From assembly GCA_016124675.1 (NCBI GenBank), contig WGNG01000002.1, forward strand, positions 186,001-250,000: 64,000 nucleotides of DNA. Direction: 5' to 3'. The position numbers were made by a program, and so were the translations under genes. The stretch is from Alphaproteobacteria bacterium. Lineage in GTDB: Bacteria > Pseudomonadota > Alphaproteobacteria > Caulobacterales > Maricaulaceae. How positions within the stretch are numbered: position 1 is the first letter of the stretch; the number at the start of each line of letters is the position of its first letter. The notes under the pieces were generated by a model. That model saw only the letters and a program-made list of their open reading frames with translations, made no database searches and had not been told where the DNA came from. Below, one piece after another: positions 1 through 64,000 of the stretch.

Positions 1-672
1 GTAAAGCGCCGGGTCGGCTTCGCCGTCAATGCGCGCAAAATGGGCGCGGTGAAGGTCCTCGCGCAGGAACACCGCGTCGCACTGCCAGATCGCCCCGTCA
101 TAATAGCAAGGCTCGGCCAGATCGAAGAGGCGGAAACCGGCGTCGCGCACGGCGGCTGTGCGTTCGGGCAGGGTGTCGGCCGTGCATTCGATGATCACCA
201 CCGAGCAGCGCTTCAGGGTCTCGCGGGCGCCGGCGAGCACTTTCAGCTCATGGCCGTCAATGTCGATCTTGAGCACAAAGGGCTCGGGCAGATTGCGCCC
301 CGCCAGAAACCCGTCCAGCGTCACCGCCTGCACCGAGCGCACCGCGCCGCCCCGCTCGGCGCCGCCCGAGACCATGCCGGCATGGGTGAGCGCGCCGGTG
401 TCGCGCTGGGTGTGAACCTCAAGCTCCACCTCGCCTTCGACATCGCTCACGGCGGCGATGACAATCTGATGCGCCAGGGTCCGGTAGGTTGCGGCGATGG
501 CGTCGTGCAGCTCGGCCACAGGCTCGAACAGGATATGAGGCACGTCCGGATAGGCGCGGATCAGCTCGGGCGTGCCATTGAGCGCGCCGACATCCAGCAC
601 GCAGCCGGCCGGCACGCCGCGGCGGACCAGCATGGCGAGGGCCTCCTGCTTGAGCGGCGCGCGGCGCGGCAT
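1..672 (-). CDS. FkbM family methyltransferase (3' end runs off the window)
   Basis: Reverse-strand translation from ATG at 672: MPRRAPLKQEALAMLVRRGVPAGCVLDVGALNGTPELIRAYPDVPHILFEPVAELHDAI...VTLDGFLAG...VLKIDIDGHELKVLAGARETLKR; SAM-binding LDVGA and KIDIDGHE motifs. The listed + strand ORFs here are shadows. Confidence 0.8.
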   Translation of the reverse strand, partial: MPRRAPLKQEALAMLVRRGVPAGCVLDVGALNGTPELIRAYPDVPHILFEPVAELHDAIAATYRTLAHQIVIAAVSDVEGEVELEVHTQRDTGALTHAGMVSGGAERGGAVRSVQAVTLDGFLAGRNLPEPFVLKIDIDGHELKVLAGARETLKRCSVVIIECTADTLPERTAAVRDAGFRLFDLAEPCYYDGAIWQCDAVFLREDLHRAHFARIDGEADPALY

Positions 673-817
673 GGCGGTGTTCGTCCCCTGTGAAAAAGCG
701 CGCGCATACAACTCTGCGCGTGGCGCGTTAGCAAGCGGCAAATGGCGCCTTGTGCGCCAGGTTGCTGCGGCACTATCGGTTATGGCCGTGCAGACAAGTG
801 AAACTCAGGCTTGCCCC

Positions 818-1465
818 ATGGCTGTGATCAGCTTTCACCATCGCTTCGTGTTCATAAAGACCCAGAAGACGGCCGGCACCAGCATCGAGATTGATCTGGC
901 TGCATGCCTGGGCTCAGACGCCGTCGTCACACCGGTCGAGCCGGCCGTGGCCGGGCATGCGCCGCGCAATCATGTGCAGGGCGCAAGGACGCTGACCGCG
1001 CATGCCAGCGCAAGCCAGATCCGTGAGTTCATAGGGGCCGGGGCGTTCGCGGGCATGGCGGTGATCTGCGTCGAGCGCGAGCCGGTGGACAAGTGCCTGA
1101 GCCATTTTCACATGAAGCGGAACTCGCCCTACCACAACCCGGACGGCGCCTATCGCAGCGACTGGGCGCAGTATTGCCAGGAGGGGGCGTTTCCGGTCGA
1201 CATCGCGCGCTACGCCGAGCGCGATGCGCAGGCCGGGCGATGGCGGCGGCGGGCCGATCATGTGATCGCCTATGAGCGTCTGAACGAGGATTTGCCCGGC
1301 CTGCTGGCCGCGCTGGGGGTGGAGGGCTTCCAGCTCACCTCCCGCGCCAAGTCGGACTATCGCACGCCCGTGCTCGTCCGGCCTGAAGACGTCACCCCGG
1401 CCCAGCGGCAACGGATCTATGAGGCCTTCGCCGGCAGTTGCGCGCTGACGGGCCTGTATCTGTGA
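818..1465 (+). CDS. Sulfotransferase family protein
   Basis: MAVISFHHRFVFIKTQKTAGTSIEIDLA: PAPS-binding-like KTAGTS motif near the N-terminus. ORF opens upstream at 572; start at 818 (or 782) preferred. Confidence 0.7.
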   Translation: MAVISFHHRFVFIKTQKTAGTSIEIDLAACLGSDAVVTPVEPAVAGHAPRNHVQGARTLTAHASASQIREFIGAGAFAGMAVICVEREPVDKCLSHFHMKRNSPYHNPDGAYRSDWAQYCQEGAFPVDIARYAERDAQAGRWRRRADHVIAYERLNEDLPGLLAALGVEGFQLTSRAKSDYRTPVLVRPEDVTPAQRQRIYEAFAGSCALTGLYL

Positions 1466-1471
1466 GGGGCG

Positions 1472-3640
1472 TCAGCGCCCGTCGACGCCGCCCAGCGTGA
1501 ACAGGACCAGCTCGAAGCGGATGGATTCACTCGGTCCCAACGTGCTCACGCGCTCATTGATACGCTGATAGTAGATACGCATCAGCGTGCACTCGTCACC
1601 ATAGGTGAAGCCGGCCTGGACGCGCCGCGCCTCGTCAGCCTCAAGGTCATGAAGCTGGCGATAGAAGACTGACCAGCGCGAGGTCAGCTCAAACTCACCC
1701 GCTGCGCTCAGTTCCCGAAGGCCTGCGCCGGTCGCCTGCAAAGCAACATCGGTGTAGCGGGCGGACAGGCTGGCGCGCCACAGCTGCACTGATCCGTTGG
1801 CGTCCAGCCGGTTGACCGAGCCCGTGTCGCCATCAAGGCGTGCGCGCGCGCCCAGCAGCAGCCAGTCATAATTGAGCTGGCCCTCGGCGACCCAGTCGGA
1901 CGCGTCATCCGCGACCCCGGAGGCGCCGGGGAAACGGTCATCGCCCGACAATCGGTAGCTGCGCCCGGCGAACAGCTCCAGTCCGCGCGGCCCGCCCGCC
2001 TCGTTGAACGAGGCGGTGAGGCCCAGATCGACGCGCGCGCCGTCTTCCCAGACGTCAAACCCCGGCGAGCGCACGGGGGTGAACAGGAAAGAGCGGTCGA
2101 GGTCGAGCGTCTGGCTGTCGAAATTGGGCGGCACGTTGCCCGATCCGGCTTGCGTGGCGGCGATGGCGGCCAGGCGCGGCGCCAGGATGACATCCACCCG
2201 CTCTCCCGGACGCAGGAAGGGCCAGCTCAGGTCCAGACCCGCCGCGCCCAGCCAGCGCGCCGTGTCAAACTGGCCGGTCTCAACGCCCGCAATGTCGCGC
2301 TGGGTGATGTCGAACACATCGGCGCGCGCCACGGCGAAGGGCTCGGCGCGCAGACCGCCGGGAAAAACCAGCGCGCGGCTCCATTCGACGCCGGCGCTGG
2401 CGCGGTGATAATCATCGCCCAGCTCGCGCGTCAGGCTCAGCGCATTGAAGGAGAACTCCGCCACGCCCGCCCCGGCGGGGAGGGCCAGCTGGTAGTGACC
2501 GCGCACCTGCGGCGCCGCGACGGGCAGGATGTCGTCGTCAAACGTCTCGCTGAGCGCATTGAACTGGTAGGCGGCGGCGTCGGCATACCAGGCCGGGCCC
2601 CGCCCGGCGGTCCACACCTGGCTGATGAGGGTGCGCTGGGGTGCGGTCAGCAGGCTGTCATACCCGACGGCCTCTTCCGAATAGCCATAGCGGCGCAGGA
2701 ACAGATCGCCGCCGGTCACCGCCTGGGCGCCAAAGCCCCAGCGCCAGTGACGGGTGATGTCGAACTCGCCCACGGCGAACACATGGCCGCGCAAATCCCG
2801 GTCCCCGAACGGACCGTCGCGGTCGAACTCGCGCTCATAGGTGGCGGCGGTCTGCACGCGCAACTCGCCCGACCAGAAGCGCTTGCGCCATTCCAGCTCC
2901 AGGAGCGGGCTGACCTCTGTCATCACGCGCGGCGCGATGATCAGATCCTGCGACGGGCCGATCGCCCAGAAATACGGTTGCTGCCAGGACAGTCCGAGCC
3001 GGTTGGACACGTCCAGCGCCGGCGCCAGGAAGCCGGACTTGCGTTCGACGCTGGGATCGGCATGGGCGAAGGCGGGCGAATAGAGCACCGGCACGCCGCG
3101 TATTTCGAGGCGCACATTGCGGTAGCGGATCATGTCGGCGCCGACATCCTGCGTCACCTGATCGGCGCGCAGCCGCCAGGTCGGTTCGCGCGACCCGTCC
3201 TCGCACAGATCGCACGCGGTATAGTAGGCGTCGCTGAGCTCCACCCCGCCATCGGCGCGCCGCAGGGCCAGCGCAGCGGCGGTGCGGCCGTTATTCTCCA
3301 GCAAGGTGGCGAAGCCGCGGGCAAAGCCCTCGCGCATGTCATCGTCGAGCTCGACATGATCGGCGAGCTGGGCCGGACGTCCGGGTTCATGGATTTCCAC
3401 CGAGCCGGTGGCGATGATCCGCCCCAGCGCCGGATCATAGGTGATTTCATCGGCCAGAACGATGCGTTCGTCCGAGCGCATGCGCACGGCGCCGCGCGCG
3501 ATGTAAAGGCCGCGTGCGCGGTCTTCGATCAGTTCGGCGGCGTCCAGATAGGAGCGCCCGGGATCACTCTGGCGCGCCTCGGCGAGCCCGGACAACAGCG
3601 CTGCTGCGGCGCACCCCAGTGCGAGCCATGACCGTTTCAC
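1472..3640 (-). CDS. lptD: LPS-assembly protein LptD
   Basis: 722 aa; signal peptide, OstA-like N-terminus (AAELIEDRARGLYIARGAVRMRSDERIVLADEITYDP) and a C-terminal beta-barrel. GTG start. Confidence 0.88.
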   Translation of the reverse strand: MKRSWLALGCAAAALLSGLAEARQSDPGRSYLDAAELIEDRARGLYIARGAVRMRSDERIVLADEITYDPALGRIIATGSVEIHEPGRPAQLADHVELDDDMREGFARGFATLLENNGRTAAALALRRADGGVELSDAYYTACDLCEDGSREPTWRLRADQVTQDVGADMIRYRNVRLEIRGVPVLYSPAFAHADPSVERKSGFLAPALDVSNRLGLSWQQPYFWAIGPSQDLIIAPRVMTEVSPLLELEWRKRFWSGELRVQTAATYEREFDRDGPFGDRDLRGHVFAVGEFDITRHWRWGFGAQAVTGGDLFLRRYGYSEEAVGYDSLLTAPQRTLISQVWTAGRGPAWYADAAAYQFNALSETFDDDILPVAAPQVRGHYQLALPAGAGVAEFSFNALSLTRELGDDYHRASAGVEWSRALVFPGGLRAEPFAVARADVFDITQRDIAGVETGQFDTARWLGAAGLDLSWPFLRPGERVDVILAPRLAAIAATQAGSGNVPPNFDSQTLDLDRSFLFTPVRSPGFDVWEDGARVDLGLTASFNEAGGPRGLELFAGRSYRLSGDDRFPGASGVADDASDWVAEGQLNYDWLLLGARARLDGDTGSVNRLDANGSVQLWRASLSARYTDVALQATGAGLRELSAAGEFELTSRWSVFYRQLHDLEADEARRVQAGFTYGDECTLMRIYYQRINERVSTLGPSESIRFELVLFTLGGVDGR

Positions 3641-3722
3641 CGCAGACCTCGATCCCGATCAGCGCCCTGTGCGCCTGTCTGTTCGGGTTTACCGGATCAT
3701 GAGCGGCCCGTCCACGGCCCGC

Positions 3723-4541
3723 TCAGGCCGAGGGCACGGCGGGGTGCAGCCGTCCGCCCATGCGCAGGGGTTCGCAGCGCAGGGCCAGGCCGGTGCGCGG
3801 ATCGGTCTCCACGAAGACGCCGCTGATGGTCGCCTCGCCGCTGGCTGCGGTGAAACGCGTGGAGCGCATATGGGTGACGAAGCGCGCGACCGGCTCGGTC
3901 TTCTCCATCCCGATCACCGAATCATAGTCCCCGCACATGCCCGCATCGGTGACATAGGCGGTGCCGTTGTTGAGAATCATGTGGTCGGCGGTGGGCACAT
4001 GGGTATGGGTGCCTGCCACCAGGCTCGCCCGGCCGTCGCAGAAATGGCCGAGCGCCATTTTCTCCGACGTCGCCTCGCCATGCATGTCGACAATGATGGC
4101 GTCCGCCACCTGGCCAAGCGGGCAGGCGGCGAGCTGCCGGTCCACCGCCGCGAACGGATCGTCCAGCGGCTGCATGAACAGGCGCAGGAGCACGTTCATC
4201 ACCAGCACCTGGCGGCCATCGGGCAGGGCGTATAGCGAGCAGCCCCGGCCCGGCGCGGCGCCTTCGGGGTAGTTGACCGGTCGCAGCAGGCGCGGTTCGC
4301 GTTCGATATAGGTCAGCGCCTCGGCCTGGTCCCAGGAATGATTGCCCAGGGTCAGCACGTCGGCGCCCGCATCATAGAGCTCGATGGCGGTGCGCTCGGT
4401 AATGCCGAAGCCGCCGGCGGCGTTCTCCGCGTTCACCACCACGAAATCGAGTTGCAGCTGCTTGCGCAGGCCCGGCAGGTGCGCGGCAAGGCCGTCACGG
4501 CCCGACTTGCCCACCACATCGCCAAAAAACGCCAGCCGCAT
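3723..4541 (-). CDS. TIGR00282/YmdB-like metallophosphoesterase
   Basis: MRLAFFGDVVGKSGRDGL...VVNAENAAGGFGIT...LTLGNHSWDQ...VDMHGEATSEK...GTHTHVPTAD. Confidence 0.88.
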   Translation of the reverse strand: MRLAFFGDVVGKSGRDGLAAHLPGLRKQLQLDFVVVNAENAAGGFGITERTAIELYDAGADVLTLGNHSWDQAEALTYIEREPRLLRPVNYPEGAAPGRGCSLYALPDGRQVLVMNVLLRLFMQPLDDPFAAVDRQLAACPLGQVADAIIVDMHGEATSEKMALGHFCDGRASLVAGTHTHVPTADHMILNNGTAYVTDAGMCGDYDSVIGMEKTEPVARFVTHMRSTRFTAASGEATISGVFVETDPRTGLALRCEPLRMGGRLHPAVPSA

Positions 4542-4632
4542 GCCGGATCATCCCTGTTGGTCAGTTTGCTTCAGGCGGGCGATATAGACCATGGCGGCCC
4601 GTGCGGCCACGCGTGGCCTCAGACGAGACAGC

Positions 4633-5781
4633 TCAGGGGGCGAGCGCGCCGGCGACAGCGTCGGCGAAGATGCGTCCCTGCGGCGTCAGGATGAGGCGCG
4701 ACCCGCTGCGGCGCACCTGATCGCGCGACAGGGCCAGCGCCAGCCCGTCCGCATCGACGTCAAAGCCGGTGAGGCTCCTGAGCGCGTCCAGATCGAGCCC
4801 TTCCTCGACCAGCCGCATGCCCATCAGCACCCGCTCCACCGCTTCGTCGCGCGCGCTCAGCGTCTCGATTTCATGGGCGGCGCCGGCGGCGGCGCGGGCG
4901 ATATAGTCCGCAGGTTTGGGGGCGGCGGCCGTCGCCAGGCGGCCGCCGTACGCCCAGGCGCCCAGGCGCGCATGCCCGCCCGGGCCGATGGCGATCCAGT
5001 CGGCCCCCTCCCAGTAGAGCCGGTTGTGCACCGACTGGTCGGCGCGGATGCGGGCATGGTTGGAGATCTCATAGGCCGGCAGGCCGGCGGCCCCGGTCAG
5101 GTCTTGCGTCAGCGCATACATGTCCGCCGCATCGTCGTCTCCCGGCGGGGTCAGGCGGCCGCGCTCGGCCTGACGGGCGAACGCCGTGCCCGGCTCGATC
5201 GTCAGCTGGTAGAGCGAGAGATGATCAAGCCCCATGGCCAGCACGCGGCTCAGCTCACGCGCCCAGCCGTCCGGGCTCTGGCCCTCGCGGGCATAGATGA
5301 GGTCGATGGAGAGGCGCGCGAACAGGGTCTGCGCCGTTTCAAGCGCGCTCAGGGCGGTGTGCGCGTCATGATCGCGGCCAAGCCGGGCGAGGCTGGCGTC
5401 ATCGAGCGCCTGAACACCCAGCGACAGGCGGTTGATCCCGGCGCTGGCGAGGCCGGCGAAGGCGGCGGCTTCCTTGGGATTGGCCTCCAGCCCGATCTCG
5501 GCGCCCGGCGCAATGCCCCACAGCGCCTCGGCGCGCGTCAGCACGGCGTCGATCTGGGCGGGGGTCATGAGCGAGGGCGTGCCGCCTCCGAAATGCACGC
5601 TCGCCAGCGGTCGCGGTCCGGTGCGCGCGCGCCAGTGATCGAGATCGGCGAGCAGCGCGTTCGTCAGCGCGTCCGCATCCGCGCCTGCCGCCTTGTAGAC
5701 GTTGAAATCGCAATAGGGACAGATGCGCGCACAATACGGCCAGTGGATATAGAGGCCGAGGCGGGCGGGCGCAGCGCTCAT
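4633..5781 (-). CDS. hemW: Radical SAM heme chaperone HemW
   Basis: [21 protein letters not shown] radical SAM CxxxCxxC motif; [11 protein letters not shown]. Confidence 0.88.
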
Positions 5782-6383
5782 GCCCCGAACACGTCGCGCG
5801 TCAGGGCCGCGAAGGCGCGCGCGCGATGGCTCATCGCGCGTTTGGCGCCAGCGTCCATCTCGGCGAAGGTCCGGTCATGGCCTTGCGGAATGAAGATCGG
5901 GTCATAGCCGAAGCCCTCATCGCCGCGCGGCGGGAAGGTGAGCGTGCCATGCACCTCGCCCTCATAGAGCCGGGTTTCGCCATCGGGATGGGCGAGCGCC
6001 AGCACGCAGACGAATCGGGCTGCGTGATCGCTTGCCCCCGCCGCCTCCAGCTCGCGGCGCACGCGCGCCATTGCGGCGGCGAAATCCTTGTCCGGCCCCG
6101 CCCAGCGGGCCGAATAGACCCCCGGCGCGCCGCCCAGGGCATTGACCGACAAGCCGGAATCGTCCGCCAGCGATACCCGGCCCGAAGCGAGCGCGGCGGC
6201 CTCGGCCTTCAGCCGCGCATTGCCGGAAAAGCTGGATTCAGTCTCCTCCGGCTCAGGCAAGCCTAGCGCGCCTGCGCCCAGGACAGTGAGCCCGCGGGGC
6301 GCCAAAAGTGCTTCCAACTCCTTGATTTTACCGGGATTATGGCTTGCAAGCACCCAGGAGTCTGTCCGTATAAAGACGTTCAT
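5778..6383 (-). CDS. rdgB: RdgB/HAM1 non-canonical purine NTP pyrophosphatase
   Basis: [18 protein letters not shown]...[24 protein letters not shown]...[10 protein letters not shown]; overlaps hemW by 4 bp. Confidence 0.92.
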
Positions 6384-6590
6384 GCATAACCGTCCTGCTG
6401 AAAAGGCATATCGCCTTTCGGAAAATTAATATCGATTTTCGATATATTTTTGTTGCCAAGCGATGCGGTGTGTCCTAGATAGTGTCTCGAGGCGAGCGGG
6501 AACGCCCACCTCATAAAGCCGACAGCCCGGCGGAACAATGACCGGGCGAGGCAAAAAGTTGGTCGACACAAAACACAAGGAGAGTATGAG

Positions 6591-6707
6591 ATGGTCAGGA
6601 CCACCAACACCGCAGGACACACCGCCTTCGCCATGATTATCAACGTGGTTCTGGTGGCGGGCGTGTTCGCCGGAATGGCCGCCGCGATTGCACCGCTGGT
6701 CGCGTAA
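6591..6707 (+). CDS. Predicted 38-aa single-pass membrane microprotein
   Basis: MVRTTNTAGHTAFAMIINVVLVAGVFAGMAAAIAPLVA*; strong Shine-Dalgarno-like AAGGAGAG at 6577-6584; one hydrophobic span. Below the ORF-track length cutoff. Confidence 0.6.
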   Translation: MVRTTNTAGHTAFAMIINVVLVAGVFAGMAAAIAPLVA

Positions 6708-6838
6708 GGGTAATGGCGACGGCTGACGGCCGGACGATCTGAATTGAACCGCTCCTCCCCGGCGGATAATCGATCAGATGCAGTCCGGCCAAAGCCCGTT
6801 CGTCGCCCGCGATTGACGAAAGAAGAGGGGAGGGCAGC

Positions 6839-7393
6839 ATGAGAACGCTTGGCGCAGGGTCGCTGGCCTCCATTTTGAAGTGGCTTCTGGATATCGGATT
6901 TGTGCTGCTGCTGGCCGTGCTTGGCCTGGCCAGCCTGATCATCGTCCTCATCGTTTTCAGCGGCATTTACGGCCTTCTCGGTTTCGGTCCGGAGCTGCCG
7001 GGCCTGTTGCGCCAGCTGCTGGCGCGCGACTTTGTCGTCGCCTTGCCCATGGCGATCGCCGCCTGGGCGGCCCTCACCTTCATCGTTCACCGCCTGCGCC
7101 TGATCTTCGCCACGCTGCGCGCGGGTGATCCTTTCGTGCCGGAAAACGCGGGTCATTTGCGCGCCATCGCCATCGGCATCGCGGTGTATCAGCTCTTGCA
7201 CTACGCCGCCCATGGCGTGCTGGCGCTGGTGATCACGCTCTTGGGCCGGGCCCCCGTGGAAAGCGGAGCGCGGGTCATACCTGATTTCAGCCTCAACCTG
7301 GCGGCCTGGTTTTCGGTGCTGGCGATCCTTGTCCTGGCGGAAGTGTTCCGCGAGGGCGCCCGCCTGCGCGACGAACAGAAGCTGACCATCTAG
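6839..7393 (+). CDS. DUF2975 family membrane protein
   Basis: 184 aa, several TM segments, followed by a small XRE HTH gene as is typical for DUF2975 proteins. Confidence 0.7.
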   Translation: MRTLGAGSLASILKWLLDIGFVLLLAVLGLASLIIVLIVFSGIYGLLGFGPELPGLLRQLLARDFVVALPMAIAAWAALTFIVHRLRLIFATLRAGDPFVPENAGHLRAIAIGIAVYQLLHYAAHGVLALVITLLGRAPVESGARVIPDFSLNLAAWFSVLAILVLAEVFREGARLRDEQKLTI

Positions 7394-7411
7394 GGGAGCG
7401 GGGGAAAGCCA

Positions 7412-7651
7412 ATGCCCATCCGCGTCACCCTCGACCGTATGCTGCTGGAGCGGCGCATGTCGCTGACCGAGCTGTGTGACCGCGTCGGCATCACCATGGC
7501 CAATCTGTCGATCTTGAAAACCGGCAAGGCCAAGGCGGTGCGCTTCTCCACGCTGGAAGCGCTGTGCCGGGAGCTCAACTGCCAGCCCAGCGACCTCCTC
7601 GTCTACGATCCGCACGGCGATCCTGACGAGGATGACGACGAGGACAGCTGA
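7412..7651 (+). CDS. Small XRE/Cro-type HTH transcriptional regulator (YozG-like)
   Basis: MPIRVTLDRMLLERRMSLTELCDRVGITMANLSILKTGKAKAVRFSTLEALCRELNCQPSDLLVYD. Confidence 0.85.
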   Translation: MPIRVTLDRMLLERRMSLTELCDRVGITMANLSILKTGKAKAVRFSTLEALCRELNCQPSDLLVYDPHGDPDEDDDEDS

Positions 7652-7740
7652 GGCTGAGGAGCCTACGCTGATCACCGTATTCATCTGTCTGCCGTCGTCC
7701 GTTACTCAAAACGGGCTACGCCGAGTTGTCGAGAGCGGTG

Positions 7741-7877
7741 CGTGGCCGGGCGGACCCGATGACGTCTGCGGTCCACACAAGACCGTGCAAAGTCAGCCGC
7801 CCAAGGCGGGAGGCCTCACCCCTCAGCTGGCCTCCCGCTACCCTCGGCCGTGACGGGAGCACGGACGTGAGCCGGCT
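7741..7877. other. Candidate structured RNA or terminator region between convergent genes
   Basis: Perfect 10-bp stem GCGGGAGGCC (7806-7815) / GGCCTCCCGC (7829-7838); hairpin GGACC/GGTCC (7752-7756/7770-7774); possible closing stem CGTGGCCGGG...CCCTCGGCCGTG (about 7741-7750/7842-7852). Confidence 0.35.
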
Positions 7878-7892
7878 CCGGTGCGGCGCCCG

Positions 7893-9830
7893 CTACCCCT
7901 TGCGCCCCGCAACCAGGCTGTCCACCACGGCGGGATCAGCAAGGGTGGATGTGTCGCCCAGCGATCCGGTTTCGCCTTCGGCGATCTTCCTCAGGATCCG
8001 GCGCATGATCTTGCCCGAGCGGGTCTTGGGCAGGCCCGGGGCGAACTGGATCACGTCGGGGCTCGCCACCGGGCCGATCTCCTTGCGCACCTGGGCCTTG
8101 AGGGCTTTTTCCAGCGCGGCGTCCGGCTCGCGCCCGGCGGTGAGGGTGACGTAGCAGTAAATGCCCTGGCCTTTGATGTCGTGGGGATAGCCAACCACGG
8201 CGGCCTCGGCGACCGCCTCGTGGGCGACCAGCGCGCTCTCGATCTCCGCCGTGCCCAGCCGATGGCCGGAGACGTTGAGCACATCATCCACCCGCCCGGT
8301 GATCCACCAGTATCCGTCGGCGTCGCGCCGCGCCCCGTCGCCGGTGAAATAGGTTCCCGGATAGGCGCTGAAATACGTGTCGATGAAGCGCTGATGGTCG
8401 CCATAGACGGTGCGCGCCTGACCGGGCCAGGAGCCGAGCAGCACCAGATTGCCCTGCGCCTCGCCCTCGTCGGGCAGGCGCTGGCCGTCTGCGTCCATCA
8501 GGGCGGGCTCAACGCCGAACATGGGAAAGCTCGCCGAGCCGGGTTTGAGCGCGTGGGCGCCCGGCAGGGGCGTGATCAAATGGCCGCCGGTTTCGGTCTG
8601 CCACCAAGTGTCGACCACCGGGCAGCGCCCGTCGCCGCACACGTCATAATACCAGCGCCAGGCCTCGGGATTGATGGGCTCGCCCACACTGCCCAGAAGC
8701 CGCAGCGAGGACCGGTCATGGGCGCGCACCGGCTCGTCGCCAAAGCGCATCAGCGCGCGGATAGCGGTGGGGGCGGTATAGAGGACAGTGACCCTGTGCT
8801 TGGCCACCACCTCCCAGATCCGGTCCGGACCCGGCCAGGCGGGCACGCCTTCGAACATCAGCGAGGTCGCGCCATTGGAAAGCGGTCCGTACACGATATA
8901 GCTGTGCCCGGTCACCCAGCCGACATCGGCGGTGCACCAGAACACATCCTCCTCGCGATGGTCGAACGTGTAATCATGGGTCATGGAGGCCCAGACCATG
9001 TACCCGCCCGTGGTGTGCATGACCCCCTTGGGCTTTCCCGTCGACCCCGACGTGTACAGGATGAAGAGCGGGTCCTCGGCGTTCATGGGCTCGGGCTCGC
9101 AGTGCGCGTCCACCTCCAGCGCGCGCTCATGGTGCCAGTGATCGCGTCCCTCCACCCAGCCCACATCGGCGCCGGTATGGCGCACGCACAGCACCGCCTT
9201 CACCCCCGGCGCCTGTTCCAGCGCCGCATCCACATTGGCTTTGAGCGGCACCGGCTTGCCGCCGCGCACGCCCTCATCGGCGGTGATCACGAAGGCGCTT
9301 TCGCAATCGCGGATGCGCCCGGCCAGCGCCTCGGGCGAAAACCCGCCGAACACCACCGAATGCACCGCGCCGATACGCGCGCACGCCAGCATGGCGTAGG
9401 CGGCTTCAGGGATCATCGGCATGTAGAGCGTCACCCGGTCGCCCTTCTTCACGCCCAGGCTTTTGAGCACGTTGGCGAAGCGGCCCACATGGTTGAACAG
9501 CTGGGCGTAGGTGATGGCGTGATGGCGCGCCGGCGAATCGCCCTCCCAGATCAGCGCCGGCTTGCTGGCGCGGTGGGGCAAATGCCGGTCCACGCAGTTC
9601 CAGCAGGCATTGAGCACCCCGTCGGAAAACCAGCGGATATGGAGGTCTTCTTTACCGAACGAAACATCCGAAATCTCTGTGGGCGTGCGCATCCAGCCAA
9701 TGCGCTCGATCTCCTCACGCCAGAAGCCCTGCGGGTCGGCGAGGGAGCGGCGGTATTTCTGCTGGTAGACCGCGAGGGTGATGCGCGCGCGCGCAAAGCT
9801 GGCGGGGACGGGATAGTCAGCATCGGTCAT
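7893..9830 (-). CDS. acs: Acetyl-CoA synthetase (acetate--CoA ligase)
   Basis: [17 protein letters not shown]...[19 protein letters not shown]...[16 protein letters not shown]...[16 protein letters not shown]. Start taken at 9830, not the 10301 of the ORF track. Confidence 0.93.
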
Positions 9831-9957
9831 CACGTGGCTCCGGCTCGGTTCAGCGGAGCAAAGCATGGCCCGGCGCGCGGGGTCGGTGCAAGCGCGCGTC
9901 TGGCCGCTTGCCCGTGATTGCGCGCCGCGCCATCCTCGCCAGACACGGGAGGGGCGC

Positions 9958-10485
9958 ATGCATATCATTCTGGCCATTCTGGGCGCCCTCGTGACCGTGG
10001 GCATCATTATCTGGCGCGTGCGCATGGCCATGGAGGCGGCGCGCGAGATCGCCGATCTGGCGGGCGAGGCGGCCAATCTGCCGCGCAAGCTGCGCTTCCG
10101 CGCCAAGGCCCGCCGCGGCGGGATCGAGACGATTGACGATCCGCGCGAGGCGGCGGCGGTGCTGCTGTGCGGCGCGGCGGCGTTTGAAAATCCGCTGACG
10201 CCCGGGGACAAGGCGGCGCTGGCGCAGGAACTGTCCGCCCTGCTGCAGATCAGCGCTGCAGACGCGGACGAGCTGACGGCGCGCGGCGCCTGGCATGTCA
10301 ACCGGATGAACGATCCGCTGAATGCGGTTCATCCATTGACGGACATCATCGTTCAGAAGGCGGGCGCCGACGCCATGGCCAGCCTCATCCCCGTGCTGGA
10401 CCGGATCATGGACCGGTCCGGCCCGCGCACGCAGGACCAGATGCTCTATCGCGAGAAGACGCTGCGCCGGGCCGGGCTTCTCTGA
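9958..10485 (+). CDS. Hypothetical protein with N-terminal TM segment
   Basis: [77 protein letters not shown]. Confidence 0.65.
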
Positions 10486-10491
10486 TCGCTC

Positions 10492-12678
10492 CTATTCGAT
10501 CGCCAGCCCGGTGTGGAAGGCGATGAAGGCCCATTTGTCGGCGGTTTCCTCGATCAATTTCGACACCGGCGTGCCTGCGCCATGGCCGGCGCTGGTCTCG
10601 ATGCGGATGAGCGTGGGCGCGTCTCCGGTGTCGGCGGCCTGAAGGGCGGCGGCGAACTTGAACGAATGGCCCGGCACCACCCGGTCGTCCGTATCGGCGG
10701 TGGTGATCAGGGTCGCCGGATAGCCCTCGCCCTCGGGGATCGTGTGCAGCGGCGAGTAGGCGTAAAGCACATCGAACATGTCCGGGTCCTGCGGGCTGCC
10801 ATAGTCCGACACCCAGAACCGGCCGGCCGTGAACTGGTTGAAGCGCAGCATGTCCATCACGCCTACGCCCGGGAGACCCGCCGCAAACAGGTCGGGGCGC
10901 TGGTTCGATACGGCGCCGACCAGCAGGCCGCCATTGGACCGGCCCTCAATGGCGAGATGGTCCGGGCTGGTCCAGCCCGTCTCGATCAGGTGTTCGGCGG
11001 CGTTGATGAAATCGTCGAAGACATTCTGCTTGTTGGCGAGGCGACCGCCATCATGCCAGTCGCGGCCATATTCCGAACCGCCGCGGATATTGGCCAGCGC
11101 AAACACGCCGCCCATCTCCATCCATTGCAGGCGGCGCACGTCGAAACCGGGGCGCATGGGAATGTTGAAGCCGCCATAACCGAACAACAAGGTCGGGCGC
11201 GCGCCGTCCGGCGTCACATCGCGATGGTGCACGATGAACATCGGCACCTGCACGCCCCCGGTGGAGGGGAAGGACACCTGGGAGACGACGTAGTCTTCAG
11301 GGTCAAAGGTCAGCTCCGGCGCGCGGAAGACCGTGCTTTCGCCGGTCGCCACGTCATAGCGGTAGATCGCGCCTGGCTGGTTGAAGCTGGAAAAGCTGTA
11401 GAAGGTTTCCGGGCTCTCGGGCCGGCCGCCGAAGCCGGACGCCACGCCCAGGCCCGGCAGCTCCACCTCGCGCACCAGCGCGCCGTCGAGCGCATGCACG
11501 TTCACCGCGCTGGCCGCATCGCGCATGGTCTGGACGATCAGATGGCCGCCGACATGGCTGGCGCTGGTGATGGGGAACGCGCCTTCAGCGATGATGTCGC
11601 GCCGCGCCGACGGATCGGAGAGCTCCAGCGCAACGATGCGCTGGTTGGGCGCATCGAGATCGGTCAGGAAAAAGAAGGTCTCGCCGGTATTGCCGACATA
11701 GTCGTGATTGTTGGCGAAGCCTGCAAATATCTCCACCGGCTCGGCGCCAGCGGTTTCCAGGTCAAGGATCCAGACTCCATTGCCGTCCGTGCCCTGACTG
11801 GAATTGATGACCAGATACCGCCCGTCATCACTTACAGAACCGCGCCAGCTCGTCTCGGGCGTTTCAGGGTCGGCGATGATGAGGCGGTCCTCGCTCTGAT
11901 CTGTCCCCAGCGCGTGGAAATAGATGGCCTGATTGAGATTGAGCGAGGTGAATTCCTCCCCCGCCGCAGGTTCGGGATAGCGCGAGTAGAAAAAGCCCGA
12001 TCCGTCCTTGGCCCAGCTCAGCGGTGAAAACTTCACCCAGCGCACCTCGTCCTCGAGCTCAACGCCGCTGTCGACGTCAATCACGCGGATGGTGCGCCAG
12101 TCCGAGCCGCCCTCCTGGACGAGATAGGCCAGGCGCGCGCCGTCAGAGGAGGCGACCGACCCGGCCAGCGCCATCGTGCCGTCCTGCGACCAGGTGTTGG
12201 GGTCGATCAGGGTGCGCGCATCTGCGTCCAGACCCTCCTGGACCATCAGCACCGACTGGTTCTGAAGGCCGTCATTACGGGTGAAGAAATACCGGCCCCC
12301 GCGCTCGGACGGCACGTCATAGCGCTCGTAATTCCACAGCTCGGTGAGGCGCTGCATGATGCGGGCGCGCCCCGGGAGCGCGTCGAGATAGGCGTTGGTG
12401 ACCTCCTGCTGGGCGCGCACCCAGTCGGCGACCTCGTCAGAGACGCGCACATCGGTTTCCAGCCAGCGATAGGGATCGGCGATCAACACTTCGCCCAGGG
12501 AGGCCGACTGGTAGGAATCACGCTGATCGGTGGTGCGGGTCTGCGGATAGACCGGCGCGGACGGCCCCGCGGCTGCGGGCGCCGGATCAATGCTGGCCGC
12601 ATCGGGCTGCGGCGCGGCTTCAGGGCTGCAGGCGGCGAGCGCGAACAGGCAAGCGGCAGTCACGAGAGCGGCGCGCAT
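10492..12678 (-). CDS. Prolyl oligopeptidase family (S9A) serine peptidase, predicted lipoprotein
   Basis: Lipobox MRAALVTAACLFALAACS; catalytic IEGRSNGGLLVGAVSNQRPDLF; AGHGAGTP near the C-terminus. Confidence 0.88.
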   Translation of the reverse strand: MRAALVTAACLFALAACSPEAAPQPDAASIDPAPAAAGPSAPVYPQTRTTDQRDSYQSASLGEVLIADPYRWLETDVRVSDEVADWVRAQQEVTNAYLDALPGRARIMQRLTELWNYERYDVPSERGGRYFFTRNDGLQNQSVLMVQEGLDADARTLIDPNTWSQDGTMALAGSVASSDGARLAYLVQEGGSDWRTIRVIDVDSGVELEDEVRWVKFSPLSWAKDGSGFFYSRYPEPAAGEEFTSLNLNQAIYFHALGTDQSEDRLIIADPETPETSWRGSVSDDGRYLVINSSQGTDGNGVWILDLETAGAEPVEIFAGFANNHDYVGNTGETFFFLTDLDAPNQRIVALELSDPSARRDIIAEGAFPITSASHVGGHLIVQTMRDAASAVNVHALDGALVREVELPGLGVASGFGGRPESPETFYSFSSFNQPGAIYRYDVATGESTVFRAPELTFDPEDYVVSQVSFPSTGGVQVPMFIVHHRDVTPDGARPTLLFGYGGFNIPMRPGFDVRRLQWMEMGGVFALANIRGGSEYGRDWHDGGRLANKQNVFDDFINAAEHLIETGWTSPDHLAIEGRSNGGLLVGAVSNQRPDLFAAGLPGVGVMDMLRFNQFTAGRFWVSDYGSPQDPDMFDVLYAYSPLHTIPEGEGYPATLITTADTDDRVVPGHSFKFAAALQAADTGDAPTLIRIETSAGHGAGTPVSKLIEETADKWAFIAFHTGLAIE

Positions 12679-12782
12679 CAGGCATCTCCATCCATCAAGC
12701 AACACGTGGGGTCGCGCACGTTACGGCGCCCGCGCGGGTGTGAAAAGCGGGGCCGGGCCCCGGCCGCAGCGCGCACGAAAAA

Positions 12783-12806
12783 GCCCCGGCGCAGCGGCGC
12801 CGGGGC
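12783..12806 (-). terminator. Rho-independent terminator downstream of the redoxin gene
   Basis: Perfect 10-bp stem GCCCCGGCGC-AGCG-GCGCCGGGGC; on the minus strand it is followed by TTTTT. Confidence 0.85.
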
Positions 12807-12838
12807 CTGGTCGGTCACGCGCCGCAGCGCAGACGATT

Positions 12839-13504
12839 TCAGGAGCCCTCGTACTTCACCGAGCAGCCATAGGGCTGGGTTTCGGGCACGGAGACCGGCT
12901 CACCGGCGGCCATTTCGTCCAGCGCCTGACCGACATAGTTCAGCGCGCCGCTCAGCGTGGCCGGATTGGCGCTCGGCTGATCGTCAATGGCGCCGGCATA
13001 GCGGATCACCCCGCCTGCATCGATGATGAACATGTGCGGCGTCGTGCGCGCCTCGTAGGCGCGGCCGATCTCGCCGCTTTCGTCGAGGATGACATGGGCC
13101 GGGCTCGCGCCGCGTGCGTCATTCAGCTCCACGGCGCGCTCGGCGCTGACATGGCCTTGCGTGCCGGGGAAGGAGGAGATGATCTGCACCCAGACATGGC
13201 CCTCTTGCGCGGCGCGGGCCTGGAGGCCGGCCATCGTGGTCCCGTGATTATAGTGCTTCATCACGAAGGGGCAGTCATGATTGGTCCATTCGAGAATCAC
13301 CGTCTGGCCAGCGAAATCGGAGAGCGAGACGGTCTCGCCCGCCGCCGTCGCGGCAGTGAAAGCGGGCGCCGGGTTGCCGGGGAACGGTTCCGCTTTGGCT
13401 CCGCCGGTGAAGGCGGCGATGGCCAGCGCCGTTGCGGCGAACAGGCTGGCGCCCAGCACCAGATGGCGGCGGTTGACGCTGATGGTTTTGGCGGCGGTCT
13501 GCAT
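12839..13504 (-). CDS. Thioredoxin-fold redoxin family protein
   Basis: AGQTVILEWTNHDCPFVMKHYNHGTTMAGLQARA (NxxCPFVxKHY motif) and a C-terminal PYGCSVKY. Confidence 0.8.
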   Translation of the reverse strand: MQTAAKTISVNRRHLVLGASLFAATALAIAAFTGGAKAEPFPGNPAPAFTAATAAGETVSLSDFAGQTVILEWTNHDCPFVMKHYNHGTTMAGLQARAAQEGHVWVQIISSFPGTQGHVSAERAVELNDARGASPAHVILDESGEIGRAYEARTTPHMFIIDAGGVIRYAGAIDDQPSANPATLSGALNYVGQALDEMAAGEPVSVPETQPYGCSVKYEGS

Positions 13505-13537
13505 CAGGCTCGTCTCCTGTGTTGGTCTTGGTCGATC

Positions 13538-15742
13538 TCAGGGGGTCACGGCGCGGTCCACGGCGCGGGTGACGATGGTCCCGGTCAATAGAGGCGGCAG
13601 TATGTCCGGCGCGCCGCCCTGTACCGGGTACATCAGATAGAGCGGCACGCCTGCGGCGCCATGCTGGGCCAGCGTATCGGCGATGCGCCGGTCGCGATTG
13701 GTGAAGTCGGCGCGGAACAGCGCCACGTCATGAGCGGCGAAGTGATCGGTCACGGAGCGCTCCGACAGGGCGCCGAGCTTGTTGACCTGGCATGTGACGC
13801 ACCAGGCGGCGGTGAAGTCCACGAATACGGCACGGCCCTCGGCGCGCGCCGCCTCCACGGCTTCAGGCGACCAGTCGGCCCACATTGCGTCCGCGCCTGC
13901 GGTTGCGCGTACGGCCAGCGGCTGGACGGCGGCGGCGTAGAGCAGCCCCGCTGTCAGCAGCGCAGCGGCAAACGCGGTCACGCGCGCCAGCGTTCCGCGC
14001 AAGCCGAAAGCCCAGGCGGCGAAACCGGCCGCGAGCAGCATGATCAGCGCCCACAAGACGCCGTTGGCGCCGGTCTGGGCGGCGAGCACCCAGACCAGCC
14101 AGATCGCCGCGCCAAACATCGGGAAGGCCAGCACCTGACGCAGCCGGACCATCCACGCGCCGGGCCTGGGCAGGAAGGCCAGGAGACCGGGATAGAAAGC
14201 CACGATCACGAAGGGCAGGGCGAGACCCAGACCGAGAAAGGCAAAGACCGTCAGCGCCACGTGCGCAGGCTGGGTGAGGGCGTATGCGAGCGCGCCGGCC
14301 ATGAAGGGCGCGATGCAGGGCGCGGCCACAAACACGGCCAGCACGCCGGTGAAGAAGGCGCCGCGCCGCCCGGAATCGCGCACGCCCGAGCCAACCGACT
14401 GCAGCGAGGTCCCGACTTCGAACACGCCGAGAAAATTGAGGCCGATCAGGAACATCAGCAGGGCAAGACCGGCCACCACGCCGGGCGACTGGAGCTGCAT
14501 GCCCCAGGCGGCATCGCCGCCGGCTGCGCGCACCGCGAGGAAGGCTCCACCCAGCGCCAGGAAGGTGAGGATGACGCCGGCGCCGAATATCAGCCCCAGA
14601 AGCCGGCCTTCGGCCCGCTCGATCCCGCGCTTCTCAACCAGGGTCAGCGCCTTCATGGACAGGATCGGGAACACGCAAGGCATGAGATTGAGGATCAGCC
14701 CGCCGATCAGCGCAAACAGGGCCGCCTGCAGGAAGCTTATCCCCGGCGCCGGCGCGGCGGGACCGGCGTCTGGCGGCGCTGGGGTTGCCGCGTCAAGGCC
14801 AGGCGCTGGCGGCGCTGCGCCGGGCGCGGTCGGAGCGGCGGCGAGCCCGGAGACCTGCGCGCCCGGTTCGGCTTCAATCGTATACGCCATGCGGGCCGCT
14901 TCGCCGCCGTCCATGCGGTCAAAAGTGATGACACCGCCATAGATCTCGTTCACGGCCTCGCGGGTCAGGCGTCCCGGACGCAGATCGACGCGCGCCTCGC
15001 CTGCGTCCAGCGCCACGCGCTGGGGCGCGGCATGGTCGATCACCGAGGCGTTGAAGGGAAAGAAGGCGAGATTGCTGACGGCGTCTGCGCCGTCGTCGAG
15101 CGGCGCGCCTGCCAGCGTCAGGATCAGCGAATCCGGCCCGCGTACCAGCCCGGCCTGCAACGCGCCGGCCGGCTGGGGTGCGGCGTCAAAGGCTGCATTG
15201 ATCAGGGCTGCGCCCGCCCGGTCGGGCCGGCTGGGGCCGACCTCTATGGTGAGGGTCAGCCGGGCGTCCTCGGGCACGCAGATATCCTCGCACACCAGCC
15301 AGCTGGCATAGGCAGGGATCTCGATGGTTCCTGGCGCGGCGTCTGCCGGCGCCGTCACCGGCACGGGCAGGGTGACAGCCCCCGAATAACCGTAATTGGT
15401 GAGCGGCCCGAGGGGATAAGCCTTGGGCGACGGCCAGACCATCTCGCCCACGCTCCAGCCCTCAGGCAGGGTCAGGTCGAGTTCGGTGGGCAGGCCGGAA
15501 TCGCCCGGATTGCGCCAATAGGTATGCCATCCTGGCGCGATGTCCTGATGCAGGGCGATATGGAAGGTTTCGCCCGGCGCTACGGATGTGCGGTCAGAGG
15601 CCAGGCGCGGATGCACAAAAGGCCCGTCCGGGCTGAACTCCTGCGCGGAGGCGGCGGCGGAAAGGGCGAGCGCGGCGATGGCGGCGAGCAAGCGGATCAA
15701 TTGAGGCGTCCTCCCGGGGCGCGACGGCGCGCGCCGTCTCAC
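13538..15742 (-). CDS. DsbD/ScsB-like thiol:disulfide interchange protein
   Basis: 734 aa; N-terminal DsbD-like domain, central TM domain (LNLMPCVFPILSMKAL), C-terminal thioredoxin domain (VFVDFTAAWCVTCQVNKL). Confidence 0.9.
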   Translation of the reverse strand: MRRRAPSRPGRTPQLIRLLAAIAALALSAAASAQEFSPDGPFVHPRLASDRTSVAPGETFHIALHQDIAPGWHTYWRNPGDSGLPTELDLTLPEGWSVGEMVWPSPKAYPLGPLTNYGYSGAVTLPVPVTAPADAAPGTIEIPAYASWLVCEDICVPEDARLTLTIEVGPSRPDRAGAALINAAFDAAPQPAGALQAGLVRGPDSLILTLAGAPLDDGADAVSNLAFFPFNASVIDHAAPQRVALDAGEARVDLRPGRLTREAVNEIYGGVITFDRMDGGEAARMAYTIEAEPGAQVSGLAAAPTAPGAAPPAPGLDAATPAPPDAGPAAPAPGISFLQAALFALIGGLILNLMPCVFPILSMKALTLVEKRGIERAEGRLLGLIFGAGVILTFLALGGAFLAVRAAGGDAAWGMQLQSPGVVAGLALLMFLIGLNFLGVFEVGTSLQSVGSGVRDSGRRGAFFTGVLAVFVAAPCIAPFMAGALAYALTQPAHVALTVFAFLGLGLALPFVIVAFYPGLLAFLPRPGAWMVRLRQVLAFPMFGAAIWLVWVLAAQTGANGVLWALIMLLAAGFAAWAFGLRGTLARVTAFAAALLTAGLLYAAAVQPLAVRATAGADAMWADWSPEAVEAARAEGRAVFVDFTAAWCVTCQVNKLGALSERSVTDHFAAHDVALFRADFTNRDRRIADTLAQHGAAGVPLYLMYPVQGGAPDILPPLLTGTIVTRAVDRAVTP

Positions 15743-15826
15743 TGCAGGTGGATATAGGCCTTGTCCCTGCCGCCTGAAACCGGTCTGACACGCTTGTGAA
15801 CGCGCAGTGATCGCCGAGACGCAAAA

Positions 15827-15853
15827 CGGCCGGGGGATGGCTCCGCCCGGCCG
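15827..15853 (-). terminator. Rho-independent terminator downstream of sapC
   Basis: Stem CGGCCGGG/CCCGGCCG followed by TTTT on the minus strand. Confidence 0.75.
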
Positions 15854-15886
15854 CTATGACGCGTGAAGGTGTTGGGACGCTTGCGC

Positions 15887-16723
15887 CTACATTTCCGGTG
15901 AGGGCGGCGGCGAAGCGGGCGGCACCGTGAAATCGCGCGGCGCCATGCCCTCGCGTCGGCTGGCGCGCTGGATCAGGTAGTCCCACTGGGCCATGGACAG
16001 CATGTGGGCATAGATGGCGCCCAGCGCCGCGTTGTCGCGCAACATGGCCAGATTCTCGTTGGACAGCGCCCGCAGCTTCTCGCCCGACACGCCCCAATAG
16101 CTGGCCACGACCTGCGGTTCGCCGATCGGATTGCCATCGCGGTCGCGCTGTTGGAAATTGGTCTGCTGCTGGTCGAACAGGTCCAGATCGCGCAATTGTT
16201 TGACGAACTCGACCGTGGACGCGACGTCGCTCTCAAAACGGCGCACATAATCAATGGCGCGTTCCAGGAAAGCGGTCGGCGTGCCGTCGGCGTTGAAGAA
16301 TGGCTCGGTCGGCTTGTCGGAAAACAGATGCGATCCGGCGTCCACGCACACCGTGAAGCGGTCGCTCTCGTCAGTGTGGCTGGCGGCCACGAACGGATAC
16401 CGCCGCACGAAGGCCGGCAGGTAGCAATGCTCTTCGTACTGACCGGTCATCGGGTCGACGAACAGGTTAACGCCCTGTTGCAGCCCCATCGCAGCCACCG
16501 GGGTGCGGTTATCGCCCAGGAAAATGATCGGGAAGCGCGAGGCGGCCAGACCGAACTCACCCACCGTGAGCGGCACGAAATGGGCGTCCTTGAGAAAATC
16601 GAACGGCCGGTCGGTATAGGTCAGGCCCTTGCCCTTGTGGACCTGCGCGCTCAGCGGCTGCGGCTTCTTGTAGAGCGGCAGCTGACCTTGAAGTGTCGGC
16701 TCGTTGGCGGTGACGTCGGCCAT
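15887..16723 (-). CDS. SapC family protein
   Basis: MADVTANEPTLQGQLPLYKKPQPLSAQVHKGKGLTYTDRPFDFLKDAHFVPLTVGEFGLAASRFPIIFLGD. Confidence 0.85.
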   Translation of the reverse strand: MADVTANEPTLQGQLPLYKKPQPLSAQVHKGKGLTYTDRPFDFLKDAHFVPLTVGEFGLAASRFPIIFLGDNRTPVAAMGLQQGVNLFVDPMTGQYEEHCYLPAFVRRYPFVAASHTDESDRFTVCVDAGSHLFSDKPTEPFFNADGTPTAFLERAIDYVRRFESDVASTVEFVKQLRDLDLFDQQQTNFQQRDRDGNPIGEPQVVASYWGVSGEKLRALSNENLAMLRDNAALGAIYAHMLSMAQWDYLIQRASRREGMAPRDFTVPPASPPPSPEM

Positions 16724-16952
16724 ATCGGCTCCCCTTGGATGGACGGTTTGTGGCCTGTTAGCGCAAGGCGTCTTTCTGGGCAAGAAACCAGGGCGCCCGC
16801 CTCGCGCCGGGCCACCATCGAGGCTCGAGCATACGGCGTCGTTCGGGTCTTGATTTGACTGTTCATCCGGGCTCCCCCTTTTCAGCCGGCTGCATCGCAA
16901 CAACCCGCATCAGGCGGTCAGCCCGGATGAACGACCTTATGAGTGATCACCG

Positions 16953-19085
16953 CTAGAACCCGGCCCGGATGGCCAGGCGGACATTGCGTCCGGGCAGCGG
17001 AACCAGATCCTTCAGGAAGGAGGTGTGCGCGCGCGCCTCTTCGTCGGTGATGTTGCGCACGCCCGCGATCAGAACCAAATCGCGCGTTCCGGCGAACGGG
17101 CGCCATTCCACAGACGCGTTCAGCAAGGTGTAGCCGTCTGTCGGCAGCTCGAAAGCCGCAACATCATCCTGCTCAGCCACCAGGCGCGCCTCGCCCCGGG
17201 CCGAAAGGGACCCGAAGTCGGCCTTGATCCCCATCAGGCTGGACAGGGGCGGGATGCGCGGCAGGTCGCCGCCTTCAGTTTCCCCTTGAACATAGTCGAC
17301 TGCGGCGTCCATGGACCAGGCCGCGCCGAACGCCTCGCCAAGCTCCAGACGGCCGGAGACTTCGAACCCAGTCAGGGACGCATCAGTCTGGCGGTACTCG
17401 AACACGTCCAGACCGTCTTCCTCGGCCCCTGTTCCGAACAGCCCGATGAAGCCGTCATAGTCGGAGTAGAACACATCGGCCTGAGCCGACCAGCGCGCGC
17501 CGCTCCAGCGCGCGGCGCCTTCGAGCGACCAGGCGGTTTCAACGCCCAGGTCCAGGTCGCCGACCTCGAAGGTTTCGGTAGCCAGGTGCGGACCGTTGGA
17601 GAACAGCTCTGTGTCGGTGGGCGCGCGTTCGGTTCGTGACAGCGTGACGGCCAGGAAGGCCTGATCCGCCGGCCGGAAGAAGAGCGAGCCTGAGGCGGAG
17701 ACCGTGTCGAAACTGCGCTGCGCGTTCCGTCCGGTGAGGTCGCGCGTCTCAAGACGCGCGCCCGCTTCCACGCCCCAGCTCTGGAAATCCCAGCGCTCCA
17801 TCGCGAACAGGCCGAAGTCCGCGGTGTTGACCGACGGCACGAAGGCTTCCTCGCCGAGCGCGGCGAAGTCCTGATTGAGGAATTGCAGCCCCCAGGCGCC
17901 TTGGCGCGCGCCGTCATGGGCGTGAGCAAGCTCGATGCGGCCTTCGACCCCGTCGCGGGTGAACGTCACGCCGACCTCGCCATCGCCTTCGATTTCGGAA
18001 TGCTCGTACTTGCCGTATGCGAAGGACCAGCGAACCCGGTTGAAAAAGCCGTCAAGATTCAGCTCGCCACGCAGATCGATGCGGGTCTGCTCCATGACCA
18101 GAAGGGCGCCGCCCTCTTCGTCTCCATGGTCGTCATCATGGTCGTCGTCATGATCATGGTCGTCCTCGTGATCGTCCTCGCCGTGCTCATGGGCGTGGCT
18201 GTGACCGGGCAGGCCGTACTCGCCGTCGGTCGATTTCAAAGCGACGCCGACAAAGCCCCAGTCCTCCACGAGCGAGACCGCTCCGGAGACCGTTTCGAAC
18301 GTGTAGAAGGAATTCGAGACAGTCCCGAAATCCTCTTCGTCTTCTTCCTGCTCGTGATCATGATCCTCGTCGTGAGCGTGCTCGTCTTCTTCGGCAGCGC
18401 GGTAGGCGGCGGACTCGGCGAAGCCGGGAATGTCGAAATTCTCCGCTTCCCGGCGCAGGGCCTCCAGCTGGAAGACGAAGGGTCCCGCGCCGAAGGCGAC
18501 GCGCCCGGCGGCTTGGGTCCCCTCATCCACGCTCGTCGCGCCCAGATAGGCGAAGCCGTCAAAAAGGCCGTCCACGCGCCCGGTCGGAACGCGGCCGTCC
18601 AGGGTATTGACCACGCCGCCGATCGCATTGCCGCCATAGGCGATGGCCGCAGGCCCGCGCAGGACTTCAACGCCGCGCGCGCCGAGCACTTCGCCGGCTA
18701 CGGCATGGTCCGGGCTGGACGCGGAAGCGTCCATGGCGGTGAGCCCGTTGATGAGAACCGCGACGCGATCCTCGCCCAGGCCGCGGATGACGGGACGGCC
18801 CGAGGCCGGGCCGAAATAGCTCGAATTCACACCGGGCAGAGCCTCCAGCGTATCGGCGATGTTGCCGCCGAACAGCTCCACCAGCCGCTCCTCGTTGAGC
18901 ACGGTCACCGCGCCGACGACCTCATCGGACTGAAGGCGCAGGGGCGTTGAGGTCACGGTGATCACATCCGGCTGCCCCGCAACGCCGGTGTCCGTCGTCG
19001 TCTTGGCGAAAGACGGGGCCACGCAAAGCGCAGACGCGGCGGCGGCGGTCATGAGGCGGGCGGGGACGCGGGCGCGGCGGACCAT
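16953..19085 (-). CDS. TonB-dependent receptor with His/Asp/Glu-rich loops, probable zinc uptake (ZnuD-like)
   Basis: Plug domain (VVGAVTVLNEERLVELFGGNIADTLEALPGVNSSYFGPASGRPVIRGLGEDRVAVLING); acidic/His tracts HAHDEDHDHEQEEDEEDFG and HSHAHEHGEDDHEDDHDHDDDHDDDHGDEEGG; divergent from a Fur/Zur-like gene. Confidence 0.85.
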   Translation of the reverse strand: MVRRARVPARLMTAAAASALCVAPSFAKTTTDTGVAGQPDVITVTSTPLRLQSDEVVGAVTVLNEERLVELFGGNIADTLEALPGVNSSYFGPASGRPVIRGLGEDRVAVLINGLTAMDASASSPDHAVAGEVLGARGVEVLRGPAAIAYGGNAIGGVVNTLDGRVPTGRVDGLFDGFAYLGATSVDEGTQAAGRVAFGAGPFVFQLEALRREAENFDIPGFAESAAYRAAEEDEHAHDEDHDHEQEEDEEDFGTVSNSFYTFETVSGAVSLVEDWGFVGVALKSTDGEYGLPGHSHAHEHGEDDHEDDHDHDDDHDDDHGDEEGGALLVMEQTRIDLRGELNLDGFFNRVRWSFAYGKYEHSEIEGDGEVGVTFTRDGVEGRIELAHAHDGARQGAWGLQFLNQDFAALGEEAFVPSVNTADFGLFAMERWDFQSWGVEAGARLETRDLTGRNAQRSFDTVSASGSLFFRPADQAFLAVTLSRTERAPTDTELFSNGPHLATETFEVGDLDLGVETAWSLEGAARWSGARWSAQADVFYSDYDGFIGLFGTGAEEDGLDVFEYRQTDASLTGFEVSGRLELGEAFGAAWSMDAAVDYVQGETEGGDLPRIPPLSSLMGIKADFGSLSARGEARLVAEQDDVAAFELPTDGYTLLNASVEWRPFAGTRDLVLIAGVRNITDEEARAHTSFLKDLVPLPGRNVRLAIRAGF

Positions 19086-19121
19086 GAATCGGCTCCGTTA
19101 TGTTATACTGTTGCGTGGAGT

Positions 19122-19134
19122 GTTATCCTATAAC
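19122..19134. promoter_or_regulatory. Putative Zur box
   Basis: GTTAT-CCT-ATAAC inverted repeat 37 bp upstream of the receptor start; resembles the GTTATA-TATAAC core of Zur operators. Weaker related sequence GTTATGTTATAC at 19097-19108. Confidence 0.65.
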
Positions 19135-19241
19135 GCCCTTGAGTCGCCGCCTCAAGGGCTGGATGCTGCGATTGCAGCACCGTGTCAGCGGGCGGCGCCA
19201 GAACGCTCGCGCCGACTCGCTGGAGGGGTTAAAGTGGAGTC

Positions 19242-19682
19242 ATGACGGCTGCGATGTCCAACAAGGCGCTTGACGCCGCCGAGCGGCTTTGCCGGAGCCG
19301 GGGCCTCGCCCTGACGCCGGTTCGCAAGCGGGTGCTGGAGCTGTTGCTGGAGGCCAATGCGCCGGTGAAGGCGTATGATCTGCTGGCGGCCCTGCGCCCC
19401 GGCGCGAACGCGCAGCCGCCCACCATCTACCGCGCCCTCGACTTTCTGACGCGCGCGGGCCTGGTGCACCGGGTCGAGGCGCTCAACGCCTATACCGCGT
19501 GCCTGCATGCCGGCGGGCGTGGCGCAGCCGAACTTTACGTGTGCGAAACCTGCGGGCTGGTCGAGGAGCGCCACCGCAAGGGCGTCCTGCCCGAGGGCCC
19601 GGGCGGTTTCCAGGTGAGCCGGTCGGTGATCGAGCATTACGGGCGCTGCGCGGCTTGCGCATCGCCTGCCGCCAAGGCCTGA
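19242..19682 (+). CDS. Fur family regulator, probable Zur
   Basis: LTPVRKRVLELLLEANAPVKAYDLLAAL...PPTIYRALDFLTRAGLVHRVE; metal-site CETC and CAAC cysteines. Confidence 0.82.
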   Translation: MTAAMSNKALDAAERLCRSRGLALTPVRKRVLELLLEANAPVKAYDLLAALRPGANAQPPTIYRALDFLTRAGLVHRVEALNAYTACLHAGGRGAAELYVCETCGLVEERHRKGVLPEGPGGFQVSRSVIEHYGRCAACASPAAKA

Positions 19683-19694
19683 CCGGAGGCGCGC

Positions 19695-20618
19695 ATGATC
19701 GACCTTTGGCGCGGGAACGCCAATGCCTGGGAATGCGACGAGCTGGGTCATCTCAATGTGCGTTTCTATCTGGCGAAAGCCTGGGAGGCGGTCGAGGCGC
19801 TGTCCGAGGCGATCCACATGCGCGCCGCCTTCCAGCCCGGCGCCACGGCGACGCTGATCGCGCGCGAGATCGAAATCCGCTTTATCGCCGAAGTGCGGCC
19901 GGGCGCGCCTCTGACCATACAAGGCGTGGTGACGGGCGTGGATGAGGCGGGGCTGACGGCGGTGCTGGTGATCGGACACGCTGCGCTCGGGTGCACCGCG
20001 GCGACGGTGCGCCTGCGCCTGGAACACGCCGATCCGGTGCGGGGCAGGCCCTTCGCCTGGAGCGCGCGTACGCGGGCGCTCATCGAAACCTTGGTCGATG
20101 CCGCGCCGTCAGAGAGTGCGCCGCGCTCCCTCTCCACGTCGCCGCCGGCGCGGGATGCGTCGCTGGCGCGCGCCGATGCGCTGGGTTTGCAGGAGATCGG
20201 GCGCGGGCGGATCAACGCCCAGGATGCAGACCGGTTCGGACGCATGCGCGCGGAGTTCACACTGGGCAAGGTGTCAAACAGCGTGGTTCATTTCCAGGAC
20301 GCCTTTCCGGGCCAGTGGGAGGCTCATCGCGGCGGCGGCGCGCTGGATGTGGCGAGCGTGCTGCTGGAGACGCGCATCATCATGCGCCGCTGGCCGCAGG
20401 CGGGTGAAGGCTATGTGATCCGTTCAGGGCTTGCGGGCGCAAGCCGCCACGTGCGCCATCTGGTCCACTGGGTGTGCGAGCCGGTGAGCGGCGAGGCGCT
20501 GTGGACGTTGGAAGGCGTCGCCGGCACGCTGGATTTGCAGGCGCGCCGCCTTCAGGCTGACGATGCGGACACGCTTGCCGCGCTGCAGGCCAGAATGGTG
20601 ACGGGGCTCACCGTATAA
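19695..20618 (+). CDS. Hotdog-fold acyl-CoA thioesterase family protein
   Basis: WRGNANAWECDELGHLNVRFYLAKAWEAVE. Confidence 0.65.
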   Translation: MIDLWRGNANAWECDELGHLNVRFYLAKAWEAVEALSEAIHMRAAFQPGATATLIAREIEIRFIAEVRPGAPLTIQGVVTGVDEAGLTAVLVIGHAALGCTAATVRLRLEHADPVRGRPFAWSARTRALIETLVDAAPSESAPRSLSTSPPARDASLARADALGLQEIGRGRINAQDADRFGRMRAEFTLGKVSNSVVHFQDAFPGQWEAHRGGGALDVASVLLETRIIMRRWPQAGEGYVIRSGLAGASRHVRHLVHWVCEPVSGEALWTLEGVAGTLDLQARRLQADDADTLAALQARMVTGLTV

Positions 20619-20631
20619 CGCGCTGGCCGCG

Positions 20632-21456
20632 TCAGGCGGCGGCGCGGTTTCCAGCCGGCGCTTGGGCGTAAAGACCGCGATGACCCTCGACCGGCCGCAG
20701 CGCGTCGGACAGCCCGATCACCGTCTCCGCAGCGCCCAGCAGCAGGTAGCCGTCAGGCGCGAGCGCGGCGGCGAGACGGTCGAGGATTTTCGATTTTGTC
20801 TCGACATCGAAATAGATGAGCACATTGCGGCAGAAGATGACGTCCATGGGCGCAAGGCGCGCGAAATCGTCCAGCAGGTTGGATTGCTCAAACCGCACGG
20901 CCTGGCGCAGATGCGCCTTGATCCGCCAGGCCTCGCCGGCCTGATCAAAATGGCGGATCAGGCGCTGGATCGACAGCCCGCGCTGCACCTCGAACTGGCT
21001 GTAGAGCCCGGCTTTGGCCTTCTCCAGCACTGCGGCGCTCATGTCGGTGGCGAGGATGTCGGCGGCCGGCCCGCCCGCTTCGTCCAGCAGCATGGCGAGC
21101 GAATAAGGCTCCTGTCCTGAAGACGCGGCCGCGCACCAGATCTTCAGCGCGCGCCCGGCGCGGGCCGCCAGCAAAGCCGGCGCAATCACCTGACGGAATA
21201 GATCAAACGGGGTCTTGTCGCGGAAGAAGAAGGTCTCGTGGGTCGCCAGCGCCTCGCACACCTCGGTGTGGATCGCCCTGTCGCCGCGCATCATGGCGTC
21301 GACCAGCGGCTCAATGGCGGCGAAGCCCGAGCGGCGCGCCAGCGGACCCAGGCGGCTTTCAACCAGATAGGCCTTGTCCGGTCCCAGAACGAGCCCGGTG
21401 CGCGCGCGCACCTCGCGGCAAAGATAGTCATACTTGTTCGGCGCCAGCTGGGTCAT
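20632..21456 (-). CDS. cheR: Chemotaxis protein methyltransferase CheR
   Basis: LVLGPDKAYLVESRLGPLARRSG...IWCAAASSGQEPYSLAMLL...DVIFCRNVLIYFD. Confidence 0.92.
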   Translation of the reverse strand: MTQLAPNKYDYLCREVRARTGLVLGPDKAYLVESRLGPLARRSGFAAIEPLVDAMMRGDRAIHTEVCEALATHETFFFRDKTPFDLFRQVIAPALLAARAGRALKIWCAAASSGQEPYSLAMLLDEAGGPAADILATDMSAAVLEKAKAGLYSQFEVQRGLSIQRLIRHFDQAGEAWRIKAHLRQAVRFEQSNLLDDFARLAPMDVIFCRNVLIYFDVETKSKILDRLAAALAPDGYLLLGAAETVIGLSDALRPVEGHRGLYAQAPAGNRAAA

Positions 21457-21458
21457 GG

Positions 21459-22568
21459 CTATCCTTTCAGTCGGCGGGCGATTTCGGGCCCGATCCGGTT
21501 CAGCGGCAGCACCATATCGGCGAGCCCGGCCTCGATAACTGAACCGGGCATGCCCCACACGACGCTGCTGTCACGGTCCTGGGCGATGACATGGGCGCCC
21601 GATTCATAGAGGCGGCGAGCGCCTTGGCGCCCGTCCGATCCCATCCCGGTCAGCACGACGGCGAGAACACCGCGCACGCCCGCGCCGGCGAGGCTTTCAA
21701 ACAGCGGATCGACCGCCGGACGGCAGAAATTCACCTTGCAACCCTGGTCCAGCGCAGCGTGCAGACCGTCCGGACCGAGCCGCACGCGCATGTGAAAATC
21801 ACCTGGCGCCAGATAGATGCGCCCGGGCCTGAGCGCCTCGCCGTCGATAGCCTCTGCGGCGGGAAGGCCAGGCTTCGACAGGTGCTCGGCCAGAAGCGCT
21901 GTGAACACGGGCGGCATGTGCTGGGTGACCAGGATTGGCGCGTCCGCATTGGCGGGCAGGGCGGTGACAAGCTCGCGCAAGGCCTGGGGCCCGCCGGTCG
22001 AGGCGCCGATGGCGATCAGCGAGGGGCGGTAGACAGGCGGGCGCTGATCGGGACGCAGCGGCGCAATGACGCGCCGCGGCGGCGCGGGCCGCGGGCACAG
22101 CGCGTCAAGCTTGTTCAGAAGGTCGATACGGTAGGCGTCTGCGCCGCCTGCCTGACCGGCGGCAGGTTTGGCGGCGTAATCGGCCGCGCCGAGCGACAGC
22201 GCCCGGATCGTCACCTCCGCGCCCTCGCGGGTCAGGGCGGAGGCCATCACCACCCGGGCGCCCGGCGCCGCCTTGAGGATCAGCGGCAGGGCGGTCAGCC
22301 CGTCCATGCGCGGCATTTCCACGTCCAGAACGACCAGATCGGGCTGTAGCTCGGCGGCGCGCCGCACGCCCTGTTCTCCGTCGGGGCAGGCGCCAGCCAG
22401 CTCCAGCCGGTCATCGGCCTCGATCCAGCGTGCGACGAGGCCGCGCACCACGGCGCTGTCGTCAATCACCAGGACACGCGGGCGGGCCAGGGCGCGCGGC
22501 GTGAGGGGCGCGGACGGCGGAGCGGCGGTCACGGCGTTACGAACCCAGGGGCGATCATGGCTGATCAA
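21459..22568 (-). CDS. cheB: Chemotaxis response regulator / protein-glutamate methylesterase CheB
   Basis: Receiver RVLVIDDSAVVRGLVARW plus methylesterase IAIGASTGGPQALRELV...VLTGMGSDGRQGARRL. TTG start overlaps the cheY stop; a downstream start is possible. Confidence 0.92.
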   Translation of the reverse strand: MISHDRPWVRNAVTAAPPSAPLTPRALARPRVLVIDDSAVVRGLVARWIEADDRLELAGACPDGEQGVRRAAELQPDLVVLDVEMPRMDGLTALPLILKAAPGARVVMASALTREGAEVTIRALSLGAADYAAKPAAGQAGGADAYRIDLLNKLDALCPRPAPPRRVIAPLRPDQRPPVYRPSLIAIGASTGGPQALRELVTALPANADAPILVTQHMPPVFTALLAEHLSKPGLPAAEAIDGEALRPGRIYLAPGDFHMRVRLGPDGLHAALDQGCKVNFCRPAVDPLFESLAGAGVRGVLAVVLTGMGSDGRQGARRLYESGAHVIAQDRDSSVVWGMPGSVIEAGLADMVLPLNRIGPEIARRLKG

Positions 22569-22933
22569 ACCAGGCCCGCTTCGGCGAATTTGGACTCGAT
22601 GATCTCGCCGTCAAATGGCTTCATCACGTATTCGTCTGCGCCGGCGCGAAGGGCCTGGGTGATGTGGGCCATGTCGTTCTCAGTGGTGCAGAACAGGACC
22701 ACGGGCTTTCTGCCGCCGGGCTCCTGGCGCAGGCGGACGAGGAAATCGAGCCCGTTCATCACCGGCATGTTCCAGTCCAGCAGGATCGCCTCGGGCATCG
22801 CCTTGCGGCAGGCGGTGAGCGCTTCCTGCCCGTCGCACGCCTCCTCGCAGCCAAAGCCCATATCCTCCACGATCTTGCGGGCCACCTTGCGGATCACCCG
22901 GCTGTCATCGACCACAAGACAGGTTTTCATCAC
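22565..22933 (-). CDS. cheY: CheY-like response regulator
   Basis: MMKTCLVVDDSRVIRKVARKIVEDMGFGCEEACDGQEAL...ILLDWNMPVMNGLDFL...VMKPFD. Confidence 0.92.
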   Translation of the reverse strand: MMKTCLVVDDSRVIRKVARKIVEDMGFGCEEACDGQEALTACRKAMPEAILLDWNMPVMNGLDFLVRLRQEPGGRKPVVLFCTTENDMAHITQALRAGADEYVMKPFDGEIIESKFAEAGLV

Positions 22934-22944
22934 GCGCCCTCCCT

Positions 22945-23406
22945 TCAGGCCGCCAATGCGCCGCGCCGCCCGATCAGCGCGCGGACGTCAAGTATCGCCA
23001 GAAGCTGGCCGTCCAGCCGGTGCACCCCGCGTATCAGGGGGCGCCAGCGCGCATCGAGATGGCCTGGCGCAGCGTCCGCCGCCGCCGGATCAAGGCGCAG
23101 CACTTCGCCGACCGTGTCGACGAGCACGCCGTAGAGGTCCGGGCCGTCTTCGAGGCCCAGCGCCATCGCGGGTGCGGCCGCCGCGCGCGCGGCGAGGCCG
23201 AGGCGCGACCGGGCATCGATCATGGTGACGATGCGGCCGCGCAGATTGAGCAGCCCGGCAATCCCCTCCGGCGCCCGCGGCACCGGGGTGATGGCGTGAG
23301 GGGCGAACACTTCGCGGATGTCGCTGACCGCCACGCCAAATACCTGGTCGCCTATGCGTACGGAGACGTATTCGATGGTCGGGGCAGCCATGGTCATGTC
23401 CTTCAT
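22945..23406 (-). CDS. cheW: Chemotaxis coupling protein CheW
   Basis: VSVRIGDQVFGVAVSDIREVFAPHAITPVPRAPEGIAGLLNLRGRIVTMIDARSRLGL. Confidence 0.9.
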   Translation of the reverse strand: MKDMTMAAPTIEYVSVRIGDQVFGVAVSDIREVFAPHAITPVPRAPEGIAGLLNLRGRIVTMIDARSRLGLAARAAAAPAMALGLEDGPDLYGVLVDTVGEVLRLDPAAADAAPGHLDARWRPLIRGVHRLDGQLLAILDVRALIGRRGALAA

Positions 23407-26066
23407 GCCGCGCGCGCGGCCTGGTCGAGCGCCGCGATGAGGCCGCCCCGGTCGCCGGGGGGCATGATCGCGACAAATCCATCAAGAATGCCTGAAGCCC
23501 CGTCTGCGACGCCGAGCCGCGGCACGTCTGCGAACAGGCCCTCGGCGGCCAGTTTCGCCAGCGCGCCGGGATCGCCCACCAGCACGTCATAACGCGCGCC
23601 CATCCGGGCTGCGTCGCGCGCCTCGTGCAGACCGCTGGCGATGGTCAGTTCATACCCGGCGGCGGCCAGCAGGGGCGCCAGCATGCGGCGGGAAAAGGCG
23701 TCGGCGTCGACCAGCAGAACGGCCGGGCGCGACGCGCGCACGGAGGCGCTGCGCGGGGGCGCGGCGTCCCAGGCGCGCTGCATGAACCAGGCGATGTCGA
23801 GCAGGTCCGTGGCCTGGCCCTGGATGATGGCCGAACCGATCACGCCGGGCCGGTGCGAGCCGAGCTCAAGATCAAACGCTTCTTCCACCACGTCGAGGAT
23901 GGCGTCGACCGCCACGCCCGCCGAGCGGCCGTCTTCGGTGAAGACCAGCACCGGCTGGCGCCCGTCTGTGCGGAAGGCGCCCGGCCCGGCCGCATGGGCC
24001 AGTGGCAGAAGCTGGCCGCGATACTGCGCCACATGACGGGCGTCGATGCATTCGATGGCGCTGGCGTCGAGTTCCTCCAGGCGCGTGATCAGGCTGACCG
24101 GCACGGCCTTGGGGGCCGGACCGCCGGCGCGCACCAGCAGCAGGCGCTGAAGCGGGGGACCTTGTGTGACCGCTGCGCTGGCGCGTGCGGTCTCTGCCTG
24201 CGCTTCGCCGTCGCCCTCGCCCGCGATCGCGCACGCCTGCGCCAGTCCGTTCGGGTCGAGGATCATGATGACCGAGCCGTCGCCCATGATGGTGGCGCCG
24301 GCGAACACGCCGGTCTGGCGCAAGAGGCCTGACAGCGGCTTGACCACGATCTCCACGGTGTCGATGACGTCGTCCACCATCAGGCCGATGCGGCGGCCCG
24401 CCGCCTCCAGCACGACCACATAGCCCGAGGACGGGATCGGCGCCGGCGCGTCCGGGTGGAGCGCGGCCGAGAGCGCGACGACCGGCAGGAGCCGGTCGCG
24501 CAGGCGGATGAGGTGGGCGCCGTTCAGGGTTTCTATCTTCACCGCCGCCTGCGGCCCGACGCGCACCAGCTCGCGCACGGACAGTTGCGGCGTGGCGAAA
24601 CGCGCACCGCCCGCCTCGACGATGAGTGCGGAGATGATCGCCAGGGTGAGCGGAATCCGGATGGTGAAGACAGTGCCCGCACCCGGCGCGGACGTGAGGT
24701 CAATGGCGCCGCCGATCTGCTCGATATTGGTGCGCACCACGTCCATGCCGACGCCGCGTCCGGACAGGCTGGTCACGGCTGCGGCGGTGGAGAAGCCGGG
24801 CGCGAAAATGAAGCGCTGGACCTGCGCCTCGCTCATGCCGGCGAGTTCCTCCGGCGTGGCGAGCCCCTTTTCCAGCACCTTGTCGCGGATGCGCCGCGCA
24901 TCAAGCCCGGCGCCGTCATCGGCCAGCGTCAGGACGATGGCGCCGCCCTCATGACAGGCCGACAGGCGGATCGTGCCGGTACCAGGCTTGCCGGCGGCGC
25001 GCCGCACCTCGGGGCGCTCGATCCCGTGATCGCAGGCATTGCGGATCATGTGGGTGAGCGGATCGCGTATCAGCTCCAGCACCTGACGGTCCAGCTCGGT
25101 GTCCTCGCCCTCCTGAACCAGCCGGATCTGCTTGCCCAGATCCTGACAGGCGTCGCGCACGATGCGCGGCAGCTTGCGCCAGGCGTCGCCCACGGGCTGG
25201 AGGCGGGCCTTCATGACCCCGTCCTGCAGCTCGGCGGTGACGGAGGTGAGGCGCTGGAGCGGACCTTTGAGTGCGCCGTCATCGCTCACATGCACCAGTT
25301 GCTGCATCTGGTTTCGCGCCAGCACCAGCTCGGAGACGGTGGTCATCAGGCCTTCAAGCACATCCACGCTGACGCGGATCGTCGCCGCGCCGCGCGGGCC
25401 GGCGGCCGCCGGGGCCGCGTGGACCGGGGGCGCCCCTGAGGCCGGCGCGGTGAGCAAGGCGCCCTCGCCGGCCTCATCCGCGTCGTCAATGTCCTGCGGC
25501 CCCGGCGTGGCGAGGAAGGCGGCTTCCAGCTCGGCGAGCGACACCTCGCCCGGACGCAGGGGCCGGCCAAGATCGGCGTCATAGCGCCACTCGCCATCGG
25601 CCTCGGGTTTGGCGTCAAGGCATGCGGGTTCCGGTTCGGCCGCCCTGATCGGTTGCGGCGTGGGAGGGGGCGGGGGCGGCGCAGCGATGCGCCCTTCCGC
25701 AAGTGCTTCAAGCCGGGCGATGAGGTCACGGTCGTCGCCCTGCGGCTCCGCTCCGCCTGTCTCCATTCCCCTTAGGATGAGCTTGATCCGGTCAAGCGCT
25801 TCCAGCACGAGCGTCACGGCGTGGCTGTCGGGCGCGCGGGTTCCGTCGCGGAACCGGCCGAGCAGCGTCTCGCCGGCATGGGCGACAGCTTCCAGACGCG
25901 TCAGGGCGAGGAAGCCGCACGTGCCCTTGATGGTGTGCAGCAGGCGAAAGACATTGTCCAGAATGGCCCGGTCAGACGGGTTGGCTTCGAACCGCACAAG
26001 CTCGGCGTCAATGACGTCGAGGCTTTCACCGGTCTCCGCGAGAAATTCGCCGATCAGATCGTCCAT
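23403..26066 (-). CDS. cheA: Chemotaxis histidine kinase CheA with two CheW-like regions and a degenerate C-terminal receiver
   Basis: Hpt domain FRLLHTIKGTCGFLAL; kinase DPLTHMIRNACDHGIE and GRGVGMDVVRTNIEQIGG; C-terminal PAVLLVDADAFSRRMLAPLLAAAGYELTIASG. Confidence 0.92.
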   Translation of the reverse strand: MDDLIGEFLAETGESLDVIDAELVRFEANPSDRAILDNVFRLLHTIKGTCGFLALTRLEAVAHAGETLLGRFRDGTRAPDSHAVTLVLEALDRIKLILRGMETGGAEPQGDDRDLIARLEALAEGRIAAPPPPPPTPQPIRAAEPEPACLDAKPEADGEWRYDADLGRPLRPGEVSLAELEAAFLATPGPQDIDDADEAGEGALLTAPASGAPPVHAAPAAAGPRGAATIRVSVDVLEGLMTTVSELVLARNQMQQLVHVSDDGALKGPLQRLTSVTAELQDGVMKARLQPVGDAWRKLPRIVRDACQDLGKQIRLVQEGEDTELDRQVLELIRDPLTHMIRNACDHGIERPEVRRAAGKPGTGTIRLSACHEGGAIVLTLADDGAGLDARRIRDKVLEKGLATPEELAGMSEAQVQRFIFAPGFSTAAAVTSLSGRGVGMDVVRTNIEQIGGAIDLTSAPGAGTVFTIRIPLTLAIISALIVEAGGARFATPQLSVRELVRVGPQAAVKIETLNGAHLIRLRDRLLPVVALSAALHPDAPAPIPSSGYVVVLEAAGRRIGLMVDDVIDTVEIVVKPLSGLLRQTGVFAGATIMGDGSVIMILDPNGLAQACAIAGEGDGEAQAETARASAAVTQGPPLQRLLLVRAGGPAPKAVPVSLITRLEELDASAIECIDARHVAQYRGQLLPLAHAAGPGAFRTDGRQPVLVFTEDGRSAGVAVDAILDVVEEAFDLELGSHRPGVIGSAIIQGQATDLLDIAWFMQRAWDAAPPRSASVRASRPAVLLVDADAFSRRMLAPLLAAAGYELTIASGLHEARDAARMGARYDVLVGDPGALAKLAAEGLFADVPRLGVADGASGILDGFVAIMPPGDRGGLIAALDQAARAA

Positions 26067-26158
26067 GACATCGCCCGGTCCCGTGACGTATGCAGCAAGG
26101 GGGACGGTGTCATGAAGCTGGTTAATGCAAGGTTGGGAATTTGCGCCGGGCGCGCGGG

Positions 26159-26833
26159 TTATTCGGCGGCGTGGACGTGCTGGCCCGGTCCGGCGAGAGC
26201 AGTGAACTCCACACGCTCCTCGCTGACGCTCGCCTCGGCGCGGCCGCCGGACTCACGGGCGATCAGCCCGGCGTAGAACGGCTGCACGGTGCGGCCGTCA
26301 TGGCCGTTTTCGGGACGCTCGCCGCGCAGGGCCTGCACGTAGGAGCGATCAAGGCGCACGCGGGTTCCGGCTGCAATGACGCGCAGGCGGGCGCCGCCGC
26401 CGGGCGAGGGATGGGCTTCGACCGATACCGTGCCGCCCCGGGGAAGCGCGTCCGCCGCCATCCAGACCAGATTGAGCAGGATGCGCGAAGCGGTCTTGTC
26501 GATCACGCCATCCTGCGTCTTCCAGACGATCTCGGCGCGCGACTCGGCGAACATGGAGGCGCTCAGGGACTGCAGCTCGCGCAGGCCCATCTCGCCGCTG
26601 CGGGTTCCGGCGGCGCCAAAGCACACCCGGGCGTATTCAATCTTGGCGGCGAGCTGGCGCATGCCCGAACGCAGCAAGGCCAGCGCATCATCGCGCATGT
26701 CGGCAGCGCCGGGATCGTCCAGCACCCCCATGGCCGCGCCCATGCCCTGAACGGGATTGGCGAAATCGTGACAGACGCGCGAGGCCAGAAGGGCGGCCAG
26801 CGCAGAAGCGGAAGGGGTGTCATGCGTGCTCAT
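26159..26833 (-). CDS. chpT: Histidine phosphotransferase ChpT-like
   Basis: ALLASRVCHDFANPVQGMGAAMGVLDD (H-box) with a degenerate ATPase-like C-terminal domain. Confidence 0.8.
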   Translation of the reverse strand: MSTHDTPSASALAALLASRVCHDFANPVQGMGAAMGVLDDPGAADMRDDALALLRSGMRQLAAKIEYARVCFGAAGTRSGEMGLRELQSLSASMFAESRAEIVWKTQDGVIDKTASRILLNLVWMAADALPRGGTVSVEAHPSPGGGARLRVIAAGTRVRLDRSYVQALRGERPENGHDGRTVQPFYAGLIARESGGRAEASVSEERVEFTALAGPGQHVHAAE

Positions 26834-26887
26834 GGCCCAAGCCTTAGCCGATTCGCCCGGCGCCAGGGGTTAACGCGCTGCAGGCTG

Positions 26888-27112
26888 TCAGGGCTCGCGG
26901 TCGATATCGTCATGGCCATGACGGGCCGAATAGAACACCAGCCACATCAGCCCGCCGCCCACCGCCAGCGACAAGACCGCGCCCAGCCCCATCGCCAGCC
27001 AGCCATGTCCCGTGATCTGTAGGTCGCCTCCTGCCATCCCCCAGACCGCGAACGCCGTCGCCGCAGCCAGCAGGACGCCCATCGTTACAGCGAGCAGCGT
27101 GGTTTTGTTCAT
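26888..27112 (-). CDS. Small two-TM membrane protein
   Basis: MNKTTLLAVTMGVLLAAATAFAVWGMAGGDLQITGHGWLAMGLGAVLSLAVGGGLMWLVFYSARHGHDDIDREP. Confidence 0.6.
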   Translation of the reverse strand: MNKTTLLAVTMGVLLAAATAFAVWGMAGGDLQITGHGWLAMGLGAVLSLAVGGGLMWLVFYSARHGHDDIDREP

Positions 27113-27368
27113 GGCGTCAGCCCTTCGATTTCAGGGGTGTGGAGACGCATTGTTGTCCCGTTAACGTGCGGTAAGGTAAATAGCTCTTGGCAATCCGGTC
27201 CCGCTGGGCCACGATCCGCCCGGTTTCACCCGACCGTTAACGCTTCTGAGTACAACGGTCCGGATTTTGCTTGATGGACCGCAGCGCAAGGGCGCACGCC
27301 GCCGAATGCCTGTCTCTGAGGGGAGATGGGCTCTCAGACCAGATCATACAACAGGGATCACTGCGCCC

Positions 27369-28853
27369 ATGTCTGGATTCGACGTACGTCTTGATGACGC
27401 CCGCCGCTCCCGCACGCTGGTGTTTTTCGCCACTCTGTCGCTCGGCCTGATCATCGTCCTCGGCGCGCTGCTGCTGCGCTTCTCCAGCCCGGGCGGCGCC
27501 AGCCTCCAGGCCCCGCCCGAACCGGCCAGCGCTGACGCCATAGAGGCCTTGGCGGAGGCTGCCGGCGATGCCGGTGACGGGATAACCGGCGCCCCGTCTC
27601 TGGACACGGCGCGCGCCGTCATCGAGGCCGAACACGCCCTGTTCACCGCCGCACCGCTGCGCGCGGCCGTCGAGAGCCTGGACATCACCGTGCGCGCCGG
27701 CCAGACGCTCGCCAGCGTGCTGACCGATGCCGGGGCCGACCGGGTTGAAGCCGCGCGCGCCATCGCCGCGCTTGATCCGGTCTTTTCTGTGCGCGGCCTG
27801 CGCGCCGGTCAGGACCTGACGATTTTCTTTGAAACGCCGGCCGGCGGGGACGAGACGCAGCGGCGTCTGGCCGGTCTGTCCTTTCGCCCGGACGTCGAGC
27901 GCACGCTGACCGTTGCGCGTTCCGGCGACCGGTTTCGCGCCCGGGAGGCGTCGCTGACGCTGCAGCGCGAGTTTGTGCGCGTGCGCGGCGAGGTGAGCTC
28001 CAGCCTGTACATGTCCGCCATCGAACAGGGCGCCACCGACCGGATCGTGGTCGAGCTGGCCGGCATTTTGGGCTATGCGGTTGATTTCCGCACAATCCAG
28101 CCCGGCGACGCCTTTGACTTCGTGTATGAGCGCGAGGTCAACCGGAACGGTGACACAGTGCGCACCGGCGAGATCGTTTACGTGAATTTCGCAGGCCGCG
28201 GATCGCCGATCGAGTATTTCCGCTATACCGCCCCGGACGGGGAGGTGGGCTATTACACGGGCGAGGGCGAAGCAGCTCAGCGCCTGCTGATGCGCATGCC
28301 GGTCAACGGCGCGCGCATCTCGTCATCCTTCGGGATGCGCTTTCATCCGATCCATCAGGTCAACCGTCCGCACAACGGCACGGATTTCGCCGCGCCGCGC
28401 GGCACGCCGATCATGGCGGCGGGCAATGGGGTGGTGGAGCGGGCCAACTGGTTTGGCGGCTACGGCAATTATGTGAGCATCCGCCACGCCAACGGCTATT
28501 TGACAGCGTACGCGCACCTCCAGGCGTTTGGGCGCGGAATACGCTCTGGCGCGCGCGTCACCCAGGGCCAGGTGATCGGCTATGTCGGATGCACGGGATC
28601 ATGCACCGGTCCGCACCTGCACTACGAAGTGCACCAGAACGGGCGTCCGCTGAACCCGATGCGTCTCGATCTGCCCACCGGGCGGCGCCTGACGGCGGAC
28701 GAGCTGCCCGGCTTCATTGCGGAGCGCGACCGTCTGATGACGCTGCGCGACAGCGTCATGTTCGCCAATGGCGCGCCGCCCGCAAACGCCGATCCCGCGC
28801 TGGTGATGCTGGCTGCCCGCGCCGCCTCGGCCGCGGCGAGCGGCAGCCGCTAG
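27369..28853 (+). CDS. M23 family metallopeptidase (LysM/OapA-like N-terminal region)
   Basis: MPVNGARISSSFGMRFHPIHQVNRPHNGTDFAAPRGTPIMAAGNGVVERANWFGGYGNYVSIRHANGYLTAYAHLQAF...GPHLHYEVHQNG. Confidence 0.9.
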   Translation: MSGFDVRLDDARRSRTLVFFATLSLGLIIVLGALLLRFSSPGGASLQAPPEPASADAIEALAEAAGDAGDGITGAPSLDTARAVIEAEHALFTAAPLRAAVESLDITVRAGQTLASVLTDAGADRVEAARAIAALDPVFSVRGLRAGQDLTIFFETPAGGDETQRRLAGLSFRPDVERTLTVARSGDRFRAREASLTLQREFVRVRGEVSSSLYMSAIEQGATDRIVVELAGILGYAVDFRTIQPGDAFDFVYEREVNRNGDTVRTGEIVYVNFAGRGSPIEYFRYTAPDGEVGYYTGEGEAAQRLLMRMPVNGARISSSFGMRFHPIHQVNRPHNGTDFAAPRGTPIMAAGNGVVERANWFGGYGNYVSIRHANGYLTAYAHLQAFGRGIRSGARVTQGQVIGYVGCTGSCTGPHLHYEVHQNGRPLNPMRLDLPTGRRLTADELPGFIAERDRLMTLRDSVMFANGAPPANADPALVMLAARAASAAASGSR

Positions 28854-28874
28854 GGGATGCCGGGCCAGTTCAGC

Positions 28875-30113
28875 CTACTGGTTCTCGCCCAGCCGCTTCT
28901 TGCGGTCCGCGATCAGGCGCAGGCGCAGGGCGTTGAGGCGGATGAAGCCTTCAGCGTCTTTCTGGTCGTAGACGTGGTCTTCCTCGAACGTCACGTGGGC
29001 CAGCGAGTAGAGCGAGGCCGGTGACGTCCGGCCCACCACCCACACGCCGCCCTTGTAGAGCTTCAGGCGGACCTCGCCGCTGACATGGCGCTGGGAATGG
29101 TCGATGGCCGCCTGCAGCATCTCGCGCTCGGGGCTGAACCAGAAGCCTTCATAGATGAGCTTGGCGTATTTGGGCATCAGCTCGTCTTTCAGGTGCATGG
29201 CGCCCCGGTCGAGGGTGAGCTGTTCGATGCCGCGGTGCGCGATCATCAGGATCGTGCCGCCGGGTGTTTCGTAAATGCCGCGCGACTTCATGCCGACAAA
29301 CCGGTTTTCCACCAGATCCAGCCGGCCGATGCCGTGGCGCGCGCCCATCTCGTTGAGCGCCGTGAGCAGCGTTGCCGGCGACATGGCCTGGCCATTGACG
29401 CTGACGGCGTCGCCGCGCTCGAACCCGACGGTGACGTATTCAGGCTGGTCCGGCGCGTCTTCGGGGTGAGCGGTGCGCAGGCACACCTCGTTGAACGCTT
29501 CTTCGGCGGGGTCTTCCAGCACCTTGCCCTCTGACGAGGTGTGCCAGAGATTGGCGTCCACCGAGAACGGTGCCTCGCCGCGCTTGTCCATGGGCACCTG
29601 GATGCCGTGCTGCTCGGCATAGGCGATGAGCTTGGTGCGCGAGGTCAGAGCCCACTCGCGCCACGGCGCAATGACGCGCAGGGAGGGATCAAGCGCCGCC
29701 ACGCCCAGCTCGAAGCGGACCTGGTCATTGCCCTTGCCGGTGGCGCCGTGCGCGACGGCATCGGCGCCGGTCTCATGCGCGATTTCCACCAGGCGCTTGG
29801 CGATCAGCGGCCGGGCGATGGAGGTGCCCAGAAGATACTGCCCCTCATACACCGCATTGGCGCGCACCATGGGGAAGCAGTAATCGCGCACAAACTCCTC
29901 GCGCAGATCGTCGATATAGATTTCCTTGATCCCCGCCGCTTCGGCCTTGGCGCGCGCGGGCGCCAGCTCCTCGCCCTGGCCGAGATCGGCGGTGAAGGTG
30001 ACGACTTCAGCGTTATACGCCTCCTTCAGCCAGCGCAGGATGACGCTGGTGTCCAGCCCTCCCGAATAGGCGAGAACGATTTTCTTCACGGGGCGGGCGG
30101 CGGGCAGGGTCAT
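28875..30113 (-). CDS. argG: Argininosuccinate synthase
   Basis: [23 protein letters not shown]...[15 protein letters not shown]. Confidence 0.95.
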
Positions 30114-30215
30114 GAGCTTTGCGTGTCCAGTGGCAGGGCGATGGTGCGGCGCGGCAATCTAGCCGCTTGAGGCCAAGCGTCAAAGCCCCGCCGTCAGGGC
30201 GCCAGGGCGGGTGGC

Positions 30216-30935
30216 TCAGGGCTTTGAGCCGCCCTCGCTGAACACCTCGCGCTCCGGGTCGCGCCGCCAGACCAGGAAAGACAGCAACACCGAACCGAAG
30301 GCCGTCATCAGGATCAGGCCGGAAAACACGAAGAGCGCCGCCACCAGGGGCGCGACCAGAACGCAGGCGCCGCCGATCAGGCCGCTGAGGACGAAGCCGC
30401 GCCCGGCCCAGCGGTGGGTCGCGTCCCAGGCGCGGTCGGACGACAGGGTCCAGGGCGTGCGCACGCCGACGAACCAGTTGGGCCGCGCCTTGCCCAGCAC
30501 ATTGCCGGTGATGACCATCAGGGCGCACACAGCCAGCATCACAGCGCGCGGCACGATCTCGCCGTCGGCGGCAATTACGCCCAGTGCGCTGAAGGTCAGC
30601 GCCGCCTGGACGACGGCGAGCACGCCAATTGTTCCGATCCAGACCGTCATCAGCACCGAGCCGGAGGCCGCCAGATTACGCCCGCGCGGATCAATATGGG
30701 GTGCAGCGGCGAACAGGGCGGACATGAGGACGGCAAGCCCCGGGATCAGCATGAAGGCCTCCGCCTTGCCGCCAAAGCGGTCGGGTTGTCCGGCCGCGTT
30801 CCAGTGCACCGCAATCTCGGCCCCTGGCGGCGTGGCGAGCCAGCCCCACATGCTGAAAGCGAATGTCATCGCGATCAATGCCGCTACGGCGGCCAGTCCC
30901 TTAGCGTTCATGGCTGTTCTCCCCGTCTTCATCAT
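30216..30935 (-). CDS. SdpI/DUF1648 family membrane protein
   Basis: IAVHWNAAGQPDRFGGKAEAFMLIPGLAVLMSALF (DUF1648) plus SdpI-like GNVLGKARPNWFVGVRTPWTLSSDRAWDATHRWAGRGFVLSG. Confidence 0.8.
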   Translation of the reverse strand: MMKTGRTAMNAKGLAAVAALIAMTFAFSMWGWLATPPGAEIAVHWNAAGQPDRFGGKAEAFMLIPGLAVLMSALFAAAPHIDPRGRNLAASGSVLMTVWIGTIGVLAVVQAALTFSALGVIAADGEIVPRAVMLAVCALMVITGNVLGKARPNWFVGVRTPWTLSSDRAWDATHRWAGRGFVLSGLIGGACVLVAPLVAALFVFSGLILMTAFGSVLLSFLVWRRDPEREVFSEGGSKP

Positions 30936-31197
30936 CCTTGCCCGCCCCCAGCAGTCCCATCACCGCTGCGACAGCGTCTTCGGTCACCGACACGTTGAGC
31001 CGGTATCGAATGGTGGTGCCGATGCGTTCGGCCCGGATCAGGCCTGAGTCCTTCAGCGCCGCGAAATGGCGCGACATGGTCGGCTTGGTCACCGGGAACG
31101 CATCGGCCAGATCGCCCGCGCTCATGGGTCCCGCGCGCAGCTTTTTCAGAACTGCACGGCGGACCGGGTGGGCCAGGGCTTCGAATATATCGGTCAT
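30901..31197 (-). CDS. ArsR family HTH regulator (SdpR-like)
   Basis: MTDIFEALAHPVRRAVLKKLRAGPMSAGDLADAFPVTKPTMSRHFAALKDSGLIRAERIGTTIRYRLN; overlaps the SdpI-like gene. Confidence 0.88.
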   Translation of the reverse strand: MTDIFEALAHPVRRAVLKKLRAGPMSAGDLADAFPVTKPTMSRHFAALKDSGLIRAERIGTTIRYRLNVSVTEDAVAAVMGLLGAGKDDEDGENSHER

Positions 31198-31204
31198 GGT
31201 CAAA

Positions 31205-31240
31205 ATTTAGGCTCGACGCTAATTAGCGTCAATGCTAAAT
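31205..31240. promoter_or_regulatory. Gapped palindromic operator overlapping predicted divergent promoters
   Basis: ATTTAG-N4-GACGCTAATTAGCGTC-N4-CTAAAT. Minus-strand TTGACG-N17-TAAATT and plus-strand TCGACG-N17-TAAATA embedded in it. Confidence 0.75.
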
Positions 31241-31269
31241 AATAGGTCAAGCTGATCAGGAGCCCTGCC

Positions 31270-32667
31270 ATGACCGCCTTCCAACGCGCCATTCTATGCC
31301 TTGCTGGCGGCCTTGCGCTCGCCGCGTGCGGGCCGCGACCGGGCGAGGATGCGCCGTCTCCGGCTGTGGTGATGCAGGCGGAGGACGGGTTTGAGGGCGC
31401 CTGGCGCGGCACGCTGGAGATTGGCGCCCAATCGCTGCGGCTCGAGCTGGTCCTGGAGACGCGCGAGGCGGGCTGGAGTGGCGAACTGATCTCGCTTGAT
31501 CAGAGTGCGGCGGGCATAGCGCTGACGGCTGTGACCGTGGAGGGAGGCGCGATCGTGTTCGCGGTCGATCCGCTGAGCCTGGCGTATGAGGGCGCGCGCA
31601 ATGGGGACGTCATAACCGGCCGCTTCCGCCAGGGACCGATTGCGGCGGACCTGAGTTTCGAGAGAGGCCGGTTTGCGACGGCCTCTGCGTCTGCGGTCGA
31701 AACGGAAAGCGAACCCTCGCAGAGGGGCGTCACTATTGAGGCCGGCGCGGTCACGTTGTCGGGAACCCTGCGCCTGGCGCCCGGCGAGGCGCCCGGTCCG
31801 GGCGTGGTGATCCTGTCGGGTTCCGGACCCCAGGACCGGGACGGGACGTTCGGCGAGCTGCGCCTCTACGCGGCGCTGGCTCAGGCGCTGGCGGCCCGGG
31901 GCGTGTCGTCGCTGCGCCTCGATGATCGGGGCGTAGGCGCCAGTACGGGACCCGGACCACAGGCGCCGTCCGATCTCGCTGCCGATGCCGCAGCAGCGCT
32001 GGCGGCTTTGGCGGCTGAGCCGCGTGTGGCGTGCGCCGGGTTCGCCGGTCATTCCGAAGGCGCGCTGATCGCCCTGCTTGCCGCGCCGGAAGGTCAGCCA
32101 GACTTCATCGTCTCGCTGGCGGGGATGCATATGACCCTGGAGCAGACCTTGTTTGACCAGGCCGAGGCCCTGATCCACACCTCGGGCGGGACCGACGACC
32201 AGGTCGCCGGCAACCGCGCCCTCCAGGAGGCGATGTTCGCGGTGTTGCGCCAAGCACAGCCTGGTGCGCGCGTGAGCGAGGACATGGAACAGGCCTTGCT
32301 CGACGCCGGCGCGCCTGCGGGCCTTGCCCGCCAGCAGGCGCAGATATGGGGTCAGCCCTATGCCGTTGCGGGTTTCGCGGTGGACCCGGCTGCGGCGGCG
32401 GCTGACTACCCCGGCCCCATGCTGGGCGCGTTTGGCGAGTTTGATCTTCAGGTGCTCCCCGCGCCCCAGTCCGAAGCCCTGGCAGCGGCGCGTGTGGGAT
32501 TGCCGACGCAAATCGTCATCCTTGACGGCGTCAATCACCTTTTCCAGGAGACGGAAACCGGCCTGCCGGCCGAGTACGGGCAGGCGCGCCATCCGCTCTC
32601 GCAAGGTGCGCTCGACATGATCGCGCAGCGCACCGCCGCACTGGCGGCCCAGGCGTGCGGCGATTAA
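31270..32667 (+). CDS. Alpha/beta hydrolase, predicted lipoprotein
   Basis: Lipobox LALAACG; VVILSGSGPQDRDG; SLRLDDRGVGASTG; nucleophile elbow CAGFAGHSEGALIALL; SD AGGAG at 31258-31262. Confidence 0.85.
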   Translation: MTAFQRAILCLAGGLALAACGPRPGEDAPSPAVVMQAEDGFEGAWRGTLEIGAQSLRLELVLETREAGWSGELISLDQSAAGIALTAVTVEGGAIVFAVDPLSLAYEGARNGDVITGRFRQGPIAADLSFERGRFATASASAVETESEPSQRGVTIEAGAVTLSGTLRLAPGEAPGPGVVILSGSGPQDRDGTFGELRLYAALAQALAARGVSSLRLDDRGVGASTGPGPQAPSDLAADAAAALAALAAEPRVACAGFAGHSEGALIALLAAPEGQPDFIVSLAGMHMTLEQTLFDQAEALIHTSGGTDDQVAGNRALQEAMFAVLRQAQPGARVSEDMEQALLDAGAPAGLARQQAQIWGQPYAVAGFAVDPAAAAADYPGPMLGAFGEFDLQVLPAPQSEALAAARVGLPTQIVILDGVNHLFQETETGLPAEYGQARHPLSQGALDMIAQRTAALAAQACGD

Positions 32668-32697
32668 GTCTGACCGCGTATCCTTGCCGGAGCCGCC

Positions 32698-33114
32698 ATG
32701 CGCCTGATCGCCTTTTGCCTCGCCGCCCTCACCCTTGCCCTCGCTGCCTGCAGCCCGGCGGGGCCGGGCGAGCCGATGGCGGTGTTGCCGGGGACAGGCG
32801 AGCCGGCCGAGGCGCCCGATCCGCGTCTTGAGGGCGTGTGGGTCACGGTGCTGGAAACCGGCGTGGAGCCGCGGCCCTTGCGCCTGGCCATCACGCTGCA
32901 AGGGGAGGCGGCGCAAATCGTGCTCACTGCGCCGGACCAGGGCGGGGCGCAGGTGCGCTTTGAACAGGTGCGCGTGGACGGGCCGCGCGTCGGCTTCGCC
33001 ACAGGGCTGGGCGCGCTGATGTTCGAGGGCGCGCTCGACGGTGAGGACGCCATCGCGGGCACGGTCTGGCAGGGCCGTGCGCCCAGTGATCTCGTTTGGA
33101 CGCGTGCGATGTGA
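32698..33114 (+). CDS. Small predicted lipoprotein resembling the N-terminal domain of the upstream hydrolase
   Basis: MRLIAFCLAALTLALAACSPAG; LEGVWVTVLETGVEPRPLRLAITLQGE parallels FEGAWRGTLEIGAQSLRLELVLETRE of the upstream protein. Confidence 0.65.
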   Translation: MRLIAFCLAALTLALAACSPAGPGEPMAVLPGTGEPAEAPDPRLEGVWVTVLETGVEPRPLRLAITLQGEAAQIVLTAPDQGGAQVRFEQVRVDGPRVGFATGLGALMFEGALDGEDAIAGTVWQGRAPSDLVWTRAM

Positions 33115-33354
33115 CAGGGCCGGGCCGGCGCGTTGAAAGGGTGCGGCTCAGTTTATGTGCAGCGCAGCCAGATGACGCGTTGTGCTCGTTGCGGGTCGTG
33201 GATATGGTGCGCCCGCAATCCGATCTGGGAGTGATGCTTGCGGCCCTGGCCGGGGTGGAGGCGGTGCTGCGCGGCATGTGGGGACGACGCTGCGGCCCGG
33301 ATCAGGATGTGTGAAATTGCCCGGTCGGGCCGTTTCCGGGGGGAGATCGGAACC

Positions 33355-34239
33355 ATGGACGCATCCATCGTCATTCGCACCTATAACGAGGGCAAATGGC
33401 TGGGAGACGCGCTGGAGGCGGTGGCGGCGCAGGACGCTGCACCCTTCAGTTATGAAGTCGTGATCGTCGATTCCGGCTCCACCGACGACACGCTGAAAAT
33501 CGCTGAAGCCCATGGCTGCCGCATCACCCATATCAGGAAATCCGACTTCACCTTCGGACGCTCGCTCAATGTCGGGTGCGAGGCGGCTCAGGGCCGGTTT
33601 CTGGTGTTCATCTCGGGCCATTGCATTCCGGTGGGAACCCGCTGGCTCCATGATCTGGTGAAGCCGCTGGATGATGGCGTTTGCGCCTATGTCTACGGAC
33701 GCCAGCAAGGCAAGCCCGGCCTGACGAAGTTTTCCGAAGAACAGCTCTTCCGCAAGTATTTCCCCGACCGTTCGGCCCTCCCGCAGGATGATTTCTTCTG
33801 CAACAACGCCAACGCCGCCATCCTGAAATCGGTCTGGGAGGCGCGCCGTTTCGATGAGGCGGTCACCGGGCTCGAAGACATGGTGCTCGCCAAGCAGCTG
33901 GTCGCAGACGGGCTGAAGATCGGCTATGTTGCCGAAGCCTCCGTCATCCACATCCACGAAGAGAGCTGGTCCAAGGTCAAGACGCGCTATGAGCGCGAGG
34001 CTGTGGCTCTGCAGGACATCATGCCCGAAGTGCATGTGCGCCTCGGCGATTTCCTGCGCTACACCATGGCCGGCGTCTTCCACGATCTGGGCGAGGCGCT
34101 CACCCAGCGCGTATTCTGGAAGGAGGCGGGCGGCATCATCCTGTTCCGCTTCAACCAGTACTGGGGCAGCTATCAGGGCAATAACAATCACCGCAAGCTG
34201 TCGCAGGATCGCAAGGACCGGTATTTCTACCCGCGCTGA
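33355..34239 (+). CDS. Family 2 glycosyltransferase
   Basis: MDASIVIRTYNEGKWLGDALEAVAAQ...VVIVDSGSTDDTLKIAEAHGCRI. Confidence 0.88.
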   Translation: MDASIVIRTYNEGKWLGDALEAVAAQDAAPFSYEVVIVDSGSTDDTLKIAEAHGCRITHIRKSDFTFGRSLNVGCEAAQGRFLVFISGHCIPVGTRWLHDLVKPLDDGVCAYVYGRQQGKPGLTKFSEEQLFRKYFPDRSALPQDDFFCNNANAAILKSVWEARRFDEAVTGLEDMVLAKQLVADGLKIGYVAEASVIHIHEESWSKVKTRYEREAVALQDIMPEVHVRLGDFLRYTMAGVFHDLGEALTQRVFWKEAGGIILFRFNQYWGSYQGNNNHRKLSQDRKDRYFYPR

Positions 34240-34277
34240 GCCACGGCGCGGCCATCACTCAATCAGGAGCCTTCCCC

Positions 34278-34982
34278 ATGCCGGACCGTTTCAAGCTGGT
34301 CGCCCTTCTGCCCATGAAGGCGCACTCGGCGCGCGTCACATCGAAGAATTTCCGCGAGTTCGCGGGCAAGCCGCTGTTCCGCTGGATTCTCGACACCCTC
34401 CTGAGCATGGAAGAGATCGACCGGGTGGTGATCAATACCGATGCGCGCGAAATCCTGTCGGACAAGGGCCTCAATGACGGGGATGCGGGTGGCCGGGTGA
34501 TGATCCGCGACCGCAAGCCGGAGATTTGCGGCGATTTCGTCTCGATGAACCTGGTGCTGGGCGATGACGTCGCCAATGTGGACGCTGATACCTATCTGAT
34601 GACCCACACCACCAACCCCTTGCTGTCAGCGGCGGCGATGCGCGGCGCACTGGCCAAGTATCATGCGGCGAAAGCGGCGGGCGAGGCCGACAGCCTGTTT
34701 GCGGTCAATCGCATCCAGACGCGCTTCTACCGCGAGGACATGAGCCCGGTGAATCACGACCCGGACAATTTGATCCGGACCCAGGACCTGGAGCCCTGGT
34801 ATGAGGAAAACTCCAATCTCTATCTGTTCAACCGCGAGAGCTTCGCGGCGACGAACGCGCGCATTGGCAAGCGCCCGGCCATGTATGTGACCCCTGCGCT
34901 GGAATCCATCGATATCGACGACGCCGACCAGTGGGCTCAGGCCGAAGCGGTCGCGCTGTACAACGCCCGCAAAGGGAGCTGA
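34278..34982 (+). CDS. Acylneuraminate cytidylyltransferase family (CMP-sugar synthetase-like) protein
   Basis: LVALLPMKAHSARVTSKNFREFAGKPLFRWILDTLLSMEEIDRVVINTDA. Distinct from the canonical kdsB at 54534. Confidence 0.82.
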   Translation: MPDRFKLVALLPMKAHSARVTSKNFREFAGKPLFRWILDTLLSMEEIDRVVINTDAREILSDKGLNDGDAGGRVMIRDRKPEICGDFVSMNLVLGDDVANVDADTYLMTHTTNPLLSAAAMRGALAKYHAAKAAGEADSLFAVNRIQTRFYREDMSPVNHDPDNLIRTQDLEPWYEENSNLYLFNRESFAATNARIGKRPAMYVTPALESIDIDDADQWAQAEAVALYNARKGS

Positions 34983-34986
34983 CACC

Positions 34987-35931
34987 ATGCGCGTTCTGGT
35001 CACCTGCCCGCCCATGCTGGGCATGATTGACGAATTCCGTCCCCTGTTTGCGGACAACGGCGTGGAGCTGGAGGCTCCCAAAGTCGTCCAGACCCTGTCG
35101 GAGGACGAGCTGATCGCGCTGCTGCCCGGCTTTGACGGCTGGATCATCGGTGATGACCCGGCCAGCGCCCGCGTGCTGGAGGCCGGTGCGGCGGGCCGGC
35201 TCAAAGCCATCGTGAAATGGGGCGTGGGCGTCGACAATGTGGACTTCGCCGCCGCCAAGCGGCTGAACCTGCCGGCGGTCAATACCCCGGGCGTGTTCGG
35301 ACGCGAGGTGGCTGACCTTGCGGTCAACTATGTCAACGGGCTGGCGCGCGAAAGCTATTACATCGACCGGGAAATCCGGCTGAACAAGACCTGGCCCAAG
35401 CCGCGCGGCATTTCGCTGGCCGGACGCACGGCAGGGGTGATCGGGTTTGGCGATATCGGGCGCAATACGGGCCTGCGCCTGCTCGCCGCCGAGATGCGCG
35501 TGATCGCCTATGATCCCACCTTCCGCCCGCTGGAAGGGCATCAGGTGGAGAACAAGCCCTGGCCCGAAGGCGTGGAGGCGTGCGACTTCCTGGTCTTCAC
35601 CGCCCCGCTCAACGCCCACACCCGCCACATGTTCAACGAAGATGTGCTGGCGCGGGTGAAGCCGGGCGTGCGCATCGTCAATGTCGGGCGCGGGCCGGTG
35701 ATCAAGGAGACCGCGCTGCTGGCCGGTCTGGAATCGGGGCGCATCCACTCGGCCGCGCTCGACGTGTTCGAGATCGAGCCCCTGGCGCCGGACAATGTGC
35801 TGCGCACCTATGACCGCTGCATATTCGGCTCCCACAACGCCTCGAACACCGAGGACGCGGTGCGCCGGGTCAGCCTGCAGGCCATTGGCCACATGTTCGA
35901 TTTCCTGGGCGTCAAGCGGGCGGACGCCTGA
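34987..35931 (+). CDS. D-isomer-specific 2-hydroxyacid dehydrogenase (phosphoglycerate dehydrogenase-like)
   Basis: GRTAGVIGFGDIGRNTGLRLLAAEMRVIAYDP; VKPGVRIVNVGRGPVIKETALLAGLESGRI. Confidence 0.85.
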   Translation: MRVLVTCPPMLGMIDEFRPLFADNGVELEAPKVVQTLSEDELIALLPGFDGWIIGDDPASARVLEAGAAGRLKAIVKWGVGVDNVDFAAAKRLNLPAVNTPGVFGREVADLAVNYVNGLARESYYIDREIRLNKTWPKPRGISLAGRTAGVIGFGDIGRNTGLRLLAAEMRVIAYDPTFRPLEGHQVENKPWPEGVEACDFLVFTAPLNAHTRHMFNEDVLARVKPGVRIVNVGRGPVIKETALLAGLESGRIHSAALDVFEIEPLAPDNVLRTYDRCIFGSHNASNTEDAVRRVSLQAIGHMFDFLGVKRADA

Positions 35932-36668
35932 TGCGCGCCGCGCTCGTCACCGGCATCGCTGGCGGGATCGGATCGGCGCTGGGCGCCGCGTTCAGGGCGG
36001 CGGGCTACCGCGTGATCGGGACCGGGCGCATGCGCGCGGACGGCGATATCTGCGACGCGTTCGTGGAGGCTGACCTTAATCAGCTCGCCGAGGATGTCGC
36101 AGCGCTGGACGTGTTCGCGCGGGCGGTGAGGGCGGCGCTGGACGGCGCTGAGCTCGGCGTGCTTGTCAACAATGCCGCCGCCCAGATCCTCGCGCCGGTG
36201 GAAGGCCTCTCCATGGATGCCTGGCGGCGCACCATGAATGTCAATCTCACCGCCCCCTTCCGTCTGGTGCAGACCTTTCTGCCTGAACTCGAAGCGGCCC
36301 GCGGCTGCGTGATCAATATCGGCAGCGTGCATGCCCAGGCGACAAAGCCTGAATTTGCCGCCTACGCCACGTCCAAGGCGGCGCTGCATGGCCTGACCCG
36401 GGCGCTGGCGGTGGATCTGGGCGCGCGCGTGCGTGTCAACTGCCTGGCGCCCGCTGCGATCGCGACGCCCATGCTGATGGCCGGGTTCGAGGGCCGCGAG
36501 GCAGCGTTTCAGGACCTCGAAGCCTGTCATCCGCTCAACCGGATTGGCGCGCCGGAGGAGGCCGCCGCTGCTGCGGTCTTTCTGGCCTCGCCCGGCGCGT
36601 CCTTTGCGACCGGGACGATTTTCTATCTCGACGGGGGCGTGCTCTCGCGCCTGCATGATCCGGTATGA
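35931..36668 (+). CDS. SDR family oxidoreductase
   Basis: AALVTGIAGGIGSALGAAFRAAG...LVNNAAAQI...YATSKAALHGLTRALAVDLG. Confidence 0.88.
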   Translation: MRAALVTGIAGGIGSALGAAFRAAGYRVIGTGRMRADGDICDAFVEADLNQLAEDVAALDVFARAVRAALDGAELGVLVNNAAAQILAPVEGLSMDAWRRTMNVNLTAPFRLVQTFLPELEAARGCVINIGSVHAQATKPEFAAYATSKAALHGLTRALAVDLGARVRVNCLAPAAIATPMLMAGFEGREAAFQDLEACHPLNRIGAPEEAAAAAVFLASPGASFATGTIFYLDGGVLSRLHDPV

Positions 36669-37510
36669 GCGGCCCATTGATGATCGGCGAGCCCGAATGC
36701 GTCTGGGACGCGCGCGCCATCCTCGGCGAAGGCCCGGTGTGGGACGGACGCGCGGTCTGGTGGACCGACATCAAGGCGCCGGCCCTGCATCGCTTTGAAC
36801 CGGTCACAGGCCGCCAGACCAGCTGGGCTGCGCCCGAAGCCGTGGGCTCCTTCCTGATCGAGCCGGACGGCCGCCTGCTGGCGGCCATGAAGTCGGGCTT
36901 CGCGCGTCTGCGTGTGGCGCCGGACGGCGGCGCGATCGAGGTGGAGCCGATCTGCCAGCCCGAGGCGGACACGCCTGGCAACCGCTTCAATGACGGCAAG
37001 CGCGCCCCGGACGGCAGTTTCTGGGCGGGGACGATGGACGACGCCGAGAGCCGGGCGTCCGGCGCCTGGTGGCGGCTCGATCCGGCTGGAACCGCGCGTT
37101 GCCTTGAAACGGGCTACCGCGTCACCAATGGACCGGCTTTCGACGCGGCGCGCGGGCGGGTCTATCTCACCGACTCAGCCCGGCAGACGGTGTACGTGGC
37201 CGACCTCGCCGATGGCGGCGCGGGGTTTTCCGGCAAGCGGGTCTTCGCGCAATTCGGCGAGGGTGACGGCTATCCTGACGGCATGGAGACAGACGCGGAC
37301 GGCTGTCTGTGGATCGCCTTCTGGGATGGCTGGCGGATTGATCAATACAGCGCTGATGGCGCGCTCCTGGCGCGGATCCCGATGCCAGTCGCGCGTCCGA
37401 CCAGCCTCGCCTTTGCGCAGGACGCGATCTATGCCACCTCGGCCTCCATTGGCCTTGAGGGTCAGACGCTGGCCGGCGGGCTGTTCAGAATCCCGCTTCA
37501 GGCCGGCTAG
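36665..37510 (+). CDS. SMP-30/gluconolactonase/LRE family protein
   Basis: ILGEGPVWDGRAVWWTDIKAPALHRFEP; NRFNDGKRAPDGSFWAGTMDD; GYPDGMETDADGCLWIAFWDGWRIDQY. Confidence 0.9.
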   Translation: MSGPLMIGEPECVWDARAILGEGPVWDGRAVWWTDIKAPALHRFEPVTGRQTSWAAPEAVGSFLIEPDGRLLAAMKSGFARLRVAPDGGAIEVEPICQPEADTPGNRFNDGKRAPDGSFWAGTMDDAESRASGAWWRLDPAGTARCLETGYRVTNGPAFDAARGRVYLTDSARQTVYVADLADGGAGFSGKRVFAQFGEGDGYPDGMETDADGCLWIAFWDGWRIDQYSADGALLARIPMPVARPTSLAFAQDAIYATSASIGLEGQTLAGGLFRIPLQAG

Positions 37511-39636
37511 TCCTTTTCCAGGCGTTCAGCCTCGTACTCTTCCAGCCGCGCCCGGATGTCTTCCATTTGGGAATCGAGCTCAATATAGCGCAGCTCACGC
37601 GACGCCTCGCGCCCGTGAAGCTCGGCGAGCTGGCGGTGAGCTTCAAACAGGAGCCTGCGCGACTTGATCGCCACCGCAGCGGTAAAGGCGAACGCGGCCA
37701 GGAACAGCGCCAGCGGCCAGAGCCAGGGACGCAAGGGTTCGGCAGGCGGGCTCGCCAGCGCGGCGGCGCCGAGCGCGGCCAGCACGGCCAGCAGCGCGGC
37801 GAAGCGGCGATTGCGCCAAAGGGACAGGGCGGGCTGGCGCAGGGTTGCGGGCAGGCGGTTGATGAGGGGTTCAATCCCGGCCGGCCGGGCGGGCTGATCA
37901 CCCGGCGGCGGCGGCGCTGCAGCGCGGGCCTTGATGATGACCTGGGCGTCCGGATCGAACAGCGTCTTGAATTCGACCTTGTCGAACACGTCCAGCGCGC
38001 CGTCGACCGTGGCGTCGAACACCTTGATCCCCCGCGCTTCCAGCGCCTGGCGGGCGATGCGGTAATGCTCGATCATCATATCCGTGCGCGGAGCATGCCA
38101 TTTGCGGCCCTTGCCGAAATAGGCAGGGTCGAAATGATTGGGGTCGTCATCGCGCGTGGAGACCAGCGCCATGGCCTCGCCGTCCTCTACCTCGACGCTT
38201 GCGGGCACGGTGTAGCGCGTGTCGCAGCCGATGAGATAAATCTCAGAAAAGCCCATATAGGCAGCGATTTGCAGCATGGTGATCGCAACCGTGCGCGGCT
38301 GGATCAGGTGCGCGTTCATATCGGCTGAGAACATCGAGCCGGGCAGGTCGTCGAGCGTCCCGTAGGCTTCGCGGAAATAGAAGCGGTTGCGCCCGGTGGG
38401 AATGATCACGCGAGTCGGATAGCGCCGCCGTTCGCCGACATGCTCCTCGATTTCGGTGGGGAAAAAGGCGGTGATGGACGGATTTCGGCCCAGCATGTCC
38501 CGAATGTCCGCCGCGCGATCCGGCAGCACGCGCGAATCCACGCAGGTGTAATAGGTCGGCCGCCAGTTGATCCGGTCAAACAGCAGGAAGGCGGAATTGC
38601 ACGCAAAGACCGTCTCGCCCTCCAGAAGCTCAAGGTCGGTGTTGTTCAATGACGGTCCGTTGCCCATGATGAAACAGCGCTGGCCGGCATGGACGCCGGC
38701 GAAACGCTCCATGAGGCTGGGCGCGCGCGCGCGCTCGAGCGCATCCGCAAAAGGCCGGGTATCGACCGGCGCAGTGCGCGAGGTGCGCCCCCTGGGGCCC
38801 AGGCTGGCCGGGCGGATGATGGGAGGGTCGCAGGGCGCAAGCTCGCTATTGCGCGCCAGCCGCGTCTCGTCGTCCATCGTGACGGGCGCATCGGGCAGGA
38901 GCAGGCTGAAGGCGTTGCGGAATTCGGGCTCCACCGCTGCGAGTTCGCGGGCAATGATCGCGCGCGCCTCACTCTCATACCGCGTCTTGAAGACGATGGA
39001 GCGCTGACCCGGGCGTACGCGGAAACAGCCCAGATGCCGGTCGACGGTGTGAAGCTCCGCATGACGGAAGAAGCGGCACCACAGTTCGAAATCATTGGCG
39101 AGCCGATAGTCCGTATCCAGCCGGCCGCCGGCGCGATCCCACAGGCTGCGCCGCCAGAACGTTGATTCCTGCTGGATCCACTGATTGTCGCCCGCCAGAA
39201 AGCGCAGGCGCGACCAGGGCCGGGTCTGGCCCATCCATTCGATCACGCCCTCGGAATTCATACTGGATGGCCGCCCCGTGATCCACTCGATATCGGGGCG
39301 CGCCTCGAACACGCGTGCGACAAAGGACAGCGTGCCTGGCAGGATGACGTCGTCGGAATTGATCCAGCCCATCAACTCCCCGGTTGAGGCGGCGAAGCCC
39401 TTGTTGAGGGCGTCCGCGTGGCCGTCATCCGGTTCGCTGATGATCGTGGCGAGCCGGTCGCGATATTCCTCGATCAGGAGCCGCGAGCCGTCCGTGCTCG
39501 CCCCGTCTGCGATGATGTATTCCAGCTCCGGATAATTCTGCTCCAGCACGGATTCCAGGCACGGTCGCAGATAGGCCCGCCCGTTCCAGTTCGGGGTCAC
39601 GATGGAAAAGCGCGGGCGCGTTGCGGCAGGCGACAT
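37507..39636 (-). CDS. Fusion of GT2 glycosyltransferase and DUF115/MptE-like (possible GT42-like) domain, with C-terminal TM and coiled-coil regions
   Basis: N-terminal FSIVTPNWNGRAYLRPCLESVLEQNYPELEYIIADGASTDGS; central RCFIMGNGPSLNNTDLELLEGETVFACNSAFLLFDRINWRPTYYTCVDSRV; C-terminal hydrophobic segment then KSRRLLFEAHRQLAELHGREASRELRYIELDSQMEDIRARLEEYEAERLEKD. Confidence 0.82.
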   Translation of the reverse strand: MSPAATRPRFSIVTPNWNGRAYLRPCLESVLEQNYPELEYIIADGASTDGSRLLIEEYRDRLATIISEPDDGHADALNKGFAASTGELMGWINSDDVILPGTLSFVARVFEARPDIEWITGRPSSMNSEGVIEWMGQTRPWSRLRFLAGDNQWIQQESTFWRRSLWDRAGGRLDTDYRLANDFELWCRFFRHAELHTVDRHLGCFRVRPGQRSIVFKTRYESEARAIIARELAAVEPEFRNAFSLLLPDAPVTMDDETRLARNSELAPCDPPIIRPASLGPRGRTSRTAPVDTRPFADALERARAPSLMERFAGVHAGQRCFIMGNGPSLNNTDLELLEGETVFACNSAFLLFDRINWRPTYYTCVDSRVLPDRAADIRDMLGRNPSITAFFPTEIEEHVGERRRYPTRVIIPTGRNRFYFREAYGTLDDLPGSMFSADMNAHLIQPRTVAITMLQIAAYMGFSEIYLIGCDTRYTVPASVEVEDGEAMALVSTRDDDPNHFDPAYFGKGRKWHAPRTDMMIEHYRIARQALEARGIKVFDATVDGALDVFDKVEFKTLFDPDAQVIIKARAAAPPPPGDQPARPAGIEPLINRLPATLRQPALSLWRNRRFAALLAVLAALGAAALASPPAEPLRPWLWPLALFLAAFAFTAAVAIKSRRLLFEAHRQLAELHGREASRELRYIELDSQMEDIRARLEEYEAERLEKD

Positions 39637-40397
39637 CAGCGGCTCCTGAGCGGGTGCAGGGCGACAGACAGGGTGGATTTCAAAGCGTTCCAGGGTCCGG
39701 CGTGGCGATGCACGAGGCGGGCGACTTCGCGCAGGCGGCGCGGGGAGATGTCAGCCGTCTTGGTGCCGGCGCCCATGTAGACGCAAGACAGCGGCTGGTC
39801 GATGCGCCGGAACCGGACCCCGGCGGCATAGAGCCGGACCCAGAGCTCCCAGTCCATCGTGTAGACCAGGGACGGGTCAATGCCCCCGACGGCCTCCACG
39901 CAGGCGCGGCGCACGAAGCAGGACGGCTGGGAGATGAGATTGGACCGGTAGAGGAGCGGACCCGCCTCGGCGGCATGGTCGTGTGATCCGACAATACGTC
40001 CGGTCTCGTCAATGAAATGGGATCCGCCATGCACCACCCCCGCGTCGGGATCGGCGTCGAAAGCCTGCGCAACCGTGGTCAGCGCGCCGGGCGCCAGCAG
40101 GTCGTCTGCATTCAGCCAGCCCAGAACCGGCGCGCCCATGTGCGCCCAGCCTTCGGCGATGGCGGCGGACTGACCGGCATCGGGACCCGTGCGCCGGTAG
40201 GTGAAATCAAGACCGCTGGCGTCCGCGGCGGCGGCGACGCGCGGATCGCCCGACGCGTCCAGAAAGGCGATTTCAACGCCCGCGTCCTGGCATGCCAGGC
40301 TGTCCAGCGCAGCGGGCAAAAGCGGATGCCAGGCCCCCACCGGCATGGCGATGGCGAAGCGCGCTGCGATGTCGGTCATATCCGTCCCGGTCGTCAT
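39636..40397 (-). CDS. GT2 family glycosyltransferase
   Basis: GWLNADDLLAPGALTTVAQAFDADPDAGVVHGGSHFIDETGRIVG...DWELWVRLYAAG. Confidence 0.82.
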   Translation of the reverse strand: MTTGTDMTDIAARFAIAMPVGAWHPLLPAALDSLACQDAGVEIAFLDASGDPRVAAAADASGLDFTYRRTGPDAGQSAAIAEGWAHMGAPVLGWLNADDLLAPGALTTVAQAFDADPDAGVVHGGSHFIDETGRIVGSHDHAAEAGPLLYRSNLISQPSCFVRRACVEAVGGIDPSLVYTMDWELWVRLYAAGVRFRRIDQPLSCVYMGAGTKTADISPRRLREVARLVHRHAGPWNALKSTLSVALHPLRSR

Positions 40398-40551
40398 GAC
40401 CGCCTTCTAGGCGCGGGCGGGCTGCGGTGCAATGTCGTGCGGCCCGTTGTCATGAATTGAAATCATTTGTCGATACGGCGTGTCTGGCGCTCTGCATGCA
40501 GGGCTGACTATAACCGGTCCGGGTCCGGACGCTTCGACAGGAGTTTTTCAC

Positions 40552-42378
40552 ATGTGCGGCATTGTCGGTGTGTCGGGGCGGGCGGACGCCGCCGACGTCC
40601 TGCTGGAAGGCCTGCGCCGGCTGGAATATCGCGGCTATGACTCGGCGGGCATTTGCGTGGCGGCCCACCAGGGCGCCCTGGTGACCGAACGCGCGGCGGG
40701 CAAGGTCGCCGCGTTGGCGGGCAAGCTGGCGGCGCGCGGCGGGCTTCCGGGCCGCTGCGGCATCGCCCATACGCGCTGGGCGACCCATGGCGCGGCGGAA
40801 GAACGCAATGCCCACCCGCACCGCGCCGGACGCGTGGCGCTGGTCCATAACGGCATTATCGAGAATCACGGCCCGCTCAAGGCCGAGCTGGCGGCGCGTG
40901 GCCGGGTGTTTGCGTCCGACACCGATTCAGAGGTCGTCGCCCATCTGTTCGACCAGGCGCTGGACGCGCATGACGATCCTCACGACGCCTGGCGCGCGGT
41001 GGTCGCCCGGCTGCAGGGCGCCTTCGCGCTGGCGGCGGTGAGCGAGACCGCGCCGGGCCTGGTGTTCGGTGCGCGCAAGGCCGCGCCCTTGCTGGCCGCG
41101 CTCGGCGCGGGGGCTGGCTATATCGCCTCGGACGCCATGGCGCTGCCGGAGGATGCGGCCACGCTCATCTATCTCGACGACGGCGATACGGTGGCGGTCA
41201 GCGCGGGCGCGGCGGATGTGCGCGACGCGCAAGGCCGGCCCGCCCAGCGCAAGCAGGCTGCCGGCCCCGGCGCCTTCGGGCGCGTCGACAAGGGGCCGTT
41301 CCGTCACTTCATGGAAAAGGAAATCCACGAACAGCCCGAGGTGGTGGGCCGCACCATCGCGGCCTATGTCAACCTCGCCGACGGCGCGGTGAACCTTCCG
41401 GCCAGGGTGAACTTCGCCGGCATGAACCGGCTGCTGATCGTGGCGTGCGGCACGGCGGCCTATGCCGGCATGGTGGCGCGCTACTGGTTTGAGAGCCTGG
41501 CCGGGCTTCCCACCGAGGTCGATATCGCCTCGGAGTTCCGCTATCGCGACCCGGCGTTCTCGCCCGGTGATGCGGCCCTGTTCATTTCCCAGTCGGGCGA
41601 GACCGCCGACACGCTCGAAGCGCTGCGCCTGTGCAAGGCGGCGGGGCTTGTGACCATTGCGCTGACCAATACCGCCCATTCCACCATGGCGCGTGAGGCT
41701 GATATCGTCCTGCCGACGCTGGCCGGGCCGGAGATCGGGGTGGCGTCCACCAAAGCCTTCACCTGCCAGCTGGCGGCGCTGGCGGCGCTGTCGGTCGCTG
41801 CGGGCGCCCAGCGCGGGCGCCTGGATGGCAAGGCAGTGCAGGGCGCCATCGCCGATCTCTCCGCCGCGCCGCGCCTGATGGGCGAGGCGTTGAGCCTGCG
41901 CCAGGGGGTGGACGCGCTGGCGCTGGACCTGGCGCGCAGTGCGATCGTCCTGTTTCTGGGGCGCAACACGCTGTTCCCGCTGGCGCTGGAAGGCGCGCTG
42001 AAGCTTAAGGAAATCAGCTATATCCATGCCGAAGGCTATGCCGCCGGCGAGCTCAAGCATGGCCCTATCGCGCTCATTGAAGAAGGCGTGGCGGTGATTG
42101 TCCTGGCGCCCATGGACGCGCTGTTCGACAAGACCCGCTCCTCCATGGAGCAGGTGCGCGCGCGCGGCGCACGGGTGATTGCGGTGACCGACCCGGACGG
42201 CGCGTCGGCGCTGGACAGCCAGAATGCCCTCACCCTGGTGACGCCTGCTGCGGGCCGGCTGGCGGCGCCCATCGTCATGGCGGTGGCGGTGCAGCTGATC
42301 GCGTACCTCACGGCGGTCCACAAGGGCACGGACGTGGACCAGCCGCGCAATCTCGCCAAGTCGGTGACTGTCGAATAA
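40552..42378 (+). CDS. glmS: Glutamine--fructose-6-phosphate aminotransferase (isomerizing)
   Basis: MCGIVGVSGRADAADVLLEGLRRLEYRGYDSAGI; SIS domains; C-terminal DQPRNLAKSVTVE. Confidence 0.96.
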   Translation: MCGIVGVSGRADAADVLLEGLRRLEYRGYDSAGICVAAHQGALVTERAAGKVAALAGKLAARGGLPGRCGIAHTRWATHGAAEERNAHPHRAGRVALVHNGIIENHGPLKAELAARGRVFASDTDSEVVAHLFDQALDAHDDPHDAWRAVVARLQGAFALAAVSETAPGLVFGARKAAPLLAALGAGAGYIASDAMALPEDAATLIYLDDGDTVAVSAGAADVRDAQGRPAQRKQAAGPGAFGRVDKGPFRHFMEKEIHEQPEVVGRTIAAYVNLADGAVNLPARVNFAGMNRLLIVACGTAAYAGMVARYWFESLAGLPTEVDIASEFRYRDPAFSPGDAALFISQSGETADTLEALRLCKAAGLVTIALTNTAHSTMAREADIVLPTLAGPEIGVASTKAFTCQLAALAALSVAAGAQRGRLDGKAVQGAIADLSAAPRLMGEALSLRQGVDALALDLARSAIVLFLGRNTLFPLALEGALKLKEISYIHAEGYAAGELKHGPIALIEEGVAVIVLAPMDALFDKTRSSMEQVRARGARVIAVTDPDGASALDSQNALTLVTPAAGRLAAPIVMAVAVQLIAYLTAVHKGTDVDQPRNLAKSVTVE

Positions 42379-42450
42379 GGCAATGAAACGTGACTTAAGC
42401 GCGCGCCCGGGCCCGGCTATACGCCGCGCCATGCCCCGCCCTGCAACAGG

Positions 42451-43578
42451 ATGACGCCCCGCATGATTCCCTTCATCGATCTCGCCGCCCAACGCGCCCG
42501 CATTCAGGACCGGCTCGACGCCGCGATCGCCAGGGTGATCGCGGACGGCAAATACATTCTCGGTCCCGAAGTCACCGAGCTTGAAGCCCGGCTGAAGGCG
42601 TTCGGCGAGACGCGCCATGCGTTGACCTGCGCCAATGGCACGGACGCGATCCTCCTGCCGCTGATGGCCTGGACAATCGGCAAGGGCGATGCGGTGTTCG
42701 TGCCGAGCTTCACCTTCGCCTCCACCGCCGAAGTGGTGGCGCTCGCGGGCGGGACGGCGGTGTTCGTGGATATTGATCCCGACACGTACTGCATGGACGC
42801 GGCGAGCCTGGAGCGCGCCATCGATGCGGTGAAACGCGACGGCGCGCTGACCCCGCGCGCGGTGATCGCCGTGGACCTGTTCGGCCAGCCGGCGGACTAT
42901 CCGGCGCTCAGCGCCATCGCGCGCGCCCACGGCTTGAAGCTCATCGCCGACAGCGCGCAGGGGTTTGGCTGCACGCTGAATGCACAGCACCCGGCCCATT
43001 GGGCCGATATCGCCACTATCAGCTTCTATCCGGCCAAGCCGCTGGGCTGCTATGGCGATGGCGGGGCGATGGTGACCAATGATGATGAACTGGCCAGCCT
43101 CCTGGCCTCGCTGCGCAATCACGGCCAGGGCGCCGAGCGCTATGCCTATGACCGCATCGGCCTCAACTCGCGCCTCGACACGATCCAGGCGGCGATTCTT
43201 TTGGCGAAGCTGGATATTTTCGCTGACGAGATTGTTCAGCGTAACGCCGCTGCAGATGTCTATGCTGCCGCGCTCGGCGACGTCGTGAAGACGCCGGTGG
43301 TGATCGCGGGCGGGGTGTCGACCTGGGCGCAGTACACGATCGAGGTCGATGACCGCGACGCCTTCCGGGCGCGCCTGGCGGACAAGGGCGTGCCGACGGC
43401 GGTATACTATCCCGTGCCGATGCATGTGCAGGGGCCCTATCAGCGTTACCCTCTGGCGCCGGGCGGCCTGCCGGTGACCGAGCGGGCCATGGCGCGGGTC
43501 GTGTCCCTGCCGATGGACGCGTATCTGACGGGCGCGCGTCAGGATCAGGTCATCGCGGCGGTGCGCGCGAGCGTGTAG
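42451..43578 (+). CDS. DegT/DnrJ/EryC1/StrS family PLP-dependent sugar aminotransferase
   Basis: FIDLAAQRARIQDRLDAAIARVIADGKYILGPEVTELEARLKAF; ISFYPAKPLGCYGDGGAMVTND. Confidence 0.92.
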   Translation: MTPRMIPFIDLAAQRARIQDRLDAAIARVIADGKYILGPEVTELEARLKAFGETRHALTCANGTDAILLPLMAWTIGKGDAVFVPSFTFASTAEVVALAGGTAVFVDIDPDTYCMDAASLERAIDAVKRDGALTPRAVIAVDLFGQPADYPALSAIARAHGLKLIADSAQGFGCTLNAQHPAHWADIATISFYPAKPLGCYGDGGAMVTNDDELASLLASLRNHGQGAERYAYDRIGLNSRLDTIQAAILLAKLDIFADEIVQRNAAADVYAAALGDVVKTPVVIAGGVSTWAQYTIEVDDRDAFRARLADKGVPTAVYYPVPMHVQGPYQRYPLAPGGLPVTERAMARVVSLPMDAYLTGARQDQVIAAVRASV

Positions 43579-43654
43579 CACCCCGTCTCGCCAGACGGGC
43601 GCCAAGCGATTACAAGCAAGGCTGATTTGACCTCACGCCACGCGGAGCGCCCCG

Positions 43655-44665
43655 GTGCGTCACTTGCAGGCCAGCATCATCACCCGGCGTTTGAAGCGCC
43701 CCTTTGTCATCGCCACCGGCGCGCGCACCGAGCAGGCCTCTGTGAGCGTCACCATCAGCCATGGCGAGGATGTCGGCCAGGGCGAGGCTGTGGGGGTGAG
43801 CTATCGCGGTGAAACTCCGGACATCATGCTGTCGCAGATCGAGGCGGTGCGGGTTGCGCTCCACGGCGGCGCGGGGCGGGCGGAGCTCATGAAACTGCTG
43901 CCGCCGGGCGGGGCGCGCGCGGCGCTGGATGCAGCGCTGTGGGATCTTGAAGCGCGCCGCGCCGGAACAACGGTGGCAGCCTTGTGCGGGCTCGCCGCAC
44001 CGGTGGGAGCGGTGGCCACCGCCTACACCATCTCGCTCGATACCCCTGACGCCATGGAGGCGCAGGCGCGCGATGCGGCGCACCGGCCGTTGCTCAAGGT
44101 GAAGCTTGGCCGCCGCGACGGGCTGGACGGCGCGCGCGCCGCCGCCGTGCGCCGGGGCGCGCCGGACGCCGTGCTGATCGCTGACGCCAATTGTGGCTGG
44201 ACGCGAGAGGACCTGCCCCACCATGCCCATGAGCTGGCGGCGCTGGATTTCAAACTGCTCGAACAGCCCCTGCCGCCTGGCCAGGATCATTTGCTTGACG
44301 ATTTCCGCTCGCCCCTGGCTTTGTGCGGGGATGAGAGCTGCCAGTCCATGGCCGAGCTCGACGCGGCGGCGCGGCGTTATGACGTGATCAACATCAAGCT
44401 CGACAAGTGCGGCGGCCTGACCCACGCGCTGGAAATGCGCTCACGCCTGCGCGCGCTGGGCAAGGGCGTGTTCGTGGGCTGCATGATCTGCGGCGTGCGC
44501 GCGATCGCGCCGGCCCTGATCCTGGCCCAGGACGCCGATTTCGTGGATGTGGACGGGCCGGTCTGGCTGGCTGAAGACATCGCCCCCATGGAGCTGGACG
44601 ATCAGGGCCGGCTGTCGCCGGTGCCCGCCGGCGTGTGGGGCGGCATGGGAGAGAGACTGTCATGA
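43655..44665 (+). CDS. dgcA: Enolase-superfamily dipeptide epimerase / N-acetyl-D-Glu racemase DgcA-like
   Basis: PLLKVKLGRRD...LIADANCGWTREDL...CGDESCQSMAEL...NIKLDKCGGLTHALEM; ATGA overlap with a DUF1611 gene. Confidence 0.8.
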   Translation: MRHLQASIITRRLKRPFVIATGARTEQASVSVTISHGEDVGQGEAVGVSYRGETPDIMLSQIEAVRVALHGGAGRAELMKLLPPGGARAALDAALWDLEARRAGTTVAALCGLAAPVGAVATAYTISLDTPDAMEAQARDAAHRPLLKVKLGRRDGLDGARAAAVRRGAPDAVLIADANCGWTREDLPHHAHELAALDFKLLEQPLPPGQDHLLDDFRSPLALCGDESCQSMAELDAAARRYDVINIKLDKCGGLTHALEMRSRLRALGKGVFVGCMICGVRAIAPALILAQDADFVDVDGPVWLAEDIAPMELDDQGRLSPVPAGVWGGMGERLS

Positions 44666-45669
44666 TCGCGCTGCCCTATCTGGTGTTTCTGGGCGATGCC
44701 GACCGCGAGGTGGGGGTGAAGACCGCCCAGGGCGTTCTGTACTGGCGGCCAGAGCAGGTGGCCGGCCAGTTCCGCCTGCCGGGCTGCGAGCTGGATCTGG
44801 GCATCCCTGACATGGACTATGAGACGGCTGTGGCTGCAGGCGCGCGCACCGTGCTGGTCGGCATCGCCAATCGCGGCGGCATTCTGCCCGAGCGCTGGAT
44901 CGAGCCGCTGCGCCAGGCGCTGGAAGCTGGGTTCGACATCGCCAGCGGCCTGCACCAGCGCCTGAGCTCGTTTCCCGCCCTCAAGCAGACCGCCGACAGG
45001 CTCGGCCGCCAGCTGCATGACGTGCGTCACTGGTCGGGGCCGCCCATCAAGCTGGGCACCGGCGAGAAGCGCTGCGGCCAGCGTGTGCTGATGGTGGGGA
45101 CAGACTGCAATATCGGCAAGAAGTTCGCGGCGCTGGCCGTGGCGCGCGAGATGGCCGCGCGCGGGATCAAGTCCACCTTCCGCGCCACCGGCCAGACGGG
45201 TCTGCTGATCGCAGGCGAGGGTGTGGCGGTCGACGCGATTCCCGCCGATTTCGTGTCCGGCGCGGTTGAGATGCTGTGCCCGGCCAACGATCCCGACCAC
45301 TGGGACGTGATCGAGGGGCAGGCCAGCGTGCTGCATCCCTTCTTCGGCCAGGTCACGCTGGGACTGGTGCTCGGCGCACAGCCTGACGCGCTGGTTCTGT
45401 GCCACGAGGCGGGGCGCGCCCATATTCGCGGCATGCCGAACCGGCCTCTGCCCAGCCTGACGGCGACGCTGGAGGCGCATCTGGCGGCGGCGCGGATCAA
45501 TAACCCGCACGTGCGCGCGGCGGCCGTCAGCGTCAACACGGGCGCGCTGTCGCCGGACGCTGCGGAAGCGGCGCTGGAGGCGGCAAGGCGCGAAACCGGC
45601 CTGCCCGCCACCGATCCCATCCGTCATGGCGCGGGCGTGCTGGTGGACGCGATTCTGGCGGGGCGTTAG
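44662..45669 (+). CDS. dgcN: DUF1611 protein, N-acetyltransferase DgcN-like
   Basis: KRCGQRVLMVGTDCNIGKKFAALAVAREMAARGIKSTFRATGQTGLLIAGEGVAVDAIPADFVSGAVEML. Confidence 0.8.
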   Translation: MIALPYLVFLGDADREVGVKTAQGVLYWRPEQVAGQFRLPGCELDLGIPDMDYETAVAAGARTVLVGIANRGGILPERWIEPLRQALEAGFDIASGLHQRLSSFPALKQTADRLGRQLHDVRHWSGPPIKLGTGEKRCGQRVLMVGTDCNIGKKFAALAVAREMAARGIKSTFRATGQTGLLIAGEGVAVDAIPADFVSGAVEMLCPANDPDHWDVIEGQASVLHPFFGQVTLGLVLGAQPDALVLCHEAGRAHIRGMPNRPLPSLTATLEAHLAAARINNPHVRAAAVSVNTGALSPDAAEAALEAARRETGLPATDPIRHGAGVLVDAILAGR

Positions 45670-45680
45670 GGGCGAGGCGG

Positions 45681-45938
45681 TCAGTCCTGCCGCCCATCCA
45701 CATCCAGCAGATCACCGGGCCGGCAATCGAGCGCGGCGCAGAGCCTGGCGAGCGTGTCAAAGCGCACGCCCTTCACCTTGCCTGAGCGCAGCAGCGACAG
45801 ATTGGCCTCGGTGATACCGATCACAGCGGCCAGATCCTTGGCCTTCATCTTGCGCCGCGCCAGCATGATGTCGAGCGTCACGACAATTTGCGGGACCTCG
45901 CCGCCAGTCTCGTCCACCGCGTCAGACAAAGGCGTCAT
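45681..45938 (-). CDS. Small XRE/Cro-type HTH regulator (YozG-like)
   Basis: VVTLDIMLARRKMKAKDLAAVIGITEANLSLLRSGKVKGVRFDTLARLCAALDCRPGDLLDV; parallels the protein at 7412-7651. Confidence 0.85.
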   Translation of the reverse strand: MTPLSDAVDETGGEVPQIVVTLDIMLARRKMKAKDLAAVIGITEANLSLLRSGKVKGVRFDTLARLCAALDCRPGDLLDVDGRQD

Positions 45939-46422
45939 GCTCGCTCTGCAGGGCGTGGGCGCGCTGCATGGCATAGGCCATGGCGGTGGTGAATATGCCG
46001 CCCGCCGCCAGCGCCAGGCCGGCCGCATCGATGTTGATTTCGAACCCGCGCGATCCCCCGCCGATCCAGTCAAGCAGGGTGGGTTGGATCATGATCACTG
46101 CCGCCGCCGCCCAGGCCAGCGCCTCGCCGAAGCGGCGGATGCGCTTGGCGTTGTCGGCGGTGAACATCTCCCCGCGCCCGTAGGCCGCGCCGAGCGCAGC
46201 CATCGCCGCCAGGCCGCTGATCAGCAAGAGGAGCGGCAGGGCGTCGACAAAGCCGAGCAAGACGGCATTGAGCATGCCGGGTGCGCCTGGCCCCCCCACC
46301 GGTCCGGCCGAGACCCGCTCGGCCAGATGTATCCCGGAATGAATGAGGCAGAGCATCAGGGCGAGATAGCCCCCGACCTCCATCGTCCGGCCGAGCGTGC
46401 GCATCTGATTGTCAGCGGTCAT
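45922..46422 (-). CDS. DUF2975 family membrane protein
   Basis: TM protein whose 3' end overlaps a small XRE HTH gene; GRGEMFTADNAKRIRRFGEALAWAAAAVIM. Confidence 0.75.
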   Translation of the reverse strand: MTADNQMRTLGRTMEVGGYLALMLCLIHSGIHLAERVSAGPVGGPGAPGMLNAVLLGFVDALPLLLLISGLAAMAALGAAYGRGEMFTADNAKRIRRFGEALAWAAAAVIMIQPTLLDWIGGGSRGFEINIDAAGLALAAGGIFTTAMAYAMQRAHALQSEHDAFV

Positions 46423-46507
46423 GTGGCATCTCCTGAAGACCATGCCGTATTATAACAAGAAATTTCTGTCGTACAATAATTTTTTATCGCAAAATGGTGT
46501 TTTTCGG

Positions 46508-46960
46508 CTAAGCCCCGGATTCTGCAGGGATCCATTGGGCCAGCACCGCGCGCCAGTGTTCAGGCAGGGGCGCGGGCCGACGTGTATCGCGGTCCACATA
46601 GACGTGAATGAAAAAGCCGTCGGCGATGGCGGCGTCCTCGCCGGCGCGGAAGATCGCTAGCTCATAGCGCACCGAGCTGGTCCCGATGCGCGCCACTCGC
46701 AATCCAGCCTCCAGCGCTTCGGGGAAGGCGGCCGATGCGTGATAGCGGCAACCGGTCTCCACCACGAGGCCGATCGTCTCCCCGCCGCTGATGTCCAGGA
46801 GGCCCGCCCGCGCCAGGCAGCGGTTCACGGCTGTGTCGAAGAAGGCGTAGAACACCACGTTGTTCACATGCCCATAGGCGTCATTATCCGCCCAGCGCGT
46901 CTCGATGGGTTCGAAGACGGGGAAATCGGCGCGGACGGGGCGGGCGGGACGATCCGTCAA
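46508..46960 (-). CDS. Acyl-CoA thioesterase (4-hydroxybenzoyl-CoA thioesterase/YbgC-like)
   Basis: [35 protein letters not shown]. Confidence 0.88.
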
Positions 46961-47304
46961 GGCGCGTCTCCGAGGATGGTGTCCAGTTTGGCGATAAAGG
47001 CAGGGAATTCTTCGTGTACGATCTCGATGAGATAATCGATCTCGACCTTCGTATAGCCATGTGCGAGCTTCGTGCGCAGACGGATCGTTTCGCGCCAGGG
47101 CAGATCACGGTGGGCGGCGTGGAACTCCGGATCGTCCTGCGACAAGGCCCGCATCGCCTCGCCCATAACCTCGACAGCGCGTTCCAGCGCCATGCAGGCG
47201 TCCACATCCTGGGCTAATCCCTCGCCGAACCGTTCAAGCACGCCGAGTGCCCGCGATGCATAGCGCCGCGCGTCCACAAGGCGCTGCCGGGATTTCGGCC
47301 TCAT
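46957..47304 (-). CDS. HEPN-domain HepT-like ribonuclease toxin (DUF86)
   Basis: [11 protein letters not shown] matches the RX4HXY motif; paired with an MNT-domain gene. Confidence 0.85.
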
Positions 47305-47615
47305 AGCGCGATGCGCCGCCCGACACGCTCGATCTGGTCGCGCAAATATGGTTCTACCGCGCCAGGCGTCAGCACGTCCACGTCGCGCATGAACAGCGCC
47401 TCCAGAGCGTCCTCCACATCAAGCAGGCCCCTAAAGGAGGCGGGACGCGGTTCGACCACAAGGTCCACATCGCTGAAGCCGGTCTGAGCGCCCTCGGCGA
47501 AAGACCCAAAGATGGTCACTGACTCAATCCCAAGCGCGCGCAGGTTCGGCGCGGCCTGTTTGAGGCGCGCAGCGATGTCTGACAGGTCGGCGACCGGGGG
47601 AGCGAAACCATCCAT
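47301..47615 (-). CDS. MNT-domain nucleotidyltransferase antitoxin (MntA-like)
   Basis: TIFGSFAEGAQTGFSDVDLVVE matches GSX10DXD. Confidence 0.87.
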   Translation of the reverse strand: MDGFAPPVADLSDIAARLKQAAPNLRALGIESVTIFGSFAEGAQTGFSDVDLVVEPRPASFRGLLDVEDALEALFMRDVDVLTPGAVEPYLRDQIERVGRRIAL

Positions 47616-47624
47616 GGCGGCAGT

Positions 47625-48767
47625 CTACAATATCTCCTCGAACATCGCCACGATGGACGCATAGTCCATCTCGCGCGGATTGTTCGGCAGGAGCCGGTCA
47701 TTGGCCGCCACGTCCGCGGCCATGGCCGGGACGTCATTATGGCTGATTCCAAGCTGGGAGAGCCGCCTTTCAATCCCCACCTCGGCCGCGATGCGGTCCA
47801 TCTCCGCGATCAGGCCCTCGGAGGAGGCGTGCAGGCCCAGATGGGCGGCGATCTCGCCATAAAGCCGTTCCGCCGCGGGTGCGTTGAAACGCAGCACGGG
47901 CGGCAGGACGACAGCGTTGGACAGGCCGTGGGGCACGTGGAACATGCCGCCCAGCGGATAGGCCATGGCGTGCACGCCCGCGCACGGACTGTTGGAGAAC
48001 GCCTGGCCCGCCAGCATGGCGCCCAGCAGCATGTCGCCGCGCGCCTGCAGGTCAGTCCCGTCGGCGCAGGCGCGCAGGATTGATCCGTGCAGAAGCTTCA
48101 GCGCCGCCAGCGCCAACGCGTCGGAGACCGGGTTCTTGGCGCGCCGGTTGGTGAAGGCCTCGATGGCGTGAACCATGGCGTCAATGCCGGTATAGGCGGT
48201 GGGGTGGCGCGGCAGGCCCAGCGTCAGCTCCGGATCCAGGATCGCCATGTCGGCATAAAGCGGATCGGCGGCGATGCCGCGCTTGGATGTGGCGCCCGTC
48301 GTGATCACCGCGACATGGGTCACCTCCGATCCCGTGCCGGCCGTGGTGGGCAGAAGGATGAGCGGCGGGCGGCCCGCGCGCACCTGCTGCACGCCATACA
48401 TCTGCGACAGGGGCTGCTCTCCCGACAGCAGCACGGCGACCACCTTGGCCGCATCCATCGGGCTGCCGCCGCCAAAGCCGATCACCGCCTGGGCGCCGAA
48501 ATCACGTCCGGCCTCCACCGCGTCGAAGACGGTCTGCTCTGGCGGGTCGGGAATGATCCGGTCGTGGACCAGCACCTCCAGCCCGGCCCGTTTCAATCCG
48601 GCCAGCGCGCCATCGCACAGGCCCGCCCTGCGCACCCCGGCGTCCGTGATGAACAGGATTCGCCGCGCGCCCTTCAGTGCGGGGGCCGCCGACTGCGCCA
48701 GGCGCGCGCTGGCGCCAGGCTCGAACACAATGTGCGGAACCGTCTTGAAGGCAAAGGCAGGGATCAT
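47625..48767 (-). CDS. Iron-containing alcohol dehydrogenase
   Basis: AVIGFGGGSPMDAAKVVAVL; LPTTAGTGSEVTHVAVI; GVHAMAYPLGGMFHVPHGLSNAVVLPPVL. Confidence 0.92.
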   Translation of the reverse strand: MIPAFAFKTVPHIVFEPGASARLAQSAAPALKGARRILFITDAGVRRAGLCDGALAGLKRAGLEVLVHDRIIPDPPEQTVFDAVEAGRDFGAQAVIGFGGGSPMDAAKVVAVLLSGEQPLSQMYGVQQVRAGRPPLILLPTTAGTGSEVTHVAVITTGATSKRGIAADPLYADMAILDPELTLGLPRHPTAYTGIDAMVHAIEAFTNRRAKNPVSDALALAALKLLHGSILRACADGTDLQARGDMLLGAMLAGQAFSNSPCAGVHAMAYPLGGMFHVPHGLSNAVVLPPVLRFNAPAAERLYGEIAAHLGLHASSEGLIAEMDRIAAEVGIERRLSQLGISHNDVPAMAADVAANDRLLPNNPREMDYASIVAMFEEIL

Positions 48768-48856
48768 CGCGCGCTCCGGTCAACGGCGCCGGTTTCTGGC
48801 CCGCGCCTGCGCGCCCATGCTAGAAGGAGCAGGGTATGCAGAACAAGGTTTGAGCC

Positions 48857-49984
48857 ATGGCTGACGATATTGCGCGCAACGCCCGCGCCCGCGCCATCCC
48901 GGGCATGGGCGACGCCTATTTCGATCCGCTGTTGCAGGATGCGGGCGAGGGGCTGGAGGGTCCCGGCGGCGCCATGCACCGTTACGCCAGGCGCCCTGAT
49001 GGCTACACGCTGGGCGCTGATGACTTCGACAGGGACACCTGGCTGCTCGCCCGGCAGCCGCGCTATACCGAGGCCGAGCATCATCGCTGGCGGCTATTGT
49101 TCGAGAGCCAGCGCAATATGCTCCCGGGGCGCGCCTGCAGCGATTTCATGAAGGGCTTCGCCGCGCTGGAAGGCGCCATGCAGGGCGGAATCCCCGAGTT
49201 CGCGGCACTGAACGCCGTGCTGGAGCCCGCCACCGGCTGGCAGGTGGTGGCGGTGCCAGAGCTGATCCCGGACAATGTGTTCTTCTGGCATCTGGAGAAC
49301 CGCCGCTTCCCGGCGGGGGCCTTCATCCGCGGCGGCAAGCCGAAAACCTCAAAGGTGCGCAAGGCCAATGAGGGCCGCGCGCCCGAACACATCGCCTACG
49401 ATGCGGTGGAGGACGATCTCTTCTATCTGCAGGAGCCGGACATTTTCCACGACGTGTTCGGTCATGTGCCCATGCTCATGGACCCGTTCTTCGCCGACTA
49501 TATCGCCGCCTATGGCAAGGGCGGGCGGCGCGCCATCGAGCATAACCGGCTGAAGAATTTCGGGGCGATCTACTGGTACACGGTGGAGTTCGGCCTGATC
49601 CAGGAAGCCGACGGCCTGCGCATTTATGGCGCGGGCATTCTGTCCTCGCCGGACGAGACGCTGTTTTCGCTGTATTCCGACAGCCCGCACCGCATCATGC
49701 TCAATGTCGACCGGGTGATGCGCACCGACTATGTGATCAGCGATTTCCAGGACACGTATTTCGTGATCGAGTCGCTCGAAGCCCTGCACAGGGCGACGGC
49801 GGGGCGTGATTTCGGGCCGATCTACAAGCGCCTGCCCGCCGGCTTCACCTACGCCACGACCGCGCTTCTGGACACCGATACGGTCGTCCATGCGGGCACG
49901 CAGGAGTACAAGTTCAATGGCGGCAAGGGCAAACCGCGCGCGCATGAGCATATGACCGCCCTGCGACAGGCGCACGGGCGCTGA
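48857..49984 (+). CDS. phhA: Phenylalanine 4-monooxygenase
   Basis: [25 protein letters not shown] iron-binding motif; [23 protein letters not shown]. Confidence 0.93.
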
Positions 49985-49992
49985 CCGCCCCG

Positions 49993-50604
49993 ATGGCCGA
50001 ACTTTACCTTCTCACCCCGCCGCGCATTGACGCGGGTTTTGAGACCCTGCTGGCGCGCACGCTCGACGCGGGGCGCGCAGCGGCGCTGCAGATCCGGCTG
50101 AAGGATCACGCCCCGGACGAAATCCGGGCTCTGGCGCCGGGTCTTATCAAGGCGGCGCGGACGCGCGGCGTGACGGTGATCCTCAATGATGATCCTGCGC
50201 TGGCGGCGGAGCTCGGCTGCGACGGGGTGCATATCGGCCAGGAGGACGCCAGCTATGCGCAGGCGCGCGCCGCGATGGGCCCCAAGGGCATTGTCGGCGT
50301 GACGTGTCATGACAGCCGGCACCTCGCCATGGTCGCGGGCGAGCGCGGGGCGGACTATGTCGCCTTCGGTTCGGTATTCCCGACCGCCACGAAAACGCCC
50401 AAGACATCCGCGCCAATGGAGCTGATCAGCTGGTGGGGCGAGCTGTTCGAAACGCCCTGTGTGGCCATTGGCGGCATCACGCCGGATAATGCCGCCGGGG
50501 TGATCGCGGCGGGCGCCGACTATATCGCTGTGTGCGCCGGCATCTGGTCGCACCCGCAAGGACCGGAGTTTGCATGCGCGGCTTTCACCCGATTGCTGGA
50601 CTGA
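49993..50604 (+). CDS. thiE: Thiamine phosphate synthase
   Basis: [20 protein letters not shown]...[32 protein letters not shown]...[12 protein letters not shown]. Confidence 0.85.
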
Positions 50605-51710
50605 TCCTCGGCGCGGTCTTTGCCTGCGCCGCCACCCCGGTTGCGCACGGCGCGCCGCCAGCCCTGCCGCCGGGCCTGTCCGACCTCATTGAGCGCGACC
50701 GCACCGCCGACCCGGTGGAGGGGCGCTCGCTGACCAATGACGCCATGGCCAGCGCGTCCGGCGCCTATGTCACCGGAGACTACACCATGGCGCTGTTGCA
50801 CGCCGAGCGGGCCTCGGCAGGCGGCGAGCCGCGCGGGGCGACGCTGGCGGGCCATATCCTCCTGCACGGTCTCGCCGGGGAGCCCGACGAGGCGGGGGCT
50901 GTGCGCTGGCTGCGCCGGGCGGCGGACCTGAACGAGCCTGATGCGCTGATCATTCTGGCGCGCCTGGCTGAAGCGGGCCGCGCCGGTCTCGCCCCGTGGC
51001 AGGCGCGCGAATACTTTTCACGCGCCGCCGAAGCGGGCGATGGCCGCGCCGCGCATGAATTCGGCCTGTACCTGATGGTCAACGCTGATCCGGGCGCGGC
51101 GGGCGGCGCGATGGACTGGCTGCGCCTGGCGGCCGAAGGCGGCCGGACAGACGCCTATGTCGATTATGCCTACGCGCTGGGCGAATGGGTGCACGGGCCG
51201 CGCGACCTGACCGAGGCGCGCCGCTGGTATGAGCGCGCGGGCGAGGCGGGGGTGGCGTTCGGATCGCTGATGGCTGGGACCATGCATCTCGAAGGCGAGG
51301 GCGCGGACGCCGATCCTGAGCGCGGCGCGCAGCTGGTGCGCGTCGCGGCCGAAAGCGGCCTCATTCCCGCCATGGGCCAGTATGCGCTGTTGTTGTTCCA
51401 GGGCGCGCCTGGCCTGCCGGCCGATCCGGTCAACGCCGCCCACTGGGCCCATGAGGGCGCGCAGCGCGGCGATCCTGAAAGCCAGTTTCTCTACGCCTAT
51501 GCGCTGGCTGTCGGCGACGGAACCGCGCGCGATCTGGAAGACGCCTATGTCTGGGCGGTGCGCGCCGGGATCACCCGCGACGGCGAGATGGCCGATGATC
51601 CTGACCGGATGCGCCTGGAGGCGGCTTTGGCGCGCGCATTGGGCGCCGAGGAGAGCGAGCGCCTGAACCGCGCCGCGCGCCTTGCTGCAGCAGATGTCAA
51701 CCTGCGCTAA
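50574..51710 (+). CDS. SEL1-like repeat protein, predicted exported
   Basis: Signal peptide; repeats such as [52 protein letters not shown] and [21 protein letters not shown]. Confidence 0.85.
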
Positions 51711-51784
51711 AGCACTACGGGCATCCTGACGGTCATCCTGTGGGGGCGTCGGCGAGAATGTTGGTCGATTAACCGGTAGTCGAT

Positions 51785-52789
51785 TCAGCGGCCATGGCGG
51801 CGCGTGTCCTGAAAAAACGCCCAGATCTCGGCTGACGCATCAATCTGGCGGGTGCTCTGACCGAGCAGGCGGCTCGCCGCCGGTCCAGCCCTGTCCGAGC
51901 CAGGCCAGGCGTGGCCACCGCCTTCGACGATAATCAGAACAGTTGCAGCGGCGCAGCGGCTATACGTTTCACGGCGAATACGCGTTCCATCGCGCGCGCG
52001 CCGACGGGCGTCGAGCGTCACGGTTGGCTGCGCCATGCAATGATTGACCCCTGCCCACAACGCCATTGTGGCATCTGCGGAGATCACCTGGCCGGACGGC
52101 CTGCCGAGAGGTGTGACCTCGCCGCCCTCAAAGGGAACCCAAGGGTCTGCTTCGCCGAGAATCATAAGGATGGGCAGCGGCTGGCCAGGGGCGCAGCCGT
52201 GAGCGATGTTCGCCGGCATCGGCGCGATCACCGGTGCGATCGCCGCAAGCTTGCCGGCAAGTTCACATCCGGCGCGGTGGGTCATCATCGCGCCATTCGA
52301 CGCCCCGGCGAGGTAAATTCGGGATGGGTCGGCGCCGTCGCGCTCAATCAGGCGGTCAATCAGCGCCGAGAGAAATCCGACGTCATCCGCCGTTGGATCC
52401 CCTGTCCGCTTGAAGGCGACGCCGCGTCCATCATTCCACTCAGCCCCAACCCCATTGGGATAGACGACGATGAGCGGCTCGCCAGTCTCGATCGCATGGA
52501 AGCGTTGCACCTCAGCAGCGACAGCAGCATCTCCCGAGCCGCCGCCGTGGAGCCCGATCACGACGGGATATCCACCCTCACGGGCCGCAGCGTCCGGCCG
52601 GGCTATCAAGTACGTCCGTTCGATTCCATCATGCGCCAGGCCCTCCAGCTGCAGTGACGGATCGGGATCCGCTGATCCGGATCGCTCGCGCATCGGGCGC
52701 TCGAAGCGCTGGGCCGAGGCCGCGTCGGCGGTCATCGCGAGCCCGCAAGCCGCTGCGAACGTAATCATCCAGAACCGTAACTGTCTCAT
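51785..52789 (-). CDS. PHB depolymerase/LpqC-family esterase, exported
   Basis: Signal peptide; YPVVIGLHGGGSGDAA; IYLAGASNGAMMTHRAGCELAGKLAAIAPV; VIIVEGGGHAWPG. Confidence 0.85.
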   Translation of the reverse strand: MRQLRFWMITFAAACGLAMTADAASAQRFERPMRERSGSADPDPSLQLEGLAHDGIERTYLIARPDAAAREGGYPVVIGLHGGGSGDAAVAAEVQRFHAIETGEPLIVVYPNGVGAEWNDGRGVAFKRTGDPTADDVGFLSALIDRLIERDGADPSRIYLAGASNGAMMTHRAGCELAGKLAAIAPVIAPMPANIAHGCAPGQPLPILMILGEADPWVPFEGGEVTPLGRPSGQVISADATMALWAGVNHCMAQPTVTLDARRRARDGTRIRRETYSRCAAATVLIIVEGGGHAWPGSDRAGPAASRLLGQSTRQIDASAEIWAFFQDTRRHGR

Positions 52790-52931
52790 GAGCTCCTTGG
52801 CCCCGTCCCTGGCGTGGTCACCGGAAACTACGTCTGGAGCCGTGCTCTTCCGTCGCTGTTGGAGCGCCTTTGGCGGGCCAGGCAACGCCGTGCGCAAGGA
52901 TAGGCGGCGGCAAGCGCCGAAACGGTGAGGA

Positions 52932-53561
52932 TCAGGCGCTCCCGCGCCGCCCCTCCACAATCGCAATCGCGGCGCGGATGGCGTCGCCCTGGGTGAGCTC
53001 GCTGGTGTCCAGCTCAACCGCGTCTTCAGCCTTCATCATAGGCGCATCGGCGCGGCTGGCGTCGCGCGCGTCGCGCTGGCGCAGCTGGTCGAGGACCTGG
53101 TCAAAGCCGATCTGCTCGCCACGATGGATGAGCTCGGCATGGCGCCGGCTTGCGCGCACCTCGGGATTGGCGGTGATGAAGAGTTTCACATGGGCGTGCG
53201 GTGCGATCACCGTGCCGATATCGCGCCCGTCCAGCACCGCGCCGCCGGGCTGGTTGGCGAAGTCGCGCTGCAGCGCCACCAGCGCCGCGCGCACGCCGGG
53301 ATGGGCCGCGACGATGCTCGCGGCGACGCCGGCCCCGGCGGTGCGGATGCGGGTTTCGTCTATGGCCCGGATATCGAGCGATCCAGCTGCGGCTTCTGCG
53401 GCCGCGACGTCTTCGGGCTGGGCGCCTGCATCGGTGACGGCGACGGCCACGGCGCGATACAGCGTCCCGGTATCGAGATGGGGCAGGCGGAAATGGGCCG
53501 ACAGGGCGCGGGCGATGGTGCCCTTGCCCGAGGCGAGCGGGCCGTCGACAGCAATGATCAT
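52932..53561 (-). CDS. cmk: Cytidylate kinase
   Basis: MIIAVDGPLASGKGTIARALSAHFRLPHLDTGTLYRAVA. Confidence 0.93.
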   Translation of the reverse strand: MIIAVDGPLASGKGTIARALSAHFRLPHLDTGTLYRAVAVAVTDAGAQPEDVAAAEAAAGSLDIRAIDETRIRTAGAGVAASIVAAHPGVRAALVALQRDFANQPGGAVLDGRDIGTVIAPHAHVKLFITANPEVRASRRHAELIHRGEQIGFDQVLDQLRQRDARDASRADAPMMKAEDAVELDTSELTQGDAIRAAIAIVEGRRGSA

Positions 53562-53588
53562 GGCGTGACGGCCCTCCCCGGGCGATGG

Positions 53589-54362
53589 TCAGGAGGCGAG
53601 CTTGTCCATTTCAGCATCGGAAATGTCGAAATTGGCGAACACCTCGCCGACATCATCGAGATCTTCCAGCGCTTCCATGAGTTTCATCAGGGCCGTAGCC
53701 TTCTCGCCGTCGACCTCGATCAGGGTCTGGGGCTTCCAGATGATTTTGGCCGACTTGGCTTCGCCGAAGCTTGCCTGCAGCGCGCCCGACACCTCGGCAA
53801 GGTCCTCGCGGGCGCACAGGATCACATGCTCACGCAACGGCTCGCCGTCATCATCGGTGACGTCTTCGTGCGTCACGTCTTCGGCGCCGGCCTCGATGGC
53901 GGCCTCCAGAATCGTTTCGTCATCAGCGACGGAGGCTGGAAAGCGAATTTCGCCCAGCTGGTCGAACATGAAGGAGACCGAGCCGGTTTCACCCAGATTG
54001 CCGCCATTGCGCGAAAACACCGAGCGGATGTCCGAGGCGGCGCGGTTGCGGTTGTCGGTGGCGGCCTCGACGATGATGCCGGTCCCGCCCGGGCCGAAGC
54101 CTTCATAGCGGATCTCGAAATACTCCTCGACGTCGCCGCCCTGGCCCTTCTTGATCGCCCGCTCGATATTATCCTTGGGCATGGACTGGCCCCGGGCATT
54201 GGCAACAGCCAGACGCAGGCGCGGGTTCATGTCCGGGTCCGGCCCGCCCATCTTCGAGGCGATGGTGATTTCCTTGGAGAGCTTGGTGAACAGCTTCGCG
54301 CGCGCCTTGTCTTGGCGGCCCTTGCGGTGCTGGATATTGGCCCATTTGGAATGGCCGGCCAT
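53589..54362 (-). CDS. YebC/PmpR family transcriptional regulator
   Basis: [53 protein letters not shown]. Confidence 0.95.
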
Positions 54363-54533
54363 GAGTATGCCTCCGCAGCAGAATGTCTGGCGCGCCGGGG
54401 CCGGGCCCGGACGCAAGACGCGCCTTCTAGCCCATCCCCGCGCGTCCGGCAAAGGGGGCGGCGCCCTTGGCGTGGGTGGCGCGTTCATGGCAAGGGATAG
54501 AGGTCTGTCCCGCCCGCATAAAGGCTGCGCCCC

Positions 54534-55310
54534 ATGTCCGTCATCGCCGTCATTCCCGCCCGCTACGGCTCGACCCGGTTTCCCGGCAAGCCGCTGCACG
54601 CGATTGCAGGCATTCCCATGGTGGAGCGGGTGCGGCGGCTGGCAGCGGCGGCGGAGTCCGTGGACCGGGTGCTGGTAGCCACCGATGATGCGCGCATTGC
54701 CGAGGCCGTGCGCGGGTTTGGCGGCGAGGCGGTGATGACGCCGCAGGCCTGCCGCAACGGCACCGAGCGATGCTTTGAGGCGGTGAAGGGGTTTGCGGGG
54801 CCGGGCGATGTAATCGTCAACCTCCAGGGCGATGCGCCGCTGACCCCGCCCTGGGTGATCGAGGCGGCCGCGGCGGCGATGGCCGCCGATCCGGCGCTGC
54901 AGCTGGCCACCCCCGCCGTGGCGCTCTCTGATGCCGCCTATGACAAGCTCGCCGGGGCCAAGGCGCGCGGCGAGGTGGGGGGCACCAGCGTGGTGTTCGA
55001 TCACGCCATGAACGCGCTGTATTTCTCCAAGGCGATCATCCCCTACCGCCGCGACCGCGAGGCGGCGCGCATCTACAAGCATATCGGGCTTTACGCCTAC
55101 CGCTTCGCGGCGCTGGAGCGGCTGGTGGCGCTGGAGCCGGGCCCGCTGGAACTGGCCGAGAGCCTGGAACAGCTGCGCGCTTTGGAGAACGGCATCCCGA
55201 TCCGGGTGGTGCTCACCGATTATCGCGGGCGCACGCCCTGGTCGGTGGATTCGCCGCGCGACGCGCAGATCGCCGCGCAGATCATCGCCGCTGAAGGCGA
55301 GATCGTGTGA
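54534..55310 (+). CDS. kdsB: 3-deoxy-manno-octulosonate cytidylyltransferase
   Basis: [33 protein letters not shown]...NGTERCFEA...VNLQGDAPL. Confidence 0.92.
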
Positions 55311-55948
55311 TGCGGCTGATACTCGCCCGGCATGGCAATACGTTCGAGGCCGGGGAGACGCCGGTCTGGGTCGGCGCGCGCGAGGATTTGCCGTTGACGC
55401 GGGCCGGCGAGGATCAGTCGCGCGCCATTGGCGCCGCGCACAAAGCCGCTGGAATACGCCCGGCCCGGATCATCGCCGGCCCCCTCAAGCGAACACGCGA
55501 CGGCGCCGTGCTGGCGGCCCGGGCGTGCGGGTTTGCCGGCCACGTGGAGATTGATGAGCGCCTGAAAGAGATCGATTACGGCGCCTGGGGCGGGCGCAGC
55601 GATACGGACATTGCAGCACAGTGGGGCGCAGAGGCCATCGAAGCCTGGCGCGAGCGCAGCGTGGTCCCCGCCGGCGCCGGCTGGTCGCCGCACCCGGCTG
55701 TGATCGAGGCGAATGCACGCGCGGTGCTGGACGCCATCGCTCAAGACCCGGGCGGGGATGTGCTGCTGATCAGCTCCAACGGAATCTTGCGCTATTTCCA
55801 CCGCTTGATCGCGGGCGCCGGCGCGCCGCCGGAAGAGGCCAAGGTGAAGACCGGCCACATGGGCGCGGCGCGGCTGGCCGGCGGGGTGTGGCGGATGGAG
55901 TATTGGAATCTCGCCCCTGACGCGGCCCGCGAGGCGATGACATCATGA
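55310..55948 (+). CDS. Histidine phosphatase (phosphoglycerate mutase-like) family protein
   Basis: [16 protein letters not shown] (RHG motif); EIDYGAWGG. Confidence 0.88.
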
Positions 55949-57156
55949 CGCTTGCGGCGAGATACCGGCTCGGCGTTCTTCTGGTGTATGCGCCGATCTG
56001 CTTCATGCTCGCCGGGGCGGGCGGGCTTGGCCTGTCCGCATCCGTCGCATCCATTGGCCTGCTGGCTCTGCCGCTTTTGACGGGTCCGGGCTGGCGCGCC
56101 GCGCGCGCGGCCCCGCTGGCGCCGGGCCTGGCGATAGCGGCCATCGCCTGGTTCTGCATCAGCCACGCCTGGTCGGTGCATCCGCGCGCGGACGAGGTGT
56201 ACAAGCTCGCCCTGCTCACCCCGCTCTATGTGGCGGCGGTCTATGCCTGCGTGCAGACTGGAGAGGGCGAGGCGCGATTTGCGCGTCCGGTGCTGCTCGC
56301 AGGCGCGTTGGGTCTCGGCGCGTTCTTCGCATTTGAGGCGCTCGCCGGCCTGCCCATTGCGGTGGCGCTACAGGGTTTGCTTCACGGGCTGACAGACCCG
56401 GAAGGCGCGCTGGGTATCGCCATGAGGCGCCTGTCGCGCGGCGCCACCGCCTTCATCATGCTGGCCGGTCCCGCCGGACTGTGGTTCTGGTTGAAAGGCG
56501 GATACGCCTCGCGCAGCGCCGCGCTGTTTCTGCTGGCCGCCAGCGCCATTGCGGCGTCCGGCTTCGGGGTCGAGGCGAATATCGTGGCGCTGGCGGGCGG
56601 GCTGGTGGCCATGGCGTTCGCCCTGCGCTGGCCGCGCGCAACGCTCGTGGTGATCCTCGCCGGTTCGGCGCTGGCGGTGCTGGCCTCGCCGCTGATCATG
56701 GGCGCGCTGGTGGCCCTCATTCCCGATAGCGTCGCAGAGCGCCTGCCCCTGTCCTGGCACTGGCGCCTCGAAATCTGGAGCTATGCGCTGGAGCGGATCG
56801 CCCAGCAGCCGGTGCTGGGTCAGGGCCTCGACGCCGGGCGCACCCTTTCAGAGACAGTGATGCTGCGCGGGATGGAGATCGAACGCATGCCGATCCACGC
56901 TCATCACGCCGGCCTGCACATCTGGATGGAAACCGGCGCGATCGGCGCACTGCTCGCCGCGGGCTCCCTCCTCGCGCTGGCCCGCTCTGCGTGGCGGGCC
57001 GCACCGGGCGGTCCCTTGAGCGCCGGGCTCGCCTTCGCCGGATCGGTCTGGCTGATCAGCGTGATGCTAGGCTACGGCGTTTGGCAGGAATGGCATCACG
57101 GCGCGCTGGCCTTCGCCCTGGGCTCGGCCTTCATCCTGCTTCGCAGGCGGGGATGA
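55945..57156 (+). CDS. O-antigen ligase family protein
   Basis: Polytopic; Wzy/ligase-like loop PVLGQGLDAGRTLSETVMLRGMEIERMPIHAHHAGLHIWMETGAIGALLAAGSL. Confidence 0.82.
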   Translation: MTLAARYRLGVLLVYAPICFMLAGAGGLGLSASVASIGLLALPLLTGPGWRAARAAPLAPGLAIAAIAWFCISHAWSVHPRADEVYKLALLTPLYVAAVYACVQTGEGEARFARPVLLAGALGLGAFFAFEALAGLPIAVALQGLLHGLTDPEGALGIAMRRLSRGATAFIMLAGPAGLWFWLKGGYASRSAALFLLAASAIAASGFGVEANIVALAGGLVAMAFALRWPRATLVVILAGSALAVLASPLIMGALVALIPDSVAERLPLSWHWRLEIWSYALERIAQQPVLGQGLDAGRTLSETVMLRGMEIERMPIHAHHAGLHIWMETGAIGALLAAGSLLALARSAWRAAPGGPLSAGLAFAGSVWLISVMLGYGVWQEWHHGALAFALGSAFILLRRRG

Positions 57157-57219
57157 ACGCCAGCGTGGCCCCGCGCGACACCATAAACCGGATTGGTCTG
57201 GTGTAAGCCGGATTTCCCG

Positions 57220-58443
57220 TCAGCGCGCCCGGATCGCCCGGGCGCGGATGGTGCCGTCAATGGCGCGGATGCGGTCGAGGAAATCGCCCGGCAATTCGCC
57301 TTCCAGATCCGCGACGGCATAGCCGAGCTCGCCGTCTGTCTGCAGGAACTGGGCGGCGACGTTGGCGCCGGCCTCCTCGGCCAGATTGTTGAGTTTTCTC
57401 AGATAGCCCGGCCGGTTGAGATGCGGCGCGAGGATGCGGGTGCGGCCAGGCTGAAGGGGGCCCGGATCAACTTCGGGGAAGTTCACAGACTGGGATGTCG
57501 CCCCCTCAAACAGGTAGCGGGCAAGCTTGGTGGCGGCGTCGAGGCCGATGGCGGCCTGGGCTTCCAGGGTCGAGCCGCCGATGTGCGGGGTCAGGATGAC
57601 GTTCGGGCAGCCGATGAGCGGGCTCTCGAAACGCTCCTCCTTGCTCTTGGGCTCCACCGGAAACACGTCCACGGCCGCGCCGGCGAGATGACCCGAGCGC
57701 AGGGCCGCAGCCAGGGCGTCGACATCGACGAGGTCGCCGCGCGCCTGATTGATCAGAAAAGCGCCCGGCTTCATCGCCCGGATGCGTTCAGCATTCATCA
57801 GATTTCGGGTGCGCGGCGTGGACGGGACGTGAAGGGTCACCACGTCACACTCGGCGATGAGCGCGTCGAGGCTATCGGTAGGCCTTGCATTTCCATGGGC
57901 CAGCTTCGGCTCAATATCATAAAAATAGACGTGCATGCCCAGCGCCGAAGCGATGACGGACAGCTGGGCGCCGATATTGCCGTAGCCGATGATTCCCAGC
58001 TTCTTCTTGCGCACCTCATTGCAGCCATCGGCGCTCTTCAGCCATTCGCCGCGGTCGATGGCGGCCATTTTCTCCGGCACGCGCCGCATCAGCATGATGA
58101 CGCTGGCGATGGTGAGCTCGGCGACCGAGCGGGTGTTGGCGAACGGCGCGTTGAAGACGGGAACGCCCCTCGCCGCTGCCGCCGCCAGATCGACCTGATT
58201 GGTGCCGATGCAGAAGCAGCCCACCGCCAAGAGGTCCGGGGCTGCGTCCAGCAGCGGCGCATCAACCTGCGTGCGTGAGCGTATGCCCAGGATCCGGGCG
58301 CCGGCGATTTCGCCGCGCAGGGCCTCCGGCGATGGCGAGCCGGCCAGGCGCCGGATCGCGACCGGCCCGCACTGGGTCAGGGCGCCGTCGGCGTCGGGGT
58401 GCACGTTCTCTACCAGAAGAGCGTCGAAGGCGGTCTGGGTCAT
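57220..58443 (-). CDS. serA: D-3-phosphoglycerate dehydrogenase with C-terminal ACT-like domain
   Basis: ILGIRSRTQVDAPLLDAAPDLLAVGCFCIGTNQVDL; KKLGIIGYGNIGAQLSVIASALGMHVYFYDIEPKL. Confidence 0.92.
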   Translation of the reverse strand: MTQTAFDALLVENVHPDADGALTQCGPVAIRRLAGSPSPEALRGEIAGARILGIRSRTQVDAPLLDAAPDLLAVGCFCIGTNQVDLAAAAARGVPVFNAPFANTRSVAELTIASVIMLMRRVPEKMAAIDRGEWLKSADGCNEVRKKKLGIIGYGNIGAQLSVIASALGMHVYFYDIEPKLAHGNARPTDSLDALIAECDVVTLHVPSTPRTRNLMNAERIRAMKPGAFLINQARGDLVDVDALAAALRSGHLAGAAVDVFPVEPKSKEERFESPLIGCPNVILTPHIGGSTLEAQAAIGLDAATKLARYLFEGATSQSVNFPEVDPGPLQPGRTRILAPHLNRPGYLRKLNNLAEEAGANVAAQFLQTDGELGYAVADLEGELPGDFLDRIRAIDGTIRARAIRAR

Positions 58444-58538
58444 GGGCGTATCCGCAGTTTGGCTGGGGCCGTGTTGCGCTGCACACAATGGCGCCAGCCC
58501 GAACAAATGCAAGCGCGCCCGAGCGCGCCGGCGCTGCG

Positions 58539-58760
58539 TCAGCGACCGCGTCCGCTCTTGCCGCGCTTGCGCCGGGCGGACCGTCTCGGCGCGAACACCA
58601 CGACGAACCAGAAAGCGGCCGCGAAGACGATCCCGGCGATAAATCCTTGCAGCCAGCCGCCGAGCACTAGCCACATGATCAGCCCCAGGATCACGGCCAG
58701 CGCTATGATCATGCTGATGACATTGGCCGGCGGCAGCCAGCCCGGGCGCGCGGGCTTCAT
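58539..58760 (-). CDS. Small membrane protein with basic C-terminus
   Basis: MKPARPGWLPPANVISMIIALAVILGLIMWLVLGGWLQGFIAGIVFAAAFWFVVVFAPRRSARRKRGKSGRGR; ATGA overlap with the MBL gene. Confidence 0.65.
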   Translation of the reverse strand: MKPARPGWLPPANVISMIIALAVILGLIMWLVLGGWLQGFIAGIVFAAAFWFVVVFAPRRSARRKRGKSGRGR

Positions 58761-59647
58761 CGCGTGGCGTCCCTGTAGAGGGTAGCGGTCATGCGTTCGG
58801 TGGTGATGAAGCGCCAGTTCCACTCATCGTGGAAAGACGCCAGCGGCGCGGCGGCGATCACATCTTCCAGGGAGAGACCCTGTGCCGCCAGCGCGGCGAC
58901 GGCGTCGCGCGCCGCGGTCAGCATGGCCAGGCTCGCCAGCACGTCCTCGCGCGTCGATAGCGGGCCGTGGCCGGGAATGATCCGTGTGTCCGGTCCGGCG
59001 GCGTCGGCGATCGCCTGCAGTCCGGTGATCATGCCGTCCACAGCGCCGCCATTATTGAGATCAATGAAGGGAAACAGGCCTGAAAACAGCAGATCGCCGG
59101 TATGGATGATGTCGGCCTCGACAAAATGGATCCAGAGATCGCCGTCAGTATGGGCGTCGGGAACATGGTGGATGCGCGCGGTCAGGCCGTTGAGGGTGAT
59201 TTCCGTCCCGCCCGGAATGCCGATTACCGGCAGGAATCCGCCCGACAGCGGCTCGGGCGTGGCGCTGGTCACGGCGTTGGGCGAGGGCGCCTCCAGGCGT
59301 CCGCGCACGCTCGTGTGCGCCATGATCAGCGCGCCACGCTCAGCAAAATAGGCATTGCCCAGCACGTGATCGCCATGCAGGTGGGTGTTGAGCACCAGCC
59401 GCACCCCGGCGCCGTCCGAGACGGCCTTTTGCGCGGCGTCGAGCCCCGGGGCGATGGGCGCCATCTGGGTGTCGATCATCCACACCCCGTCCGCTCCCAC
59501 GCTGACGGCCACATTGCCTGCAACGCCGGTGGCCAGCATGTAGACGCCATGACCCAGATCAGTCGTCTCGACGGCGGGCGCGTCCTGGGCGGCAGCCGAT
59601 GCGGCCAGGGCGAGGGCGAACGCGGCAGACAGGGCGCGCAGGATCAT
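58757..59647 (-). CDS. MBL-fold metallo-hydrolase, exported
   Basis: LNTHLHGDHVLGNAYFAERGALIMAH; VPDAHTDGDLWIHFVEADIIHTGDLLF. Confidence 0.9.
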   Translation of the reverse strand: MILRALSAAFALALAASAAAQDAPAVETTDLGHGVYMLATGVAGNVAVSVGADGVWMIDTQMAPIAPGLDAAQKAVSDGAGVRLVLNTHLHGDHVLGNAYFAERGALIMAHTSVRGRLEAPSPNAVTSATPEPLSGGFLPVIGIPGGTEITLNGLTARIHHVPDAHTDGDLWIHFVEADIIHTGDLLFSGLFPFIDLNNGGAVDGMITGLQAIADAAGPDTRIIPGHGPLSTREDVLASLAMLTAARDAVAALAAQGLSLEDVIAAAPLASFHDEWNWRFITTERMTATLYRDATR

Positions 59648-59761
59648 GCGTCAGTTTCCCTTCGTGGGGCTGGGGCTGGCGAAAGCATGCAGGCTCTCCG
59701 GCGCGGCGTCCAGCCTCTCCGCCTTAACCGGTCCTTCACCGTGTCGGGCGAGCGTGACGCC

Positions 59762-60352
59762 ATGCTGCGCACCGCCCTCGTCACCCTCCTTTGCGCCTTG
59801 TCCGCTGCGCCCGCACTGGCGCAGGGCTGTGATACGTTTTCTGGCCTGGCGACGCCGCGCTTCGTGACGCTCAAGAGCGACGACGCCCTTGGCCGCACCG
59901 GCCCGTCGCGCGAGCATCCTGCGCAGTGGCGCTATCAGCGCGCGGGCCTGCCCGTGCTGATCGTGGCCGAGACCCCGCTGTGGCGCCGGGTTCAGGACCC
60001 GGACGGGACGCTGGTGTGGATGCATCATGCCCTGTTGACGGGGCGCCGGTCGGTCATCGCGCAGGTGGAGACCTCGCTGCACGCCCGGGCCGAAGCCGAG
60101 GCCAGCCTGATCGCACGCATCGAGCCCGGCGCGATCCTGTCGCTGGAGCGATGCCGGGCCGGCTGGTGCCGGCTGACCGCCGACGGACGGCGTGGCTGGG
60201 CGCGGGCGGGCGACTTCTGGGGCGTGTATGCGGACGAAGCCGGCGCCAGCGCTGCGCTTGAGGGCGCGCAGGACCCGTGCTACCGCTCGCTTCCGGAGCC
60301 AGCGGCGCTGGCCGCCCGCGACGCAATAGCGCCCGACGGGCCGGCCCGCTGA
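59762..60352 (+). CDS. SH3-domain (YgiM-like) exported protein
   Basis: Signal peptide MLRTALVTLLCALSAAPALAQG; LKSDDALGRTGPSREHPAQWRYQRAGLPVLIVAETPLWRRVQDPDGTLVWMHHALLTGRR. Confidence 0.82.
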   Translation: MLRTALVTLLCALSAAPALAQGCDTFSGLATPRFVTLKSDDALGRTGPSREHPAQWRYQRAGLPVLIVAETPLWRRVQDPDGTLVWMHHALLTGRRSVIAQVETSLHARAEAEASLIARIEPGAILSLERCRAGWCRLTADGRRGWARAGDFWGVYADEAGASAALEGAQDPCYRSLPEPAALAARDAIAPDGPAR

Positions 60353-60448
60353 TCACATCAGTCCCGCGCCGTGCAAGGCGATCCCTTGCCCGCCGCCCGA
60401 GCAGACCGTAACCGGAGTCCAGCGGATTCCGGCCGGCCCAAAGGACCC

Positions 60449-60982
60449 ATGACAGCCCAAAGAGATAGTTACGACTATGACGCCCTGATCGCTTGCGGGC
60501 GAGGCGAATTGTTCGGGACGGGCAACGCCCAGCTGCCCTTGCCGCCCATGCTGATGTTCGACCGCATCACGCGGATCGCCGCCGAGGGCGGCGCCTATGG
60601 CAAGGGCGAGGTCATCGCCGAGCTCGATGTGAAGCCGGACCTGTGGTTTTTCGACTGCCACTTTCAGGGCGATCCGGTCATGCCGGGCTGCCTGGGGCTG
60701 GACGCCATGTGGCAGCTTGTGGGATTTTACCTCGGCTGGACCGGCGCGCCGGGCAAGGGCCGGGCGCTGGGCGTGGGCGAGGTGAAATTCACCGGCCAGG
60801 TTCCGCCGAAAGTCAAAGCTGTGCGTTACATCATCGACCTCAAGCGCGTCATCAACCGCAAGCTCGTGCTGGGCATCGCGGACGGGCGCGTCGAGGCGGA
60901 CGGCCAGCTGATCTATGTGGCGAAGGATTTGCGGGTCGGCCTGTTCCGCCCCGAAGACCTCAATAGCGGAGGCGCTCAATGA
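60449..60982 (+). CDS. fabA: 3-hydroxydecanoyl-ACP dehydratase/isomerase FabA
   Basis: [33 protein letters not shown]. Confidence 0.95.
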
Positions 60983-62193
60983 GACGTGTCGTCGTGACAG
61001 GGGTGGGGATCGTATCGTCCATCGGCGACAACGCCGATGAGGTGGCGGCGGCCCTCAAGGCCGGCCATTGCGGCGTCGGCGCGGCGCCCGAATACGCCGG
61101 GCTGGGCTTCAAGTGTCAGGTGCATGCGCGCCCCAAGGCCAATCCGGCCGAGCATGTCGACAAGCGCGCCTGGCGCTTCATGGGCGATGGGGCGGGCTGG
61201 GCGTATATGGCCATGGAGCAGGCCATCGCCGATGCGGGGCTCGGCCCGGACGAGGTCTCGCACGAACGCACCGGGCTGATCGTCGGTACGGGCGGGCCGA
61301 GCGTGGAGGCCATCGTGGCCGCTGCGGACGTCACCCGCGACAAGGGTCCGCGCCGAATCGGGCCGTTCGCCGTGCCCAAGGCGATGTGCTCCACCGGCTC
61401 GGCGACGCTGGCCACCCCGTTCAAGATCAAGGGGCTGAACTATTCCATCAGCTCGGCCTGCACCACCTCGCTGCATTGCATTGGCGCGGCGGCCGAGCAG
61501 ATCCAGTTCGGCAAGCAGGACGTCATGTTCGCCGGCGGCGGCGAGGAGCTGCACTGGGCGCTCTCCAATCTGTTCGACGCCATGGGCGCGATGAGCTCGA
61601 ATTATAACGATACGCCGCACAAGGCCTCGCGCGCCTTTGACAAGGACCGCGACGGCTTCGTGATCGCGGGCGGCTCGGGCATCGTGGTGCTGGAAGACTA
61701 TGAGCGGGCCAAAGCGCGCGGCGCGGCCATCTGGGCCGAAGTGCTCGGCTATGGCGCCACGTCCGACGGCCACGACATGGTCCAGCCTTCTGGCGAGGGC
61801 GCGGCGCGCTGCATGCGCATGGCGCTGGCTCAGGCGGGCGGGCGCGCGGTCGATTACATCAACCCACACGCCACCTCAACGCCGGTCGGCGACATCAAGG
61901 AAGCCGAAGCCCTGCGTGCGGTGTTCGGCGAGGCGATCCCCGCCCTGTCAGGCACCAAATCCATGACCGGCCACTCGCTGGGTGCGGCAGGCGTGCAGGA
62001 AGCGATCTACTGCCTCCTGATGATGAAGCACGGCTTCATCGCGCCCTCCATCAATGTCGAAAACGTCGATCCCGCCCTCGCCGACCTGCCCATCGTCACC
62101 GAGACCCGCAAGGCGCAGCTGAACACCACGCTCTCCAACTCCTTCGGCTTTGGCGGCACCAACGGCACGCTGATCATGGGACGGGCGGAGTAG
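60979..62193 (+). CDS. fabB: Beta-ketoacyl-ACP synthase I FabB
   Basis: [68 protein letters not shown]. Confidence 0.95.
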
Positions 62194-62218
62194 GCGGTGC
62201 GGCCTATATGCTGTGGCC

Positions 62219-62872
62219 ATGAGCATCGGGGTGAAAATCTGCGGCCTCAATGACGCCGCCGCTGTGGACGCCGCTGTGGCGGCGGGGGCGGCCTATCTGG
62301 GCTTCATCATATTTGCGAAATCGCCCCGCGCGCTGACGCCCGCCGCCGCCGGGGCGCTGGCGGCCCGCAAGGGCGCGGCGCGGTCGGTGGCGGTGCTGGT
62401 GGACCCTGATGATGTGCTGCTGGGCGAGGTGCTGGTGCGCATGAAGCCGGACATCATCCAGCTGCATGGCGATGAAAGCCCGGCGCGGTGCCAGGATGTG
62501 CGCTCCTATGTGGGCGAGGGCGTGTGGAAAGCGCTGGGCGTGTCGGACCGCGCTGATCTGGAGCGGGCGGCGCGCTGGCGCGGGGCGGTGGACGGGTTCG
62601 TGTTCGACGCCAAACCGCCCGCCGGCGCCGACCGGCCCGGCGGCCTGGGGGCGGGCTGGGATTACGCGCTCCTCAACGGATTTGACGCCGGCGCGCCCTG
62701 GCTGCTGGCGGGCGGGCTGACTGTGGGCAGCGTGGCCGGGGCGATCGCGGCCAGTGGAGCACGCGGCGTCGACGTGGTCTCCGGCGTGGAATCGGCGCCC
62801 GGCGTCAAGGATATCGCGAAGATCAACGCCTTCATCGCTGCAGCGCGGGCGCAAGGCGCGCTTGCGCCGTGA
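62219..62872 (+). CDS. trpF: Phosphoribosylanthranilate isomerase
   Basis: [62 protein letters not shown]. Confidence 0.93.
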
Positions 62873-62921
62873 GCCGCAAGCGGCTTGTCTCTCATCCCGC
62901 CTCAATTGTCAGGACTACCCC

Positions 62922-64000
62922 ATGACCAAGCCCAACGCCTTCTCCCAGTACCCCGACGCGGCCGGGCGCTTTGGCGCCTATGGCGGGCGCTATGTGGCCG
63001 AGACGCTGATGCCGAATATTCTGGCGCTGGAGGCGGCCTATGCTCAGTACAAGGATGACGCGGACTTCGTGGCCGAGTTCGACCTGTTCAGCCGCGATTT
63101 CGTGGGCCGGCCGAGCCCGCTCTATTTCGCCGAGCGCCTGACCGAGGCGTTTGGCGGGGCGCAGATCTGGTTCAAGCGTGACGAGCTCAACCATACCGGC
63201 GCGCACAAGATCAATAACTGCCTGGGCCAGGTGCTGCTGGCCAAGCGCATGGGCAAGACGCGCATCATCGCCGAGACCGGCGCGGGCCAGCATGGCGTGG
63301 CCACCGCCACGGTGGCGGCGCGGTTCGGCATTCCGTGCGAGGTGTTCATGGGCGCCACGGACGTGGAGCGCCAGAAGCCCAACGTATTCCGGATGAAGCT
63401 GCTGGGCGCCAAGGTTCACGCCGTCACGTCGGGACGCGGCACGCTGAAAGACGCCATGAACGAAGCCCTGCGCGACTGGGTCACCTATCCCGACGAGACC
63501 TTCTATGTGATCGGCACCGTGGCGGGGCCGCACCCCTATCCCATGATGGTGCGCGATTTTCAGTCCGTGATCGGACGAGAGGCGCGCGAGCAGATGCTCG
63601 AACGCATTGGCCGCCTGCCCGACGCCGCCGTGGCCTGCATTGGCGGCGGCTCCAACGCCATGGGCCTGTTCTATCCGTTCCTCGAGGATGAAAGCGTGCG
63701 CCTGATCGGCGTGGAGGCTGCCGGCAAGGGCCTCGACACGCCCGACCACGCCGCGAGCCTGAATGGCGGCAGGCCCGGTATCCTGCACGGCAACCGCACC
63801 TATTTGCTTCAGGACGCCGATGGTCAGATCACGGAAGGTCACTCCATTTCCGCGGGGCTGGATTATCCCGGCATCGGACCGGAGCACGCTTTCCTGCATG
63901 ATATGGGACGGGCCGAATATCGTTCGGCCACCGACGCCGAGGCGCTGGAGATGTTCCAGATGTGCGCCCAGCTCGAAGGCATCATCCCGGCCCTGGAACC
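62922..64000 (+). CDS. trpB: Tryptophan synthase beta subunit (3' end runs off the window)
   Basis: [71 protein letters not shown]. Confidence 0.97.

Follow-up and report, generated by a model that had tools for sequence, protein, structure and literature searches.

The operon described here raises the question of what a CMP-sugar-acid synthetase activates when none of the genes packed around it encodes a synthase for such an acid. The operon lies within the window, that is, the whole 64,000-nucleotide stretch of alphaproteobacterial DNA that was analysed. A previous interpretation of the letters alone, here called the sequence-only reading, had proposed that it makes, activates and transfers an unusual sugar acid. 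To our knowledge, all characterised bacterial routes to CMP-ulosonic acids use a PEP-condensing synthase of the NeuB or KdsA type. Our answer, advanced with moderate confidence, is that the operon forms a self-contained, NeuB-independent route yielding an ulosonic acid (2-keto sugar acid) in CMP-activated form, which is added to a surface polysaccharide. A literature search, with most subscription papers outside its coverage, found no published description of the cluster.

Gene organization and conservation of the operon

The five plus-strand genes are tightly packed, as first read, with gaps of 38, 4, -1 and -4 bp, and all coordinates (Table 1) agreed on re-checking. The SMP-30 gene and the GT2-DUF115 fusion are convergent and overlap by 4 bp. 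Pfam assignments of the operon, fusion and GT2b genes all exceed the curated cut-offs, and the first GT2 protein represents a distinct subfamily with the signature FtFGRSLNxGC...SgHCiP.

Table 1 Features of the operon and of the adjoining minus-strand genes
Feature	Position	Strand	Basis
GT2 glycosyltransferase, operon gene 1	33355-34239	+	Pfam PF00535, 82 bits
CTP_transf_3 CMP-sugar-acid synthetase, operon gene 2	34278-34982	+	Pfam PF02348, 54.6 bits
D-2-hydroxyacid dehydrogenase (HADH; PGDH/2-ketogluconate-reductase type), operon gene 3	34987-35931	+	Pfam, alignment, PDB relatives
SDR, proposed aldose 1-dehydrogenase, operon gene 4	35931-36668	+	PDB relatives
SMP-30/gluconolactonase family, proposed aldonolactonase, operon gene 5	36665-37510	+	Pfam PF08450, 232 bits
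GT2-DUF115/MptE-like fusion, candidate transferase	37507-39636	-	Pfam PF00535 + PF01973, AF2/Foldseek
Second GT2 (GT2b)	39636-40397	-	Pfam

Conservation was surveyed in 80 loci retrieved by the CTP_transf_3 (CTP) gene alone, with neighbours counted within 5 kb. These loci span seven phyla, and their carriers include Hyphomonas, Parvularcula, Novosphingobium, Nitrospira, cyanobacteria, an Akkermansia MAG and planctomycetes. HADH and GT2 genes each occur in 61/80 loci and SDR genes in 46/80; in about a dozen HADH loci, the SDR and lactonase are not near the CTP gene. The GT2 gene adjoins the CTP gene in loci of the HADH type and is missing from those of the HpaI type described below, and many alphaproteobacterial loci also have GT2b close to the module (family F7, 20 loci).

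SDR, SMP-30 and 2-hydroxyacid dehydrogenase genes are common in catabolism, and a glycan CMP-synthetase might simply have come to lie beside unrelated sugar-catabolic genes. The survey already contradicts such a chance neighbourhood, since the GT2-CTP-HADH-SDR order recurs in all seven phyla at approximately 50-75% protein identity, with orientation and overlaps preserved, and we find this explanation barely conceivable. Co-occurrence of the CTP, HADH, SDR, GT2 and lactonase genes elsewhere, on which the sequence-only reading had staked its proposal, thus supports treatment of the five genes as one functional unit. The expected inclusion of the transferase fared differently: adjacency to the GT2-DUF115 fusion was found only in this genome and in G011.

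The CMP-synthetase subfamily and its candidate substrates

Operon gene 2 clearly belongs to the CTP_transf_3 family (54.6 bits against a cut-off of 22.6), within which it forms its own subfamily with the signature ALLPMKAHSxRVxxKNFR. Its K23 and N24, together with the metal-site residues D212/D214, occupy invariant alignment columns. The AF2 fold is closest to CMP-Kdn synthetase (9t4z) and NeuA, with a weaker match to KdsB. The protein scores 67.7 bits with the PseF model TIGR03584, below the equivalog cut-off of 205.7, and 23.8 bits in the KdsB test, where 193 are required. The genome carries exactly three CTP_transf_3 genes: kdsB, a pseF within a pseF-G-H-I cluster, and the operon gene.

A module that re-activates and modifies Kdo would be consistent with the membership of KdsB in CTP_transf_3 and with the presence of KdsA above its cut-off in 69/80 module-bearing genomes; Kdo8N in Shewanella provides a precedent for a modified Kdo. 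Against this stand the greater similarity of the operon enzyme to NeuA/CMP-Kdn synthetase than to KdsB, in both sequence and fold, and the separate canonical kdsB at 54534, from which a non-Kdo role had been correctly anticipated. KdsA was not found in the sphingomonads L038 and L054, both with complete operons; in L038 (Sphingomonadales EhC05, an isolate draft), a NeuB-family gene was likewise not found. The replacement of the dehydrogenases by an HpaI aldolase in one clade also fits poorly with Kdo tailoring. Kdo was accordingly rejected as the first-choice substrate, and we consider a Kdo-derived sugar highly improbable.

A second alternative is that the module tailors a nonulosonate (NulO), with the CTP enzyme activating pseudaminic acid (Pse) or another NulO and HADH and SDR epimerising it. 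The sequence-only reading noted that no nonulosonate synthase lies in the window, which stands; the genome itself, however, does encode a PseI (G000:C9:305514), recovered by the genome search it had suggested and clustered with its own PseF, PseG and PseH. This PseI and the NeuA-like fold of the CTP enzyme would agree with tailoring, as would the phage protein EpaA, a CTP_transf_3 domain fused to an aldo-keto reductase, which together with EpaB epimerises Pse to 8-epi-Pse (PMC12053666). EpaA/EpaB and similar Acinetobacter pairs resemble the module in combining a CTP_transf_3 gene with an oxidoreductase, but they need Pse and use an aldo-keto reductase fusion, whereas the module occurs without NulO synthesis and its CTP enzyme contains no AKR domain detectable with Pfam, placing it outside the EpaAB type.

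The distribution of NeuB is also unfavourable to tailoring. No PF03102 match, and hence no NeuB-family gene, was present in 45/80 module-bearing genomes, although KdsA, used as a completeness control, passed in 69; because of the latter, the absence of NeuB is not attributable to genome incompleteness. The figure of 45 is conservative, as weak hits to PF03102 with E between 1e-4 and 1e-11 (G127, G128, G134 and G135, among others), probably DAHP/Kdo8P-synthase relatives, were counted as matches. Since this genome carries its own pseF-G-H-I, a Pse role for the operon enzyme would be redundant, and Pse was rejected as the substrate. Tailoring would moreover leave no need for a lactonase, and one clade has an aldolase instead of the dehydrogenases; we therefore regard it as distinctly unlikely. 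A NeuB-type enzyme elsewhere in the genome does not appear to supply the substrate, given that the operon contains no synthase, the PseI has its own PseF and so many carriers lack PF03102.

Putative interchangeable supply enzymes and the proposed pathway

The SDR has glucose 1-dehydrogenases as its top PDB relatives, and in L060 and L063 its slot holds a XylB-type D-xylose 1-dehydrogenase that scores under the equivalog cut-off. The SMP-30 protein retains the LGEGP, NRFND, TNGP and YPDG motifs, with 7plb (SMP-30 lactonase family) as its best PDB relative. With these family-level matches, the two may form an oxidative aldose-to-aldonate unit of the XylB/XylC type. The HADH, with invariant catalytic R235/E264/H283, has PGDH and 2-ketogluconate reductase as its PDB relatives. 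The pairing of dehydrogenase and lactonase, earlier called an unusual addition, makes better sense if these enzymes constitute the supply route.

The lactonase slot is occupied by SMP-30 in 19 loci and by an unrelated UlaG-like metallo-hydrolase (MBL) in 21, never by both (n = 80); in L111, SMP-30 takes the MBL position upstream of GT2. The MBL matches its PDB relative UlaG weakly (E about 4e-11), and by analogy it may act as a lactonase. In 11 Verrucomicrobiota loci, an HpaI-type 2-keto-acid aldolase, related in the PDB to the 2-keto-3-deoxy-sugar aldolase YfaU, replaces HADH, SDR and GT2. HADH (61) and HpaI (11) never share a locus (Fisher p=7e-9, phylogeny ignored). In the CTP tree, the HpaI loci form a single lineage that falls within the HADH loci and implies 1-3 changes, so the replacement reflects one to three events.

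From these assignments we infer the substrates, step order, sugar identity and acceptor of the preferred, NeuB-independent route. The SDR would oxidise an aldose to a lactone, which SMP-30, or the UlaG-like hydrolase in other lineages, would open to an aldonic acid; HADH would then oxidise C2 to give a 2-ketoaldonic acid, and the CTP_transf_3 enzyme would convert this to a CMP-ulosonate. The Maf/GT42-like DUF115 transferase, with a GT2 partner, would transfer it to a surface polysaccharide. In the Verrucomicrobiota clade, HpaI may supply the 2-keto acid in a single step. HpaI acting with pyruvate would yield a 3-deoxy acid and the oxidative route a 3-hydroxy acid; for the two to converge on the same compound, HpaI would have to take hydroxypyruvate or the CTP enzyme would have to tolerate either acid.

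The aldolase also raises the possibility that the CMP-activated compound is a 2-keto-3-deoxy acid resembling KDG or KDR, formed by HpaI condensation in Verrucomicrobiota and drawn from central metabolism in other lineages, where HADH and SDR would modify or recycle it and the lactonase would be minor. The relatives of HpaI are aldolases acting on 2-keto-3-deoxy sugar acids, the SDR and lactonase are not universal, and all CMP-ulosonates of which we are aware are 3-deoxy compounds. Yet the surveyed HADH loci show neither a recurrent dehydratase nor any other recurrent aldolase, and the SDR with its interchangeable lactonase is better fitted to aldose oxidation, making a 2-keto-3-deoxy product fairly unlikely. 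An unusual CMP-activated sugar acid, as initially suggested, remains the likeliest product. More broadly, and only tentatively, the module may define a widespread and previously undescribed surface-glycan class containing a CMP-activated hex-2-ulosonic (2-ketoaldonic) acid derived from aldose oxidation, with interchangeable SMP-30, MBL or HpaI supply and one CMP-synthetase subfamily. If true, the known repertoire of bacterial glycans would gain a synthase-free CMP-ulosonate route and, in all probability, a new sugar, and many unassigned DUF115 transferases would gain a candidate donor.

Similar enzymes occur in known pathways. NeuB/NeuA-type pathways (sialic, pseudaminic, legionaminic acid and Kdn) share a NeuA-family CMP-synthetase, a CstII/Maf-like fold and a surface-glycan context, but the module cluster lacks NeuB/PseI/LegI and contains either an SDR, a lactonase and HADH, or HpaI. 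The earlier analogy with ptmA/ptmB does not hold, as these belong to a LegI-dependent system. Caulobacter XylB/XylC and glucose dehydrogenase with gluconolactonase pair an SDR aldose dehydrogenase with an SMP-30 lactonase, as proposed for the module, two loci of which have a XylB-type SDR; these pathways end in a dehydratase and catabolism, whereas the module, which sits in glycan islands, would continue with HADH and CMP activation.

The candidate transferase and its acceptor

The fusion comprises an N-terminal GT2 domain, a DUF115 domain at about residues 298-580 (PF01973, 44.3 bits against a cut-off of 34.6) and C-terminal hydrophobic segments. AF2/Foldseek analysis of the DUF115 domain returned Maf (5mu5, E=1e-7) and CstII (E=4e-4) as top matches, and profile comparison with CstII gave E=2e-7. 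The suspected kinship with Maf and GT42 sialyltransferases is thereby borne out, and the domain models as a CMP-sugar transferase fold of the Maf/CstII type. It shares the Rossmann GNGPSL motif with these enzymes; the fused GT2, the hydrophobic segments and a genomic setting in polysaccharide islands rather than beside flagellin genes set it apart.

PF01973 occurs in 6/61 related genomes, all six of which carry the CTP gene. Flagellin, one of the acceptors first envisaged, is unlikely because the relatives' loci sit in GDP-fucose/dTDP-rhamnose/ABC-transporter surface-polysaccharide islands of the O-antigen/capsule type; the loci read showed no flagellar gene context, and the hydrophobic segments of the fusion also speak against this target. 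In the congeners G005 and G008, the fusion is found at another site, next to glmS, and the operon has a different DUF115 protein as its neighbour.

Two further neighbours were considered and set aside. The DgcA/DUF1611 genes (43655-45669) form a D-glutamate-type pair outside the module. The DegT protein (42451) scores under the PseC cut-off, and its gene accompanies glmS in the module-bearing congeners read.

Operon and cytidylyltransferase identity

Rechecking the coordinates gives the same five + strand genes, with exactly the spacings of the sequence-only reading.

Genes of the operon and of the facing side, positions in the window
Gene	Position	Strand or orientation	Basis
GT2	33355-34239	+	Pfam
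CTP_transf_3 (CTP)	34278-34982	+	Pfam
D-2-hydroxyacid dehydrogenase (HADH)	34987-35931	+	Pfam
SDR	35931-36668	+	Pfam
SMP-30	36665-37510	+	Pfam
GT2-DUF115 fusion	37507-39636	facing the five + strand genes	Pfam
Second GT2 (GT2b)	39636-40397	facing side, after the fusion	Pfam

The host genome (2.88 Mb, 23 contigs), related to Oceanicaulis/Alkalicaulis (Maricaulaceae) judging from the named genomes it matches best, was searched and contains exactly three CTP_transf_3 genes: the separate kdsB (54534), as previously noted, a pseF and the operon gene. The operon enzyme scores below the NCBIfam cut-offs for PseF and KdsB, and its AF2 model (pLDDT 93) places CMP-Kdn synthetase and NeuA as the nearest predicted folds, with KdsB more distant. 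The PF03102 search for a NeuB-type synthase did find one gene (G000:C9:305514), but it is a PseI within consecutive pseF-pseG-pseH-pseI (complete cluster, L002:9278-12609, outside the window); pseB and pseC were not located for this cluster. Since PseF lies beside PseG, PseH and PseI, pseudaminate is served by a dedicated CMP-synthetase, and the window enzyme is not required for it.

Conservation and NeuB independence

With only the CTP protein as bait, we collected 80 loci from named species-level genomes and examined their neighbourhoods by tblastn, ORF clustering and profiles. The loci cover Pseudomonadota, Verrucomicrobiota, Planctomycetota, Cyanobacteriota, Nitrospirota, Myxococcota and Bdellovibrionota, and close CTP relatives occupy a patchy subset of related genomes. 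In this survey, which the sequence-only reading had suggested, within 5 kb of CTP lie HADH (61/80), GT2 (61/80), SDR (46/80), an MBL-fold hydrolase (21/80), SMP-30 (19/80) and HpaI aldolase (11/80), and within 10 kb DUF115 (53/80). GT2-CTP-HADH-SDR order is conserved between phyla.

PF03102 had no match in 45 of the 80 module-bearing genomes, with KdsA, the completeness control, above its cut-off in 69; because most carriers are drafts or MAGs, any single absence is weak, though the proportion is not. NeuB-free isolates include Geminisphaera colitermitum TAV2, Lamprobacter modestohalophilus, Hyphomonas chukchiensis, Hyphomonas sp. CY54-11-8, Parvularcula maris and Amphiplicatus metriothermophilus. 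Sphingomonadales bacterium EhC05 carries the full GT2-CTP-HADH-SDR-SMP30 operon, with both NeuB and KdsA undetected. The closest rival, nonulosonate tailoring, has a precedent in EpaA/EpaB (PMC12053666) and is weakened by these NeuB-free carriers. A real, conserved, NeuB-independent CMP-ulosonate module is well supported as a general claim; no description of the cluster was found in the literature searched.

Elsewhere, a 43%-identical CTP homologue (L031:7981-15653) has as neighbours a 2-hydroxyacid dehydrogenase of another kind and a DUF115 protein of 1715 aa, which suggests an older and wider family. In Phenylobacterium sp. J426 (L107:10642-11572), HADH is broken across two frames and the CTP frame starts late, reflecting sequencing errors or decay.

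Recurring arrangements and proposed chemistry

Three gene arrangements recur among the surveyed loci (REPLACEMENTS): GT2-CTP-HADH-SDR-SMP30, mainly in alphaproteobacteria; MBL-GT2-CTP-HADH-SDR, in Nitrospira, Verrucomicrobiota, gamma- and delta-proteobacteria; and, in Verrucomicrobiota, HpaI-CTP, usually near a DUF115 gene and without HADH, SDR and GT2. No locus combines HpaI with HADH (p=7e-9) or SMP-30 with MBL (p=0.002), both tests ignoring relatedness. In L111 (Woeseiaceae), SMP-30 takes the MBL position upstream of GT2. A relative of XylB-type D-xylose 1-dehydrogenase fills the SDR slot in L060 and L063 (best NCBIfam match E=4e-76, yet under cut-off). HpaI loci are nested within HADH-type Verrucomicrobiota in the CTP tree (1-3 changes), which makes it probable that the aldolase took over from the dehydrogenase route. 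CysC/CysD/CysN-like sulfate-activation genes adjoin HpaI-CTP in L081, L083 and L097 (Opitutales/Verrucomicrobiales), which suggests a sulfated glycan.

The solved relatives of these proteins agree: glucose 1-dehydrogenases for SDR, 7plb (the Caulobacter xylonolactonase) for SMP-30, UlaG lactonase (weakly) for MBL, phosphoglycerate dehydrogenase and a 2-ketogluconate reductase for HADH, and YfaU, a 2-keto-3-deoxy sugar aldolase, for HpaI. HADH residues R235, E264 and H283 are invariant, SDR retains S/YxxxK, and both SMP-30 and MBL have complete metal motifs. NeuA/KdsB-family enzymes activate substrates of the 2-keto sugar acid type. The route would run from aldose through lactone and aldonate to 2-ketoaldonate, sugar and acceptor both being putative. 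A 2-keto sugar acid would be the simplest product common to both supply routes; the product may be a 3-deoxy acid.

DUF115 transferase and likely target

The DUF115 model (pLDDT 87) is predicted to fold like Maf (5mu5, E=1e-7) and CstII (E=4e-4), as had been anticipated, although modest TM-scores (0.4-0.5) make this fold-level evidence only. The DUF115 profile matches the CstII sequence (E=2e-7) from the GNGPSL to the NHF motif, the latter aligned with the CstII 'SHY', which holds the catalytic His. Among 61 related genomes, 6 contain PF01973, and every one of these is a CTP carrier (p=1e-7). The fusion directly adjoins the operon only in the host genome and G011; in congeners G005 and G008 it adjoins glmS, and another DUF115 gene adjoins the operon. 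Congeners G006 and G007 are continuous past argG, without the module.

Of the two targets first envisaged, surface polysaccharide is likelier and flagellin less so, given the GDP-fucose, dTDP-rhamnose and ABC-transporter genes neighbouring module relatives and the hydrophobic segments ending the window fusion C-terminally.

A 1710-aa DUF115 protein and an adjoining GalE-like gene occupy L114:8284-13416; in G005 and G008, a shorter relative of this protein adjoins the CTP operon. The genome's sole GlmS (window 40555-42378) shares 53-57% identity with congeners' GlmS, versus 88-89% for ArgG, and close copies (88-92%) occur only in module-bearing congeners; this looks like a xenologous replacement that is tied to the DUF115/GT2b block. 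An overlapping pair at window 43655-45669, DgcA-like (N-acetyl-D-Glu racemase; 371 bits, slightly below the 400 cut-off) and DUF1611-like, probably serves D-glutamate catabolism (DgcN-DgcA).
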